Under the pieces are notes generated by a model that worked only from the letters and a program-made list of their open reading frames with translations, was not told where the DNA came from and searched no databases. Positions 1-64,000 of a DNA stretch of 64,000 nt are shown piece by piece. This DNA comes from Saccharopolyspora hordei. GTDB taxonomy: Bacteria; Actinomycetota; Actinomycetes; Mycobacteriales; Pseudonocardiaceae. Both the position numbers and the translations under genes were made by a program. Location of the stretch: positions 310,001 through 374,000 of the forward strand of contig NZ_JACCFJ010000001.1 of the NCBI RefSeq assembly GCF_013410345.1, written 5' to 3'. How positions within the stretch are numbered: position 1 is the stretch's first letter; the number at the start of each line of letters is the position of its first letter.

Positions 1-553
1 GCTCCACCAGCAGCAGCGGCAGTCCCAGCGCCGCCTGCCCGGTGACCGACACCGGCTCCTCGGCCAGGGCGTCCGCGGTGACGCCCAGCTCCACGAAGTC
101 CGACTGCGTCGGCAGCGGCCGCAGGTCCGGCGAGCCCGACACCCGGACGGCGGCGGCGTCCGGGTCGTCCCCGGAGCCCAGGGCGACCACCACCTCGACC
201 TCGGCCCAGCGCGGGCAGGTGTCGGCCGGGACGCCCGGGCCCCGGCTGGAGCCCTGGTCGGCCTGCTTCGTCGACCCGTCGACGAGCTTCCAGCCGAAGC
301 ACACCCCGTGCACCCGCTCGGAGGCGGCCAGGCCCTGCGCGAGCTGCTGGGAGTCGGCGGGCAGGAACCGCTGGACCGGCGGGCCGGTGTAGGTCCGTCC
401 TTCGGAGTAGACGGCGGTGTCCTCGGAGGTGAACTGCGTCTGCTCCCCACCGCCGCCGAGCGCGCCCGTGAGGCCGCCGACGACGCCGACCCCCACGAAG
501 GCGGCCAGCACGGCGCCCGGGACGCGCCACTGCCGAGCGGGCCTGGGCGTCAT
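1..553 (-). CDS. Hypothetical membrane-anchored/secreted protein, 3' end outside window
   Basis: I do not recognise the family. The reading frame opens with ATG at 553 and runs off the left edge, giving 184 visible residues. Residues about 12-32 form one hydrophobic segment rich in Val, Gly and Ala behind a basic N-terminus (MTPRPARQWR), consistent with a signal anchor. The rest is polar, with two Cys residues (in VHGVCFGW and DTCPRW) that could pair outside the cell. Its ATG overlaps the TGA of the upstream DUF4247 gene (ATGA), so it is very likely co-transcribed and translationally coupled. In other actinomycetes DUF4178-DUF4247 operons continue into polyamine aminopropyltransferase and DUF350 genes; that is family knowledge and is not visible here. 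Confidence 0.75.
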   Translation of the reverse strand, partial: MTPRPARQWRVPGAVLAAFVGVGVVGGLTGALGGGGEQTQFTSEDTAVYSEGRTYTGPPVQRFLPADSQQLAQGLAASERVHGVCFGWKLVDGSTKQADQGSSRGPGVPADTCPRWAEVEVVVALGSGDDPDAAAVRVSGSPDLRPLPTQSDFVELGVTADALAEEPVSVTGQAALGLPLLLVE

Positions 554-987
554 TTGCCGGCTCCCGGACCGCGTCCGCGGAAGCTCTCGCCGTGCGGGCT
601 GGTCCAGCCCCAGACCCCGCCGAGGCGGGAGTGGTAGCGGCGGTAGGCGTGGTCGACGTCCAGCACGTGGACGACCGAGCCGCGCAGGTGCGGCTGGACC
701 ACCACGGCGTCGTCGGGGTACCGCAGGTAGATGCCGGTGGAGTCGTGGTACCGCGCCTGCGGCCGCCACTTCGAGCTGATCTGGAACGCCACCGCGCTCG
801 GCGCCAGCGGGCTGGTGTAGGCGCGGTTGTCGGAGTCGCCCGGCAGGTCCAGGTGCGCGGCCCGGGTGAAGTGCTTGTCGACGTAGCCGCGCGGGCCGGT
901 GCCGGTGGAGAAGATCGTGACCAGGCCGATGATCAGCGCGAGCACCGCAGCGGCGCCGGCGATCGCGAACCAGAACTTGGGTTTCAC
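550..987 (-). CDS. DUF4247 domain-containing protein
   Basis: A 145-residue protein with one N-terminal membrane segment (about residues 5-29, WFAIAGAAAVLALIIGLVTI) followed by a small extracytoplasmic domain. The arrangement GYVDKHF...AYTSPLAPSAVAFQI...GIYLRYPDDAVVV is what I associate with DUF4247. The function is unknown. The start is a GTG only 3 bases after the stop of the DUF4178 gene, and its own stop overlaps the start of the next gene, so the three genes form a tight operon. The C-terminal tail is Gly/Arg-rich. Confidence 0.8.
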   Translation of the reverse strand: MKPKFWFAIAGAAAVLALIIGLVTIFSTGTGPRGYVDKHFTRAAHLDLPGDSDNRAYTSPLAPSAVAFQISSKWRPQARYHDSTGIYLRYPDDAVVVQPHLRGSVVHVLDVDHAYRRYHSRLGGVWGWTSPHGESFRGRGPGAGK

Positions 988-990
988 AGG

Positions 991-1608
991 TCAGCTCGCA
1001 GCGGGGTAGATGATCACGTCGTAGCGACTGAGCGCCTCGCCGGTGCTGGCTTCCCAGGCGGCACCGCCGTAGGACTCGAAGCCCAGCAGGGCGCCGTCCG
1101 ACGACTGGTAGTCGTGGTAGCGCACGGTGCCGCGCTCGGCGAGGCCGGTGGTGGCCTCGCTGCGGAACTCGGCGCTGCCGGACTCCTCGGAGTGGTAGGT
1201 GCGGCCGCCGAAGCTGATGGTCTTCGGGCCCGGCTCACCAGCGTCGTCCACCGGTGTCCACAGCGAGAGGATCAGGTCGGGGTCCTCCTCGACGGCCAGC
1301 CACACCTGGGTGCCCTGGGCGTCGTCGAGCAGGTGCTCCGACCAGGTCCAGCCGCCTTCGGACAACCGCAGGGTGCCGCGCACGGTGTACGTGCGGCCGC
1401 GCACCTCGACGATGTCACCGGCCTTCAGCGCACGCGGGTCGCCGCGCAGCGAGTCCTGGTCGCCGGTGTGGAAGGGGTCGGTGGGGCGCGGCTGCTCCTG
1501 CGGCCGGGCCGCGGCCCGCTTGGCACGCAGCCCGAAGACGACGGCGACCACCGCGAGGACGACCAGCACGATGATGACGACGACCAGCGTCGCGATCAGA
1601 CCGTTCAC
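991..1608 (-). CDS. DUF4178 domain-containing membrane protein
   Basis: A 205-residue protein. Residues about 3-26 form one transmembrane helix (LIATLVVVIIVLVVLAVVAV), followed by a basic stretch. A DUF4178-type beta-rich domain then begins at ALKAGDIVEVRGRTYTVRG and continues with WTWSEHLLDD and the QVWLAVEEDPDLILSLW strand pattern. It is the first gene of the operon. The GTG start has only a weak upstream purine run. The biochemical role of DUF4178 is not known. Its pairing with DUF4247 is a recurrent actinobacterial association, which supports the call. Confidence 0.8.
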   Translation of the reverse strand: MNGLIATLVVVIIVLVVLAVVAVVFGLRAKRAAARPQEQPRPTDPFHTGDQDSLRGDPRALKAGDIVEVRGRTYTVRGTLRLSEGGWTWSEHLLDDAQGTQVWLAVEEDPDLILSLWTPVDDAGEPGPKTISFGGRTYHSEESGSAEFRSEATTGLAERGTVRYHDYQSSDGALLGFESYGGAAWEASTGEALSRYDVIIYPAAS

Positions 1609-1700
1609 CCCTGAGCCCTTCCCTCGGCACGAGCGTGCGGCACAGAGGGTATTAGCGGGCGTCCGATCGGATGACCCGAATCGCCCAAATCGTGACCAGC

Positions 1701-1732
1701 GTCCCCGGCGGAGCGCACGCTCCGCCGGGGAC
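1701..1732 (-). terminator. Strong hairpin downstream of the otsB-GH15 gene
   Basis: A perfect 15-bp inverted repeat (1701-1715 with 1718-1732) with a minimal loop lies 12 bp past the stop of the fused phosphatase gene and about 90 bp before the next operon. Read on the minus strand, it is followed by a short T-rich stretch (cgatttggg). It is a likely intrinsic terminator separating the two units. Confidence 0.7.
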
Positions 1733-1744
1733 CCGGTCAGCCGG

Positions 1745-4303
<2,559 letters not shown>

Positions 4304-4619
4304 CAAGGGGGCGTGGTCTACGGGGTTCTCTCAGGATGCGGCAGGAGCCGCATGCGGTGCGGGATCCAGCCCGCGCGGCCGCAGGTCCTCAGGCGCCACC
4401 TGGAGCCCCGGCGCCGCGCTCCGGGCCCGCGCCGGGTGGGGTCGAGCCGGCTTCGGCGGCGTATGGGGTTCCGCCACCGGCAGAGCCAGGCAAACCATGC
4501 TGAACAACTCCAGGTCTGAGGTTGATCGATCCGGATGCGGCCATCGATGGCGACCGACCGGGGTCCGACCAGTATCGCTGACGCTTGGCGGTCCGTGTTG
4601 CGGACCAGTCCGCTCGCAG
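4304..4619. other. Intergenic region between otsB-GH15 and otsA
   Basis: A 316-bp gap between two same-strand genes. No ORF with gene-like composition is visible. It contains a perfect 7-bp inverted repeat with a 4-nt loop (ATGCGGC aggA GCCGCAT, 4336-4353) close to the phosphatase start. The stretch nearest otsA (4510-4600) is less GC-rich than the surroundings. Independent transcription of the downstream gene from this gap is plausible, but I see no convincing -35/-10 pair. Confidence 0.5.
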
Positions 4620-6059
4620 CTAGTCCGCGAGAGGCGTGCCCAGAGACTCGAGGAACGACCGCGCCCAGCGGTCGACGTCGTGCGTGAGCACTTGCCTTCG
4701 CAGTGCGCGCATCCTACGGCGTCCCTCGGCCTCGTCGATGTTGAGGGCGGCCAGCAGCGCGTCCTTGACGCCGTCGAGGTTGTGCGGGTTGACGAGGAAG
4801 GAGCTGGTCAGCTCGGCCGCGGCCCCGGCGAACTCGCTGAGCACCAGGGCCCCGCCCAGGTCGTACCGGCAGGCGACGTACTCCTTGCACACCAGGTTCA
4901 TGCCGTCGCGGACCGGCGTGACCACCATGACGTCCGCGGCGCAGTAGAAGGCGACCAGGTCCTTGCGGTCCACCGAGGTGTGCAGGTAGTGCACCGCGGG
5001 GTGGCCGACGCGGCCGAACTCGCCGTTGATCCGCCCGACCTCGCGCTCGATGCCCTCCCGCATCTGCTTGTAGTGCTCGACGCGCTCCCGGCTTGGCGTG
5101 GCGATCTGGATCATCGTCACGTCCTCGGCCTTGATCTGCCCCTCGGCCAGCAGCTCGTGCATCGCGTGCAGCCGCACGTCGATGCCCTTGGTGTAGTCGA
5201 GGCGGTCGACGCCGAGCATGATCTTGCGCGGGTTGCCGAGCTCGGCGCGCAGCGCCTTGACCCGCTGCTGGATCTCCTTGGTGCGCGCCATCCGGTCCAG
5301 CTCGGCGGAGGCGATGGAGATCGGGAACGCACCGACCCGCACCGTCCGGTCGCCGACCTGCACCACGCCGGGACGCGAGCGCACGCCGACCTGGCCGCGG
5401 CTGGGCTCGAACCCGGCCAGCCGCCGGGCCAGCCACAGGAAGTTCTGCGCCCCGCCCGGGCGGTGGAAGCCGACCAGGTCGGCGCCGAGCAGCCCGCGCA
5501 CGATCTCGGTCCGCCACGGCAGCTGCATGAACAGCTCGACCGGCGGGAACGGGATGTGCAGGAAGAACCCGATGCGCAGGTCGGGACGCAGTTCCCGCAG
5601 CATCGCGGGCACCAGCTGCAGCTGGTAGTCCTGCACCCACACGGTCGCGCCCTCGGCGCTGACCTCCGCGGCGGCCTCCGCGAACCGCTGGTTGACCCGC
5701 TGGTACGCGTACCACCAGCTGCGGTCGAACACCGGTGGCACGACCACGTCGTGGTAGAGCGGCCACAGCGTGGCGTTGGAGAAGCCCTCGTAGTACTCCG
5801 CGAACTCGGCGGACGACAGCCGCACGGGGTGCAGCTGCAGGTCGTCGTCGGAGAACGGCTCGACGTCGACGTCGGCCACGCCCGGCCACCCGACCCACGC
5901 TCCGTGCCGGGCGCGCAGGAACGGTTCGAGCGCGGTGACCAGGCCGCCTGGGCTGTGCTTCCAGCGCTGTGTGCCGTCGTCGAGGCGTTCCAGGTCGACC
6001 GGTAGCCGGTTGGCGACCACGACGAAGTCCGCTCGGTTGGGCGTGCGGCCCTTGTTCAC
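4620..6059 (-). CDS. otsA: Alpha,alpha-trehalose-phosphate synthase (UDP/GDP-forming), GT20
   Basis: A 479-residue GT20 glycosyltransferase that joins a nucleotide-activated glucose to glucose-6-phosphate to form trehalose-6-phosphate. Diagnostic features are the N-terminal [52 protein letters not shown], the donor-binding region and [16 protein letters not shown] followed by [12 protein letters not shown]. The length matches single-domain OtsA. The GTG start at 6059 is chosen because GGGAGGAA lies a proper distance upstream. The fused phosphatase follows on the same strand, completing the two-step OtsAB pathway. Confidence 0.95.
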
Positions 6060-6177
6060 CGGTAATTCCTCCCGCCGTGTCCACGACCTGTCGCGAGGCT
6101 AGCCAATGTCGCCGGGTGCGGCGTGCTGCGCGCGGGGCAACCCGGCCCAGCGCGCCCGGGTGGTGTACCCGGGGAGA

Positions 6178-7620
6178 TCAGTCCAGCCTCCTCTTGCTGG
6201 GCCGCAGCGGACCGGACAGCCGGGGTCCGGAGATGCGGCGTTCCAGCCTGCCCAGCCGGGTGCGGACCGGCTGGGCGAGGTACTCACCGAGCACGACACC
6301 GGCGCCGAGCGCGAGCCCGATGGCCGCGGCGAGCATCAGCGTGGTCGCGCCGCTCGGGCTGCCGAGCACGGACAGCTCGTACAGGCCGCGGTAGGTCGCC
6401 AGACCGGGCAGCAGGGGCGCGACGCCGGACACCGCGATCACCAGCGTCGGGATGCGCAGGCGGCGCGCGATGATCCCGCCGGCGAAGCCGACCACGGTGG
6501 TCGCCACCGCACCGGCCAGCACGGTGTGCACGTCGGCCAGCGTCAGCAGCGCGTGCGTCCCGGCGGCGACGGCGCCGCCGATGCCGGCGATGAGCAGCGG
6601 TCGCGGCGGGGCGTAGCTGGCCAGCGCGAAGCACGCCGAGGTGGACGCGCCGGCGAGCACCTGCAGCGACAGCGACAGCGCCGGGGCGAGGACCTGGGCC
6701 CGGCCGATGGAGGTGGCGTCGAGCCCGGCCATGGTGTCGCCGCCGATGCGCACGCCGATGTAGAGCGCGAGCACCACCCCCGCGATCAGCCCGGCCGACA
6801 TCAGCGCCAGTTCGGCCATCCGGCCGGCGGCGGTCACGTTGTAGCCGGTGATGGCGTCCTGCATCGAACCGACGACGGTCAGACCGGACAGCAGCACGAT
6901 GATGCTCGCGGCCACCGCCAGCTGCGGGTTGCCGAGCCAGCCGAGGGCGTAGAAGGTCACCGCGACGCTGGTGGCCACGGCACCGCCGACGGCCTGCTGG
7001 AAGAAGAACGGCAGGGCCCGCCGGTTCAGCAGCCGCCCGATGCGGTCGACCACCGCGGTCGCGGCGGCCGCGGTCACCGGCAGCATGACGCCGCCCTGAC
7101 CACCGCTGAGCAGCACGGCCAGCGAGGCGGCCATGCCCGCCCAGGCCACGGTGGCCACCCACCGCGGGAAGGGGTGCGGCGCGGTGGTGATCCGGTCGAG
7201 CTCGGCGTAGGCCTCGGGGGCGGACAGCTCGTTGTTGGTGATCCGGCGGAGCAGGTCTTCGACGTCGGCGAGGCGGGTGTAGTCGATGGAGCGGTTGCGG
7301 ACCACCCGCAGCGAGGTGATCGGCGGGACTTCGGTCCCCCGGTAGCAGGAGACGGTGATCGACGTGTAGATCACGTCGACCTCGCAGTGCGGCAGACCGT
7401 AGGCGGTGACGACGGCGATGATCGTCGCGGTCACGTCCGAGGCGCCCGCCCCGCTGGCCATCTGCACCTCACCGATGCGCAGGCCGAGGTCGAGCACGAG
7501 GTGGACGGTGGACTCGTCGGGCAGGGCCGGCCCGAAGACGACGTTGCGCGACCCCGGCGGGATGGTGGCTTCCGGGTCGCGCCGCCGCAGCACACCCCGG
7601 GCGCGCTGCGTGATTCCCAA
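6178..7620 (-). CDS. thrE: Threonine/serine exporter family protein (ThrE-like)
   Basis: A 480-residue integral membrane protein. The N-terminal ThrE/DUF1212 region carries LDLGLRIGEVQMASGAGASDV and VDVIYTSITVSCYRG, followed by about ten hydrophobic helices (for example VATVAWAGMAASLAVLLSGG and PTLVIAVSGVAPLLPGL). In corynebacteria this family exports threonine and serine. The C-terminal half resembles the DUF3815/ThrE_2 domain. I place the start at the TTG at 7620 because GGAGGGAAGGA sits just upstream; an in-frame ATG at 7698 would add a low-complexity basic leader with no ribosome-binding site. No adjacent amino-acid regulator is visible. Confidence 0.85.
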   Translation of the reverse strand: MGITQRARGVLRRRDPEATIPPGSRNVVFGPALPDESTVHLVLDLGLRIGEVQMASGAGASDVTATIIAVVTAYGLPHCEVDVIYTSITVSCYRGTEVPPITSLRVVRNRSIDYTRLADVEDLLRRITNNELSAPEAYAELDRITTAPHPFPRWVATVAWAGMAASLAVLLSGGQGGVMLPVTAAAATAVVDRIGRLLNRRALPFFFQQAVGGAVATSVAVTFYALGWLGNPQLAVAASIIVLLSGLTVVGSMQDAITGYNVTAAGRMAELALMSAGLIAGVVLALYIGVRIGGDTMAGLDATSIGRAQVLAPALSLSLQVLAGASTSACFALASYAPPRPLLIAGIGGAVAAGTHALLTLADVHTVLAGAVATTVVGFAGGIIARRLRIPTLVIAVSGVAPLLPGLATYRGLYELSVLGSPSGATTLMLAAAIGLALGAGVVLGEYLAQPVRTRLGRLERRISGPRLSGPLRPSKRRLD

Positions 7621-7841
7621 TGCAGTCCTTCCCTCCTGCCGCCCTGTCCTGCGGGCGGACCGCCGTCGCTGATCTTCCCCTCGGGCATCGCCTGTCATGA
7701 GCCGACCGTTGCACTCAGATCACGTGGCGTCCATCACCACCGCACCCGTCCCTGCCAGCGGCGGAGCCATCGTCCGCCCGCACGGACGCGGCCGCTTACC
7801 GAACCCGGGGGATCGATGCTTACGATGTCCCCGCAGCCCAC

Positions 7842-7917
7842 GCCGCTGTAGCTCAGCTGGTAGAGCGCCCGCCTTGTAAGCGGATGGTCAGGGGTTCGAG
7901 TCCCCTCAGCGGCTCCA
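7842..7917 (+). tRNA. tRNA-Thr (anticodon TGT)
   Basis: A complete cloverleaf can be folded. The acceptor GCCGCTG (7842-7848) pairs with CAGCGGC (7907-7913), with discriminator T and an encoded CCA at 7915-7917. The D arm is GCTC...GAGC, the anticodon loop is CTTGTAA with anticodon TGT at 7875-7877, and the T arm contains GTTCGAGTC. The first anticodon-stem pair is a C-A mismatch. It reads ACA/ACG threonine codons. Confidence 0.97.
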
Positions 7918-8028
7918 AACGTACCTGACCAGGTGTTTCTTCCGGTCGCTGTCGACCTGTCAGGTGCAGCACAGCGCCGGGGCCGATCACGCCCGGCCGA
8001 GGCGGTCAGGCGCGCGCATGATGGACCG

Positions 8029-8502
8029 GTGCGCGAGCCGACCACGGTGACCGACCGGCTCTTCCTCGTCGCCGTCCTGCTCAAGGGGCTGGACGGCGCG
8101 GTGCAGCTGGTCAGCGGGGTCCTGCTGGCCTTCCTGCCACCCGAGGCCCTCACCCGCCTGGCGCACGCGGTGGTCACCCGCGACCTGGTCGGCCCGCCCA
8201 CCGGGGCGCTGGCCGGGCACTTCGAGGAGGCGGTGCGGCACTTCGCCGCCGGGGACCGCACGTTCGTCCTCGGCTACCTGCTGCTGCACGGCGCGATCAA
8301 GCTGCTGCTGGCGGTCGCGCTGGTCCGCCGGGCGCTGCCGATGTACCCGGTGGCCGTCGGGGCGCTGGGCCTGTTCGTCGTCGCCGAGCTGGTCCGCGCG
8401 GCGCAGACCCGGTCGATCGTGCTCCCACTGCTGGCCGTGCTCGACGTGGTGATCATCGCCCTCGTCGTCGAGGAGTACCGGGAGTTGCGGCCGCGGCGGT
8501 GA
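8029..8502 (+). CDS. DUF2127 family membrane protein
   Basis: A 157-residue protein with about four transmembrane helices: RLFLVAVLLKGLDGAVQLVSG, TFVLGYLLLHGAIKLLLAVAL, MYPVAVGALGLFVVAELVRA and LPLLAVLDVVIIALVVEEY. The pattern KGLDG...LLLHGxIK...P is typical of DUF2127. The function is unknown. The GTG at 8029 is the first in-frame start that avoids an unlikely hydrophilic extension back into the tRNA flank; GTG 8050 is an alternative. It is monocistronic, about 110 bp after the tRNA. Confidence 0.75.
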   Translation: MREPTTVTDRLFLVAVLLKGLDGAVQLVSGVLLAFLPPEALTRLAHAVVTRDLVGPPTGALAGHFEEAVRHFAAGDRTFVLGYLLLHGAIKLLLAVALVRRALPMYPVAVGALGLFVVAELVRAAQTRSIVLPLLAVLDVVIIALVVEEYRELRPRR

Positions 8503-8702
8503 GGCCCTCCCGCCGCGGGAACCGCCCACCGAGTCCTCAGTGGACGGACGGGGAGCGCCATTCCCACGCGTCCGGGCGATTCCCGGTTCCGCCGAACGGC
8601 ACGGGCGGGAAATCCGGGAATTCCCAACGTTTCCACCGGTCACCACCTTGATCATTTTTCCGCGTGTTCCGCACGCGTGGCGAATTGTGCCCAGTGGATG
8701 GA

Positions 8703-8723
8703 CATAATCACTCGAACGAGTGA
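8703..8723 (+). promoter_or_regulatory. Candidate -10 element with overlapping inverted-repeat operator before the protease gene
   Basis: CATAAT (8703-8708) resembles a -10 hexamer. It is followed directly by TCACTCG aa CGAGTGA (8708-8723), a perfect 7-bp inverted repeat with a 2-bp spacer, about 55 bp ahead of the protease start. The placement is what a repressor operator would look like. No good -35 is visible, so the assignment is tentative. Confidence 0.4.
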
Positions 8724-8777
8724 AGAGTCTCCTTCGGTTGGAACCAGCTGCGTTCTCGCGGACCGAAGGAGATCAGC

Positions 8778-9500
8778 GTGTCGCTCGCCCGAAACCTCGC
8801 AGGCGTCGCCGGGGCCGTGCTGGCCGCCGCGGCGTTCGCCGCCCCCGCCCAGGCCACCGAGCCCCAGGCCCAGGACGTCCGGCCGAACATCATCGACGGC
8901 CGGGAGGTCGACAGCGCGCCGTGGGCCGCCCGCCTGTTCGTCGACGGCCAGGAGAACTGCACCGCCACCATCATCGCCCCGGAGTGGGTCCTCACCGCGC
9001 AGCACTGCGTGGCCGGCGGCGGCCAGCTGAGCTTCAACATCGGCGACGTCGACCAGACGCAGGGCGAGCACGCCGAGGCCAAGTCCGGCGGCGTGGTGGT
9101 GCACGACACCGCCGACCTGGCCCTGGTCAACATCGACCACGCGGTGCAGACCGAGTACGCGCCGCTGGGCTCGGTCGGCGACGTCGAGGTCGGGGACACC
9201 GTGCAGACCTACGGCTGGGGCGCGACCTGCACCGACAAGCCCGAGATCGAGTGCCAGGCGCAGATCCTCAAGGTCGCCGACGTGGACGTGACCGACATCG
9301 CGTGCAGCGACTACCGCGGCGGCACCGCGGTGTGCGCCACCCGCGGTGACGGCATCCCGGCCGGCGGCGACTCCGGCGGCCCGATGTTCTCCGGGGGCGT
9401 GCAGGTCGGCGTGGCCTCCACCAGCGACCGGCAGTCCACCACCGCCTACACCAACATCACCGAGTACCGCGACTGGATCCAGTCCGTGGCGGGCGTGTAA
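8778..9500 (+). CDS. Secreted trypsin-like serine protease (family S1)
   Basis: A 240-residue preproprotein. A signal peptide ends at AQA (residues 24-26), followed by a short propeptide, and the mature chain probably starts near IIDG (38-41). The catalytic triad is visible: His76 in LTAQHC, Asp113 in TADLALV and Ser199 in GDSGGP. Six Cys residues (61, 77, 151, 159, 176, 186) can form disulphides of the chymotrypsin fold. The length matches small secreted actinomycete S1 proteases. The GTG start at 8778 is preceded by GAAGGAGA. The gene stands alone, with a strong terminator after it and a candidate operator before it. Confidence 0.92.
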   Translation: MSLARNLAGVAGAVLAAAAFAAPAQATEPQAQDVRPNIIDGREVDSAPWAARLFVDGQENCTATIIAPEWVLTAQHCVAGGGQLSFNIGDVDQTQGEHAEAKSGGVVVHDTADLALVNIDHAVQTEYAPLGSVGDVEVGDTVQTYGWGATCTDKPEIECQAQILKVADVDVTDIACSDYRGGTAVCATRGDGIPAGGDSGGPMFSGGVQVGVASTSDRQSTTAYTNITEYRDWIQSVAGV

Positions 9501-9824
9501 GCAACCACACGCGGTCGGCCGGCCGCCCGGGTGCGCACCGTCACCCGGGCGGCCGGTGCGCGTTTTTCGCACGCCCGCGCGGGCGCGAATCCACAATTCG
9601 TTCACCCACGCTGAACCGCGCGAAATCACAGTGTTTCAGCAGGTCAGAGCACGTGCGAGAGGGCATTCGCAATCTTGCGTGACACGCGGGTAACACCGCG
9701 CCGCAGCCAGGATCAACATTTCTGTAGTGCTCATCACGTGCGAAATCGCGTCTCGCCTGGTAGATGACTGGTTATCGCGTCGAGAGCCTGACGCGTTACC
9801 GATGTTCTGTTAAGTTGGCGAAGC
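9501..9824. other. Intergenic region: protease terminator plus ectA upstream region
   Basis: A 324-bp gap. Its left part holds the protease terminator. Its right part (about 9580-9824) is noticeably more AT-rich than the flanking genes, as expected for a regulated promoter of the ectoine operon. A possible -35 TGACGC (9789-9794) and -10 TAAGTT (9811-9816) with 16-bp spacing lie just before the ectA ATG, which would give a very short leader. This promoter reading is weak. No ORF of note is present. Confidence 0.5.
9519..9567 (+). terminator. Intrinsic terminator after the S1 protease
   Basis: A 15-bp GC-rich stem (9519-9533 paired with 9542-9556) has an 8-nt loop and is followed by TTTTT at 9563-9567. 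It starts 19 bp after the protease stop codon and insulates ectA from read-through. Confidence 0.88.
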
Positions 9825-10397
9825 ATGACCGGCGACAAACCGAGCCATAGCATCGAAGAACGAAATGGCGGAAGCGGTTCAGCCGGACGGTTGGAGATCG
9901 ACACTCCGGTCGTCGCGGACGGCCCCGCGCTCTACCGGATCACCTGCGATTCGGGAGTGCTCGACGTAAACTCGTCCTACGCATATCTGTTGTGGTGCCG
10001 GGACTTCGCGCAGACCTCCGCGGTGGCGCGCATCGACGACGAAGTCGTGGGATTCGTGACCGGCTACATCCGGCCCGACGCCCCCGACACGCTGGTGGTG
10101 TGGCAGATCGCCGTCGATGCCTCCCAGCGCGGTGGTGGCGTGGCCAGTCGGCTCCTGAACCACCTGGTGGACCGCGTGCTGCCACGAGGAGTCCGCTACC
10201 TGGAGACGACGATCACACCGGACAACGCCGCCTCGATCAAGCTGTTCACCGCGCTGGCGCGCACCCGTTCGGCCGAACTGCAGCGCAGCGAGCTGTTCAC
10301 CGCCGACCTGTTCCCGGATGCGCACCTGGGGGAGGACCTGTACCGCATCGGGCCGTTCGCGGCGGCCCCTGCCGTCGCGGCTGCCACCGACCGCTGA
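9825..10397 (+). CDS. ectA: L-2,4-diaminobutyrate N-acetyltransferase
   Basis: A 190-residue GNAT enzyme that acetylates diaminobutyrate at the gamma nitrogen, the second step of ectoine synthesis. The acetyl-CoA loop is visible as [11 protein letters not shown], preceded by [27 protein letters not shown] and [12 protein letters not shown] are typical EctA segments. The N-terminal 20-odd residues are polar and variable. It is the first gene of an ectABCD cluster on the plus strand; ectB begins 65 bp downstream. The ATG at 9825 has no clear Shine-Dalgarno sequence, so a short or leaderless transcript is possible. Confidence 0.95.
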
Positions 10398-10462
10398 CGC
10401 ACCTGCTCTTGCCTGCTGCCGAGGCGCGCTCACCGCGCTGCCCGGCACGAACGGAGGAACCC

Positions 10463-11710
10463 GTGAACGACATCTTCGCAACCCTGGAATCCGAGGTCCG
10501 CAGCTACTGCCGAACGTGGCCGACGGTGTTCGACCGCGCCTCGGGCAGCTACCTCTACGACCAGGACGGCACCGCCTACCTGGACTTCTTCGCCGGCGCG
10601 GGCGCCCTGAACTACGGGCACAACAACCCGCTGCTCAAACGCAAGCTCCTGGAGTACCTGGAGCGCGACGGCGTCACCCACGCGCTGGACCAGTCCACCG
10701 TCGCCAAGGGCGAGTTCCTGAAGACCTTCCAGCAGCGCGTCCTCGAACCGCGCGGGCTCAACTACAAGGTCCAGTTCCCCGGCCCGACGGGCACCAACTC
10801 GGTCGAGTCGGCGCTGAAGCTGGCCCGCAAGATCACCGGTCGCGAGTCGATCATCAGCTTCACCAACGCCTTCCACGGCATGACGCTCGGGTCGCTGTCG
10901 GTGACCGGCAACTCGATGAAGCGCGGCGGTGCGGGCATCCCGCTGGTGCACGCCACGCCGATGCCCTACGACGACTACTTCGACGGGCAGGTCCCGGACT
11001 TCCTGTACTTCGAGCGGATGCTCGAGGACAGCGGCAGCGGCCTCAACGAGCCGGCCGCGGTCATCGTCGAGACGCTGCAGGGCGAGGGCGGCATCAACTC
11101 GTCCCGCCCGGAGTGGCTGCGCGGCCTCTACGAGCTGTGCCAGAAGCACGGCATGCTCATGATCGTCGACGACGTGCAGATGGGCTGCGGCCGCACCGGC
11201 CCGTTCTTCAGCTTCGAAGAGGCCGGCATCCAGCCGGACATCGTCTGCCTGTCGAAGTCCATCGGCGGCTACGGCCTGCCCATGGCGATCACGCTCATCA
11301 AGCCGGAGCACGACGTGTGGGAGCCCGGCGAGCACAACGGCACCTTCCGCGGCAACAGCCCGGCGTTCGTCACCGCCACCGAGGCCCTGGAGCAGTACTG
11401 GGCCGACGACGCGCTGGAGAAGTCGACCATCGCCAAGGGCGAGCGGGTCGGCGCCGTGCTGGAGGAGATCGCCAACGAGCACGGCGGGGCCATCGCCAAG
11501 GGCCGCGGCCTGGCGCGCGGCCTCGGCTTCGAGGACTGCAACGTGGCGGGCAAGGTGTCCAAGGCCGCGTTCGACCGCAAGCTGCTGGTGGAGACCTCCG
11601 GCCCGTCCAGCGAGGTCCTCAAGATCATGCCGCCGCTGACCGTCTCGGACGACGAGCTGGAGCAGGGGCTGCACATCATCCGCGAGTCGGTCCGCTCGGT
11701 GCTGGCCTGA
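10463..11710 (+). CDS. ectB: Diaminobutyrate--2-oxoglutarate transaminase
   Basis: A 415-residue class-III PLP-dependent aminotransferase that converts L-aspartate-beta-semialdehyde to L-2,4-diaminobutyrate using glutamate. Visible features are [20 protein letters not shown] near the N-terminus, the cofactor-contact [12 protein letters not shown] and the Schiff-base lysine in [12 protein letters not shown]. The GTG at 10463 is chosen because ACGGAGGA lies 6-12 bp upstream and the product [15 protein letters not shown] aligns with known EctB N-termini. A long hairpin follows the stop before ectC. Confidence 0.96.
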
Positions 11711-11732
11711 CTCACCCCTGAGGCGTTCCACC

Positions 11733-11781
11733 GGACAGCCCCGCCCACCCGGTCACCCCGATCGGGTGCTGGGGGCTGTCC
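11733..11781 (+). terminator. Hairpin in the ectB-ectC gap (possible attenuator or processing site)
   Basis: GGACAGCCCC (11733-11742) pairs perfectly with GGGGCTGTCC (11772-11781). Inside it CACCC (11746-11750) pairs with GGGTG (11764-11768), giving a two-tier stem-loop 23 bp after the ectB stop. There is no T-run, so partial termination or an mRNA stability role is more likely than full termination. The ectC start lies 96 bp beyond. Confidence 0.55.
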
Positions 11782-11876
11782 TCGTGCGGGCGGCTCTGGG
11801 ACCCTGCGGCGTGCCGGTCGTGACATGTGCCCGCGACCGGCGCGGACCCGACCTGAGCACATCTCTTGGAGGAAAC

Positions 11877-12287
11877 GTGATCGTCCGGCACCTGTCGGAA
11901 ATCGAGGACACCGACGCCGACATCAAGACCGAGAACTGGCGGAGCAAGAGGATCGTCCTCGCCAAGGAGAAGGTCGGCTTCTCGGTCCACGAGACCACGC
12001 TCTACGCGGGGACCGTGAACGACTTCTGGTACGCCAACCACATCGAAGCCGTGTTCGTCACCGAAGGTGAGGGCGAGATCGAGGACAAGGCGACCGGCGA
12101 GGTGCACCAGCTCAAGCCGGGTTCGCTGTACCTGCTGAACAACCACGACAAGCACCAGGTCCGCCCCCGCACCACGATGAAGACCGTGTGCGTCTTCAAC
12201 CCCCCGGTGACGGGCCGTGAGGTGCACGACGAGAACGGTGTGTACCCGCTGGTCGTCGAGGACGACGAAGAGGCAGCCGCCAGCTGA
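11877..12287 (+). CDS. ectC: L-ectoine synthase
   Basis: A 136-residue cupin-fold enzyme that cyclises N-gamma-acetyl-diaminobutyrate to ectoine. The start [20 protein letters not shown] and the segments [36 protein letters not shown] and [20 protein letters not shown] match EctC throughout. The normal length is about 130 residues. The GTG at 11877 follows TTGGAGGAAAC, a strong ribosome-binding site. The C-terminus ends in an acidic tail (EDDEEAAAS), common in this family. Confidence 0.97.
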
Positions 12288-12313
12288 CAGCTCCGTTCGC
12301 GCTTGTCCAGTCC

Positions 12314-12458
12314 GCGTGGCGGGTAACCCCCGGGTTGCCCGCCACGCGCACTACCGGTCTTCCCCGCGCGTGACGCGGGGATCTGCGGGCGCACCGCGTG
12401 CCGCTTCTAACCGAGGAACCGAGAACTGGCGGTCAGTGCCCCCCCGGGGCACCGACCG
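12314..12458 (+). other. Three consecutive hairpins in the ectC-ectD gap
   Basis: The 204-bp gap holds three separate inverted repeats. They are GCGTGGCGGG/CCCGCCACGC (12314-12347), CCCCGCG/CGCGGGG (12362-12380) and CGGTC-GTGCCCC/GGGGCAC-GACCG with one internal mismatch (12430-12458). None is followed by a T-run. They may limit read-through into ectD or shield the ectC 3' end, while ectD has its own ribosome-binding site (GAAGGAGG). Confidence 0.5.
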
Positions 12459-12491
12459 CTCCGGCGGGAATTCGCGAAGGAGGCGCATTCA

Positions 12492-13394
12492 ATGACCGTC
12501 GCTGATCTCAGCACCCAGGACCGCTACCCGACTCGGGTGGACGGTTCGTCGGCCATGATCGACCGGGTCGACCCGACGGTGTGGCCCGGTGTTGACGCGG
12601 GGCCTGCGAGCGCGGAGGAGCTCCGCGCGCACGACGCCAAGGGTTTCCACATCGTCGAGGGGCTGCTCTCCCCCGCCGAGGTGCAGACCTACTGGCAGGA
12701 GCTGGAGCGGCTGACCGCCGACCCGGAGGTGCGCGCCGACGAGCGCACCATCATCGAGCGGTCGTCCGACGAGGTCCGGTCGATCTTCGAAGTGCACAAG
12801 ATCAGTGATCTGATCGCGGAGCTGGCCCGCGACCCGCGGGTGCTGGACCGGGCCCGCCAGATCCTCGGCTCGGACGTGTACGTCCACCAGAGCCGGATCA
12901 ACTACATGCCCGGCTACCGGGGCACCGGCTTCTACTGGCACTCCGACTTCGAGACCTGGCACGCCGAGGACGGCATGCCCGCCATGCGCGCGGTCAGCAT
13001 CTCGATCGCGCTGACGGACAACTACCCGTACAACGGCGGCCTGATGATCATGCCGGGCTCGCACCGGACCTTCGTGTCCTGCGTGGGCGAGACCCCGGAC
13101 GACAACTACAAGTCGTCGCTGAAGGAGCAGCGCATCGGCGTGCCGTCCGAGGACGACATCACCAAGCTCGCCTACGAGCACGGCATCGAGCAGTTCACCG
13201 GCCCGGCCGGCTCCGCGCTGTGGTTCGACTCGAACTGCATGCACGGCTCGGGCAACAACATCACGCCGTTCCCGCGCTCGAACATCTTCATCGTGTTCAA
13301 CAGCGTGGAGAACGAGCTGACCAAGCCGTTCGCGGCCAAGCAGCCGCGTCCGGAGTTCATCGCGTCCCGCGACTTCACGCCGCTCACCCGCTGA
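12492..13394 (+). CDS. ectD: Ectoine 5-hydroxylase (Fe(II)/2-oxoglutarate dioxygenase)
   Basis: A 300-residue non-heme iron dioxygenase that converts ectoine to 5-hydroxyectoine. The metal triad is visible as His150 and Asp152 in FYWHSDFETWH and His251 in NCMHGSGNN. This spacing matches characterised EctD enzymes. YVHQSRINYMPGYRGTGFYW and GGLMIMPGSHRTFVSCVGET contain the conserved substrate and cosubstrate regions. The ATG at 12492 follows GAAGGAGGCG. Hydroxyectoine usually accumulates under combined salt and heat or desiccation stress. Confidence 0.97.
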   Translation: MTVADLSTQDRYPTRVDGSSAMIDRVDPTVWPGVDAGPASAEELRAHDAKGFHIVEGLLSPAEVQTYWQELERLTADPEVRADERTIIERSSDEVRSIFEVHKISDLIAELARDPRVLDRARQILGSDVYVHQSRINYMPGYRGTGFYWHSDFETWHAEDGMPAMRAVSISIALTDNYPYNGGLMIMPGSHRTFVSCVGETPDDNYKSSLKEQRIGVPSEDDITKLAYEHGIEQFTGPAGSALWFDSNCMHGSGNNITPFPRSNIFIVFNSVENELTKPFAAKQPRPEFIASRDFTPLTR

Positions 13395-13413
13395 CCGGCC
13401 TCGCGGAGACCTC

Positions 13414-13443
13414 GAAGTGCCCCGCCCCCGGGCGGGGCACTTC
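13414..13443 (+). terminator. Bidirectional terminator between ectD and the convergent SGNH gene
   Basis: A perfect 13-bp inverted repeat, GAAGTGCCCCGCC (13414-13426) with GGCGGGGCACTTC (13431-13443), has a 4-nt loop. It lies in the 53-bp gap between two convergent stop codons and so can serve both. No long T-run is present. Confidence 0.75.
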
Positions 13444-13447
13444 GTCG

Positions 13448-14746
13448 TCAGCGGACGGGGTGGGCGGCGAGGACCGCGCCGACCTGGTCGGCGACCGCCG
13501 CGTCCAGCATCGGGTAGCGGCCGCCGGCGACGAAGCGCTCGGAGAGCTCGAAGGTCACCACCTCGCCCTCGGCGAGCAGCCGGCCGGCCGCCGCCGGGTC
13601 CACCGCGACCTGGTCGGGGTGCACGATCGTGACGTCGGTGAACGTCGCCGCCAGGTACGGGCTGGCGAACTGGGTGAACGAGTCGCCCACCATCCGCACC
13701 GGCCGGTCGACCATGCCCGGCTTCGCCGGTGACGCCAGGTGCAGCGGCTCGTGGAAGTCGCTGGGCTTGAACCGGGTGTTGTCGACGTCGCTGCCGTCCG
13801 GGGCCAGCGAGTACGCCTGGATCGGCACGGTGCGGTCCTGGCCCAGCAGGTCGGGGATGTCGGCGCTGTGCGGGTACTGCCGCGAGGGCCGGACCTTCCA
13901 GCCGCTGGTCACGCCCGGCTCCAGCCGTTCGGCCAGCTGGTAGACCATGGTGATGCCGCCCTCGTGCGTCCAGTGCGTGTCGATGTCGTGGTAGATCGGG
14001 CGCTGGTTGCGCTCCGCCACCGCGCGCAGCTGCGCGCGCATGTCCAGGGCGCCGGTCTCCCGCGGGACCCGCCGCCAGAACTCCGCGCGGGCCCGGCTGG
14101 AGCAGTCCTCCCCGGCGTAGTCGTCGGGCATGTTCTCCGGGTACACCGTCGACTTGTCCGGCGCGATGACCAGCTGGAACCGGCGCCCGGAGGCCTCCAC
14201 CACCTGGCGCCAGCGGCGCAGCCCGGCGATCACCTGGTCCAGCGAGCGCTTCGGCACGCAGCGGTAGGACACGTCGTGGCCGAGGAACAGCCAGCCGCCC
14301 TTGCCCTCGATGACCGGCGGGAACACGGTCTCGTCGAGCTGCGGCTTCCCGTCGTCCTGCCCGGCGCCCACCGGCGGGGTGTGCGAGCCGCCGGACAGCC
14401 GGGCGGGCTCGCCGAAGAGGCCGCGGCTGATCGCGTCCACCGAGTGCACGGCCTGCTCCCGGAACGGCAGGTGGTCGGTGGCCCAGGCGCTCAGGCCGGT
14501 GAAGAAGCCCCAGCCGTCGGTGATGCTCGGGAACTCCGCCAGCGGCCGGTTCTCCAGCTGCGTGGGGCGCGCGCCGAGGACCAGGCTGACCAGGGGCGCG
14601 GTGCAGAACAGCACGGCGCACACCAGCGCGGTGAGCTGCCGCCTGCCGTGCCGCGGGCGGTGCAACGGGTGCTCCCGCGGCAACCACGCCTCGTGGACCG
14701 GGGGGAGGTTCGTCTGCCGCGACACGATCACACGGTATCCGGACAC
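13448..14746 (-). CDS. AlgX/AlgJ-like SGNH hydrolase-domain protein
   Basis: A 432-residue protein with one N-terminal membrane anchor (about residues 37-57, LTALVCAVLFCTAPLVSLVLG) and an extracytoplasmic domain of the alginate O-acetylation type. Signatures are ENRPLAEFP, GWLFLGHDVSYRC, the catalytic Asp-His motif DTHWTHEG and the Ser motif MVGDSFTQF. Such proteins transfer or accept acetyl groups moved across the membrane by an MBOAT partner. A matching MBOAT gene lies 4 kb away on the same strand. It follows the PP2C gene by 25 bp, so the two are probably co-transcribed. The start is uncertain (GTG 14746, 14731 or 14725). Confidence 0.82.
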   Translation of the reverse strand: MSGYRVIVSRQTNLPPVHEAWLPREHPLHRPRHGRRQLTALVCAVLFCTAPLVSLVLGARPTQLENRPLAEFPSITDGWGFFTGLSAWATDHLPFREQAVHSVDAISRGLFGEPARLSGGSHTPPVGAGQDDGKPQLDETVFPPVIEGKGGWLFLGHDVSYRCVPKRSLDQVIAGLRRWRQVVEASGRRFQLVIAPDKSTVYPENMPDDYAGEDCSSRARAEFWRRVPRETGALDMRAQLRAVAERNQRPIYHDIDTHWTHEGGITMVYQLAERLEPGVTSGWKVRPSRQYPHSADIPDLLGQDRTVPIQAYSLAPDGSDVDNTRFKPSDFHEPLHLASPAKPGMVDRPVRMVGDSFTQFASPYLAATFTDVTIVHPDQVAVDPAAAGRLLAEGEVVTFELSERFVAGGRYPMLDAAVADQVGAVLAAHPVR

Positions 14747-14771
14747 GCACCGCGACGAGCCCGGAACGGGC

Positions 14772-15473
14772 CTACTCGACGTTGACCACGACGGCGCTGA
14801 CGTTGTCGTCGGCCTGCTGCTCGACCGCGGCCGCGACGAGCTGGTCCGCGGCGTCCTGCGGGTTCGGCTCCGAGGCCAGGACCTCCTCGATCTCCTCCGT
14901 GGTCAGCGTCTTGAACAGGCCGTCCGAGCAGAGCAGCAGCCGGTCGCCCGGCCGGCAGGCCAGCTCGAAGGTGTCGACCTCCAGGTCCGGTCTCACCCCG
15001 ACCGCCCGGGTGAGCACGTTGCGGTGCGGGTGCTCCTCGGCCACGTCCTCGCTGACCGCGCCCGCGCGCACCAGCTCCGCGATGACGGTGTGGTCGCGGG
15101 TGAGGGCGTCCAGGTTCCCGTCCCGCAGCCGGTACAGCCGCGAGTCCCCCACGTGCGCGGCCACCACCCCGGCGTCCGTCGTCTCCGCCACGGCGACCAG
15201 CGTGGTGCCCATGGTCACGGACTCGCGGTCGGCGCGGCGGAGCACCGCCAGGTTGGCCTGCCGGCAGGCGTGCACGAGCCCTTCGGCGGTGCGGTCGGTG
15301 GCGAAGTCCGCCGTGAGCGCGTCCAGCGCGAGCCGGCTGGCCACCTCCCCGCTGGACAACCCGCCCACCCCGTCCGCGAGACCGAACACCCCGTCGCCGA
15401 CCACCACGGCGTCCTGGTTGGTCTCCCGTCCGCCCGGGTGCGTTGCTGCGCCGGCGACAAGCGTGCTGGTCAC
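14772..15473 (-). CDS. PP2C-family serine/threonine phosphatase
   Basis: A 233-residue metal-dependent phosphatase. The PP2C metal-binding motifs are in order: NQDAVVVGDGVFGLADGVGG near the N-terminus, GTTLVAVAE, AHVGDSRLYRLRDG, LLLCSDGLFKTL and DDNVSAVVV at the C-terminus. It has no membrane segment and is cytoplasmic, the Stp/PrpC type that reverses Ser/Thr kinase phosphorylation or acts in partner-switch control. The GTG at 15473 follows GGAGGG. No kinase is adjacent. It precedes the SGNH gene by 25 bp and lies downstream of the EAL-domain gene. Confidence 0.92.
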   Translation of the reverse strand: MTSTLVAGAATHPGGRETNQDAVVVGDGVFGLADGVGGLSSGEVASRLALDALTADFATDRTAEGLVHACRQANLAVLRRADRESVTMGTTLVAVAETTDAGVVAAHVGDSRLYRLRDGNLDALTRDHTVIAELVRAGAVSEDVAEEHPHRNVLTRAVGVRPDLEVDTFELACRPGDRLLLCSDGLFKTLTTEEIEEVLASEPNPQDAADQLVAAAVEQQADDNVSAVVVNVE

Positions 15474-15648
15474 TTCGGGTCCCTCCGTCAGGTCGACCGG
15501 TCGATCTGCTCCATCGGAAGACGGCCACCGGCCCGCCGAGGTTCGCACGATCCCGCGATCCCAGCGCGCAGATCACCGACCAGTCGAGCGTGGACCCTTC
15601 CCACAGGGGGAAGTCAAGCACCCCCGCACCGGGGGCACTGGGCGCGGG

Positions 15649-17706
15649 TCAGCGCGGCTGGGCGCCGTGCGCGGTGCCGACCTCGAGCATCGCCCGGAAG
15701 TCCTCCGCAGGCACCGCCGGGGAGAACAGGAAGCCCTGGTAGTAGTCCATCCCGATCGAGTTCAGCACGCGGAGCTGGTCGGTGGTCTCGACGCCCTCCG
15801 CGAGGCAGAGGTGGCCCATGGCGTGGGACATCGAGCACACGGCCCGCGCCACGGCGAGGTCGGTGTTGTTGCGGTCGATGTCGGAGACGAACCGGCCGTC
15901 GAGCTTGATGATCTGCACGGGCAGGTGCTTCAGGCGGGCCATCGAGGAGTAGCCGGTGCCGAAGTCGTCGATCGCGAAGCGCGCACCGCGCTCGACCAGC
16001 CGCTCCATGGCGTACCGGTTCTGCGGGCGCAGGTCCACCAGGTCGGTCTCCACCAGTTCGAGCGTGATGCGGTTCCAGTCGATGCCCGCGGTGGTCACGG
16101 CGTCGGCGACGAAGTCGACGAAGTTCGGCTCGCCGGGCAGCAGGCCCGCGAGGTTCACCGCCACCGTGACCGGCCGACCGTGGACCCACGGCCACCCGGC
16201 CGCCTCGCGGAGGGCGGTGCGCAGCACCCACTTGTCCAGGTCGTGCAGCTGCCCGGCGCGTTCGGCCACGGGCAGGAAGACCGCCGGGCTGATCGGCCCG
16301 CGCTCCGGGTGCGGCCAGCGCACCAGCGCCTCGGCGGCCGCGATGGAGCCGTCGGCGGACACCACCGGCTGGTAGTGCACGGTCAGCTCGTCGTGGTCCA
16401 GCGCGTCGCGCAGCTGCGCCTCCAGCGGCAGCTGGCGGTCCGCGGCGGCGATCAGGTCGGGATTGGCCAGCACGACCTGGTTGAAGCCCTTCCGCTGCGC
16501 TTCGGACGCCGCGATGGAGGCGTGGCGGAACAGGTCCTCGGCGGTGGTGCCGCCGCCGCGCGGGGTGGCCACGCCGATCGAGCCGGACAGCTGCACGAGG
16601 TGGTTGCCCACCGGCAGCGTGGTGCGCAGCAACCCGGACAGGAGCGTGATCAGCGCTTCCATCCCGCCCACGGCACGGGTGTCCGGGCAGACGACCATGA
16701 ACTTCTCCCGCCGGGGAGTGCGGGCACCGAAGCAGCTGTCCGGGAGGCCTTCCGCCAGGCGCTCGGCCACGGACGCCTCGACGTCCGCCGCGGCCTCGGA
16801 CCCCAGCGAGTGGTCGATCCGGTGCAGGTTGTCGATCACGCAGGCCAGCACGGCCACGTCCTCGGCCCCGGCACCGCGCAGCAGCCCTGCCAGCGCCTCG
16901 ACGGCCGACGGCATGTCGACCAGGGCGCTGCTGCGGTCCGGGACCGCGTGCGGGCTGGCGCCGACGTCGTGGGCCGTCCCCACCACCAGCGGCGGGCGCC
17001 CGTCGCGACCGCCGCTGAACACGCCGTACACCCGCAGCCGCCGCAGCGCACCGTCCCCGCGGAAGAACCGGTGCTCGAACTCGACCGGCTCGGAGCGCTC
17101 GACCGAGGACAGCACCTTCTCCCGCACCATGTCCCGGTCCTCGGGGTGCACGAAGACCAGGAACTCCTCGAACGGCATCGCGCCCCGCTGCGGGATGCCG
17201 GTCAGCTCGTGCAGCACCTTCGACAGCCACAAGGTGTCGGTGGCCGGGTCCAGCTGCCAGGTGCCGATCTTGGCCGCCCGCTGCAGGTCCAGCAGCGGCG
17301 CGTTGCTGATCTGGTCGGCCCGCTCCCCCTCCAGCGAGTCGTCGGCCTTGCCGAAGGCCGGGCGGGCCGGGGGCGCGACGAGGTCCGACACGTCGCAGAG
17401 CACGGTGAACAGGAACCGCTCGTCGTGCCCGTACGGCCAGCTCACGGTGCGCACGGCACTGCCCGGGCGCCCGTGGGCGTGCTGCGGCCCGTCACCGATC
17501 CCCAGCTCGTCGAGCTGCCGCCCGACCAGGTCGTCCGGGTCTTCCGTCCCCAGCAGCGCGGCCGCCTGCGCGGTCGCGCGCACGACCACACCCCCACGGG
17601 TGCACAGCAGGACCGGGGCGTCGGGCAACGACTGCTCCCGCGCCACCCGCACCCAGTCCGCGAGCCCGGTCGATGCGGCATCGGATCGCTCACTCTGGGT
17701 ACTCAC
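15649..17706 (-). CDS. PAS - degenerate GGDEF - EAL signalling protein (probable c-di-GMP phosphodiesterase)
   Basis: A 685-residue soluble sensor. Residues about 20-110 and 150-270 look like two PAS-type sensory regions; the second is clear, with IGTWQLDPATDTLWLS and EFEHRFFRGDGALRRLRVYG. A GGDEF-like domain follows, but the signature is RREKF in place of GGDEF, so cyclase activity is unlikely. The C-terminal EAL domain is intact: EALVRW, VAVNLAGLLPGE, LELVETDLVD, IDDFGTGYSS, IKLDGRF, AEGVET and YYQGFLF retain the metal-binding and catalytic residues. It therefore should hydrolyse c-di-GMP under PAS and GGDEF control. The GTG at 17706 follows GGGGGAGG. Confidence 0.9.
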   Translation of the reverse strand: MSTQSERSDAASTGLADWVRVAREQSLPDAPVLLCTRGGVVVRATAQAAALLGTEDPDDLVGRQLDELGIGDGPQHAHGRPGSAVRTVSWPYGHDERFLFTVLCDVSDLVAPPARPAFGKADDSLEGERADQISNAPLLDLQRAAKIGTWQLDPATDTLWLSKVLHELTGIPQRGAMPFEEFLVFVHPEDRDMVREKVLSSVERSEPVEFEHRFFRGDGALRRLRVYGVFSGGRDGRPPLVVGTAHDVGASPHAVPDRSSALVDMPSAVEALAGLLRGAGAEDVAVLACVIDNLHRIDHSLGSEAAADVEASVAERLAEGLPDSCFGARTPRREKFMVVCPDTRAVGGMEALITLLSGLLRTTLPVGNHLVQLSGSIGVATPRGGGTTAEDLFRHASIAASEAQRKGFNQVVLANPDLIAAADRQLPLEAQLRDALDHDELTVHYQPVVSADGSIAAAEALVRWPHPERGPISPAVFLPVAERAGQLHDLDKWVLRTALREAAGWPWVHGRPVTVAVNLAGLLPGEPNFVDFVADAVTTAGIDWNRITLELVETDLVDLRPQNRYAMERLVERGARFAIDDFGTGYSSMARLKHLPVQIIKLDGRFVSDIDRNNTDLAVARAVCSMSHAMGHLCLAEGVETTDQLRVLNSIGMDYYQGFLFSPAVPAEDFRAMLEVGTAHGAQPR

Positions 17707-17819
17707 CGACACCTCCCCCTGCCGCCGAACCGTGCCTGGCACAGGCGGTACCCACAGGCTTCCCCGATCGCCCCCGTCGAACACCGCACCCAGGCGTGGG
17801 CCGGACCACCGGAGGTGGG

Positions 17820-18779
17820 GTGGGCCGACGTAGTGCTGGAAAGGGTTCGGTGCTGGCCGATGGACAGATCACCGGAGGGCTCAGCTTGTCCGGCGCGGGC
17901 CTGACCGCGACCAACGGCCCAGCCCTGACCGCGGACCAACTCACCGTCAACGGCAGTGTGTTCCTCAACGATGGCTTTCAGGCCAGCTCCGACAGCGAAG
18001 ACGGCACCCTCCGCCTGCTCAGTGCAACCATCACCGGCCAACTCAGCCTAACGGCCGCCAAGATCGAGAACGCTGGTCCAGCAGGACTGGTGGTGAACGT
18101 GACGGGCACGACGAAAGTACGGGGGAACCTCATCCTCCCCGTACATTCCTTCTCCGCAGACCAGGATCGTTCCTTCCGTCTCGATCTCGACGGCTTCTCC
18201 TACGCCTCCGTTCCGTGGGACGCCACCTTGTCGGAGTGGCTGCGCCTGCTGCGCGAGCACACCCCTGCCTACGCTCCGCAGCCTTACCAGCAGCTTGCTG
18301 CTGTGCACCGGGCCGCTGGACATGACCGGGAAGTTCGCAAGATCCTCATCGCTCAGCAGGTCGACCGCCGACGCCGTGGGGAGATCGGTGGCTGGTTGCG
18401 CAAGCTCCTCCACGCGGCCGGTGGCTTGTTCATCGGGTACGGGCACCGGCCATGGCGGGCTCTCGGGTTCCTCGCCGCCGTCTGCCTGCTCGCGGTCGTC
18501 GTCGCCATCGTCGCGAGCCAGCTCGGGGTGGCTGTGCATCCCACCAAGGCGCCGGGTGAGCCTGTGACCGCCTGTTCGACGGCCGAGGCCGTTGGGATGG
18601 CGCTGGACACCTCCGTGCCCGTGTTCAAGCTCGGGGGTGAGAAGCGGTGCGAGATCGCCGCTACCACCACCTGGGGGCAGGTGTTCTACCTCGCCAACTA
18701 GGTGCTCCAGGCGCTCGGGTGGGCGTTCGCGACCTTGTTCGTCGCCGGGTACACCGGGCTCGTCCGGAAGACCACCTAG
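17820..18779 (+). pseudogene. Decayed membrane-protein gene (Streptomyces-type 'membrane-associated oxidoreductase' family) with in-frame amber
   Basis: The frame begins near GTG 17820 or 17850 with only a few of the repeated beta-strand units (GQITGGLSLSGAGL, LLSATITGQLSLTAAKI) that normally fill a longer N-terminus. It then shows the conserved tail YAPQPYQQLAAVHRAAGHDREVRKILIAQQ, a basic stretch, GYGHRPWRALGFLAAVCLLAVV and a further helix. TAG at 18699-18701 stops the frame, but the same frame continues for 25 codons, VLQALGWAFATLFVAGYTGLVR, to a TAG at 18777. That is the expected final membrane helix. A single TGG-to-TAG change would explain it. The 5' end abuts the divergent EAL-gene promoter, suggesting truncation. 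Composition is less GC-rich than its neighbours. Confidence 0.65.
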
Positions 18780-18782
18780 GCG

Positions 18783-20216
18783 TCAGAACTGGTAGTACAG
18801 GAACGGGCTGAACGAGCCCGTGGCGACCAGCAGGCCGGAGTAGCCGAGGCCGAGGGTGAGCACGCCGAGGCGCAGGGCGTGGGCCTCGCGGGTGCGCACC
18901 GACTCCAGGAACGGGCCGGTGCCCGAGCTCGCCGGGAGGAACACCACGACCAGGGCGAGCAGCAGGAACACCACGCGCTGGTGGGTCACCGAGGCCGCCA
19001 CGATGTCGGTCAGGCCCGAGAAGTCCGGGACCAGCATGTGCCCCAGCATCACGAACGCGCTGCCGAGGTCGGGGGCGCGGAAGAACACCCAGCCGACCAC
19101 CACCAGCAGCATCGTCAGCGCGCGGCGGGCGAGGCGGGCGCGGAGGTCGGCCGGGGCGTGCGTCCAGCCGCAGGAACGCTCCACCACCAGCAACAACCCG
19201 TGGAACAGGCCCCACACCAGGTACGTCCAGGCCGCGCCGTGCCAGAAGCCGGTGAGCACGAAGATGATCGCCAGGTTGCGGTAGGTGCGGGCCCGGCCGC
19301 GGCGGTTGCCGCCGAGCGGGATGTAGACGTAGTCGCGGAACCAGCGCGACAGCGACATGTGCCAGCGCCGCCAGAACTCGGTCACGGTCACCGACGAGTA
19401 CGGGCGCGCGAAGTTCTCCGGCAGCCGGAACCCGAGCATCCGGCCCAGCCCGATCGCCATGTCCGAGTACCCGGAGAAGTCGAAGTACAGCTGCACCGTG
19501 TACCCGATCGCGCCCAGCCAGGCGATCGCGAACGTCATCTCCTCGCCCGGGGTGGCGAAGCAGGTGTCCACCATCGGCGCCAGCGTGTCGGCGACGACCA
19601 CCTTCTTGGTCAGGCCCCACGCGAACCGCGGGAAGCCGGCCGCGATGTCGTCCAGCCGGTGGGTGCGCTGCTGCGGCAGCTGGTCGGCGATCTCCCGGTA
19701 GCGCACGATCGGACCCGCCACCAGCTGCGGGAACATCGCGATGTAGGTGACGAACGAGACCGGGTTGCGCAGCGCCGGGCGCTCCCCGCGGTAGATGTCC
19801 ACCACGTAGGAGACGTGGTGGAACGTGTAGAACGAGATGCCGATCGGCAGCGCCAGCTCCAGCACCGGGAAGTCCCCGCCGAACCAGCTGCTGAGCACCG
19901 CCAGCTGCTCGGTGGCGAACCCGGCGTACTTCCACACCGCCAGCACCGCCAGGTCGAACGACACGGTGCCGATGAGCAGCCACCGCCGCCGGGACCGCTC
20001 GAAGCCCCACTCCACCGGTTCCAGCCGCAGCCCGGCGAGGTAGTTGACCACGACGCACGCCAGCAGCAGCAGCGTGGTGCCGCCCGCGCCGCTGGCGTAG
20101 AACACCAGGCTCGCCACCGCGATCACGGCGTTGCGCCCGGCGCGCGGGGCGACGAGCACCGCCGCCAGCACGGCGGGCAGGAAGTACCACAGGAACAGGG
20201 GACTCGCGAACGACAT
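18783..20216 (-). CDS. MBOAT-family O-acyltransferase (AlgI-like)
   Basis: A 477-residue polytopic membrane protein of the AlgI/DltB family. Recognisable parts are FASPLFLWYFLPAVLAAVLV at the N-terminus, SFYTFHHVSYVVDIYRGE, the family signature EFWRRWHMSLSRWFRDYVYIPLGGNRRG and the catalytic-histidine helix LTGFWHGAAWTYLVWGLFHG. AlgI-type proteins move acetyl groups from cytoplasmic donors to extracellular acceptors, working with AlgJ/AlgX-type SGNH proteins such as the one at 13448-14746. The target is probably a cell-surface polysaccharide, but no glycosyltransferase is adjacent to say which. Confidence 0.92.
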   Translation of the reverse strand: MSFASPLFLWYFLPAVLAAVLVAPRAGRNAVIAVASLVFYASGAGGTTLLLLACVVVNYLAGLRLEPVEWGFERSRRRWLLIGTVSFDLAVLAVWKYAGFATEQLAVLSSWFGGDFPVLELALPIGISFYTFHHVSYVVDIYRGERPALRNPVSFVTYIAMFPQLVAGPIVRYREIADQLPQQRTHRLDDIAAGFPRFAWGLTKKVVVADTLAPMVDTCFATPGEEMTFAIAWLGAIGYTVQLYFDFSGYSDMAIGLGRMLGFRLPENFARPYSSVTVTEFWRRWHMSLSRWFRDYVYIPLGGNRRGRARTYRNLAIIFVLTGFWHGAAWTYLVWGLFHGLLLVVERSCGWTHAPADLRARLARRALTMLLVVVGWVFFRAPDLGSAFVMLGHMLVPDFSGLTDIVAASVTHQRVVFLLLALVVVFLPASSGTGPFLESVRTREAHALRLGVLTLGLGYSGLLVATGSFSPFLYYQF

Positions 20217-20370
20217 CGGGGCCTCGGGGTGCGGGAGGCCCTGGCCTCCTCACGTCGGACTGCTGTTCGGACTCTAACCGAGCCCGGAACGTCACCGGGC
20301 CGGAACGGACCGGGTTCTGCGGCCGGGTGTGACGCGCGTGAAAGCGCGGACAGCGCCGAAGACGATCACC

Positions 20371-20376
20371 TAGCCT
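20371..20376 (+). promoter_or_regulatory. Candidate -10 element (TAGCCT) for a leaderless transcript
   Basis: TAGCCT lies 7 bp before the ATG of the DUF2510-scramblase gene. The same hexamer precedes the radA and mhuD starts at 6-bp spacing. There is no Shine-Dalgarno sequence, which fits leaderless initiation. Confidence 0.5.
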
Positions 20377-20383
20377 GGGCCCC

Positions 20384-21202
20384 ATGAACGCTCCGCCGCC
20401 AGGCTGGTACCCGGACCAAGCAGACCCGCGCTACGTCCGCTGGTGGGACGGGCGGCAGTGGACCCCGCACGTCCAGCCCGCCCAGCAGCCGGCGCCGCCG
20501 CAGGCCGACGTCTCGGCCCTGGAGGTGTCGTTCGGCAGCACCGGGGACCCCGCCTCGGTCCAGCAGCAGGTCCAGCAGCGCGCCGGGGTCGGCGGCCCGG
20601 TCGCCGGCGGCGGGGGCACCCTGTTCACCGAGCCGATCCTGGTGATCAACCAGAAGGCCAAGCTGATCGAGATGAGCAACGAGTACGCCATCTACGACCA
20701 GCACGGACGCCAGCTCGGCTCGGTCGTGCAGGTCGGGCAGAGCGGGGCGCAGAAGGCCCTGCGGGCGTTCACCAAGCTCGACACGCTCATGTCGGTCAAG
20801 CTGGAGATCCGGGACATCACCGGCCGCCCGGTGCTGCTGCTGACCCGCCCGCCGCAGCTGATCAAGGGCACCGTCCACGTGCAGCGCCCGGACCAGACCC
20901 CCATCGGCGACGTCAAGCTGGCCAACTTCTGGGGCAAGGCCCGCTTCGACTTCGAGGTCGGCGGCCAGCGCATCGGCGGCCTGCAGGCGGAGAACCTCCG
21001 CGCGTGGGACATCAAGGTCCTCGACCACGCGGACCAGGAGATCGGCAAGATCACCAAGACCTGGCAGGGCTTCGCCAAGGCCGCCTTCACCACGGCGGAC
21101 AACTACGTGCTCCAGCTCCACCGGCCGCTGCAGGACCCGCTGCTGAGCATGGTGCTGTCCTCGGCGCTGACCTTCGACACGGTCTTCAGCCAGCACCAGT
21201 GA
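20384..21202 (+). CDS. DUF2510 plus phospholipid-scramblase/LURP-one-like protein
   Basis: A 272-residue protein. Residues 5-29 (PGWYPDQADPRYVRWWDGRQ...) are a DUF2510 module, a short Trp-rich motif common at the N-terminus of actinobacterial membrane-associated proteins. A Gln/Ala/Pro-rich linker follows. From about residue 80 (LFTEPILVINQKAKLIEM) to the end is a scramblase/Tubby-like beta-barrel domain with YAIYDQHGRQLGSVVQ, MSVKLEIRDITGRPVLLLTRPP and WDIKVLDHADQEIGKITK. The bacterial function is unproven. It has no clear membrane helix. It is monocistronic, divergent from the MBOAT gene and convergent with rlmB. Confidence 0.82.
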   Translation: MNAPPPGWYPDQADPRYVRWWDGRQWTPHVQPAQQPAPPQADVSALEVSFGSTGDPASVQQQVQQRAGVGGPVAGGGGTLFTEPILVINQKAKLIEMSNEYAIYDQHGRQLGSVVQVGQSGAQKALRAFTKLDTLMSVKLEIRDITGRPVLLLTRPPQLIKGTVHVQRPDQTPIGDVKLANFWGKARFDFEVGGQRIGGLQAENLRAWDIKVLDHADQEIGKITKTWQGFAKAAFTTADNYVLQLHRPLQDPLLSMVLSSALTFDTVFSQHQ

Positions 21203-21208
21203 CGTCGC

Positions 21209-21238
21209 GGGTGGTCAGCGGGCGTCCGCTGACCACCC
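21209..21238. terminator. Bidirectional terminator between the scramblase-like gene and rlmB
   Basis: A perfect 13-bp stem (21209-21221 with 21226-21238) with a 4-nt GCGT loop fills the 41-bp gap between two convergent stops. The sequence is symmetric enough to act on both strands. Confidence 0.8.
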
Positions 21239-21243
21239 CGCCG

Positions 21244-22200
21244 TCAGCGGAGGCGGCGCCGGCGGGCCACCTCGGCGAGGACCACGCCCGCGGCCACCGA
21301 GGCGTTGAGCGACTCCACGCCGGTGGCCATCGGGATCGAGACCGTCTGGTCGCAGGTCTCCCGGACCAGCCGGGACAGGCCCCGGCCCTCCGAGCCCACG
21401 ACCACCACCAGCGGCCCGGAGGCCAGCTCCAGGTCGTCGACGGTCACGTCGGCGTCCGCGTCGAGGCCGACCACCATCAGCCCCGCCTTCTTCAGGTCCT
21501 TGAGCGTGCGGGTCAGGTTCACCGCCTTGGCCACCGGCAGCTTGGCCGCGGTGCCCGCGCTGGTGCGCCACGCGACGGCCGTGAGCCCGGCGCTGCGGCG
21601 CTGCGGCACGACCACGCCGTGCGCGCCGAAGGCCGCCGCCGAGCGGATCACCGCGCCGAGGTTGCGCGGGTCGGTGACCCCGTCCAGCGCGACGATGAGC
21701 GGCGGGATGCCGGACTCGATCGCCGCGTCCAGCACCTCCTCCGGCTGCGCGTACTTGTACTGCGGCACCTGCAGCGCCAGTCCTTGGTGGACGGCGCCAC
21801 CGGTCATCCGGTCCAGCTCGGTGCGCGGCACCTCGAGCACCGAGATGCCGCGGGTGTTCGCCTCCCGGACCGCTTCGGTGACCCGGTCGTCGACGTCGAT
21901 GCCCTGCGCCACGAACAACCCGCTCGCGGGCACGTCCGCCCGGATGCACTCCACCACCGGGTTGCGCCCGCACACCAGCTCCGGCTGCGACTCCGCCGCC
22001 GCCTGGCGCTTCAAGCGCTGCTGCTCAGCCCTCGCGCGCGCGTCCGCGCGCCGCTTCGCGGGGTGGCTGACCCGGTGCTCGGCCTTCGGCGTCGGCCCCT
22101 TGCCGCGCAGTCCCTTGCGCCGCTGTCCGCCGGAACCGACGACCATGCCCTTCTTGTTGGACTTGCGCATGCCGCCGCGGCGCCTGTCGTTGCCAGCCAC
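21244..22200 (-). CDS. rlmB: 23S rRNA (guanosine-2'-O-)-methyltransferase, SPOUT/TrmH family
   Basis: A 318-residue protein. The first about 70 residues are a Lys/Arg-rich, probably disordered extension ([21 protein letters not shown]). Residues about 75-150 are the substrate-binding domain ([20 protein letters not shown]). The C-terminal SPOUT knot has [36 protein letters not shown] and [20 protein letters not shown], the three SpoU motifs. RlmB methylates G2251 (E. coli numbering) of 23S rRNA; the actinobacterial orthologues keep the same position next to cysS. The GTG start overlaps the cysS 3' flank with no gap. Confidence 0.92.
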
Positions 22201-22204
22201 GTGA

Positions 22205-23599
22205 TCAACCGTCCCTCAATGTCCACATCGGACCGTCGGGGGTGTCCTCGACGGCGATCCCGCTGGCCTGCAACCGGTCTCGCAACAGGTCAGCGGTGGC
22301 GAAGTCGCGCTCCGCCCGGGCCCGCTCGCGCTCCTCCAGCATGGCCTCCACCAGCTGCGCGAGCGCGCGGTGCGCGGCGTCGCCGCCGCCGGAGTCCTCG
22401 GCCCACTGCTCGGACAGCGGGTCGAGCCCGAGCACGTCCGTCATCGCCCGCACCGAGGCCGCGGCGCTGCGGGCCGCCGCGTCGTCACCGCGGTCCAGGG
22501 CCGCGTTGCCCTCGCGGGCGACGTTGTGCACCACCGCGATCGCCTGCGGCGTCGACAGGTCGTCGTCCATCGCCGCGGCGAACTCGGGGTGCACCTCGCC
22601 CAGCTCCACGGCACCGGTGCGCTGACCGACCCGCCGCACGAACGACTCGATGCGGCGGTAGGTGGCCACCGCCTCGGCCAGGCCCTCCTCGGAGAACTCG
22701 ATGGTCGACCGGTAGTGCGGGGTGACCAGGTAGTACCGCAGCTCGGCCGCCCGGGCGCGCTTGAGCACCTCCGGGATGGACAGCACGTTGCCGAGCGACT
22801 TCGACATCTTCTCGCCGCTCATCGTCACCCAGGCGTTGTGCATCCAGTACTGGGCGAAGCCGTCCCCGGCCGCGTTGGACTGCGCCAGCTCGTTCTCGTG
22901 GTGCGGGAAGACCAGGTCGAGCCCGCCGCCGTGGATGTCGAACTCGCTGCCCAGGTAGAAGGTGGCCATCGCCGAGCACTCCAGGTGCCAGCCCGGCCGG
23001 CCGTGGCCCCACGGCGTCGGCCAGCTCGGCTCGCCCGGCTTGGCGCCCTTCCACAGCGTGAAGTCGCGCGGGTCCTTCTTGCCGCTGGCCAGCGACTCGC
23101 CCTGCTGGACCTCGTCCAGGCGCTGCCCGGACAGCGCGCCGTAGTGGTCGGCGTAGGAGGAGACCGAGAAGTAGACGTCCCCACCGGCGGCGTAGGCGTG
23201 CCCCTTGTCGATCAGGCGCTGGATGAGGTCGATCATCTGAGTGATGTGCCCGGTCGCGCGGGGCAGCACCGACGGCGGCAGGCAGCCGAGCTGGTCGTAG
23301 GCGCGCTCGAAGGCCCGCTCGTGCGTGGCCGCCCACTCCCACCAGGGCCGACCCGCCTCGGCGGCCTTGGTGAGGATCTTGTCGTCGATGTCGGTCACGT
23401 TGCGGACCAGGCGCGTGTCGTAGCCCTTGCGCTGCAGCCAGCGCCGGAGCACGTCGAAGTTCAGCCCGCTGCGGACGTGGCCGACGTGCGGAACGCCCTG
23501 CACGGTGGCACCACAGACGTAGATCGACGCCACTCCGCCGCAGCGCGGGTGGAACTCGCGCGTCGTTCGGGTCGCGGTGTCATGCAGGTGCAGGCTCAC
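22205..23599 (-). CDS. cysS: Cysteinyl-tRNA synthetase
   Basis: A 464-residue class I aminoacyl-tRNA synthetase. The HIGH-type motif is in [18 protein letters not shown], which also holds the first zinc Cys. [11 protein letters not shown] and [21 protein letters not shown] contain the other zinc and active-site residues, and the KMSKS loop is [10 protein letters not shown]. MshC, the mycothiol ligase paralogue, is shorter (about 410 residues). The length, the intact C-terminal anticodon region and the neighbouring rlmB, ispF and ispD all favour cysS. Confidence 0.94.
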
Positions 23600-23670
23600 G
23601 ACCTCGATGGTACGGGCACGGGTCGGAGCCCAATCACGACAGGGGCCGTCTCGTCAAGACCCCGCGGCGC

Positions 23671-24360
23671 TCAGCGCAGCACGTCGCCCACGGCGGTGAG
23701 CAGACCGTCGCGGCGCTCCGCGGTGGGCGCGGGGTCCACGATCGCCACCTGGCAGCCGACCGCGGCGGCCCCGCCGTCCGCCTCCTCGCTGTCGCCGACC
23801 ATGAGCGCCTCCTGCGGCGCGACGCCCAACCGCTCGCAGGCGCGCAGGAAGATCTTCGGGTCCGGCTTGATCACGCCTTCGAGGTAGGAGAGCAGGAACT
23901 CGTCGACGTGCCCGGCGACCCCGATCCGCTCGAACGCGGGACGGATGTCGAAGGCGATGTTGCTGATCACGCCGACCTTGACCCCGGACTCGCTCAGCCG
24001 GCGCAGCACCTCGGCGGTGTCCGGGTACGCGGTCCAGCAGTCCGGGTCGATCAGCTTCTCGTAGAGGCCCTCGGCCTGCCCGTCGCGCACCCCGGAGCTG
24101 CGCAGCACCTCCAGGTAGACCTTGCGGTGCAGCGCGGGGTCGAGGTCGCGGTTCTCCCACGCGTGCTCGTACTCGGCACCGAGCTCGACGACCCGCCCGC
24201 TCGGCGCGGTCATCCGGCGCATGATCTCCGCCTGTGCGGACAGGTCGAACGGGGCGCCGTCGGCGTCGGTCAGCTCGGCGTACCAGGAGGGGTCTTCCTC
24301 GAGCCGGAACAGCGTGCCGGAGAAGTCGAAGAGCACCGCGCGCAGAGTCACGTCGCCCAC
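23671..24360 (-). CDS. HAD-superfamily hydrolase with an altered motif I
   Basis: A 229-residue HAD protein. Motif I is AVLFDFSGTLF: the nucleophile Asp12 is present, but the second Asp of DxD is Ser14. A helical cap occupies about residues 20-110, motif II is GVISNIAFD, motif III lysine is in GVIKPDPKIFLRAC and motif IV is MVGDSEEADGGAA. Replacement of the second Asp is seen in HAD members that are not simple phosphomonoesterases, so the substrate is open. It sits in the cysS-ispF interval. Starts at GTG 24360 or 24351 are both possible; neither has a strong ribosome-binding site. Confidence 0.85.
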   Translation of the reverse strand: MGDVTLRAVLFDFSGTLFRLEEDPSWYAELTDADGAPFDLSAQAEIMRRMTAPSGRVVELGAEYEHAWENRDLDPALHRKVYLEVLRSSGVRDGQAEGLYEKLIDPDCWTAYPDTAEVLRRLSESGVKVGVISNIAFDIRPAFERIGVAGHVDEFLLSYLEGVIKPDPKIFLRACERLGVAPQEALMVGDSEEADGGAAAVGCQVAIVDPAPTAERRDGLLTAVGDVLR

Positions 24361-24716
24361 GGTAAGGGCAGCGGATCTTCCCGGCACCGGGTTGCGGCCA
24401 AGCTCACCCGCTCGCCGACGCCGGTCAGCAGCGGGAGGTCCGCCGCATCGGCACGACGATGCCCGCGACGCTGACCGCCGCGCTCCCCCACAGCAGCACC
24501 ACCGCCAGCGCCAGGCCCAGCCCGTCACCGCCGGACCACAGCACGAACGACACTGGCCACACCAGCACCGGCTGCACCACGAGCAGCCGACGCACCCACC
24601 GGTTCCGCTCGACGCCCATGATCCGAGCATGGCGCGCTGCGACCCCGGTGTTCCAGGCCTCGGACCCTGAGTTCTCCCCGACTCCGACCGGCGGTCACCC
24701 CGAGCTCTCCCGCAGG
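24361..24716. other. Intergenic interval around a small putative ORF
   Basis: A 356-bp stretch between the HAD gene and ispF. Apart from the small membrane ORF listed separately, I see no other gene and no clear terminator or promoter. Confidence 0.4.
24425..24619 (-). CDS. Small two-helix membrane protein (hypothetical)
   Basis: A 64-residue ORF (MGVERNRWVRRLLVV...) with a basic N-terminus and two hydrophobic stretches, LLVVQPVLVWPVSFVLW and LGLALAVVLLWGSAAVSVAGIVV, then a basic tail MRRTSRC. The shape is that of a real small inner-membrane protein, and it lies on the same strand as its neighbours. There is no obvious ribosome-binding site before the ATG, so it may be leaderless or not translated. 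No family is recognised. Confidence 0.45.
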   Translation of the reverse strand: MGVERNRWVRRLLVVQPVLVWPVSFVLWSGGDGLGLALAVVLLWGSAAVSVAGIVVPMRRTSRC

Positions 24717-25199
24717 TCAGGAGGCGGGGAAGACCAGGGCGGTGGCGATCGCGGCGATCCCCTCGCCGCGGCCGGTCAGGCCGAGCCCGTCCGAGGTGGT
24801 GCCGGAGACCGACACCGGCGCCCCGACGGCGTCCGAGAGCACCCGCTGCGCCTCGTCGCGGCGCTTGCCGATGCGGGGCGCGTTGCCGATGACCTGCACC
24901 GTCGCGTTGCCGACGCGCAGCCCTGCGGCGGCGACGCGGTCGCGCACCTCGGCCAGGAAGTCGACGCCGTGCGCACCGGCCCAGCGGTCGTCGGAGGTGC
25001 CGAACACCGCTCCGAGGTCGCCCAGGCCCGCCGCCGACAGCAGCGCGTCGCACAGCGCGTGCGCGGCGACGTCACCGTCGGAGTGGCCCGCGCACCCGTC
25101 CACCCCGGGCCAGTGCAGGCCCGCGATCCAGCAGTCGCGGCCGGGCTCGACGGGGTGCACGTCGACCCCTTGGCCGACGCGGGGGAGCAGCTCGGTCAC
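24717..25199 (-). CDS. ispF: 2-C-methyl-D-erythritol 2,4-cyclodiphosphate synthase
   Basis: A 160-residue MEP-pathway enzyme. The metal-binding segment [10 protein letters not shown] carries Asp and His of the usual DxH motif. [28 protein letters not shown] is the family signature, and [24 protein letters not shown] is the conserved C-terminus. It converts 4-diphosphocytidyl-methylerythritol 2-phosphate to the cyclodiphosphate. Its GTG overlaps the ispD stop by 4 bases, so the pair is translationally coupled. Confidence 0.95.
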
Positions 25200-25900
25200 G
25201 CGCGTTCTCCAGCGTCCTGCGGGATGTCCACCGCCAGCACCGACTCGGCGATGGCCAGGTCGAACGCGGTGGTGATCTTCAAGGCGTGCGGGTGCCCGGC
25301 CACGGTGTGCACCGTGCCGCCGATGCGCTCCACGAGACCGGCGTCGTCGGTGGCGACGCCGTCGGCGGCCGCGTACGCCTCGCGCAGCACGTCGAGGGTG
25401 AATCCTTGGGGGGTCTGCACCGCCCGGAGCTCGGCGCGGTCCACGGTGGCGACGACGTTCCCGGCCTCGTCGACCTTCTTGACCGTGTCAGACACCGGCA
25501 GCACCGGCACCACCGCCGGGGCGCCCTGCTCGACCGCCCGCACGACGTCCTGGACCACCGACGCCGGGGTGAAGGCGCGCGCCGCGTCGTGCACCAGCAC
25601 CACCCGGGCGTCCGGCGCGACCCGCTCGACCGAATCGAGCGCGAGGCGCACCGAGTCGGTCCGCTCCGCTCCCCCGGGCACCACGTGGGCGTCCGGGACC
25701 TCGGCCAGCTCAGCGGCCACCACGTCGACCTGGTCGGGCGGGGCGGCCACGACGACGTGCTGCACGCAGCCCGCCGCCAGCAGACCGCGGACCGCACGCA
25801 ACAACAACGACTGACCGTTCACCGGAACCAGCGCCTTGGGCCTGCCCAGCCCCAAGCGCACCCCGCGGCCAGCCGCGGGGACCAGCGCGACCACGCTCAC
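25196..25900 (-). CDS. ispD: 2-C-methyl-D-erythritol 4-phosphate cytidylyltransferase
   Basis: A 234-residue nucleotidyltransferase. The CTP-binding loop [22 protein letters not shown] is intact, as are [26 protein letters not shown] and [19 protein letters not shown]. It forms CDP-methylerythritol in the MEP pathway. It starts 20 bp downstream of the carD stop and overlaps ispF, giving a carD-ispD-ispF unit as in mycobacteria. Confidence 0.95.
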
Positions 25901-25920
25901 GCTCGTCCGATCCCGATGCC

Positions 25921-26409
25921 TCAGACCGCGGTGGCGAGAACTTCGTCCAGCAGGGTCTCCGCCTTGCCCTCGTCCGTCCCCTCGGCCAGCGCCAGCTCGC
26001 TGACCAGGATCTGGCGGGCTTTCGCCAGCATGCGCTTCTCGCCCGCGGACAGACCACGATCCTTCTCGCGTCGCCAGAGGTCGCGCACCACTTCGGCCAC
26101 CTTGTTCACATCGCCGGAGGCGAGCTTCTCCAGGTTGGCCTTGTACCGTCGAGACCAGTTGGTGGGCTCTTCGGTGTGCGGGGCCCGCAGCACGTCGAAG
26201 ACCCGGTCGAGACCCTCTTGGCCGACCACGTCCCGGACGCCGACGATCTCGGCGTTGTCCGCAGGGACGCGGACGGTCAGGTCACCCTGTGCGACCTTGA
26301 GCACGAGGTACTGCTTCTCCTCGCCTTTGATCACACGAGTCTCGATGGCTTCGATCAGCGCGGCACCGTGATGCGGGTAGACGACGGTCTCTCCGACCTT
26401 GAAAACCAT
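25921..26409 (-). CDS. carD: CarD-family RNA polymerase-binding regulator
   Basis: A 162-residue protein. The N-terminal Tudor-like RNAP-interacting domain is [23 protein letters not shown] through [19 protein letters not shown]. The C-terminal helical DNA-binding domain has [28 protein letters not shown] with the conserved Trp. CarD binds the RNAP beta subunit and stabilises the open promoter complex, affecting rRNA genes and stringent response. It is essential in mycobacteria. It is divergent from lpqE across a 299-bp intergenic region. Confidence 0.95.
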
Positions 26410-26708
26410 GTGTCCTCTGCCCCTTTCGCTATGCCCACTTTACCACGCCAAGCAACTCCACCTCGACGCCCCACCATCCGTAATCGCAGGTCAGGCCATG
26501 GACAGGGGTTGACAAAGGGCACCCGAACGTGCAAGGCGCAACCTTTCGGCCCGCTGAAATCGTCCACTGTGGACATCCATTTCGCGCGCCTGTTCAGCTG
26601 GTCGGCGGCCGCCCATGCGTAGGTCGGCAAGACCCTGGAGCACCCCTCGCGCGGGCGGGGGATTAAGCTCCACCTGGTTGTCCGGCAATCAGGAAGGACG
26701 CTGCAACC
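26410..26708. promoter_or_regulatory. Divergent promoter region carD / lpqE
   Basis: A 299-bp spacer, clearly more AT-rich than its flanks near 26420-26600. On the minus strand, TTGCTT and TAAAGT/CATAGC occur between 26420 and 26460 and could form the carD promoter. A plus-strand TTGACA at 26509-26514 lacks a matching -10. A strong AGGAAGGA precedes the lpqE GTG. No ORF is convincing here. Confidence 0.5.
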
Positions 26709-27287
26709 GTGAGCCGCCCTCAGCACCACAAGGCCGCCCGCCTGCGGCTGATCTCGGCCGCACTCGGGCTCGGCGCCGTCGTCGCCCTCGGTGGGTGCAG
26801 CGCCGGTCAGGTGACCGAGACCGACACCCAGGTCGCCGCCGTGAACGGCGGAGCAGGCGACGTCCAGGAGATCGCCGTCCGCAACGCCACGTTCAGCTTC
26901 CCGGCTTCCGGCACGCTCTACCCGGCCGGTTCCTCCGCCCCGCTGCAGGCGGTGCTGACCAACGAGGGCGCGGACGACAAGCTCGTCGAGGTCACCAGCC
27001 CCTACACCACCGCGCCGGCGACCGTGAGCGGGACCACCGACCTGCCCAGCCGCACCGCGCTGCACGCCACCGGCACCAACGCCGAGCTGAAGGCGCAGGC
27101 CGAGGCCACCGGCGCCCGCACCGTGCAGATCACGCTGAACGGGTTCAAGCAGGACATCACCCCCGGCGTGACCATCCCGGTGACCTTCGTCTTCCAGAAC
27201 GCCGGCCCGGTCACCGTCCAGGTGCCGATCGGCGAGGACGAGAAGCCGCGCCCCGAGCTGCACGACAGCGAGGCCGGCGGTCACTGA
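26709..27287 (+). CDS. lpqE: LpqE-like lipoprotein
   Basis: A 192-residue secreted lipoprotein. The signal peptide ends in the lipobox ALGGC with the lipidated Cys30. The mature part has a single beta-sandwich domain: EIAVRNATFSFPASGTLYPAGSSAPLQAVLTNEG, then VQITLNGFKQDITPGVTIPVTFVFQNAGPVTVQVP, resembling PCu(A)C/DUF461 copper-chaperone-like folds, but without an obvious Met/His copper cluster. Position next to carD and radA matches the mycobacterial lpqE locus. The GTG at 26709 follows AGGAAGGA. The function is not established. Confidence 0.8.
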   Translation: MSRPQHHKAARLRLISAALGLGAVVALGGCSAGQVTETDTQVAAVNGGAGDVQEIAVRNATFSFPASGTLYPAGSSAPLQAVLTNEGADDKLVEVTSPYTTAPATVSGTTDLPSRTALHATGTNAELKAQAEATGARTVQITLNGFKQDITPGVTIPVTFVFQNAGPVTVQVPIGEDEKPRPELHDSEAGGH

Positions 27288-27302
27288 CCCACGACCTGCC
27301 GT

Positions 27303-27336
27303 GATCGGGCCGTCCGCACCCGCGGGCGGCCCGATC
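27303..27336 (+). terminator. Terminator hairpin after lpqE
   Basis: GATCGGGCCG (27303-27312) pairs with CGGCCCGATC (27327-27336), extended inward by further pairs. It starts 16 bp after the lpqE stop and ends about 55 bp before the radA -10 element. Confidence 0.7.
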
Positions 27337-27390
27337 CGCGTCTGCGGCGACGTGCCGCGGGCGTGCCACCGCTCCGTCGCCGCGGGTCGA

Positions 27391-27396
27391 TAGCCT
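27391..27396 (+). promoter_or_regulatory. Candidate -10 element (TAGCCT) for leaderless radA-disA transcript
   Basis: TAGCCT ends 6 bp before the GTG start of radA, with no Shine-Dalgarno sequence between. It is identical to elements before the mhuD and DUF2510 genes. Confidence 0.5.
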
Positions 27397-27402
27397 CGCC
27401 CC

Positions 27403-28773
27403 GTGCCTCCGAAGAACGTCCGAGCCGCCCGCCCCGCCTACCGCTGCGCCGACTGCGGCCACGAGGTCGCCAAGTGGGTCGGACGCTGCCCGAGCTGCCA
27501 GGCGTGGGGCACGATCGACGAGGCCGCCCCCGCCCGCCCCGCACTGGCCAAGGTCAGCGCCGGCGCCCCGGCCACCCCGGCGCGGCCGATCGCCGAAGTC
27601 GACCTGGACTCGGCCCGCGCGGTGTCCACCGGCATCGGCGAGCTGGACCGGGTGCTCGGCGGCGGCATCGTGCCCGGCGCGGTGGTGCTGCTGGCCGGCG
27701 AGCCCGGTGTGGGCAAGTCCACACTCCTGCTCGAGGTCGCCCACCGCTGGGCCTGCGCCCCCTCCCGCGGCCCGTCGCTGTACGTGACGGGCGAGGAGTC
27801 CGCGGGCCAGGTGCGGTTGCGCGCCGAGCGCACCGACTCGGTGCACCCGCAGCTCTACCTCGGCGCGGAGAGCGACCTGTCCGCGGTGCTCGGGCACGTC
27901 GACGCCGTCAACCCCGGCCTGCTCATCGTCGACTCGGTGCAGACCGTCCAGTCCCCCGAGGCCGAGGGCAGCCCCGGCGGCGTCACCCAGGTCCGGGCGG
28001 TCACCACCGCACTGGTGGCGCTGGCCAAGGAGCGCGGGCTGCCGGTGGTGCTGGTCGGGCACGTCACCAAGGACGGCGCGGTCGCCGGTCCGCGGGTGCT
28101 GGAACACCTGGTCGACGTGGTGCTGCACTTCGAGGGCGACCGGCACTCGGCGCTGCGGATGCTGCGCGGGGTGAAGAACCGGTTCGGCCCGGCCGACGAG
28201 GTCGGCTGCTTCGAGCAGCGCGACGACGGCATCGCCGAGGTCCCCGACCCGTCCGGGCTGTTCGTCAACCGGCAGGAGACCGTGGTCGACGGCACCGCGG
28301 TGACCGTGGTGGTGGAGGGCAAGCGGCCGCTGCTGGTCGAGGTCCAGGCGCTGCTCATGCACACCCAGATGGCGATGCCGCGCCGGTCGGTGAGCGGGCT
28401 GGACTCGGCGCGGGTGTCGATGGCGCTGGCCGTGCTCGGCAAGCACGGCAAGATCCCCACCGGGGAGTACGACGTGTTCGCCGCGACGGTCGGCGGCCAG
28501 CGGGTGACCGAACCGGCCGCGGACCTCGCGGTGGCGCTGGCCATCGCCTCCTCGCGCAGGAGCACGCCGCTCCCGCCGAACCTGGTCGTGGTCGGCGAGG
28601 TGGGCCTGGCGGGCGAGATCCGCCGGGTCAACGGGGTCGGCCGCCGGTTGGCGGAGGCCGCGCGGCTGGGCTTCGACCGCGCGCTGGTGCCGCCGGACTC
28701 CGGCCCGCTGCCGGAGGGCGTGCGAGCCACGGTCGTGTCGAACATCGGCGACGCGCTCAAGATCGTGAGGTGA
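27403..28773 (+). CDS. radA: DNA repair ATPase RadA
   Basis: A 456-residue protein. A four-Cys zinc finger lies near the N-terminus ([24 protein letters not shown] split as CxxC...CxxC). A RecA-like ATPase follows with Walker A GEPGVGKS (99-106), Walker B LLIVDSVQ and the RadA-specific GVKNRFGP motif. A C-terminal Lon-protease-like domain ([18 protein letters not shown]...[14 protein letters not shown]) completes it. RadA promotes branch migration and processing of recombination intermediates. disA starts 2 bp after its stop, so the two form an operon. Confidence 0.95.
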
Positions 28774-28775
28774 CG

Positions 28776-29879
28776 ATGAGCCACGAGGCGCTGCGCGCCA
28801 CGCTGGCCCGGCTGGCACCCGGGACCGCCCTGCGCGACGGCCTCGAACGCGTCCTGCGCGGCCGCACCGGTGGCCTCGTCGTGCTCGGCTACGACCCGAC
28901 CGTGGAAGCGCTCTGCGACGGCGGGTTCCACCTGGACATCGAGTTCAGCGCCACCCGGCTGCGCGAGCTGTCCAAGATGGACGGAGCGGTGGTGCTGTCC
29001 ACCGACGCCAAGCGCATCATGCGGGCGAACGTGCACCTGGTGCCGGACGCGAGCACGCCCACCGAGGAGTCCGGCACCCGGCACCGCACCGCGGAGCGCA
29101 CCGCCAACCAGACCGGCTACCCGGTGGTGTCGGTCAGCCAGTCGATGAGCATCATCAGCGTCTACACGCAGGGCCACCGGCACGTGCTCATCGGCTCCCC
29201 GGCCATCCTCTCCCGCGCCAACCAGGCGCTGGCCACCCTGGAGCGCTACGTCGCCCGGCTGGACGAGGTGGCGCAGGCGCTGTCGGCGCTGGAGGTGCAG
29301 GACTACGTGACGCTGCGGGACGCGATGACCGTCGTGCAGCGGATGGAGATGGTGCGCCGGATCGCCGACGAGATCGAGGGCGACGTGGTCGAGCTCGGCG
29401 AGGACGGGCGGCTGATCGAGCTGCAGCTCGACGAGCTGGTCGGCCCGCTGCGCGACACCCGCGCCCGGCGCGGCCGCGACGGCATCGACCTGGACCGCGA
29501 GCTCATCGTGCAGGAGTACCTGCCCACCAGCGGCGCGATGCCGACGTCGGAGCAGGTGGAGGCGGCCCTGCGCAAGCTCGACGCCACCGAGCTGCTGGAC
29601 CTGACCGCGATCGCCGGCGCCTTCGGCTACCCGACCACCCCGGAGGCGCTGGACCAGCACCTCGAGCCGCGCGGGTACCGCCTGCTGGCGCGGGTCCCGC
29701 GGCTGCCCGCGGGCGTCCGGCGGCGGGTGGTGGAGCACTTCGGCTCGCTGCAGCGCCTGCTCCGGGCGACCGAGGACGAACTGCGCGCAGTGGACTCGAT
29801 CGGGGAGGTGCAGGCCCGCCGGATCCACGAGGGCCTGTCCCGGCTGGCGGAATCGTCCACGATGGACCCGTTCGCCTGA
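28776..29879 (+). CDS. disA: Diadenylate cyclase DisA (c-di-AMP synthase, DNA-integrity scanner)
   Basis: A 367-residue protein. The DAC domain (about 1-150) has the catalytic motifs DGA (69-71) and RHR (102-104). A helical linker spans about 155-290, and the C-terminal helix-hairpin-helix DNA-binding domain contains [22 protein letters not shown] and [14 protein letters not shown]. It makes c-di-AMP from two ATP and its activity falls on branched DNA. The ATG at 28776 is preceded by GTGAGGTGAC. RadA is a known DisA partner, which agrees with the operon. Confidence 0.95.
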
Positions 29880-29883
29880 CCGC

Positions 29884-30468
29884 TCACGGGGTCAGGCGGA
29901 ACTCCACCGGCTCGCTGTTGAGCGAGGCCAGCCGGGCCACCACCTGGTACTGGCCCGCCGCGGCCCGGGGCTGGCCGGGGTCGCAGTCCGGGGTGGACGT
30001 CACGCCGGACCACTGCACGTCGTTGCGGACCGGCTGCCCCGGTTCCAGCAGCGGCTGCTCGTTGGTCGACTCCGAGTAGCAGTCGTTGCTGGACCACACG
30101 TGCTTGCCGCTCTGGGAGGTCACGGTCAGCTCGCGCAGCATCCGGTTGGTGTCGCGCACGCACGGGCGGTCGCCGGCGTTGGTGACCACGATGCTCATCG
30201 GCACCGGGTCACCGACCCGGAACTCGGGGCGGGGCACCTCGGCGGCCACCCGGATCACCTCGTCCGGGCACTGCGGCGGTGGTTCGTCCGCCGCGATCGC
30301 GACCGGCGCGCCCTGCGGCGGAGCGGCCTGCGGTTCCCGCGCCGATCCACCCAGCAGCGCCACCGCGCCCCAGCCGACGAGGCCGACCGCGGCCAGGACC
30401 GCGACGATCGCCACCGCGCGGCGGCGCCAGTACACCGCGGCGGGCAACGGCCCGTTCGGATCAAGCAC
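29884..30468 (-). CDS. Hypothetical single-pass membrane protein with extracytoplasmic beta domain
   Basis: A 194-residue protein. Residues about 17-40 form a membrane anchor (AVAIVAVLAAVGLVGWGAVALLG), followed by a Pro/Ala linker. The outer domain from about residue 65 (CPDEVIRVAAEVPRPEFRVGDPVPMSIVVTNAG) looks like an immunoglobulin-like beta-sandwich with Cys residues in DRPCVRD, NDCYSE and PDCDPG. A comparable gene sits next to disA in mycobacteria. The function is unknown. It converges on disA with a 4-bp gap, so the two may share transcription termination signals within coding sequence. Confidence 0.8.
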   Translation of the reverse strand: MLDPNGPLPAAVYWRRRAVAIVAVLAAVGLVGWGAVALLGGSAREPQAAPPQGAPVAIAADEPPPQCPDEVIRVAAEVPRPEFRVGDPVPMSIVVTNAGDRPCVRDTNRMLRELTVTSQSGKHVWSSNDCYSESTNEQPLLEPGQPVRNDVQWSGVTSTPDCDPGQPRAAAGQYQVVARLASLNSEPVEFRLTP

Positions 30469-30707
30469 GCGTCGACAGTAACCCGGCGGATACTCCGAAC
30501 AGCGCCGTCGATGATCACCCGATCGGGTGCAAATCCCGGAAAACCGCCCCGCGCCGCACCGAGACCACGCCGTCGAGTGAGCGAGGGCGGTTCCCTTCCG
30601 CCCGGTGCGACCGGCCGGGTCGTCCCGGGGCCCGGAGGTGACGGTGCGTGCTGGACGTGGGCGTGGCTCATCGCCGGATCCGGGGGCCTGGCACCATCAG
30701 CGGTGCC

Positions 30708-31613
30708 ATGAAGACCTCCGCCGCGAACACCACCGCCCCGCCGCTGGACCCGGTCGAGCTGATCGACTGGTTCACCGCCTCCGCCCGCCCGCTGCCGTGG
30801 CGCGCCCCCGGCACCACGGGGTGGGGCGTGCTGGTCAGCGAGACGATGCTGCAGCAGACGCCGGTCAACCGGGTCCGGCCGATCTGGGAGGAGTGGATGC
30901 GCCGCTGGCCGCGCCCCTCCGACCTGGCCGCCGCGTCGCAGGGCGAGGTGCTGCGCGCCTGGGGCAAGCTCGGCTACCCGCGGCGAGCGCTGCGCCTGCA
31001 CGAGGCCGCCGGGATCATCGCGGCCGAGCACGGCGACGTCGTGCCGTCGGACGTCGACACGCTGCTCGCCCTGCCGGGCGTGGGCGCCTACACCGCGCGC
31101 GCCGTGGCCGCGTTCGCCTACGGCAAGCGGGCCCCGGTGGTCGACACGAACGTGCGGCGCGTGGTGGCCCGCGCGGTGCACGGCGCCGGGGACGCCGGGC
31201 CGCCGTCGACCAAGCGCGACCTCGCCGACGTCGAGGCGCTGCTGCCCGCCGACGACGCCACCGCGGCCAGGCTCTCCGCCGCGCTCATGGAGCTCGGGCA
31301 GGTGGTGTGCACGGTGCGCTCGCCGCAGTGCGAGGCCTGCCCCATCGCGCAGGACTGCGCCTGGCAGCGCGCCGGGCGACCGGCCTACGCGGGGCCGCCG
31401 AAGAAGGTGCAGAAGTTCGCCGGCACCGACCGCCAGGTGCGCGGCAAGCTGCTCGACGTGCTGCGCGGCTCCGACGGACCGGTGGAGCGCGCGCAGCTGG
31501 ACGCGGTGTGGTCCGACGCCGGGCAGCGCGACCGCTGCCTGGACTCGCTGCTGGTGGACGGGCTCATCGAGCAGACCGACGACGGTCGCTTCGCGCTGCC
31601 CGGGGAGCACTGA
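30708..31613 (+). CDS. mutY: A/G-specific adenine glycosylase
   Basis: A 301-residue HhH-GPD DNA glycosylase that removes adenine opposite 8-oxoguanine. The catalytic Glu is in LVSETMLQQTPV. The helix-hairpin-helix is LLALPGVGAYTARAVAAFAYG, followed by the catalytic Asp in VVDTNVRRV. The 4Fe-4S cluster is ligated by C-x6-C-x2-C-x5-C in VCTVRSPQCEACPIAQDC. The C-terminus is shorter than in E. coli MutY, with a reduced MutT-like domain, as usual in actinobacteria. ATG 30708 is preferred over an upstream 30648 start, which adds an unconserved leader. Confidence 0.94.
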   Translation: MKTSAANTTAPPLDPVELIDWFTASARPLPWRAPGTTGWGVLVSETMLQQTPVNRVRPIWEEWMRRWPRPSDLAAASQGEVLRAWGKLGYPRRALRLHEAAGIIAAEHGDVVPSDVDTLLALPGVGAYTARAVAAFAYGKRAPVVDTNVRRVVARAVHGAGDAGPPSTKRDLADVEALLPADDATAARLSAALMELGQVVCTVRSPQCEACPIAQDCAWQRAGRPAYAGPPKKVQKFAGTDRQVRGKLLDVLRGSDGPVERAQLDAVWSDAGQRDRCLDSLLVDGLIEQTDDGRFALPGEH

Positions 31614-32129
31614 ATGGCGCACGCGCTGGTCTTCCTCTTCGACGAGAGCACGGAGTCGCGGCTGCGCGACCTGTGCCGGCGGCTGGACGAGGCGGGCGTG
31701 CCGAGCACGGCAGGCAAGCACCGGCCGCACGTGACGCTGGCGTCCGCGGGGAGCATCCCGGCCGCCGCCCGGAAGGCCGTGCGCGCCGAGCTGGAGCTGC
31801 TGGCGGTCCCGGACCTGTGGCTGCACACCCTCGGCACGGTCCCCGGCGAGGACCGGACGCTGCTGCTGGGCGCGGTGGTGGACGCCGAGCTGCTCGCGGT
31901 GCACTCCGCGGTGCACGACGCGCTGGCGGGCCGGGTGCAGAACCCGTCGGCCTACCACTTCCCGGGCGCGTGGATCCCGCACTGCACCCTCGCCCAGGGC
32001 CTCTCCGACGACCAGCTCGCCGCGGGTTTCCGCGCCCTGCAACCGCCGGACGCGGTGCGCGCGGCGATCAGCGAGGTGGCCGTCCTCGACACCCGCAGCG
32101 GAGGCCTCGAGACCGTCCTCGCCCGCTGA
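31614..32129 (+). CDS. 2'-5' RNA ligase / phosphoesterase family protein
   Basis: A 171-residue protein of the 2H phosphoesterase superfamily. Its two HxT motifs are present: HVT in KHRPHVTLAS and HCT in WIPHCTLAQG, positioned about 90 residues apart. Members act on 2',5'-linked or cyclic nucleotide ends. The physiological substrate is unknown. Its ATG abuts the mutY TGA directly, indicating coupling to mutY. Confidence 0.87.
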   Translation: MAHALVFLFDESTESRLRDLCRRLDEAGVPSTAGKHRPHVTLASAGSIPAAARKAVRAELELLAVPDLWLHTLGTVPGEDRTLLLGAVVDAELLAVHSAVHDALAGRVQNPSAYHFPGAWIPHCTLAQGLSDDQLAAGFRALQPPDAVRAAISEVAVLDTRSGGLETVLAR

Positions 32130-32268
32130 CGTCACCGGGTGGTGCGTCCCGCTGCGCTGGGCGCGTTCTCGTCAGTCCACCGTGGAGGGTCGGCGCCGAC
32201 CACGACTTGCCGAGCGCCGGGCGAGCCGCCACTTTTGGATCGGCACCCCGCGCACGGCAGGAGGAGGC

Positions 32269-32949
32269 ATGGACGTCGACGGCGTGAGCATCCTCGCCCG
32301 CGGGATCGCGGCCAAGGGGCCGGAAGGCGTCGTGTTCAGCAACCTCGACCTGCAGGTCTCCGCCGGGGCGCTGGCCGTGGTGGCCGGTCCCGGCGGGTCC
32401 GGGCGGACCTCGCTGCTGCTCGCGCTGTCCGGCCGCCTCCCGCTCATCACCGGCTACCTGGACGTCTCCGGGTACGTGCTGCCGGAGAGCGCCCGGGTGG
32501 TGCGCAAGCTCATCCGCCCGGCCCGGGTGCGACCGGGCTGCGAGCTGGAGCCCAAGCACCGCGTCAAGGAGGCGATCTTCGAGCGGCGCCTGATCAGCCG
32601 CGTCTCCGCCGGCGCCGTCGAGGACGCGCTCGACCTGGTCGGCCTCGACCCCGACCGGTCCGCGCTGGTCGGCGACCTGCACCCGGCGGACCAGCTGCTG
32701 CTCGCGGTGGCGCTGACGATCGCCGGCGGGCCCGCCGGGATCCTCGTCGACGACGTCGACGTCGGCCTGCCGCTGGCCGCGCAGTCGCGGGTGTGGTCGG
32801 CGCTGCACGAGGTGGCCCGGACCGGGACGACGGTGCTGGCCAGCGCCGCGGAGGCCCCCGCCGGTGACGTCGAGATCATCCCCCTCCCCCCGCGCGAGCG
32901 GGACTGGTCCACCGACGTGTTCGACCTGCTGGAGGAGGACGCGCCGTGA
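32269..32949 (+). CDS. ABC-type ATPase subunit with degenerate motifs
   Basis: A 226-residue protein with the ABC nucleotide-binding fold. Walker A is GPGGSGRT (40-47), with Arg46 in place of the canonical Lys. The LSGGQ signature is replaced by DLHPADQLLLAVAL, and Walker B reads ILVDDVDVGL with Asp instead of the catalytic Glu. Hydrolysis is therefore doubtful or unusual. It overlaps the YhgE/Pip gene by 4 bases, so the two should form a complex. The ATG at 32269 follows GGAGGAGG; upstream in-frame codons are not supported. Confidence 0.85.
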   Translation: MDVDGVSILARGIAAKGPEGVVFSNLDLQVSAGALAVVAGPGGSGRTSLLLALSGRLPLITGYLDVSGYVLPESARVVRKLIRPARVRPGCELEPKHRVKEAIFERRLISRVSAGAVEDALDLVGLDPDRSALVGDLHPADQLLLAVALTIAGGPAGILVDDVDVGLPLAAQSRVWSALHEVARTGTTVLASAAEAPAGDVEIIPLPPRERDWSTDVFDLLEEDAP

Positions 32950-34886
32950 AAGCCCTCGCGCTGGCCTGGCTGGAGCTGCGGCGCTTCCGCGGCCCCCTGC
33001 GCCGCTACGTGCCCCTGGTGCTGGTGCTGGTGCCCCTGCTGTACGGCGCGCTGTACCTGTGGTCGAACTGGGACCCCTACGGCAGGCTGCGCCAGGTCCC
33101 GGTGGCGGTGGTCAACGCCGACGTGCCGGTGGACGCCCGCGGCGAGCACCTCGACGCCGGCGAGCAGTTCGTGCAGCAGCTCAAGGCCACCGACACCTTC
33201 GACTGGCACTTCGTGGACGCCGGGGAGGCCCGGCGGGGCCTGGAGTCGGGCCGCTACTACTTCACCGTGGAGGTGCCGCCGGACTTCAGCGCCCGGCTGG
33301 CCAGCGCGGCCGAACGCACCCCGGAACGCGCGGCGCTGCGCATCGTCAAGGACGACGCCAACGGCTACATCGTCGGCGTCATGGCCGACACGGTGAAGAC
33401 CGAGCTGCAGAACCAGGTCAACGCCGCCGCGCACGCGACCTACGCCCGCGCGCTCTACGGCGAGCTGGGCCAGGCGCGGGAGAAGCTGCAGACGGCGTCG
33501 GAGGCGTCGAAGAAGCTGGTCGACGGCACCGAGCTGCACAAGCAGGGCACCGACGCGCTCACCCGCGGGCTCGGCGGGGTGCGGGACGGCGCCGGCCAGG
33601 TCGCGCGCGGCGTGCAGACCGTCTCGGACGCCAGCGCCCAGCTTGACCAGCAGCTGGGCGGCATCACCGACTTCACCGCCGAGCGGCTGCCCGGCGCGGT
33701 CAACGCGCTGGTCGACGCCAGCGGCGTCGCGGTCGAGCAGCTGAGCGCGATCGCGGCCACCACCGGGTCGCTCAACCAGCGGGCCGCGGAGGGCCGCACG
33801 GCCGTCGAGGAGCTCGGCGCGGCGCGCCCGGAGCTCGCCGAGGACCCCGCCTACCAGCGCGCGGTGGACCTCGCCCGGCAGCTCGCCGAAGCCGCGACGA
33901 GCGCGGACGGGTCCGCCCAGGGGGCGTTGACCGCCGCGCAGGACGCCCAGCAGCGGGCGCTGGGGCTGCAGGACGAGGTCGGCCCGCTGCAGGAGCAGGT
34001 CCGCGCGATCAGCGGCCCGGCCGACACGCTGCGCGCGGGCGCGGCGGAGCTGTCCGGCGGCAGCGACGGCATCACCCACGGGCTGAGCACGCTGGTCACC
34101 AGCAGCGGCGTGCTGCACACCGGGGCCGGGCAGCTCAACGACGGCGCCAAGTCCCTCCAGCAGCTGGTGGACGACACGCTGGGCAAGATCCCGCCGACCA
34201 ACCCGACCGAGGTCGCCCGCGCCGCCGAGGTGCTGGGCTCGCCGACCGAGATCCACACCGAGAACGTCCACCCCGCCCACGTCTACGGGCGCGGGCTGGC
34301 GCCGTTCTTCTTCGCCATCGCGCTGTGGGTGTTCGGGCTGTTCGCCTACCTGCTGCTCAAGCCGGTGAACCAGCGGGCGGTGGCGGACCGGGTCAACGCG
34401 TGGACGATCGCGCTGGCCGGGTTCCTGCCCGCGGCCGCGCTGGGCGTGCTCGGCGGGTTGGTGCTGCTCGCGGTGGTCACCTTCGGGCTGGGCCTGGACC
34501 CGGTGCACCCGTGGTGGACCGCTGGGCTGGTGTCGCTGGCCGCGCTCGCGTTCGTGGCGGTCGTGCACTTCCTGCGCACCGCGCTGGGCGCGGTCGGTGA
34601 CCTGCTGTCGCTGGTGCTGCTCATCGTCCAGCTCACCGCCTCCGGCGGGCTGTACCCGATGGAGACCACGCCGGTGCCGTTCCAGGCGGTGCACCCGTTC
34701 CTGCCGATGAGCTACCTGGTGCACGGGCTGCGGGTGACGATCTCCGGCGGCGACGTGCAGCGGCTGCTGCAGGACGTCACGGTGCTGTCCGGGACGCTGG
34801 TGGTCGTCCTGCTGCTGACCACCCTGGTCGTCCAGCGCCAGCGCACCTGGACGGTGGCCCGCCTGCACCCCCAGGTGGAGCTGTAG
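32946..34886 (+). CDS. YhgE/Pip-family membrane protein (ABC-2-like)
   Basis: A 646-residue protein. One N-terminal helix (about 21-40, VPLVLVLVPLLYGALYLW) is followed by a long extracytoplasmic region (about 45-440) rich in helices and coiled-coil-like repeats (AREKLQTASEASKKLVDGTELHKQGTDALTRGLGG). The C-terminus has five or so helices (FFFAIALWVFGLFAYLLLKP onward). This is the YhgE/Pip layout, related to phage-infection proteins and EsaA of type VII systems. The overlapping ATPase gene supports an ABC-2-type exporter. The substrate is unknown. Confidence 0.88.
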   Translation: MKALALAWLELRRFRGPLRRYVPLVLVLVPLLYGALYLWSNWDPYGRLRQVPVAVVNADVPVDARGEHLDAGEQFVQQLKATDTFDWHFVDAGEARRGLESGRYYFTVEVPPDFSARLASAAERTPERAALRIVKDDANGYIVGVMADTVKTELQNQVNAAAHATYARALYGELGQAREKLQTASEASKKLVDGTELHKQGTDALTRGLGGVRDGAGQVARGVQTVSDASAQLDQQLGGITDFTAERLPGAVNALVDASGVAVEQLSAIAATTGSLNQRAAEGRTAVEELGAARPELAEDPAYQRAVDLARQLAEAATSADGSAQGALTAAQDAQQRALGLQDEVGPLQEQVRAISGPADTLRAGAAELSGGSDGITHGLSTLVTSSGVLHTGAGQLNDGAKSLQQLVDDTLGKIPPTNPTEVARAAEVLGSPTEIHTENVHPAHVYGRGLAPFFFAIALWVFGLFAYLLLKPVNQRAVADRVNAWTIALAGFLPAAALGVLGGLVLLAVVTFGLGLDPVHPWWTAGLVSLAALAFVAVVHFLRTALGAVGDLLSLVLLIVQLTASGGLYPMETTPVPFQAVHPFLPMSYLVHGLRVTISGGDVQRLLQDVTVLSGTLVVVLLLTTLVVQRQRTWTVARLHPQVEL

Positions 34887-34919
34887 CGGCGACCACGCTC
34901 CCCCGCGGCCCGGCGCGAG

Positions 34920-34925
34920 TAGCCT
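34920..34925 (+). promoter_or_regulatory. Candidate -10 element (TAGCCT) for leaderless mhuD
   Basis: TAGCCT ends 6 bp before the mhuD ATG and no Shine-Dalgarno sequence intervenes. It is the third copy of this arrangement in the window. Confidence 0.5.
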
Positions 34926-34931
34926 GGCCAC

Positions 34932-35240
34932 ATGGCTGTTGTGAAGATCAACGCGATCGAGGTCCCGGAAGGCGCCGGCCCGGAGCTGGAGAAGCGGTTC
35001 GCCTCGCGGCACGGCTCGGTGGACGACGCGCCCGGCTTCCTCGGGTTCGAGCTGCTGCGCCCGGTGAAGGGCGACAACCGCTACTTCGTGTACACCAAGT
35101 GGGAGTCCGAGGAGGCCTTCCAGGCCTGGGCGAACGGCCCGGCCAAGGCCGCGCACGCCGGTGAGGCGAAGAACCCGGTGGCCACCGGCTCCAGCTTGCT
35201 GGAGTTCGAGCTGGTCCAGGAGTCCAAGCCGGAGCGGTGA
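34932..35240 (+). CDS. mhuD: Heme-degrading monooxygenase, MhuD-like
   Basis: A 102-residue ABM/dimeric ferredoxin-like fold. It agrees with mycobacterial MhuD from MAVVKINAIEVPEGAG through GFLGFELLRPVKGDNRYFV to AWANGPAKAAHAG and VATGSSLLEFELV. The key residues Asn7, Trp66 and His75 fall at exactly the MhuD positions; His75 is the heme ligand, and Asn7 and Trp66 shape the ruffled heme. MhuD opens heme to release iron and mycobilin. It is a single gene with a leaderless-type start. The window also carries an iron-box-controlled iron transporter at 41.9-44.9 kb. Confidence 0.93.
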   Translation: MAVVKINAIEVPEGAGPELEKRFASRHGSVDDAPGFLGFELLRPVKGDNRYFVYTKWESEEAFQAWANGPAKAAHAGEAKNPVATGSSLLEFELVQESKPER

Positions 35241-35279
35241 GCAGGCAGCGGGCGCTCCGCCGGTGCGCGGGGCACCCGC

Positions 35280-36269
35280 TCAACCGACCACCAGCGTCGC
35301 CAGCACCGCGCGGTGGTCGGCGCCCGGCACCGGGAAGACCTCGAAGGCCTGGGGGGTGATCCCCGCCGTGGTGAGGACGTGGTCGAGCACCACCGGCGGC
35401 GGGAACCAGCCCGCGGGCCACGTGGCGTCCAGCCCCGCGCCGGTGGCCGCGGCGGCGTCGGTGTAGCCGCGCCCGAGCAGGTCACCGAGGCCGGTGTGGT
35501 CGAGCGTCGCGTTGAAGTCGCCCGCCAGCACGCGCGGCGTGCCGGTCAGCGGCACCTGGCCGAGGTCGCCCAGCTCGCGCCGCCACACGTCGTGCGTGTC
35601 GCTGCCCATCGGGTACAGCGTGTGCACCGCGACGACCTCGACGGGACGGCTGCCCGGTCGTTCCAGCAGCGCCGACGGCTGGGCCAGCGTCGAGTCCGGC
35701 ACCAGGTCGAGCTCGCGCAGCGGGTAGCGCGCCGCGATGCCGGAGCCCTCGGCTTTCGGGCCCGCGTGGAACACCCGGTGCGGCAGCTCCGCGGCCAGCC
35801 CCGCGGCGTCCAACCGCGCGACCAGCTCCGGGGTGAGCTCCTGCAGGCTGAGCACGTCGACGTCGTGGCGCCGCACCAGGTCCACGACCCGCGCCGCGTC
35901 CGCCTGGCCGAAGTAGGCGTTGACCGACAGCACCCGCAGCTCGCCGCCCCGCGCCGGGGGCGCGCTGGACACCGCCCGCGGCGCGACGCCGACCGCGAGC
36001 AGCACCGTCACCAGCCCCACCAGCAGGGCCGTCGGCCACTGGCGCAGCAGCAGACCGGCGAGCGCGAGGACCGCCCCCACCAGCACCCCGTACGGCGTCA
36101 GCGCCACCAGCGCCACGGTGTAGCGGTCGACGTCCCACCCGAGCAGCGGCAGCGCCGCCCACGCCGCGAACCCGACGCCCACCACGGCCAGCACGACGGA
36201 GAGCACCCGTCGACCCCGCCCGCGGGCCCCGGTCTGCTGCTCCGGCTCCTCGACCAACGTCCGAACCAC
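35280..36269 (-). CDS. Endonuclease/exonuclease/phosphatase-family membrane protein
   Basis: A 329-residue protein. Three N-terminal helices (about 20-95) precede an EEP catalytic domain outside the membrane: LRVLSVNAYFGQADA, VDVLSLQELTPELV with the metal-binding Glu, VEVVAVHTLYPMG with the catalytic His, RVLAGDFNATLDH with Asp and Asn, and PGADHRAVLATLVV with the final Asp-His. The substrate (DNA, phospholipid or sphingomyelin-like) cannot be told from sequence. GTG 36269 is chosen for the AGGGGG upstream; GTG 36296 would add nine residues. Confidence 0.85.
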   Translation of the reverse strand: MVRTLVEEPEQQTGARGRGRRVLSVVLAVVGVGFAAWAALPLLGWDVDRYTVALVALTPYGVLVGAVLALAGLLLRQWPTALLVGLVTVLLAVGVAPRAVSSAPPARGGELRVLSVNAYFGQADAARVVDLVRRHDVDVLSLQELTPELVARLDAAGLAAELPHRVFHAGPKAEGSGIAARYPLRELDLVPDSTLAQPSALLERPGSRPVEVVAVHTLYPMGSDTHDVWRRELGDLGQVPLTGTPRVLAGDFNATLDHTGLGDLLGRGYTDAAAATGAGLDATWPAGWFPPPVVLDHVLTTAGITPQAFEVFPVPGADHRAVLATLVVG

Positions 36270-36395
36270 TGCGACCCCCTGTCCGTCCGGTCTCACCCAG
36301 CGTGGCAGCGCGCGGTGCGCGGCCTGTCAGCACCCCTGCGGAGCGCGGCTGTGCGAGGCGGCGGAGGAGATCCGGGGCCGAGGGGCCGGTCGCGG

Positions 36396-37286
36396 TCAGC
36401 GCCCGTTCCGCCGCAGCACGGAGACGGCCCGGACCGTGGTGTACCCGCGCCACTCCAGGGCGGCGGCGGGCGAGTGGCTGGTGAAGTCGACCGCCCACCC
36501 GCCGTCGGCGAGCTGGCCCTGCTCCAGCCGGTCGAGGTCCGCGGCCACCGCCTCGGGGGCGAGCAGGGCGCGGACCGGGCGGTCCGGTTCGGGCGCGTGG
36601 TCGAGGGGGCGGAGCGCCTCGCCCTCCGCACCACCGACGACCGCGAGCACCCCGTCCGGTGGGACGAACTGCGCGAGGTGGTCGAGCAGCTCGCGCGCCT
36701 CCGGGTGGGTGTCGGCGGTGGCGTCGAGGAGCTGGAGGGCGAAGGACAGGACGTGCGCGGAGGGGGCGCGGTCGGTCCGGCGGACGGCGTCGAAGCAGTA
36801 CCAGGTGGCCTTCTCCAGCCACGGGTGCTCGCGGACGGACTCGTCCCAGCGCGCCAGGCGGTGCGCCTGCGCGGCCACGGCGGCGGTGATCTGTAGCGAC
36901 GACTCCGTCGGGTCCGCCTGGACCCAGAACGGCGCGCACGCCGTGGGGTCGCTGACCGGCAGCGCGAACGGGAGGCCCCCGTCGGGGAGCGTCTCCGCCG
37001 CCAGCCAGTCGAGCAGTGCCTCGGTGTGCGGGGCGTGGCGCGCCCGGGCGTCGGCGAGGGCTTCGAAGGCGTGCAGCGCGGCGGCCGGCTGGCTCTCCGG
37101 CGCGCGGAGGTCCGGTTCGAGCCCCCACCCGTAGCCGCCGTCGGGGTTGCGGTAGGCGTCGAGCGCGGTGACGACCGCGTGCCGCGCGGCGTCGTCACCG
37201 GTGGTGGCGGCCTCGAAGCGCCGCCGGTCGAGGGTGCGCGCGTGCGAGGTCAGGAAGGCCCTCGCCCGTTCCACGTCGATGCTCAT
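36396..37286 (-). CDS. Cyclase/prenyltransferase-fold (alpha-toroid) protein
   Basis: A 296-residue soluble protein built of repeated Gly/Trp turns resembling squalene-hopene cyclase QW motifs: NPDGGYGWGLEPDLR near the N-terminus, LPDGGLPFAL in the middle and LADGGWAVDFTSHS near the C-terminus. It lacks the DxDD catalytic acid motif of squalene cyclases, so a terpene-cyclase function is doubtful. Similar uncharacterised proteins occur in actinomycetes. Its ATG overlaps the TGA of the AraC-family gene by ATGA, so the regulator and this gene are coupled. Confidence 0.75.
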   Translation of the reverse strand: MSIDVERARAFLTSHARTLDRRRFEAATTGDDAARHAVVTALDAYRNPDGGYGWGLEPDLRAPESQPAAALHAFEALADARARHAPHTEALLDWLAAETLPDGGLPFALPVSDPTACAPFWVQADPTESSLQITAAVAAQAHRLARWDESVREHPWLEKATWYCFDAVRRTDRAPSAHVLSFALQLLDATADTHPEARELLDHLAQFVPPDGVLAVVGGAEGEALRPLDHAPEPDRPVRALLAPEAVAADLDRLEQGQLADGGWAVDFTSHSPAAALEWRGYTTVRAVSVLRRNGR

Positions 37287-38005
37287 GCCCGCACCTCACC
37301 ACGCGCGGGGGCGGCCTGGCTTGGACGAATCGGCCACGACCCGGTGAGCTCGGCCGGGGTCCGCCCCGCGAGCCGCGTGGTCTCGCGGGTGAAGTGCGCC
37401 TGGTCCACGTAGCCCGCGGTCGCGGCGGCCTCGGCCAGCGACAGCCCGGACCGCGCCAGGTGCAGCGCGCGCTGGAAGCGGTGGATCCGCGCGAGCGTCT
37501 TCAGGCCGTAGCCGAAGACCCGCGTGCTGACCCTGCGCAACGAGCGTTCCGAGAGGCCGTGGCGCTGCGCCGTCTCGCGCACGCCCAGGCCGTCGCGGGC
37601 CGCGCGGTCGAGGGAGGCCGCCAGGCGCAGGGCCGCCCGGTCGGGGTCGGCTCGCGTCCACAGGTCGAGGAAGACCTGCTCCAGGGCACCGGCCGGGTCG
37701 TCGTCGAACGAGCGCGCGGGGAGGGCGACGAGCTCGGACAGCGCGACCCGCCGGTCGGTCAGCTCATCGGCGGGCACGCCCAGCAGCGCGTGGGCCACGC
37801 CCGGGGGCATGCGCAGGCCCCAGGTCACCTCCTCAGGAGCGGTGTGCACCGCCATCGCCCGGGTGTCGGGTCCCGCGACGACCAAGCGGTGCTGGAACCA
37901 CATCAGGTCCAGCACCCCGTCCGGGACGACGTGGTGGTGACCGCTGGACCGCACGCGCCACAGCGTCACGCCGGTCCTGGGACCGCGTCGCGCCGCGTAG
38001 CTCAC
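37283..38005 (-). CDS. AraC-family transcriptional regulator
   Basis: A 240-residue regulator. The N-terminal half (HHHVVPDGVLDLMWFQHRLVVAGPD...) is the DUF6597/cupin-like sensory region common in actinobacterial AraC proteins. The C-terminal 100 residues hold two helix-turn-helix motifs, LGVRETAQRHGLSERSLRRVSTRVFG and LSLAEAAATAGYVDQAHFTRETTRLAG. The GTG at 38005 is selected because GGAGGGAGG is 9 bases upstream; GTG 38014 abuts that site. It is divergent from dedA and coupled to the cyclase-fold gene, its likely target. Confidence 0.87.
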   Translation of the reverse strand: MSYAARRGPRTGVTLWRVRSSGHHHVVPDGVLDLMWFQHRLVVAGPDTRAMAVHTAPEEVTWGLRMPPGVAHALLGVPADELTDRRVALSELVALPARSFDDDPAGALEQVFLDLWTRADPDRAALRLAASLDRAARDGLGVRETAQRHGLSERSLRRVSTRVFGYGLKTLARIHRFQRALHLARSGLSLAEAAATAGYVDQAHFTRETTRLAGRTPAELTGSWPIRPSQAAPARGEVRA

Positions 38006-38100
38006 CTGCCCCACCTCCCTCCGGTCAGCGTAGGAGCGCCGACGACGGCGTGCGCTAGATCACCGACCGGGTGAAGGGAGTCGCCCGAACGGCTGGAATC

Positions 38101-38940
38101 ATGGAGGAAACGGACGCAACCGTCCCGCTCGTGCTGCGGCAGAGCCACCCCGAGCCCCCGACCCCGGAGCCCGCTCGCATGACCTCGTTGACCTCGGCCG
38201 CCACCGCCCCCGAACCGACCGGCTTCACCGGCTGGGCCATCTCGGTGATGGAAGCGCTCGGCGGCCCCGGTGCCGGCACCATCATCGCGCTGGAGAACCT
38301 GTTCCCGCCGATCCCCTCGGAGGTCATCCTCCCGCTGGCCGGGTTCACCGCCAGCCAGGGCAGCATGTCGGTGGTCGGCGCGGTGCTGTGGACCACGCTC
38401 GGGTCGCTGGTCGGTGCCCTGGCGCTCTACGGCATCGGCGCCACCCTGGGCCGCGAGCGCACCCGCGCCATCGCGGCGAAGCTGCCGCTGGTCAAGCTCT
38501 CCGACATCGACCGGACCGAGGCGTGGTTCGCCCAGCACGGCGTCAAGGCGGTCTTCTTCGGCCGCATGATCCCGCTGTTCCGCAGCTTCATCTCGCTGCC
38601 CGCCGGGGTCGAGCGGATGCCCCTGGGCACGTTCGCGCTGTTCACCGCCCTGGGCAGCCTGGTCTGGAACACGATCTTCGTGGTGGCGGGCTACCTGCTG
38701 GGGGAGAGCTGGTACCTCGTCGAGCAGTACGCGGGCATGTTCTCCAAGGCGGTCCTGGTCGTGGCGGTGGTGGCCGTGGTGGCGTTCGTCGTGGTGCGCC
38801 TCCGCGCCCGGGACCGCGAACCCGCGCCCGACGACGTGCCGACGGTGCAGTTCGCGCGCGTCCCCGCCGAGACCCCCACGGTCCAGTTCACCCGCGTCCC
38901 CGCCGAGGCCCCCACCGAAGAGATCCGCCGCGTCCGCTGA
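38101..38940 (+). CDS. DedA-family membrane protein
   Basis: A 279-residue protein. The DedA core (about 45-235) has GGPGAGTIIALENLFPPIPSEVILPLAGF, GATLGRERTRAIAAKLPLV, FFGRMIPLFRSFISLPAGVERMPLG with the conserved FxGRxxPxxR Arg pair, and terminal helices. DedA proteins flip undecaprenyl phosphate or phospholipid and support envelope homeostasis. The C-terminal tail carries a tandem repeat (PTVQFARVPAE, PTVQFTRVPAE). The start is unclear: ATG 38101, GTG 38071 or ATG 38179; the last has a CCGGAG upstream and fits the family length better. Confidence 0.87.
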   Translation: MEETDATVPLVLRQSHPEPPTPEPARMTSLTSAATAPEPTGFTGWAISVMEALGGPGAGTIIALENLFPPIPSEVILPLAGFTASQGSMSVVGAVLWTTLGSLVGALALYGIGATLGRERTRAIAAKLPLVKLSDIDRTEAWFAQHGVKAVFFGRMIPLFRSFISLPAGVERMPLGTFALFTALGSLVWNTIFVVAGYLLGESWYLVEQYAGMFSKAVLVVAVVAVVAFVVVRLRARDREPAPDDVPTVQFARVPAETPTVQFTRVPAEAPTEEIRRVR

Positions 38941-39067
38941 CCTCCACCGTCGTTCCCCCGGCCGGGGCACGCGACTGCCCCCGGAGGTGCAGGTCCGATG
39001 CCAACGGAGGCCGCGGACCACCGCGCCGCGGGTGACCGGGAGCGGTGCGACTGTGCCCGGACACGCG

Positions 39068-39099
39068 GAAGGCCCCGCTCCCGGAGGAGCGGGGCCTTC
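39068..39099. terminator. Terminator between dedA and clpC (convergent)
   Basis: A perfect 14-bp inverted repeat (39068-39081 and 39086-39099) with a 4-nt CGGA loop lies 13 bp beyond the clpC stop. It can terminate clpC and dedA messages. No T-run follows. Confidence 0.78.
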
Positions 39100-39111
39100 G
39101 CGCGGATCGGG

Positions 39112-41661
<2,550 letters not shown>

Positions 41662-41907
41662 TCGCACTCCCTGACTGCTGCGCCGGCGGTCTCGTTGGCG
41701 GGACACGGCTCCTGCTTCGCCGATGCCCACGACGGGTTCAGCACTCTTGGGGACCACTGTAGTAGCCCCACCCGGTCGCGGTCCGTGCCCGCTACGGCCT
41801 GCTGCCCACATTCTTGTCCGGCTACCCAGACCAACGGGCCGCTGGCCTGCGGGATTCCGGACCCGCACCGATCGGTTGGCCCTTTCCGCTGAGCGCGAAC
41901 ACGACCG

Positions 41908-42765
41908 CTAGCTGCGCTGATCGTCCTTCTTGACCGCACGTCCACCGATCGGCACCACCATCGGGGTACCCGCCACGGGATCAGCAATCACCCGCGCTTC
42001 CAGCCCGAACACACCGGCCAGCAGGGGCTCGGTGAGCACCTCGGCGGGTTCACCCTCGGCGACCACGGCCCCGTCCTTCATCGCCACCAGGCGGTCGGCG
42101 TAGCGGGCCGCGAGGTTGAGGTCGTGGAGCACCATCACCACCGTACGACCGCTCTCGTCGTGCAGTCGCCCGATGAGCTCCAGGACGTCCACCTGGTGGG
42201 ACAGGTCGAGATAGGTGGTCGGCTCGTCCAGCAGCAGCAGGTTCGTGCCCTGGGCCAACGCCATGGACAGCCAGGCGCGCTGCCGCTGGCCGCCGGAGAG
42301 CTCGTCCAGGGTGCGGTCGGCCAGGTCGGCGATGCCGGTCATCGCCAGCGCCTCGGCGACCGCGGCCTCGTCGTCGGAGGACCACTGCCGGTACCAGGCC
42401 TGGTGCGGGTGCCTGCCGCGCGCGACCAGGTCGGCCACGGTGAGGCCCTCGGGCGCCACCGGCGACTGCGGCAGCAGGCCGAGCACCTTGGCGACCTCCC
42501 GGGTGGGCATCTTGTGGATCTGCTTGCCGTCCAGCAGCACGCTGCCGCGCTGCGGCTGCAGCAGGCGCCCGAGGGCGCGCAGCAGGGTGGACTTGCCGCA
42601 GCCGTTCGGGCCGATCACCGCGGTGATCGTGCCGTCGACGACGTCGAAGTCCAGGCCGTCGGCGATCACGCGGTCGCCGTAGGCCAGCGTGAGGTCGCTG
42701 GCGTGCAGCCGCTGCCGGGAGGCGGTGGCCCCGGCCTTCTCGCTGGACGTGGCGGACGCGGTCAT
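41908..42765 (-). CDS. Iron-siderophore ABC transporter, ATP-binding protein (FecE/FepC-like)
   Basis: A 285-residue ABC ATPase. Walker A is [16 protein letters not shown], the Q-loop is [16 protein letters not shown], the signature is [17 protein letters not shown] and Walker B is [16 protein letters not shown], followed by the H-loop [10 protein letters not shown]. The overall pattern is that of ferric-siderophore and cobalamin importers. The ATG at 42765 overlaps the permease stop (ATGA). It is the last gene of a permease-permease-ATPase operon under an iron box. No binding-protein gene is adjacent. Confidence 0.93.
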
Positions 42766-43844
42766 GCGCGGACCTCCCGGTACCGACGGACGAGCAGGTA
42801 GATCAGGTACGGGGCGCCGAGCACCGCGGTGACGATGCCGACGGGCAGCTCCAGGCCGCCGAACGCGGTGCGCGAGATGACGTCCGCGCCGACCACCAAC
42901 GCGGCCCCGAACACCATGGACGCGACCAGCGGCGGGCGCCAGGCGCGCGCCAGCCGCAGCGCGATCTGCGGGGTGGCCAGCGCGACGAACTGGATCGGTC
43001 CAGCCGCCGCGGTCGCGATGGACGCCAGCACCACCGCGGCCAGCAGCAGCAGGGCACGGGACAGGTCGACGCGCACGCCGAGCCCGCGCACCGTGTCGTC
43101 GTCGAACTGGAGCGCCCCGAGCACGTGCGAGCCCACGAGGGTCAGCGGCACCAGCACGCAGAGCGCGACGGCGGTGGGGACCACGTGCTCCCAGCCGCGC
43201 GCGTTGAGGCTGCCGGTCAACCACACCAGCGCCCGGCCCGCCTCGTTGACGTCGCCGACGGTGAGCAGCCAGTAGGTGGCGTTGCCGGCCAGGGCGCTGA
43301 CCCCGACGCCGACCAGCACCAACCGGTAGGAGTCCACCCCGCCCTGGTGGGCCAGGGCGTAGACCGCGACCCCGGTGAGCAGCCCGCCCAGCAGCGCGAC
43401 GATCGGCAGGCCCACGTCGGCCAGGGCACCGGCCAGGCTGCCCGCGGTGCCGCCGAGCACGATCACCGTGGTCGCCGCGGTGCCCGCGCCCCAGGTGATG
43501 CCGAGCATGTCCGGGCTGGCCAACGGGTTGCGCGCGAGGGTCTGCGTGATCGCGCCGGACAGGCCGAGCGCGGCGCCGACCAGCAGCGCGGTCAGCGACC
43601 GGGGCATCCGCAGCTCCCAGACGATGACCTGCTGCGCCCGGTCACCGGCGCCGACGAGCGTCTGCAGCACCTCCTCCGGGCTGATCGGGTACTCGCCGAG
43701 GCCGACGTCGGCCACGAAGACGGCCAGCAGCAGCGCCAGGCCGCCGAGCAGCGCCAGCAGTGGGCGCAGGCGCAGCACCCCGGAGAACGGGCCGAGCCGC
43801 GCCGGTCGCCGCCCGGCGACCTCCCCTCGCAGCACCTGGGTCAC
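42762..43844 (-). CDS. Iron-siderophore ABC transporter permease (FecCD family), second
   Basis: A 360-residue permease with about nine or ten membrane helices. Family marks are [39 protein letters not shown], a coupling-helix region [20 protein letters not shown] and [17 protein letters not shown] near the C-terminus. It forms the channel with the other permease and passes siderophore-bound Fe(III) inward. Its GTG overlaps the first permease stop (GTGA), so translation is coupled. Confidence 0.92.
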
Positions 43845-44911
43845 AACCGCACCAACTTCCTGCGGCGCACGAGCGCGATGAAGAACGGGGCGCCGACCAT
43901 CGCCAGCATCACCCCGACCTGCACCTCGGACGGCCGCGCCACGAGGCGCCCGAGCACGTCGGCCAGCAGCACCAGCGACGCGCCGAGCAGCCCGGAGAAC
44001 GGCAGCAGCCACCGGTGGTCGGCGCCGGTGAAGAACCGCGCCACGTGCGGCACCACCAGCCCCACGAAGCCGATCGGCCCGCAGATCGCGACCGCGCTGC
44101 CCACCAGGACCGCGATCGCGGCGATGCCGGCCCGCCGCGACCACTCCACCCGGTGGCCCAGCGAGCGGGCCACGTCCTCGCCCAGCGACAGCGCGTTGAG
44201 CCCGCTGGCGTTGGTCAGCGCCAGCACGATCCCGACCAGCACGAACGGCAGCACCTGCGGGATCACCGCGGGGTCGGTGACCGCGACCGAGCCGACCTTC
44301 CAGAACCGGTAGGCGTCCATCGTCTGCTGGTCGGTGAGCACGAGCGCCGAGGTGATGGCCTGCAGCAGGAAGCTGATCGCGGTGCCGGCCAGCGCCAGGG
44401 TCACCGGGGTCGGGCCGCCGCGGCCGAGGGACCCGATGGCGAACACCGCGAGCGCGCCCAGCACCGCCCCGGCGAAGCCGAACCAGATGTAGCCGAGCAG
44501 CGTCGTGACGCCGAAGGTGTAGATGGCCAGGACGACGGCCAGCGCCGCGCCCTGGGTGATGCCGAGGATGCCGGGGTCGGCGATGGGGTTGCGGGTGTGG
44601 CCCTGCATCAGCGCCCCGGCCAGGCCGAGCCCCGCCCCGGCCAGCACGCCGACGACGGTGCGCGGCAGCCGCAGCTCGCGGACGATCAGGTCGTTCTCGC
44701 TGCCGCTCGGGGCGACAAGCCCGTGCCACACCTCGGCCAGCGGGATGGTCTTGGCGCCCACCACGACGCTGAGCACGCAGCTGACCAGCAGCACGACCAG
44801 CAGGACGGCGATGCCGACGAGCCGTCGGCGGCGGCGCGCGCGCAGCCGGGACCCCCCGGTGGCGGCCTGGTCGGGTGCGCGTGGACCGTCGACGGCCAGG
44901 CTGCCACTCAC
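43841..44911 (-). CDS. Iron-siderophore ABC transporter permease (FecCD family), first
   Basis: A 356-residue permease. A short basic N-terminus is followed by VGIAVLLVVLLVSCVLSVVVG, the family motif LRLPRTVVGVLAGAGLGLAGALMQGHTRNPIADPGILGI, GLNALSLGEDVARSLGHRVEW and ICGPIGFVGLVVPHVARFFTG. The GTG at 44911 is chosen because GAGGGAG is at proper spacing; a GTG at 44935 lacks one. It is the first gene of the operon, 40 bp downstream of an iron box. Confidence 0.92.
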   Translation of the reverse strand: MSGSLAVDGPRAPDQAATGGSRLRARRRRRLVGIAVLLVVLLVSCVLSVVVGAKTIPLAEVWHGLVAPSGSENDLIVRELRLPRTVVGVLAGAGLGLAGALMQGHTRNPIADPGILGITQGAALAVVLAIYTFGVTTLLGYIWFGFAGAVLGALAVFAIGSLGRGGPTPVTLALAGTAISFLLQAITSALVLTDQQTMDAYRFWKVGSVAVTDPAVIPQVLPFVLVGIVLALTNASGLNALSLGEDVARSLGHRVEWSRRAGIAAIAVLVGSAVAICGPIGFVGLVVPHVARFFTGADHRWLLPFSGLLGASLVLLADVLGRLVARPSEVQVGVMLAMVGAPFFIALVRRRKLVRL

Positions 44912-44951
44912 GTCCCACTCCCTCTGCCGGTTCACCCGATCGAAACCGTAC

Positions 44952-44970
44952 TTAGGTTAGGACGACCTAA
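44952..44970 (-). promoter_or_regulatory. IdeR/DmdR-type iron box
   Basis: TTAGGTTAGGACGACCTAA matches the 19-bp actinobacterial iron-box consensus TTAGGTTAGGCTAACCTAA at 16 positions and is an inverted repeat. It lies 41 bp upstream of the first permease start. With iron bound, IdeR/DmdR would repress the transporter; low iron would induce it. Confidence 0.85.
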
Positions 44971-45034
44971 GCAGACAGCCCAGAGCGGGGCGCGATGGTC
45001 AGCATCACACTCCGGACAGCACCGGAGACGACGA

Positions 45035-45071
45035 GGGGCGTCCGCCCGGCACCCAGCCGGGCGGACGCCCC
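45035..45071 (-). terminator. Terminator after lsr2
   Basis: A perfect 16-bp inverted repeat (45035-45050 with 45056-45071) with a 5-nt loop begins about 60 bp past the lsr2 stop and lies upstream of the iron box. It separates lsr2 transcription from the iron transporter operon. Confidence 0.8.
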
Positions 45072-45132
45072 CGCGCAGCCGACCGGCGCGTCCGTCAGGG
45101 ACGCTCCGCCGACGTCGAACGAGACGCCTCGT

Positions 45133-45492
45133 TCAGTTCTTCGCCTTGTGGTACTGCTCCACGATGTCGGCCGGGATCCGCCCGCGGTCCGACACCTTCA
45201 GGCCGCGCTTGCGCGCCCATTCCCGAATGGCCTGGTTCTGTTCCCGATCGGCGCTCGTGGAGCCGCCGCCGGAACGGCCACCACCCGAGCCCGGACGCGG
45301 CCCCGGCTTCTTCCGCCCGCCCGCCCGGCGGGCGTGGGAGACGTAGTTGGCCAGCGCTTCCCGCAACTCGTTCGCATTCTCGGCGGAGAGGTCGATCTGG
45401 TACGAGACGCCGTCCAATCCGAACTCGACGGTTTCGTCCGCCTGGCCGCCGTCCAGATCGTCGACAAGGGTGACAGTGACCTTCTGCGCCAT
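45133..45492 (-). CDS. lsr2: Nucleoid-associated protein Lsr2
   Basis: A 119-residue H-NS-like xenogeneic silencer. The N-terminal dimerisation domain is [36 protein letters not shown]...[14 protein letters not shown] Gly/Pro/Arg-rich linker follows, then the DNA-binding domain [32 protein letters not shown], whose RGR motif inserts into the AT-rich minor groove. The ATG at 45492 follows GGGGAGGAC. It bridges DNA and represses horizontally acquired genes. Confidence 0.96.
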
Positions 45493-45676
45493 CTTCGAAG
45501 TCCTCCCCGGAGAGCAAGAATCTGCCAGAACGGGACAGCACCGAAACCCTGGGAGCGGAACCCCCCGCGAGTACTCCAACAGCCGTCACCGAAACATTCT
45601 GCGCTCAGGTTAGCGCAGCAACTCCGGCAATGCACTCACCACGGCCGGAAAATTCGGCGGCGCCGCCCTGATCGGG

Positions 45677-47197
45677 TCATTCGGGCCGGACCAGCGGGAA
45701 CAGGATCGTCTCCCGGATACCGAGACCGGTCAACGCCATCAACAACCGGTCGATACCCATTCCGACCCCGCCGGTGGGCGGCATTCCGTACTCGAGCGCA
45801 CGCAGGAAGTCCTCGTCGATGGGCATGGCCTCGTCGTCCCCGGCCGCCCCGAGCGCCGCCTGCTGCTCCAGCCGGGCGCGCTCCACCACCGGGTCCACCA
45901 GCTCCGAGTAGCCGGTGGCCAGCTCGAAGCCGCGGATGTAGAGGTCCCACTTCTCCGCCAGGCCCGGCTGCTCGCGGTGCTGCCGGGTCAGCGGCGAGGT
46001 CTCCACCGGGAAATCGCGCACGAAGGTCGGCTCGGTCAAATGGTCCCCGACCAAGTGCTCCCACAGCTCCTCGACGAGCTTTCCGTGCCCGTGCGCCGGA
46101 TCCACCTGCAATCCGCGCGAGTCGGCGTGCTTGCGCAGCACGTCCACCGGCGTTTCCGGGGTGATCTCCGAATCGAGCGCTTCGGACAGCGACTCGTACA
46201 TCCGGATGGTCGTCCACTCGCCGGACAGGTCGTACTCGGTTCCGTCGAACCAGGTCACGACCTGCGAGCCGGTGACGTTCTCGGCCGCCTCCTGGATCAA
46301 CGTCCTGGTCAGCTCGGCCATGTCGTTGTAATCGGCGTAGGCCTGGTAGAACTCCAACATGGCGAACTCCGGGGAGTGGGAAGAATCACTCCCCTCGTTG
46401 CGGAAGTTCCTGTTGATCTCGAAAACCTTCTCGATCCCGCCGACCACGCAGCGCTTGAGGTACAACTCCGGCGCGATGCGCAGGAACAGATCGATGTCGA
46501 AGGCGTTCGAATGCGTCACGAACGGTCGCGCCGCGGCCCCGCCCTGCAGCGTCTGCAGCATCGGGGTCTCCACCTCGATGAAGCCGCGCCGCTCGAACGA
46601 ACCCCGCAGCGACCGCTGCACCGCGGCCCGGGTGCGCACCGTCTGCGCGGCCTGCTTGCGCACGATGAGGTCGACGTAGCGCTGCCGGACGCGCATCTCC
46701 TCGCCGAGCTCCTTGTGCATGACCGGCAGCGGGCGCAGCGCCTTGGCCGCCATCCGCCACTCGTCGGCCATCACGGACAGCTCGCCGCGGCGGGAGGTGA
46801 TCACCTCACCGTGCACGAAGACGTGGTCACCGAGGTCGACGTCGCTCTTCCAACTGGCCAGCGCGTCCTCGCCGACCTGCTTGAGGCTGAGCATCGCCTG
46901 GAGCTCGGTGCCGTCGCCCGCGCGCAGCGTGGCGAAGCAGAGCTTGCCGGTGTTGCGCAGGAACATCACGCGTCCGGCCACGCCGACGTGCTCACCGGTG
47001 GCGGTGTCCGGCTCCAGCCCCTCGTGGGCGGCGCGGACCTCGGCGAGGCTGTGGGTGATCGGCAGGGTCACCGGGTACGGGTCGACTCCGGCCTCGAGCA
47101 GGCGCTCCCGCTTCTCCCGCCGGACCCGCATCTGCTCCGGCAGGTCGTCGACGCCGTCATCGCTGGTTGCCGGGGGATTGGAACGGTCCTCAGTCAC
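45677..47197 (-). CDS. lysS: Lysyl-tRNA synthetase (class II)
   Basis: A 506-residue class II synthetase. The N-terminal OB-fold anticodon domain ([33 protein letters not shown]) precedes the catalytic core with motif 1 ([13 protein letters not shown]), motif 2 ([20 protein letters not shown]) and motif 3 ([16 protein letters not shown]). It is the stand-alone LysS, without the N-terminal membrane domain of LysX. The start is GTG 47197 (MTEDRSNPP); TTG 47206 is less likely. coaX ends 79 bp upstream. Confidence 0.96.
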
Positions 47198-47275
47198 GGG
47201 AACCAAGGGTACGGTTCGGCTCCGGTCACGGGATGAGCAGGGCTCTCCCCGCGCGGCGGTCCGCTCCCGGTCGGC

Positions 47276-48079
47276 TCAGGCGGCCTTGAAGTTGCGGTCG
47301 TAGACCAGGCGGAGGCCCAGCAGGGTGAGGTCGGGGACGTGGTGGGTGATCGTCGTCGACTCCGTCACCACCAGGGGAGCCAGGCCGCCGGTGGCCAGCA
47401 CCGTGGTGGGGCCGCCGTGGGTGGCCTCCAGCTCCGACACGATGCGGCGGACCAACCCGTCCACCTGCCCGGCGAAGCCGAACAGGATGCCGGACTGCAG
47501 GCACTCCACGGTGTTCTTGCCGATCACCGAGCGCGGGCGGACCAGCTCCACCTTGCGCAGCTGCGCGGCGCGAGCGGCCAGCGCGTCCAGCGAGATCTCG
47601 ATGCCGGGCGCGAACGCCCCGCCCAGGAACTCGCCCTTCGCCGAGATCACGTCGATGTTGGTGGAGGTGCCGAAGTCGACCACCACGCAGTTCGTGACGT
47701 GCAGGTGGTGGGCGGCGAGCGTGTTGATCACCCGGTCCGCCCCGACCTCCTTCGGGTTGTCCACCAGCAGCGGGACCCCGGTCCGCACGCCCGGCTCGAC
47801 CACCACGCGCGGCACGTCGGCCCAGTACCGGCCGAGCATGACGCGCAGCTCGCGCAGCAGCGCCGGCACCGTGGACAGCGCCGAGATGCCGGTGATCCGG
47901 TCGGCGTGCTCGCCGAGCAGCCCGCGCATGGTCAGCGCCATCTCGTCGGCGGTCATCCGCGGCTCGGTCCGCATCCGCCAGTCGTGCAGCAGGGTCGCGG
48001 CGACGTCGGGGCTGTCCGACTCGTCGTCGTAGAGGCCCAGCACGATGTTGGTGTTCCCGACGTCGATGGCCAGCAGCAC
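47276..48079 (-). CDS. coaX: Type III pantothenate kinase
   Basis: A 267-residue CoaX kinase of the ASKHA fold. The phosphate-1 motif is LLAIDVGNTNIVLGLYDD, GVPLLVDNPKEVGADRVINTLAA is the pantothenate-binding region, VVDFGTSTNIDVISA is the phosphate-2 motif and GGAFAPGIEISLDAL is conserved. It catalyses the first step from pantothenate to CoA. It follows panD by 21 bp, in the order panC-panD-coaX-lysS as in mycobacteria. Confidence 0.95.
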   Translation of the reverse strand: MLLAIDVGNTNIVLGLYDDESDSPDVAATLLHDWRMRTEPRMTADEMALTMRGLLGEHADRITGISALSTVPALLRELRVMLGRYWADVPRVVVEPGVRTGVPLLVDNPKEVGADRVINTLAAHHLHVTNCVVVDFGTSTNIDVISAKGEFLGGAFAPGIEISLDALAARAAQLRKVELVRPRSVIGKNTVECLQSGILFGFAGQVDGLVRRIVSELEATHGGPTTVLATGGLAPLVVTESTTITHHVPDLTLLGLRLVYDRNFKAA

Positions 48080-48100
48080 CGTTCCAGTCCGTCCTTCCGC

Positions 48101-48577
48101 TCAGTGCTCGGGCTGCTGCAGCAGGGCGTCGAGCTTCGCCGCGTCGTCGGTCTCGGCGGGCGTGCCCGCGATGACCGCGGCGCTGGTCAGCCCCGACCCC
48201 TCCGGCGCGACGCCCGGCTGGTCACCGGCCTCCACGACCTTGTTCTCGGCGTCCACGAAGACCACCTTCGGGCGCACCGACCGCGCCTCCAGCTCGTCCA
48301 TCACGCCGTAGGACAGCAGGATCACGGTGTCACCGGGCTGGACGAGGTGCGCCGCGGCGCCGTTGACGCCGATCACGCCGGAGCCGCGCTCGCCGGTGAT
48401 CACGTAGGTCTCCAGGCGGGCGCCGTTGGTGACGTCCACGATCGCCACCTGTTCGCCCTCGAGCAGGTCCGCTGCGTCCATCAGGTCGGCGTCCACCGTC
48501 ACCGACCCGACGTAGTGCAGGTCCGCCTGGGTCACCGTGGCGCGGTGGATCTTGGACTTCAGCATGGTGCGGAACAT
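48101..48577 (-). CDS. panD: Aspartate 1-decarboxylase
   Basis: A 158-residue pyruvoyl enzyme precursor. [29 protein letters not shown] is the family N-terminus; self-cleavage at Gly24-Ser25 yields the pyruvoyl group from Ser25. [24 protein letters not shown] and [13 protein letters not shown] are the conserved core. It makes beta-alanine from aspartate for pantothenate. The C-terminal about 35 residues are an acidic, variable extension common in actinobacteria. The ATG follows AGGAGGAGG. Confidence 0.95.
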
Positions 48578-48669
48578 CGCAGACCTCCTCCTGCTGGTAC
48601 CGCAGCTCCTCCGACGTATCTTCCGCGATGCCGCGGCGGCTCCCCGCAGCACCCGCGCGGTTGGCCCGA

Positions 48670-49578
48670 TCAGCGCTGCTCAGGGCCGGCGAGCAGCACC
48701 TTGGCGTTGTCGATCAGCCGGGTCGTGCCCACCCGCGCCGCCACCAGCAGCCGCGCCTCGCCCGCGGCCGGTGCCGGCCCGAGCTCGGGGTCCCGCAGCT
48801 CCAGGTAGTCGACCTCCACCGACGGTTCGGTGGCCAGCACCTCGCGCGCCGCCGCCAGCACCGCGTCGGCGCCGCCCGCCCCGGCGTGCGTCCCGGCGGC
48901 CAGGGCCGCCGAGAGCGCCAGCGCGGCGCGGCGCTGCTCGTCGCTGAGGTAGGCGTTGCGCGAGGACAGCGCCAGCCCGTCGGCCTCCCGGATGGTGGGG
49001 ATGCCCTGGATGCGCGCGTCCAGGTCGAGGTCGCGGGCCATGCGCCGGATCAGCACCAGCTGCTGGTAGTCCTTCTCGCCGAAGAACGCCAGGTCCGGGC
49101 GCACGATGTTGAGCAGCTTGAGCACCACGGTGAGCACGCCGTCGAAGTGGCCCGGCCGGGCGGCGCCCTCGAGCTCGTCGCCGAGCGGTCCGGCGTGGAC
49201 GGTGACCTGCGGGTCGTCGCCGTACATCTGCTCGACCGACGGCGCGAAGACCAGCTCCACCCCGGCCTCCCGGCACAGCTCGAGGTCCGACTCGAAGCTG
49301 CGCGGGTAGCGGTCGAAGTCCTCGTCCGGCCCGAACTGCAGCGGGTTGACGAAGATCGACACGACCACCACGGCGTTGACGTCGCGGCGGGCGCGCTTGA
49401 TCAGCTCCAGGTGACCGCGGTGCAGCGCGCCCATGGTGGGCACCAGGTGGACCGTGCGCCCGGTGGCCCGCAGCGCGCGGGTCACCCGCGCCAGCTCGGC
49501 GGGCTCGCGGTGCACGGTCAGGGCACCGCGCTGGAAGGGTCGGTTCATCACGACTCCCGTGTCCTGCGCCGTGGTCAC
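48670..49578 (-). CDS. panC: Pantothenate synthetase (pantoate--beta-alanine ligase)
   Basis: A 302-residue ATP-dependent ligase. [19 protein letters not shown] is the HIGH-like ATP-binding region, [21 protein letters not shown] is conserved, and [20 protein letters not shown] and [16 protein letters not shown] contain the KMSKS-like loop. It joins pantoate with the beta-alanine made by PanD. The GTG at 49578 overlaps the stop of the DUF2520 gene (GTGA). panD starts 92 bp downstream. Confidence 0.95.
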
Positions 49579-50480
49579 GACGGCTCTTCCTCCAGTGCTC
49601 GGCGGACCTCCGCGGCGCCGTCGGCGCGCAGGACGCCCGTGCGCTCGGCCCGGTCGGCCGTGCGCCTGGCCAGTTCCCGGTACCCGGGGACGACGCCCGG
49701 TCCGGCCTCGCGCAGGGCGGCGAGGTGCGCGCGGACCGTGCCGGCGTCGCCGCGCATCACCGGGCCGGTGATCGCGCGGTCGCCGAAGCGCAGCGCGTTG
49801 TCCAGCGAGGCGGACAGGATCGGTGCCATCACCCGGTCGGCGTTGGCGACGCCGGCGTCGCGCAGCAGCTCCGCGCACTCGTTGACCAGGGTGATCAGGT
49901 GGTTCGCGCCGTGGGTGAGCGCGGCGTGGTAGAGTCGGCGGGACTCCTCGGGCACGCGCACCGGCTCCATCCCGAGCTCCAGCGCCAGCGCTTCCGCCAC
50001 GCTCCAGCCGGTCTCGTCCTCGGTGGCCGCGGTGACGGCCATGCACGCGTTGCCGAGCCGCTCGACGTCCTCGGCGCGCCCGGTGAAGGTCATCGCCGGG
50101 TGCAGCGCCAGTCGGAGCACCCCGCTCTCGGCCGCCGGGCTCAGCGCGGACACGCCGTGCGCGCCCGAGGTGTGCACCAGGATCTGCCCGGGCCGCAACG
50201 ACCCGGTGGCGACCAGGCCGCGGACCAGCCCGGTGATCGCGTCGTCCGGGACCGCCAGCAGCACCAGGTCGGCCTGCACGGCGACCTCGTCCGGCGGCAG
50301 CACCGCGACCCCGGGGAGCAGCTCCTCCGCGCGCCGCAGCGAGGCCTCGGACACCGCGGAGACCGCGACCACCTGGTGCCCAGCCCGCTGCAACGCCGCG
50401 CCCAGCACAGCACCCACCCGGCCCGCGGAGACCACTCCCACGCGCAGCCGAGGGCCCGTGCGACCAGCAGACATCGCCAC
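49575..50480 (-). CDS. DUF2520/Rossmann-like dehydrogenase (candidate ketopantoate reductase)
   Basis: A 301-residue protein. The N-terminal Rossmann fold has [23 protein letters not shown] (a GxxxGxxG-type nucleotide loop) and [15 protein letters not shown]. The C-terminal DUF2520 domain has [26 protein letters not shown] and [23 protein letters not shown]. It resembles F420/NADP-dependent reductases and the PanG type of ketopantoate reductase. Overlap with panC supports a role making pantoate; this is inference. The start GTG 50480 follows GGAGG at 5-bp spacing. Its mycobacterial counterpart occupies the same place. Confidence 0.85.
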
Positions 50481-50612
50481 GTCGTCCTCCACACCGGTCC
50501 AGTCCCGACCACCGGGTACCGGCCAGCGACGCGAGAGTAGCCCCACCGACCGCCCGGCGACGCCCCCAGGTGGCGAGCGCCACGCGAGCGTCCCACGCCG
50601 GGGCGCGCGCGG

Positions 50613-51875
50613 TCAGTCGCGGGTGCGCTGGCCCTTCGGCAGCGGCCGCTTCATGTTGTGCCGGGTCAGCTCGTTGATCTTGATGCGGGCGGTCTGGATC
50701 GCCTGCTGGGTGCCCGCGGCCGAGCGCCGGGCCTGCTTGAGCTCCTCGATCAGCTTCTCCCGGCGGGCCCGGCGGGCCGCGCTCGTGGTGCGCCCCTCGG
50801 CCGCCCGGTGCTGCAGGAACGCCAGCTCGGTGACCGCGATCTGGTAGTCCCGCACCGCCTTGGCCGCCTCGGACCCGGCGCTGCGGCGGACCTTGCGCAA
50901 CCAGCCCTTGCGGCCGGCGAGGGTGGCCAGCATCTCCATCTCGCTGCGCACGATCAGCCCGGCCCGCTCCAGCACCGGCAGCTGCTGGATGACGATCCGC
51001 TGCTCGCGCTTGCGCTGCCACACCACCAGCCAGAAGGTGCCCAGGAAGACCGGCACCATGATCAGGAAGTAGACGTTGAGGAACTCCGCCCCGCCCAGCA
51101 GCGTCGCCGCGTTCCACACCGCGTGCAGCAGGAACGCCGCCGCGAAGCCGCCGAGCAGGTAGCCCAGCCGCCGCTGCTTGTGGTCGGTGCGCGCGGCCAT
51201 CCCGATGCCGATGCCGAACATCGCGCTGAACAGCGGGTGCGAGAACGGCGCCAGCACGCCGCGCATGATGAACACCGCCAGCACGCCGCCGGCCGGGCCG
51301 CCGAAGCCGTCCACCGAGAACGCCTTGCCGAAGTACAGGATGTTCTCGGTGAACGCGAAGCCCGCCGCGGTCAGCGCCGCGTAGACGATGCCGTCCACCA
51401 TGCCGTTGAACTCCGACCGGCGCTTGAACCACAGCGCGACCACGAACAGGGCCTTCGCCGCCTCCTCCACCAGCGGGCCCATCACCGCGGTCAGGAAGAA
51501 CTTCTGGTCGCCCGCGCCGGCCACGGCGTCGGCGAGCTGGAGGACGGTGTCGTTGAGCAGCAGCGAGCAGGCGGTCGCCCCGCCCGCACCCCACAGGAAC
51601 GCGCCGAGCAGCAGCATCGGCGGTTCCGGCTCCCACCGGTCGATCCAGACGATCGCGGCGAACACCACGCCGACCGGCAGCAGCGCGGCGAGCGCACCGA
51701 CGAAGGCGGGCAGCGCGCCGACCCGCGACGTGGTGACACCGACCATCACCAGTCCGCAGATCCCGAGCACGATGAGGCCGGCGACCGGCCAACCGACGGC
51801 GTGGTGCTTCCGGGTCTGGAGCCTCCGCGCGCCGGACAGGTCGGCGGCGGGCCCCTGGAGATCAGGACTCGACAC
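50613..51875 (-). CDS. PrsW-family intramembrane metalloprotease
   Basis: A 420-residue polytopic protein. The catalytic motifs of the PrsW/CAAX group are present: [15 protein letters not shown] (EExxK), [15 protein letters not shown] (FxxxEN) and [13 protein letters not shown] plus [10 protein letters not shown] with the metal-binding His residues. There are about eight helices. A C-terminal basic, coiled-coil-like cytoplasmic tail of about 120 residues ([20 protein letters not shown]) is longer than usual. PrsW cleaves anti-sigma factors in Bacillus; the substrate here is unknown. It sits between the DUF6779 and DUF2520 genes. Confidence 0.87.
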
Positions 51876-51925
51876 GGGGAAAACCCTATTGAAGTGCGGA
51901 CAGCGACGCCCGGACAGTCACCTCG

Positions 51926-52777
51926 TCAGGCGCGTCGCCGCCGTCGGCGGGGCGTGTCCGGGGCAGCGCCGTAGGCCGCGATCAGGTCGTTGACCGAGGT
52001 CCCCTCGCTGTGCGCTCCCGCCGGGTCGGGTGCGGGCGGGTGCTCCGGCGTCGCCTTCGGGGGTTCCGGGGCGCGCTGCGGCGGTTCGTGGTGCACCGCC
52101 TCCGGGCGGCGCACGGGGGCCGGACGCGGCGGGTGCGCCTGGGCCGCCCGCGGTGCGAGGCGCGGGTGCGCCTTCGGGCGGTGCTCCGGCTGCTCACCGG
52201 ACAACCGGCTCATCAGGTCGGTGTTCTGCGCGGCGGGCGGGGACAGCTCCCGGCCCCGCGCGGGCTGGGCGAACGCGTTCGCCACGTTCTGCACCTTCTG
52301 GCCGCCCTCGTTCAGCGACCGCACCCGGGTGGACTCCGCGCGCAGCGCGACCCGCTCGAACAGCACGTCGCCGCCGACCACCTGCTCCAGGCTCGACCGC
52401 AGCTTCTGCAGTTCCTCCTGCAGGTGCTTCAGCTCGCCGGTGGTCTCCGCAGCCGCCTTCCGACGCGCCTCGGCCTCGGCCTCCAGCTCGAACTCGCGGC
52501 GGGCCGCGATCTCCCGCTCCAGCTCCAGCTCGTAGATCCGCTTCCGGTCCTCGACGGCCTTCTCGCCCTGCGCGACCCGGTGGCGCAACCGGGCCACCCC
52601 GAAGGCCCCGATCAGCGCCGACCACAGCGCGGCGACCAGGCCCAGCCGCAACAGGCGGGCGTCGTCACTGACCACCAGCACTGCGGTGGCGGCCGCGGCG
52701 AGCACGAGCGCGCCGACCCACAGGGCGGTCGAGCCACCAGCGCGGGTTCCGGTCTCGGTACTCCCACGGTCGGACAT
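51926..52777 (-). CDS. Membrane protein with coiled coil and Pro-rich tail (DUF6779-like)
   Basis: A 283-residue protein. Two helices at about 20-60 (TALWVGALVLAAAATAVLVV and LGLVAALWSALIGAFGVA) are followed by a strongly charged coiled coil (KAVEDRKRIYELELEREIAARREFELEAEAEARRKAAAETTGELKHLQEELQKL in segments). The C-terminal half is Pro/Ala/His-rich and ends in RRRRRRA. A comparable gene sits here in mycobacteria. The function is unknown; cell-envelope scaffolding is a guess. The ATG at 52777 begins MSDRGSTE. Confidence 0.78.
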   Translation of the reverse strand: MSDRGSTETGTRAGGSTALWVGALVLAAAATAVLVVSDDARLLRLGLVAALWSALIGAFGVARLRHRVAQGEKAVEDRKRIYELELEREIAARREFELEAEAEARRKAAAETTGELKHLQEELQKLRSSLEQVVGGDVLFERVALRAESTRVRSLNEGGQKVQNVANAFAQPARGRELSPPAAQNTDLMSRLSGEQPEHRPKAHPRLAPRAAQAHPPRPAPVRRPEAVHHEPPQRAPEPPKATPEHPPAPDPAGAHSEGTSVNDLIAAYGAAPDTPRRRRRRA

Positions 52778-52962
52778 GCCACCACGGTACCGGGCGTTTA
52801 TCAGTTCGAGACCTGAAGGCGAGCAACGCGACCCCAGTTTGCCCCTGGTGGCCCACACCGCGCACACCCGAACGGCCGCTCCCCGCCTGCTCTCCGGCGC
52901 GGCCGACGCCGAAAACGCTTGCCGCGCAAGGAGGTCCAGCGAGCCCTCACGCGATCGGGCGG

Positions 52963-53454
52963 TCAGCTCTCGTCTTCGTCGCGGGGCTCGTCCGGCTCGT
53001 CCGGGTTGCGCAGGCAGTGCTCCAGCCAGAGGCCCGCCGCGATGAGCGCCGCCGCGCTGACCAACCCGATCACCGACGCGGTGATGTCGGACTGCGCCGC
53101 GAGCACGGTCCCCGCGATCGGCAGCAGGTAGGCGCCGAGGCCGATCCACACCCCGGCCATGATCGCGCCCGCCATCGACGAGGCCTTGGCCAGCGCGACC
53201 GCGCGCGCCGCCGTCGGCCCGTCCAGCGGCTCGGTGCCCGGCTTGCGCTTCACCCGCGGGCGCACGAGGAGCGCGAGGACCAGGTCCACGACCGCGATGA
53301 GCAGCAGCGTCGCCCCGGCCAGCAGCGGCAGCTGCGGCAGGTCACCGTAGCTGACCCGGACCAGCAGGAAGACCACGACCGCCGCGGCCACGCCACCGGT
53401 GATCAGCTGGCGGGGCTTGGTGAAGGAGAGGTGCTCTGCTTGTCGCGGTGCCAC
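52963..53454 (-). CDS. DUF3180 membrane protein
   Basis: A 163-residue protein with four helices: TGGVAAAVVVFLLVRVSYG, LPLLAGATLLLIAVVDLVLALLV, MAGAIMAGVWIGLGAYLLPIAG and ASVIGLVSAAALIAAGLWLEHC. The N-terminal FTKPRQLI, the conserved ALAKASSMAGA and the acidic tail RDEDES are typical of DUF3180. In mycobacteria it follows folK directly; here a divergent MerR gene and a repeat array intervene. The GTG at 53454 is chosen because residues upstream are unlike the family. Confidence 0.83.
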   Translation of the reverse strand: MAPRQAEHLSFTKPRQLITGGVAAAVVVFLLVRVSYGDLPQLPLLAGATLLLIAVVDLVLALLVRPRVKRKPGTEPLDGPTAARAVALAKASSMAGAIMAGVWIGLGAYLLPIAGTVLAAQSDITASVIGLVSAAALIAAGLWLEHCLRNPDEPDEPRDEDES

Positions 53455-53542
53455 AGGTCCAGGATCGCACCCGGGTTCGCGGCGGCGAGTTCCGGGCGCG
53501 CCGCACGCGGGTCTTGAGTCTCCCCCGACGGGAAGGTCGAAG

Positions 53543-54493
53543 GTGGTCGACGTGGACGACACCCGCTACACGATCGGCGAACTGGCCCGCCGCACGGGCC
53601 TGAGCGTGAAGACGATCCGGTTCTACTCCGACACCGGCGTGGTGCCGCCCACCGACCGCACCGCGGCCGGGTACCGCTTGTACGACGTCACGGCGGTCAG
53701 CCGCCTGGAACTGGTGCGCACGCTCCGGGAGCTGGGGGCCGGGCTGGACGAGGTCAAGCGGGTGCTGGCCCGCGAGATGACGCTCGCGCAGCTGGCCGGC
53801 ACCCACCTGGAGCTGCTGGAGCAGCAGATGCGCGTGCTGCGCACCCGGCGAGCCGTGCTGCGGGCGGTCGTGAAGGCCGACCGTTCGACCGAAGAGGTGA
53901 GACTGATGCAGGAACTGGCGACGATGTCCGACGAGGAGCGCAACCGGCTCATCGACGAGTTCTGGGACGAGGTCAGCGCGGACCTGGCGGTGACCCCGGG
54001 CTTCACCGAGTGGATGCGCTCGGCGAAGCCGAACCTGCCCGACGACCCGAGCACCGAGCAGCTGCAGGCCTGGATCGAGCTCGCCGAACTGGTGCAGGAC
54101 CAGGACTTCCGCCGCGCGGTGCGGGCGCTGTACGAGGAGCACGCGCGGCGCCGCGAGGCCGGTGAGCAGATGGTCGGCCCGGAGACCGCGCCGAAGTGGT
54201 GGGCGATCACCGACGAGGCGAAGAGCGCTGCCGAGTCGGGTCTGGCGCCGGACGGCCCCGAGGGCGCCGCCCTGGCGGACCGGGTGATGGCGCTGGCCGG
54301 CGAGGAGTGGGGGCGGCCGGACTCGCCGGAGTTCCGCCGCGAGATGGCCGACCACTACGCCGAGGGGACCGACGAGCGGATGTCCCGCTACTGGGAACTG
54401 CTGGCGATCATGAACGACTGGCCGCGGCACCCGGTCACCACCGAGTCGGCCCGCTGGCTCGCCGAAGCCCTCCGCGCCTCCACCCACTCGTGA
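53543..54493 (+). CDS. MerR-family transcriptional regulator with helical C-terminal domain
   Basis: A 316-residue regulator. The N-terminal winged HTH is YTIGELARRTGLSVKTIRFYSDTGVVPPTDRTAAGYRLYDVTAVSRLELVRTLRELG (in segments), followed by a coiled coil (LAGTHLELLEQQMRVLRTRRAVLRAVVKA). The long C-terminal region of about 190 residues (MSDEERNRLIDEFWDEV...YWELLAIMNDWPR) is helical and might bind a ligand, like TipA-type proteins, but no known pocket is recognised. It runs opposite to the surrounding operon. Its TGA lies inside the first repeat of a hairpin array. GTG 53543 and GTG 53552 are both possible starts. Confidence 0.85.
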   Translation: MVDVDDTRYTIGELARRTGLSVKTIRFYSDTGVVPPTDRTAAGYRLYDVTAVSRLELVRTLRELGAGLDEVKRVLAREMTLAQLAGTHLELLEQQMRVLRTRRAVLRAVVKADRSTEEVRLMQELATMSDEERNRLIDEFWDEVSADLAVTPGFTEWMRSAKPNLPDDPSTEQLQAWIELAELVQDQDFRRAVRALYEEHARRREAGEQMVGPETAPKWWAITDEAKSAAESGLAPDGPEGAALADRVMALAGEEWGRPDSPEFRREMADHYAEGTDERMSRYWELLAIMNDWPRHPVTTESARWLAEALRASTHS

Positions 54494-54807
54494 GCGCAGA
54501 AACCGCCCACAACCGGCTCCTCCACGCACGACCCCACTGAACGGCCCGGGGACCGGTCGTGAGTGCGAAAACCGGCTGGAACCGGCCTCCCCACTCACGA
54601 CCCCGGTGACCAGGTCAGGGACCGGTCGTGAGTGCAGAAACCGCCCAGAACCGGCATTCGCACTCACAACCACGCTGAGCGGGTCCGATCCGGTCGTGAG
54701 TGCAGAAACCGGCTGGAACCGGCCTCCCCACTCACGACTGCGGTGAGCGGGTCGGGGGTGGTCGTGAGTGCGGAGGCCGGTTGGGACCGGTTTTCGCGCT
54801 CACGACC
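54486..54807 (+). repeat. Tandem array of five 48-nt hairpin repeats
   Basis: Five units start at 54486, 54555, 54624, 54692 and 54760, a period of 69, 69, 68 and 68 bp. Each unit is about 48 nt: GGTCGTGAGTG ... CACTCACGACC arms (11 bp, perfect in unit 2, one change in units 3, 4 and 5, degenerate in unit 1) around a centre containing ACCGG copies. Spacers of 20-21 bp are similar but less conserved. The array fills the gap between the convergent merR and folK stops: unit 1 contains the merR TGA and folK ends 7 bp past unit 5. Units 1/3 and 2/4 resemble each other most. No ORF is convincing. Confidence 0.88.
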
Positions 54808-54813
54808 GCGGGG

Positions 54814-55308
54814 TCAGGTGAGGGTGAGGTCGGGGCGGAGGTGGACGTCGGCGATGTCGGCCGGGGGCAGGGCCTCCAGGAGGTCGGCCACCCGGCCGTG
54901 GCCGGGGAGCTCGGCGTCGGGGTCGATGGCCAGCCACGGGACGAGCACCGTCGCCCGGCTCGGCGTGCCCGGGTGCGGGAGCAGCAGCTCCGGGTCCTCG
55001 CTGCGGACGTCGTCCACGGTGACCACGTCGACGTCCAGGGTGCGCGGGCCCCAGCGCTGCTCGCGCACCCGCTCCGCCTGCTGCTCCAGCCGCTGCCCGC
55101 GGCGCAGCCAGCCCCACGCGTCCACGTCCGGGGACTCGACGACGATCACCGCGTTGAGGAAGTCCGGCTGGTCGGTGACGCCCCACGGTGCGGTCTCGTA
55201 CACCGGCGACGCCGCGACCAGCACGTCGGCGAACCCGGACACGGCGAGCCGGAGGTGGCCGAGCCGGTCCCCGAGGTTGGACCCCAGCGACAGCACCGCC
55301 CTGCTCAT
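54814..55308 (-). CDS. folK: 6-hydroxymethyl-dihydropterin pyrophosphokinase
   Basis: A 164-residue HPPK. The pattern VLSLGSNLGDRLGHLRLAV, VYETAPWGVTDQPDFLNAV, GPRTLDVDVVTVDD and LLPHPGTPSRATVLVPWLAI contains the family's pterin- and ATP-binding residues. It transfers pyrophosphate from ATP to 6-hydroxymethyl-dihydropterin before FolP. The ATG follows GAGGAGGCGAG. It is the last gene of folE-folP-folB-folK and runs into the hairpin array. Confidence 0.95.
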   Translation of the reverse strand: MSRAVLSLGSNLGDRLGHLRLAVSGFADVLVAASPVYETAPWGVTDQPDFLNAVIVVESPDVDAWGWLRRGQRLEQQAERVREQRWGPRTLDVDVVTVDDVRSEDPELLLPHPGTPSRATVLVPWLAIDPDAELPGHGRVADLLEALPPADIADVHLRPDLTLT

Positions 55309-55354
55309 CTCGCCTCCTCAGCCCGGCCCCACGACGGGGGCTGCCACTTGCGAC

Positions 55355-55744
55355 CTACGCCGGGACCGCCTTGCCGCGGCCACCGCGGCGGGACCGGCGG
55401 ATGGTCACCGCCACGTCCGCGAACTCCAGCGGGATCGGCGCGTTCGGCTTGTGGATGGTGACCTCGGCGGCGTGCACCCGCTCGTCGGTCATCACGTCGT
55501 CGGCGATCTCGCCCGCCACGGCCTCGATGAGGTCCTTCGGCGGCCCGGCCACGATCGCCGCCGCGCGCTCGGCCAGCTCCCCGTAGTGCAGGGTCTTGGC
55601 CAGGTCGTCGCTGGTCGCGGCCTCGCCGAGGTCGATCCAGACGGTGATGTCGACGAGGAAGTCCTGGCCGTCGCGCTTCTCGTGGTCGAAGACGCCGTGG
55701 TGGCCGCGCACCTTCAGGCCGGTCAGCGTGATCCGGTCAGCCAC
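55355..55744 (-). CDS. folB: Dihydroneopterin aldolase
   Basis: A 129-residue protein of the T-fold family. [34 protein letters not shown] is the conserved start, with the active-site Glu and Tyr/His environment, and [21 protein letters not shown] follows. It cleaves dihydroneopterin to 6-hydroxymethyl-dihydropterin and glycolaldehyde. The GTG overlaps the folP 3' end by 8 bases, so translation is coupled. Confidence 0.95.
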
Positions 55745-56585
55745 CGAACTCCCCTCCGCTGCGCCACGCCGCGGTGACCGCGACGGCGTCCAACGACCGC
55801 CGCACGTCGTGCACCCGGACTCCCCACGCCCCGCGGTCGGCGGCCAGCGCCGAGACCACCGCGGTGGCCGTCTCGCGCCCGGCGGGCGGGCGCGGGTCGC
55901 CCTCGCCGTCGGCCAGCAGCCGGCCGAGGAAGCGCTTGCGCGAGGCGCCGACCAGCACCGGGAAGCCCAGGTCGACGAAGACGTCCAGCCGTTGCAGCAG
56001 CTGCCAGTCGTGCCGCCCGGTCTTGGCGAAGCCCAGCCCCGGGTCCAGCACGACGGCGTCCTCCGCGACCCCGGCCCGCAGCGCCACGTCGACCTGCCGC
56101 AGCAGCTCGTCGCGCACCTCCGCCACCACGTCGGAGTACGTGGCGAGGCTGTTCATGTCCTTGCTGTGACCGCGCCAGTGCATCAGCACCCACGGCAGCC
56201 CGGTGTCGGCGGCCACGTGCACCATGTCCGGGTCGGCCAGCCCGCCGGACACGTCGTTGATCACCGCCGCCCCGGCCTCCGCGGTGGCCGCGGCGACCTT
56301 CGCGCGGGTGGTGTCCACGCTGACCGGCACGCCCGCCGCGACGAGCTCGCGGACCACGGGCAGCACCCGGGCGATCTCGGTGCCGGCGTCGACGCGGTCC
56401 GCGCCCGGCCGGGTCGACTCCCCGCCGACGTCGATGATGTCCGCGCCCATCCGGTGCATCTCCACGCCGTGCGCGATGGCCGCGTCGCGGTCCAGGTAGC
56501 GCCCGCCGTCGGAGAACGAGTCCGGCGTCACGTTCAGCACGCCCATCACCGCGCAGCGCGGCGGGTTCGGCAACCGCGGGTGCAT
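55737..56585 (-). CDS. folP: Dihydropteroate synthase
   Basis: A 282-residue TIM-barrel enzyme, the sulfonamide target. [56 protein letters not shown] and [15 protein letters not shown] are the canonical motifs. It condenses 4-aminobenzoate with the pterin pyrophosphate. The ATG at 56585 overlaps the folE stop by one base (TGATG), so a longer N-terminal extension is not supported. Confidence 0.96.
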
Positions 56586-57223
56586 CAGCGTCCCCTGATC
56601 AGCGACAACGCCTCGGCGCGCGAGGACGCCGAGCTGCGGAACAGGCCGCGCACGGCCGACGTCGTGGTGGTGGACCCGGCCTTGCGCACCCCGCGCATGC
56701 CCATGCACAGGTGCTCGGCCTCGATCACCACGATCACCCCGCGCGGCTCCAGCCGGCGCACCAGGGCGTCGGCGACCTGCGAGGTCAGCCGCTCCTGCAC
56801 CTGCGGCCGCCGGGCGTACAGGTCGACCAGCCGCGCGAGCTTGGACAGGCCGGTCACCCGGCCCTGCTCGTTCGGGATGTAGCCGACGTGCGCGATGCCG
56901 TGGAACGGCAGCAGGTGGTGCTCGCACTGCGAGTACACCGGGATGTCGCGGACCAGGACGAGCTCCTCGTGGGCCTCGTCGAAGGTCTTGTCCAGGACCT
57001 CGTCCGGGTTGGTGTAGAGCCCGGCGAACAGCTCGCGGTAGGCGCGGGCGACGCGCGCCGGGGTGTCCCGCAGGCCTTCGCGCTCCGGGTCCTCACCGGC
57101 GGCGAGCAGGAGCTCCCGCACCGCGTTCTCGGCGCGCTCCTGGTCGAACTGGGGCACGTGGGGAGAGCCGTCGGGGCGGGCGTCGACTCCCGCCCCGATC
57201 GGCTCGTCGACCGGACTGGTCAA
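56585..57223 (-). CDS. folE: GTP cyclohydrolase I
   Basis: A 212-residue enzyme that opens GTP to dihydroneopterin triphosphate. [56 protein letters not shown] (in segments) holds the Zn ligands (Cys, His) and substrate residues; [14 protein letters not shown] provides the last Zn Cys. The N-terminal about 25 residues are variable. It is first of the fol operon, 45 bp after ftsH, likely read through from it. Confidence 0.96.
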
Positions 57224-57268
57224 TTCGTCGTTCCTCCACTGGCTGGGTCGCCCTGCGGCGAACCAGCA

Positions 57269-59605
57269 TCAGCGGCTCTGGTTGCCGCTGCCGTTGTCCT
57301 GCGCGGAGTCCGGGCCCTCCGGCCGGTCCTCGGACTGCTGCTCGCCGTGCTCCGGCGTCGTCGGGTGCTCGGCCTGCTGCGGGCCGCGCTCCCAGGACGG
57401 CGTCCAGTTGTACTGGCCGCCGGAGTACTGCGAGGAGCCCGACGGCGTGGTCGCCGGGGTCCAGCCGGGCGGGGCGCCGTAGTTCGGCGGCACCGCCTGC
57501 GGCGCCTGGCTGGACTGGCCGTACTGGCCGGGCTGCTGCTGCGGCTGCTGGATCTGCACCGTGCCCTGGCCGGCACCGGCGCCGGCCGGCTCCTGCTGGC
57601 CGTAGCCCGGCGCAGCGCCGTTCTGGTTGGCCACCGGGGTCGGCGTCGGGGTCGGCTCCTCCTTGACCGGGGGCCACGGCTCGCCGCGCTCCTTGGCCAG
57701 CTCACCGGGGGTCTTGATCGGCGGCTTGTCCGACGGCGTGCGCCCACCGAAGTCGTTGAACGCGGTGATCCTGGGCCGCTTCTCCACGCGGGCGAAGATC
57801 CGCTCCAGGTCCTTGCGGTTCAGCGTCTCCTTCTCGATGAGCTCCAGCACGAGGTCGTCGAGCACGTCGCGGTAGGTGTTGAGCACCTCCCACGCCTCGG
57901 TGTGCGCGGCCTCGATGAGGCGCCGCACCTCCTCGTCGATCTCGTGCGCGACCTCCAGCGAGTAGTTCGGCTGCTGGCCGGCGGTGCGACCGAGGAACGG
58001 GTCGCCCTCCTCCTTGCCGTACTTGACCGCGCCGAGGCGGGCGGTCATGCCGTACTCGGTGACCATCGCGCGGGCGATCTTGGTGGCCTGCTCGATGTCG
58101 CTGGAGGCGCCGGTGGTCGGCTCGTGGAAGACCAGCTCCTCGGCGGAGCGACCGCCCAGCGCGAACACCAGCCGGGCGATCATCTCCGAGCGGGTCATCA
58201 TGTCCTTGTCGTCCTCGGGGACGACGAGCGCGTGCCCGCCGGTGCGGCCGCGCGGCAGGATCGTGAGCTTGTAGACCGGCTCCAGGTCGGGCATCGCCCA
58301 CGCGGCGAGGGCGTGGCCGCCCTCGTGGTAGGCGGTGATCTTCTTGTCCCGCTCCGAGATGATCTTGCTCTTCCGGCGCGGGCCGCCGACCACCCGGTCG
58401 ACCGCCTCCTCCAGCGCCGCGGCGGTGATCAGCTGGCCGTTCTCGCGCGCGGTGAGCAGCGCGGCCTCGTTGATCACGTTCTCCAGGTCGGCGCCGGAGA
58501 AGCCGACGGTGCGCTTGGCCAGGCTCTCCAGGTCGACGTCCTGGGCCAGCGGCTTGCCCTTGGAGTGCACGCCCAGGATCGCGCGGCGGCCGCGCAGGTC
58601 GGGCGCGGACACCGGGATCTGCCGGTCGAAGCGGCCCGGGCGCAGCAGCGCCGGGTCGAGGATGTCCGGGCGGTTGGTGGCGGCGATGAGGATGATGCCG
58701 CCGCGGGAGTCGAAGCCGTCCATCTCGACCAGCAGCTGGTTGAGGGTCTGCTCCCGCTCGTCGTGCCCGCCGCCGAGGCCGGCGCCGCGCTGGCGGCCGA
58801 CCGCGTCGATCTCGTCGACGAAGATGATGCACGGCGCGTTCTGCTTGGCCTGCTCGAACAGATCGCGCACGCGGGAGGCGCCGACACCGACGAACATCTC
58901 GACGAAGTCGGAACCGGAGATCGAGTAGAACGGCACCCCGGCCTCACCGGCGACCGCGCGCGCCAGCAGCGTCTTGCCGGTGCCGGGTGGGCCGTAGAGC
59001 AGCACGCCCTTGGGGATCTTCGCCCCGAGCGCCTGGTAGCGGCCGGGGTTCTGCAGGAAGTCCTTGATCTCGTGCAGCTCCTCGACGGCCTCGTCGGCGC
59101 CCGCGACGTCGGCGAACAACGTCTTGGGCATGTCCTTGGTCAGCTGCTTGGCCTTGGACTTGCCGAAGTTCAGGACGCGGTTGCCGCCGCCCTGGACGTT
59201 GTTCATCATCCACATCAGCAGCAGCACGAGCAGACCGATGGGCACCAGGTAGAACAGCATCTGCACCCAGAACGAGTCCTGGGAGACCTTGGTGTTCCAG
59301 GTCGGCACGTGGGCGTTGCGGATCTCGTCGACCACCTGGTCGGTGGCCCCCGCCGGGTACTGCGCGATCAGCTGGTTGCTGCCGTCGAAGCTCTGGCCGT
59401 CGTTCAGGGTCAGGCGGACCCGCTGCTCCTTGTCCTCGATGGTCGCTTCTTTGACCTTGCCCTGAGCGATCTGCTCGAGTGCCTGCGACGTGGAGACCTC
59501 GCGGTACGCGCGCGTCTCGTCGAAGAGCACGTTGAAGGACATGATCAGCAGAAATGCGACGAGGATCCACAGCAGCGGATTCCGGAGCAGGCGCTTTCGG
59601 TCCAT
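57269..59605 (-). CDS. ftsH: ATP-dependent zinc metalloprotease FtsH
   Basis: A 778-residue membrane AAA protease. Two N-terminal helices (about 7-25 and 110-128) flank a small periplasmic domain. The AAA domain has Walker [14 protein letters not shown], Walker [10 protein letters not shown] and the SRH GRFDRQI. The zinc site is [12 protein letters not shown]. The C-terminal about 150 residues are Pro/Gln/Gly-rich and probably disordered, longer than in E. coli but typical of actinobacteria. It degrades membrane and regulatory proteins. The ATG at 59605 begins MDRKRLLRN. Confidence 0.97.
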
Positions 59606-59703
59606 TCACTTGCGGCCGACGGGCGGCCTCGACCCTCCCTGACTGTCACTTCGGGCGACGGCTGTTCGGCAGACACACTTCATCGTCGCCGTCAACCCCT
59701 TCA

Positions 59704-59772
59704 GACCAGCGTACCGGCCGACGTGCGGGCCCGACCACGCCGAGCCCGGCACAGGGCGACCAGCGTATCCGG
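59704..59772 (-). promoter_or_regulatory. Duplicated TACGCTGGTC elements upstream of ftsH
   Basis: On the minus strand CCGGTACGCTGGTC (59704-59717) and CCGGATACGCTGGTC (59758-59772) occur 54 bp apart, about 100 and 155 bp before the ftsH ATG. TACGCT could serve as -10 in both, or the pair could be a protein-binding site. Experimental support is lacking. Confidence 0.35.
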
Positions 59773-59825
59773 TCGGCCCGCCGCCATGGGGCTGGAGGGT
59801 CGAACCGGACACCGCCCGGGGCACC

Positions 59826-60380
<555 letters not shown>

Positions 60381-60448
60381 GGCCCGGATTCCCCTCTTCG
60401 TCGGATCGGTTTCCCCCCGGGTGCTGCGCGCGCCCCAGCCTCGACAAG

Positions 60449-61435
60449 TCAGCCGTTCGGCGGCTTGCGACCCGCCGCTTCGACTTGCAGCGTGCCATGC
60501 GCGCGGCGGAGCACAAAGTCACCCGGCAACGCCGGGCCGCCCTGCCCGCGCCAGTCCGACAGCAGCGCATCGGCCGCGCGCAGGTGCGCGTCGGTGAGCT
60601 CCGGAACGCCCCGCTCGAGCAGCCAGTCCTTCACCACCCGCCGCCGCAGCGCCGCCGGTTTTTCCCGCAGTGCCAAGGCATCCAGCCCTTCCCCGACCTC
60701 GACCCGGCGACGTTCCGCCGCAGCCAGCTCGTCCAGCGCGTCGGCGTCCTCCCGCAGCTGCTGGGCAGTCCGGGCCAACGCCTCGTGAACGCCACCTTGC
60801 AGCACGTCTTCCATCAGCGGAAGAACTTGTGTGCGCAACCGCACACGGGTGAAGCGCTCGTCGGCGTTGTGCGGGTCCCGCCAGGGTTCGAGGCCGAGCT
60901 CGCGGCACGCCGCCTCGGTGGTCGCCCGGCGCACGTCCAGGAACGGCCGGGCCCACGGCGGGTCCAGCGGCCGCATGCCCGCGATCGACCGCGCGCCGGA
61001 GCCGCGGCCGAGCCCGAGCAGCACGGTCTCGGCCTGGTCGTCGAGGGTGTGGCCGAGCAGGACCAGGGAGCCGGGCGGCCGGCGTTCGCGCAGCGCCCGG
61101 TAGCGCGCGCGACGCGCGGCGGCCTCCAGACCACCGGAGCCCTCGACCCGGACCCGGACCACCTCGGCGTCGGCCCCGAGCGCGGCGAGCTGGTCCGCGG
61201 CGCGCGCGGCGACCTCGGCGGAGGTGTCCTGCAGCCCGTGGTCCACCACCAGTCCGCGCAGCTCGACGCCGGTGCGGCGGGCGACGTGCGCGGCGGCCGC
61301 GGCGAGCGCCAGGGAGTCGGCGCCGCCGGAGCACGCGACGACCAGCGGAGCGCCCCGGAACGGCGCGGCCTCCGGGGAGCTGAGCAGGCGCCGGACGGCG
61401 CTGCGCACAGCACTGACGGCGGGAGGCGGCGGCAC
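60449..61435 (-). CDS. tilS: tRNA(Ile)-lysidine synthetase
   Basis: A 328-residue N-type ATP pyrophosphatase. The PP-loop is [44 protein letters not shown] and [28 protein letters not shown] are TilS-specific. It attaches lysine to C34 of the minor tRNA-Ile, changing its codon and amino-acid identity. The long E. coli C-terminal domain is reduced, as in other actinobacteria. Confidence 0.94.
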
Positions 61436-61481
61436 CCCGCCATTCTCCCCGCACGCGCACGCGCGGAGGACGGCACCTCGG

Positions 61482-62597
61482 TCAGCCGTGGACGCGGCGG
61501 ATCCAGCGGGCGGGGTCGGAGATCTCGGCGCGGGTCGGCAGGTTCTCGGGGGCGGCCCAGACGGCGTTGAAGCCGGTCATGCCCACCTCGTCCACCACGC
61601 GGCGGGTGAACGCCGCGCCCTGCGCGTACTGCCGGATCTTGGCGTCCACGCCCAGCAGGCTGCGGAGCAGGCGGTCGAGCAGGCCGCCGCCCTTGCGGCG
61701 CTCGGTGAAGCGGCTGCGGATCGTCGCCACGCTCGGCACCACCTGCGGGCCCACCGCGTCCATCACGTGGTCGGCGTGGCCCTCCAGCAGGGTGGAGATC
61801 GCGATGATCCGGTCCAGCGCGTGCCGTTGCTCGGGCGTCTGCAGCAGCTCGATCACGCCGAGCACGCCGGGGCTGGAGTCCTCGGAGCGGGACCGGGCCT
61901 CGCGCAGCACGGCGGGGAACCGGCCCAGCAGCTCACCGGTGGTGCCCTCCATCTCCGACAGGAGGACGCCGAGGCTCTCGGTGAAGTGCTCGCGCAGCCA
62001 CGGCACCGCGTTGAACTGCAGGCGGTGGGTGGACTCGTGCAGGCACACCCACATCGCGAAGTCCTCGGCGGGCACGCCCAGGGAGCGCTGCGCCGCGACG
62101 ATGTTCGGCGCCACCAGCAGCAGGCGACCGCGCTGGCCGGCGACCCCGGAGTCGCCGTACGGGTCGAACTGGCCCAGCACCTTGCCCCCGAGGTAGGCGA
62201 GCACGAGCCCGGCCTGCACCCCGGCGCCGCGCGCGGTGAGCCCGCCGAAGAGGTCGTCGACGCGCTGCGTCCGGGCGTCCGCCGAGGTCAGCGCGGCCTC
62301 GGTCAGGGCAGCGAGGCCGTCGGCCGCGCCGCGCACCCAGGACGGCCGGTCCACGACGTCGCCCGCGATGATCGGCAGGTCCTGGCCGAGGCCGGTGAGC
62401 TCTCGGACGTGGGTCTCGGCTTCGACGCTGAACTGCCGCAGGGCGCGGACCGCCTGCTCGGCCTCGGCGCGTGGCACGTCGGGACCCGGCTTCATCAGCC
62501 GGACGGCGGTGGCGACGGCGATGTTCCAGTCCAGCGCCCGATGCTCCCCGGCCGTGCCCCGGACCGGGGCCGGCAGGGTGGAAGGTCGGGCGTTCAC
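61482..62597 (-). CDS. Zinc-dependent metalloprotease (DUF2342 family)
   Basis: A 371-residue protein. The zincin motif is HESTH in MWVCLHESTHRLQFNAVPWLREH, followed by helices with conserved Glu residues. LVLAYLGGKVLGQFDPY and LLLVAPNIVAAQRSLGVPAEDF are typical of this actinobacterial family, sometimes labelled F420-biosynthesis-associated. The true substrate is unknown. It has no signal peptide. It occupies the same tilS-dacB interval as in mycobacteria, and starts with GTG. Confidence 0.88.
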   Translation of the reverse strand: MNARPSTLPAPVRGTAGEHRALDWNIAVATAVRLMKPGPDVPRAEAEQAVRALRQFSVEAETHVRELTGLGQDLPIIAGDVVDRPSWVRGAADGLAALTEAALTSADARTQRVDDLFGGLTARGAGVQAGLVLAYLGGKVLGQFDPYGDSGVAGQRGRLLLVAPNIVAAQRSLGVPAEDFAMWVCLHESTHRLQFNAVPWLREHFTESLGVLLSEMEGTTGELLGRFPAVLREARSRSEDSSPGVLGVIELLQTPEQRHALDRIIAISTLLEGHADHVMDAVGPQVVPSVATIRSRFTERRKGGGLLDRLLRSLLGVDAKIRQYAQGAAFTRRVVDEVGMTGFNAVWAAPENLPTRAEISDPARWIRRVHG

Positions 62598-62655
62598 ACG
62601 AACGACCGTACCCGCTGCCCCCCGCCCTGTCTCTGCGCTCGTCCCGCTGGACCGG

Positions 62656-64000
62656 TCAGCGGCAGCCGCAGCCGCGCAGGGCTTCGGTGACCGCGTCCAG
62701 CGCCTTGCGGCCCTCCTCCGCCGAGCTCGGGCCGTTCGACATCAGCGCGAACACCAGCAACCGGCCGTCCTTCGTCACGACCGTGCCCGCGAGGCTGTTG
62801 ACGCCGTCCAGGGTGCCGGTCTTGGCCCGGACCCAGCCGCGGCCCGCGTTGTCGTCGTAGCGGTCCTGCAGGCTGCCGGTCCCGCCGGCCACCGGCAGGC
62901 CGGTGAGCAGCCCGCGCAGCTTGGCCGCGTCCGGCTCCAGCCCGCCCTCCGGGCTGGCCGGGGTGGAGCCCTTGCTCAGCAGCTGGGCGAGCAGCTTCGG
63001 GGTGGCCCGGTCGTCCACGGACAACCCGCTGCCGTCGGACATGGTGGTCCCGGTGAGGTCGAAGCCGTGCTTGGCCAGCACGCCGCGGACCGCCTTCCAC
63101 GACCCCGCGAAGGACGGGTCCCCGCCGGTGGCGATGGCGACCTCGCGCGCGAGGACCTCGGCGAGCATGTTGTCCGAGTGCAGCATCGCGGTGTCCACCA
63201 TCTGCTGCACCGTCGGCCCCTGGACCTGGCCCAGCACCTGCGCGCCCGGCGGCGCGGTGCCCTTCGAGACGTGCGTGGCGCCGAGCCCGGCGGCGAGCCG
63301 CTGCGCGGCCTGCAGCGCCGGTTCGGTGGTCCGCGGGCTGTAGTCGACCTTCGGGTCGTTCCGGCCGCCGTTGAGCATGACCGGCTCCATCGGCGCCATC
63401 ATCCCGGCGCCGACGTCCGACGGCAGCCAGCCCGGCGCGAGGGTCGGCCCGGTGTACCGGCTGGTGTCGACCTGCACCGAGGTGACGGTCCCGCCGGTCG
63501 CGGCCCGCACCTGGGCGACCAGGTCGTCGAACCGGGCGGCCCCCGGGTACACCGACTCCTCGCCGGGCGGCAGCGTGGACAGCGTCACGTCGCCGCCACC
63601 GACCAGGACCACGCTGCCCGGCTCGCGACCGCGCACCACCTTGGTGGTCAGCCGGTGGTCGTGGTCGAGCACCAGCAGCGCGGCGCTCATCGCGAGCAGC
63701 TTGCCGGTCGAGGCCGGGACCAGCGGTTGCGTGGCGCCCTGCTCCCACAGCACCTCGCCGGTCCGCGGGTCCTGCACGATCCCGGCGAGGGTGCCCAGCG
63801 CGGGGTTGCTGAGCGGCCCGGCGAGGGCCGCGTCGAGCCCGGCCCGGGTGGGTTGCGGCGCGTTCGGGGCCAGCGGCTTGATCGCCGGGGTGAGCCGGAC
63901 GGGCGGCGGCGGGTCGGCGACCTGCGCCTGCACGATCGCGTCGACCAGCTTCGGCCCGAGGCCGATGCCCGCGCCGAGCAGCACCACGACCACCGCCGCG
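62656..64000 (-). CDS. dacB: D-alanyl-D-alanine carboxypeptidase/endopeptidase (PBP4, DacB type), 5' end outside window
   Basis: At least 445 residues are visible; the frame continues past the right edge, so the N-terminus (membrane anchor) is incomplete. Class C PBP motifs are SxxK in [12 protein letters not shown], SxN in [17 protein letters not shown] and KTG in [16 protein letters not shown]. It cleaves D-Ala-D-Ala and cross-links in peptidoglycan outside the membrane. The visible end has [20 protein letters not shown], the second half of a signal anchor. The gene is first of the zinc protease-tilS-hpt run. Confidence 0.92.

Follow-up and report, generated by a model that had tools for sequence, protein, structure and literature searches.

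The window, a 64,000-nt stretch of a Saccharopolyspora genome, raises the question of what the tandem array of self-complementary repeats between merR and folK is, and how it came to lie there. The MerR-family regulator gene (53543..54493, + strand, start uncertain; MerR_1, E 2.6e-19) and folK (54814..55308, − strand; HPPK, E 1.5e-31) are convergent, and the MerR_1, HPPK and FolB domains around the array were confirmed by Pfam. The five regular repeats described in the first-pass annotation are real, with start-to-start spacings of 69, 69, 68 and 68 nt, but the conserved unit is 46 nt long rather than 48 nt as given there. Each unit is a 46-nt palindrome with no assigned strand: unit 1 at 54487..54532, units 2 and 3 at 54556..54601 and 54625..54670 (both seen from repeat spacing and fold), unit 4 at 54693..54738 and unit 5 at 54761..54806. 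As also described there, the array starts at the merR stop, the TGA at 54491-54493 lying inside the left arm of unit 1 (CTCGTGAG), and unit 5 finishes at 54806, 7 nt short of the folK stop. Linker 1 (54533..54555) is 23 nt long, and linkers 2 to 4 (54602-54624, 54671-54692 and 54739-54760) resemble it and one another, as in an array that may have been duplicated locally. Units 2 and 4 are identical at 44 of 46 positions, in line with the proposed duplication of a two-unit block. However, units 1 and 3 share 36 of 46 positions, no more than units 1 and 4 (36/46) and fewer than units 3 and 4 (39/46), so the block duplication is borne out only in part.

Nine of ten 53-nt single-strand folds of the units were better than dinucleotide shuffles (z −3.6 to −10). 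Unit 1 on the + strand was no better than its shuffles (z −0.9), and unit 5, which has the best pairing, folded at −46.6 kcal/mol on the + strand. The Rfam scan of the whole window gave one tRNA at gathering score and no match at the array locus, where ten weaker matches each fell far under their own cut-offs. The intrinsic terminator scan gave 0 at the same locus.

We defined the core of the unit as CGTGAG-N30-CTCACG, which is 42 nt long (46 nt including the outer GT/AC). The search of this genome and its relatives for further copies revealed a dispersed family: the exact core is present in 126 copies in the window genome, with 0 for the reversed control, and in up to 514 copies in relatives. 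The arm GTCGTGAGTG occurs 183 times on the two strands of the 5.78-Mb genome and the reversed word 17 times, so the repeats are not chance. The hairpin pattern with up to 3 mismatches was found at 130 places and the fixed 46-nt form with up to 2 mismatches at 123, the own-genome control being 0 for both. Anatomy was studied in a 1.25-Mb sample of the genome, made up of 854 kb of contiguous sequence and 20 stretches picked for holding matches. It contained 73 fuzzy matches, of which 65 are units of exactly 46 nt and some of the other eight are overlaps or chance; six shuffled arm words gave 0, 15, 2, 0, 1 and 0 matches. The stretch G000:C1:1-854000 includes 1692 N bases in joined stretches. Further tandem arrays elsewhere in the genome have periods of 91, 92, 61 and 102, and arrays of the family therefore look like local amplifications.

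Across the 65 copies there is hardly any change in the outer arms or in the CCG/CGG blocks, apart from looser conservation of the outermost base and of the ninth base counted from either end; variation falls at positions 11-16 and at the two central bases. The palindrome is nearly identical in both reading directions, and the sequence covered was parts of the first 2.26 Mb, so replichore polarity was discarded as a line of evidence. Of the 525 arms that have a partner at the loci scanned, 476 lie in units whose length is exactly 46 nt. An uptake-sequence-like use of single arms is not favoured, as exact arms were paired by eye in the first 854 kb; against strict pairing, 117 of 642 arms (up to 1 mismatch) at the loci scanned had no partner within 3 mismatches.

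Family copies thus have a fixed length and fixed outer arms, with inner halves that are variable and often mosaic. The first-pass annotation had taken wobble pairs between differing arms as a sign of maintained structure. A pair read as G-T on one strand becomes an A-C mismatch when the opposite strand is read, and inner-arm Watson-Crick pairing in the 65 copies is 7.18 of 12, compared with a mean of 7.79 in 5000 reshufflings of halves, none of which was lower; asymmetric-consensus copies lying in both orientations could alone produce this low value. Because the inner arms pair worse than reshuffled halves, wobble there is no sign of compensation. By half reshuffling, with groups of fewer than 5 copies excluded, no inner-arm compensation was seen in the window genome, A. 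anabasis, A. orientalis, S. hirsuta or Pseudonocardia, and pairing was better than reshuffled in A. rubida (value reached by 4 of 5000 shuffles), A. circi (1), A. dendrobii (58) and A. xylanica (55). Positions 11-16 of 154 A. xylanica halves are occupied by 33 different hexamers. The two halves are equal in 18 of 77 elements (expected 6.6, maximum 15 in 2000 shuffles) and unlike at 3 or more of the 6 positions in 43 of 77. Halves are either equal or quite different, as if they had been re-assorted. Half elements fused at the centre to other sequence were noticed at five A. xylanica loci (L120, L139, L145, L186 and L191), several of them joined to TTGAGGGG..TGGCGTG, and short palindromes such as GTGAGGGCCTCCCTCAC and ATGAAGGGAGCCTTCAT stand next to half elements.

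The family is centred on Pseudonocardiaceae. In this GTDB family the hairpin pattern with up to 3 mismatches was found in 73 of 297 genomes and 22 of 46 genera. The reversed control was likewise present once or twice in a few genomes, so single matches there may be chance. Across the order, the fixed 46-nt form was present in 28 of 79 genomes of Pseudonocardiaceae and, outside it, in 6 of 318 genomes with 1-4 matches each, one of which resembles chance. Across the class, core matches in 123 of 394 genomes were nearly all 1-3 in number, about control level; a clear excess was seen in the window genome (126) and G436 (22), and G681 had 7 vs 1 in the control. Of 80 Amycolatopsis genomes 67 were positive, with 1 to 514 copies and a control of 0 in 80/80. 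Named hosts among the matches listed are Amycolatopsis, Saccharopolyspora, Kibdelosporangium, Pseudonocardia spinosispora and Rhodococcus rhodnii. Viral contigs gave 0 matches to the exact-arm pattern and phage records 0 matches to one own unit as query, and plasmids gave no convincing copy, the same kind of query yielding 1 match of 23 nt with E 1.

Gene orientations around the copies were called with a home-made, crude gene caller (coding fraction 0.82 and 0.86). The 65 own copies comprise 34 between convergent genes, 29 between tandem genes, 2 between divergent genes and 0 inside genes. With clusters counted once, 15 are convergent, 22 tandem and 2 divergent, where intergenic length predicts 6.8, 19.4 and 12.8 (convergent excess, p 0.002; tandem, p 0.43; divergent deficit, p 5e-5). 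The exact-pattern scan gave at least 120 named loci, and 54 of the 120 listed are from A. xylanica. The 153 copies at the named loci listed are 80 convergent, 54 tandem, 6 divergent, 1 inside a gene and 12 at a locus edge, and their 124 placed sites are 71 convergent, 48 tandem and 5 divergent, with 21.3, 68.9 and 33.8 expected from intergenic length (p 1e-23 for convergent enrichment, 2e-11 for divergent depletion). The nearest stop codon is a median of 3 nt away at the named loci listed (within 20 nt in 101/134) and 61 nt away in the window genome (within 20 nt in 23/63). A TGA inside the arm serves as the stop of 49 of 214 element-facing flanking genes at the named loci listed and of 3 of 97 flanking genes in the own set. 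Elements that persist only where they disrupt neither gene nor promoter would be expected to show this distribution. In the broad sense the family belongs with REP-like dispersed palindromes, having many extragenic copies and few between divergent genes.

Presence or absence at orthologous positions was followed in Amycolatopsis, with eight ingroup genomes at 90% identity or more and the outgroups G630 and G621 for site 1. Site 1 is filled in five of the eight (A. dendrobii, A. rubida, A. circi, G663 and G640) and empty in three (G637, G223 and G628), where a lone 8-nt arm, CTCGTGAG, stands at a junction 38 nt shorter. The flanks of the ingroup are 92-95% identical to A. dendrobii. Both outgroups lack the element, G630 being without the 8-mer and G621 having CTCACGAG nearby. 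Site 2 is filled in A. rubida, A. circi, G663 and G640 and empty in the other four of the eight ingroup genomes: A. dendrobii, G223 and G628 read TCGTGAG, and G637 reads TCCTGAG. The element is absent from both outgroups there as well; G630 ends in TCCTGAA, and in G621 a different hairpin comes after GCCTGAC. At site 2 all ten genomes share one stop codon position, so the TGA is native. At both sites, the junction of the empty alleles is shorter by 38 nt and the TGA of their lone arm is the stop of a gene. Between filled alleles compared at one site there are 0-3 differences in the outer 20 nt and 7-12 in the inner 26 (A. circi at site 1 and G640 at site 2 excluded).

A tree of the flanks joined G637, A. 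dendrobii and A. rubida (0.983) and A. circi with G663 (0.996), the other ingroup nodes being weak (0.64-0.86). On this tree, with its several weak nodes, site 1 takes 3 gains, or 1 gain and 3 losses. The target repeat at empty and filled sites is at most the 3 nt GAG, which is equally a slippage repeat, and deletion between 3-nt repeats in the arms (GAG..GAG or CTC..CTC) leaves the same 8-nt arm, so the direction of gain or loss is not proven. Other places are less simple. At a third site (L118, the same as A. dendrobii 80191) 2 of six genomes are filled vs 4 others, in which both gene ends are replaced and no clean insertion is seen. Stretches from four genomes showed that the filled A. dendrobii places 1913, 80191 and 87223 are not clean insertions; 38588 coincides with a rewritten end of the neighbouring gene, and at 62988 the corresponding A. 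rubida sequence is CTCACGAG.

At the merR-folK gap itself, none of 21 congeners has an array within 420 nt on the 3′ side of folK (302 nt in G091). There, 19 of the 21 are without a match to the family, G248 has one unit, and G262 has one variant with TCGTGCGTG arms. In five congeners (G197, G256, G248, G275 and G280, read by eye) merR has a stop of its own, placed one residue earlier; the merR stop codon of the window genome therefore seems to come from unit 1. The gap of G256, G275, G280 and G248 holds other large hairpins of different sequence (by eye), and in the outgroup G621 a long hairpin unrelated to the family stands at the corresponding gene end of site 2 (locus L406); gene ends therefore look like general hairpin sites. 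The G256 hairpin (CCGTGAGCACTTTC..) resembles a sister hairpin family of Saccharopolyspora relatives (L398, L394 and L391), noticed also at G000:3018401, with the form CGTGAGC-N-CTTT..AAAG-N-GCTCACG and a core that among the matches listed is also nearly always 42 nt. This sister family has 40 copies in G256 and 19 in G197, and 11 of 22 genomes were positive (control 0 in 22/22).

The REP superfamilies are the nearest known class. In the sections consulted, they are described as GTAG-tagged, with RAYT, or CGTC-tagged, with no transposase (PMC3733652, PMC2817692). The REP/BIME/REPIN elements of the GTAG superfamily are likewise short extragenic palindromes, present in more than 100 copies, apparently mobile and hit by ISs, as one unit here is by an rve-like IS. 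The present family differs in its greater length (46 nt) and in a fixed outer arm inside the stem, and it has no unpaired GTAG tag at the hairpin foot, the flanks of the 65 copies showing only G-rich and C-rich neighbours. It also lacks a Y1 transposase gene: RAYT (Y1_Tnp, PF01797) was found in 0 of 1 own genome and 0 of 80 Amycolatopsis by a search that was positive in 5 of 14 control genomes. REPs are described, in part of one source, as targets of ISs (PMC1525189). At L086:9632-10990 an apparent rve-type IS (390-aa ORF, family by inspection) interrupts one unit of an array and is flanked on either side by the repeat CCGGTTCCAGCCGGT. The gene between arrays at G000:2005510-2007103, considered as an autonomous partner, was rejected, since it appears by eye to be an IS inserted in a unit. 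CGTC-tagged REPs are also dispersed palindromes without a known dedicated transposase, but in the sections consulted of PMC3733652 they have stems of 8-9 bp, a loop of 4-5 nt and mostly a CCA tail, where the present elements have two long arms and a fixed 46 nt. Their hosts are given there as Proteobacteria and four other phyla, and Amycolatopsis, Saccharopolyspora, actinomycet, Actinobacteria and Pseudonocard each have 0 occurrences in that paper.

MITEs share with this family inverted ends, dispersal and presence or absence at orthologous loci. Unlike MITEs, the present elements show no direct repeat of the target at their flanks other than a possible 3-nt GAG, and the empty site already has one of the arms. 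The TRIT hairpins of Mycobacterium, reportedly described by Gardner et al. in 2011, are said to be repeated conserved hairpins after genes. By that description they are alike in being such hairpins in an actinobacterium, but the present 46-nt form matches 6 of 318 genomes of the order outside Pseudonocardiaceae, at 1-4 matches. The TRIT model is cited and used in sections of PMC3526491. Parts of PMC5379054 and PMC3610266 contain no mention of this palindrome family. Among the matches listed from one open library no paper described it, which is no proof of absence, and among those listed for the arm word no title concerned bacterial repeats.

Among the four readings offered in the first-pass annotation, a family of mobile hairpins fits best, given 126 core copies in the window genome, up to 514 in relatives, and presence or absence at single orthologous positions. 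The family has a high copy number, a fixed length, a position after stop codons, an enrichment between convergent genes, orthologues with and without the element, and differing inner sequence at the same position. We consider it probable that a member of a dispersed REP-like family was amplified locally to give the array, the elements of this family being gained at TGA-stop contexts that supply one arm, and tolerated or useful as two-way 3′-end hairpins. New copies would derive from those already present and arise at gene ends that already resemble TCGTGAG, where the target gives one arm and an added 38 nt complete the palindrome. The mover would act in trans, as an enzyme or as copying by template switch; the search, which covered Y1 transposases, found no gene for it. 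Once in place, the hairpin may cap both convergent transcripts by blocking read-through or 3′ exonucleases, and such a cap might make it harmless or useful there, a weaker suggestion drawn from position and fold. Losses by slippage between the 3-nt arm repeats, leaving the same 8-mer, probably also occur. Tentatively, and with the chances somewhat against it, the element may be stop-codon-seeking and palindrome-completing, a 38-nt piece inserted repeatedly just after a native TCG-TGA-G gene end that serves as one arm, with halves re-assorted at the centre, and moved by a putative new enzyme or copying process.

The copies might instead be vertically inherited 3′-end hairpins, bidirectional terminators or mRNA-stabilising caps, selected and immobile, with the empty alleles as slippage losses. 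Their place after stops and between convergent genes, their strong folds (median −27.9 kcal/mol own, −31.7 related) and the unlike large hairpins in the merR-folK gap (G256, G275, G280 and G248, by eye) and at G621 site 2 agree with this, and the 8-nt remnants fit slippage between 3-nt repeats. We nevertheless hold it to be rather unlikely: a single genus spans 0 to 514 copies, a terminator would require no constant outer arm and no set length of 46 nt, and close relatives carry unlike inner sequences at the same nucleotide site. The multi-hairpin terminator of the first-pass annotation is a possible reading of the array, but the U-tract is mostly absent, so most copies are not canonical intrinsic terminators; at least 5 T in 10 occurred in 0 of 97 own sense-strand tails and in 8 of 214 related ones among the matches listed, those eight being as a terminator would have it. 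Nor is there a sense-strand bias of G-U pairs (sense:antisense 47:36 and 32:31 in tandem contexts), which speaks against the 3′-end hairpin explanation and leaves strand-specific RNA selection, and with it the suggested strand-specific structured RNA, unsupported.

Operators for a conserved nucleoid or regulatory protein, bound as a dimer on CGTGAG half-sites 36 nt apart, would account for fixed spacing, strictly kept half-sites and free inner sequence, the neighbouring MerR being the candidate binder in the window. This is improbable, because only 5 of the 124 placed sites at the named loci listed lie between divergent genes, where operators are expected, presence varies among close species, and 19 of 21 congeners are without a match in the merR-folK gap. 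A binding array specific to MerR, as first suggested, is unlikely since copies are spread across the genome and no congener has an array after folK. A structured RNA or a regulatory element confined to the merR-folK locus is a very improbable reading of the array: its units do fold strongly, but no Rfam match reached gathering score, the ten weaker ones being far below cut-offs, the locus has no array in 21 congeners, and the genome-wide copies refute a locus-specific reading.

Under the preferred reading of a mobile REP-like family, palindromes of this kind at identical stop codons with differing inner sequences suggest an unrecognised kind of tiny spreading DNA. Dispersed palindromes that are free of RAYT pose the question of what moves them. 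Its abundance in genera that produce antibiotics, its polymorphism among closely related species and the occurrence of unlike inner sequences at one and the same nucleotide make gain, loss and mover of the present family directly testable. The family could explain the origin of many gene-end hairpins of high-GC actinomycetes, and why they lack U-tracts.
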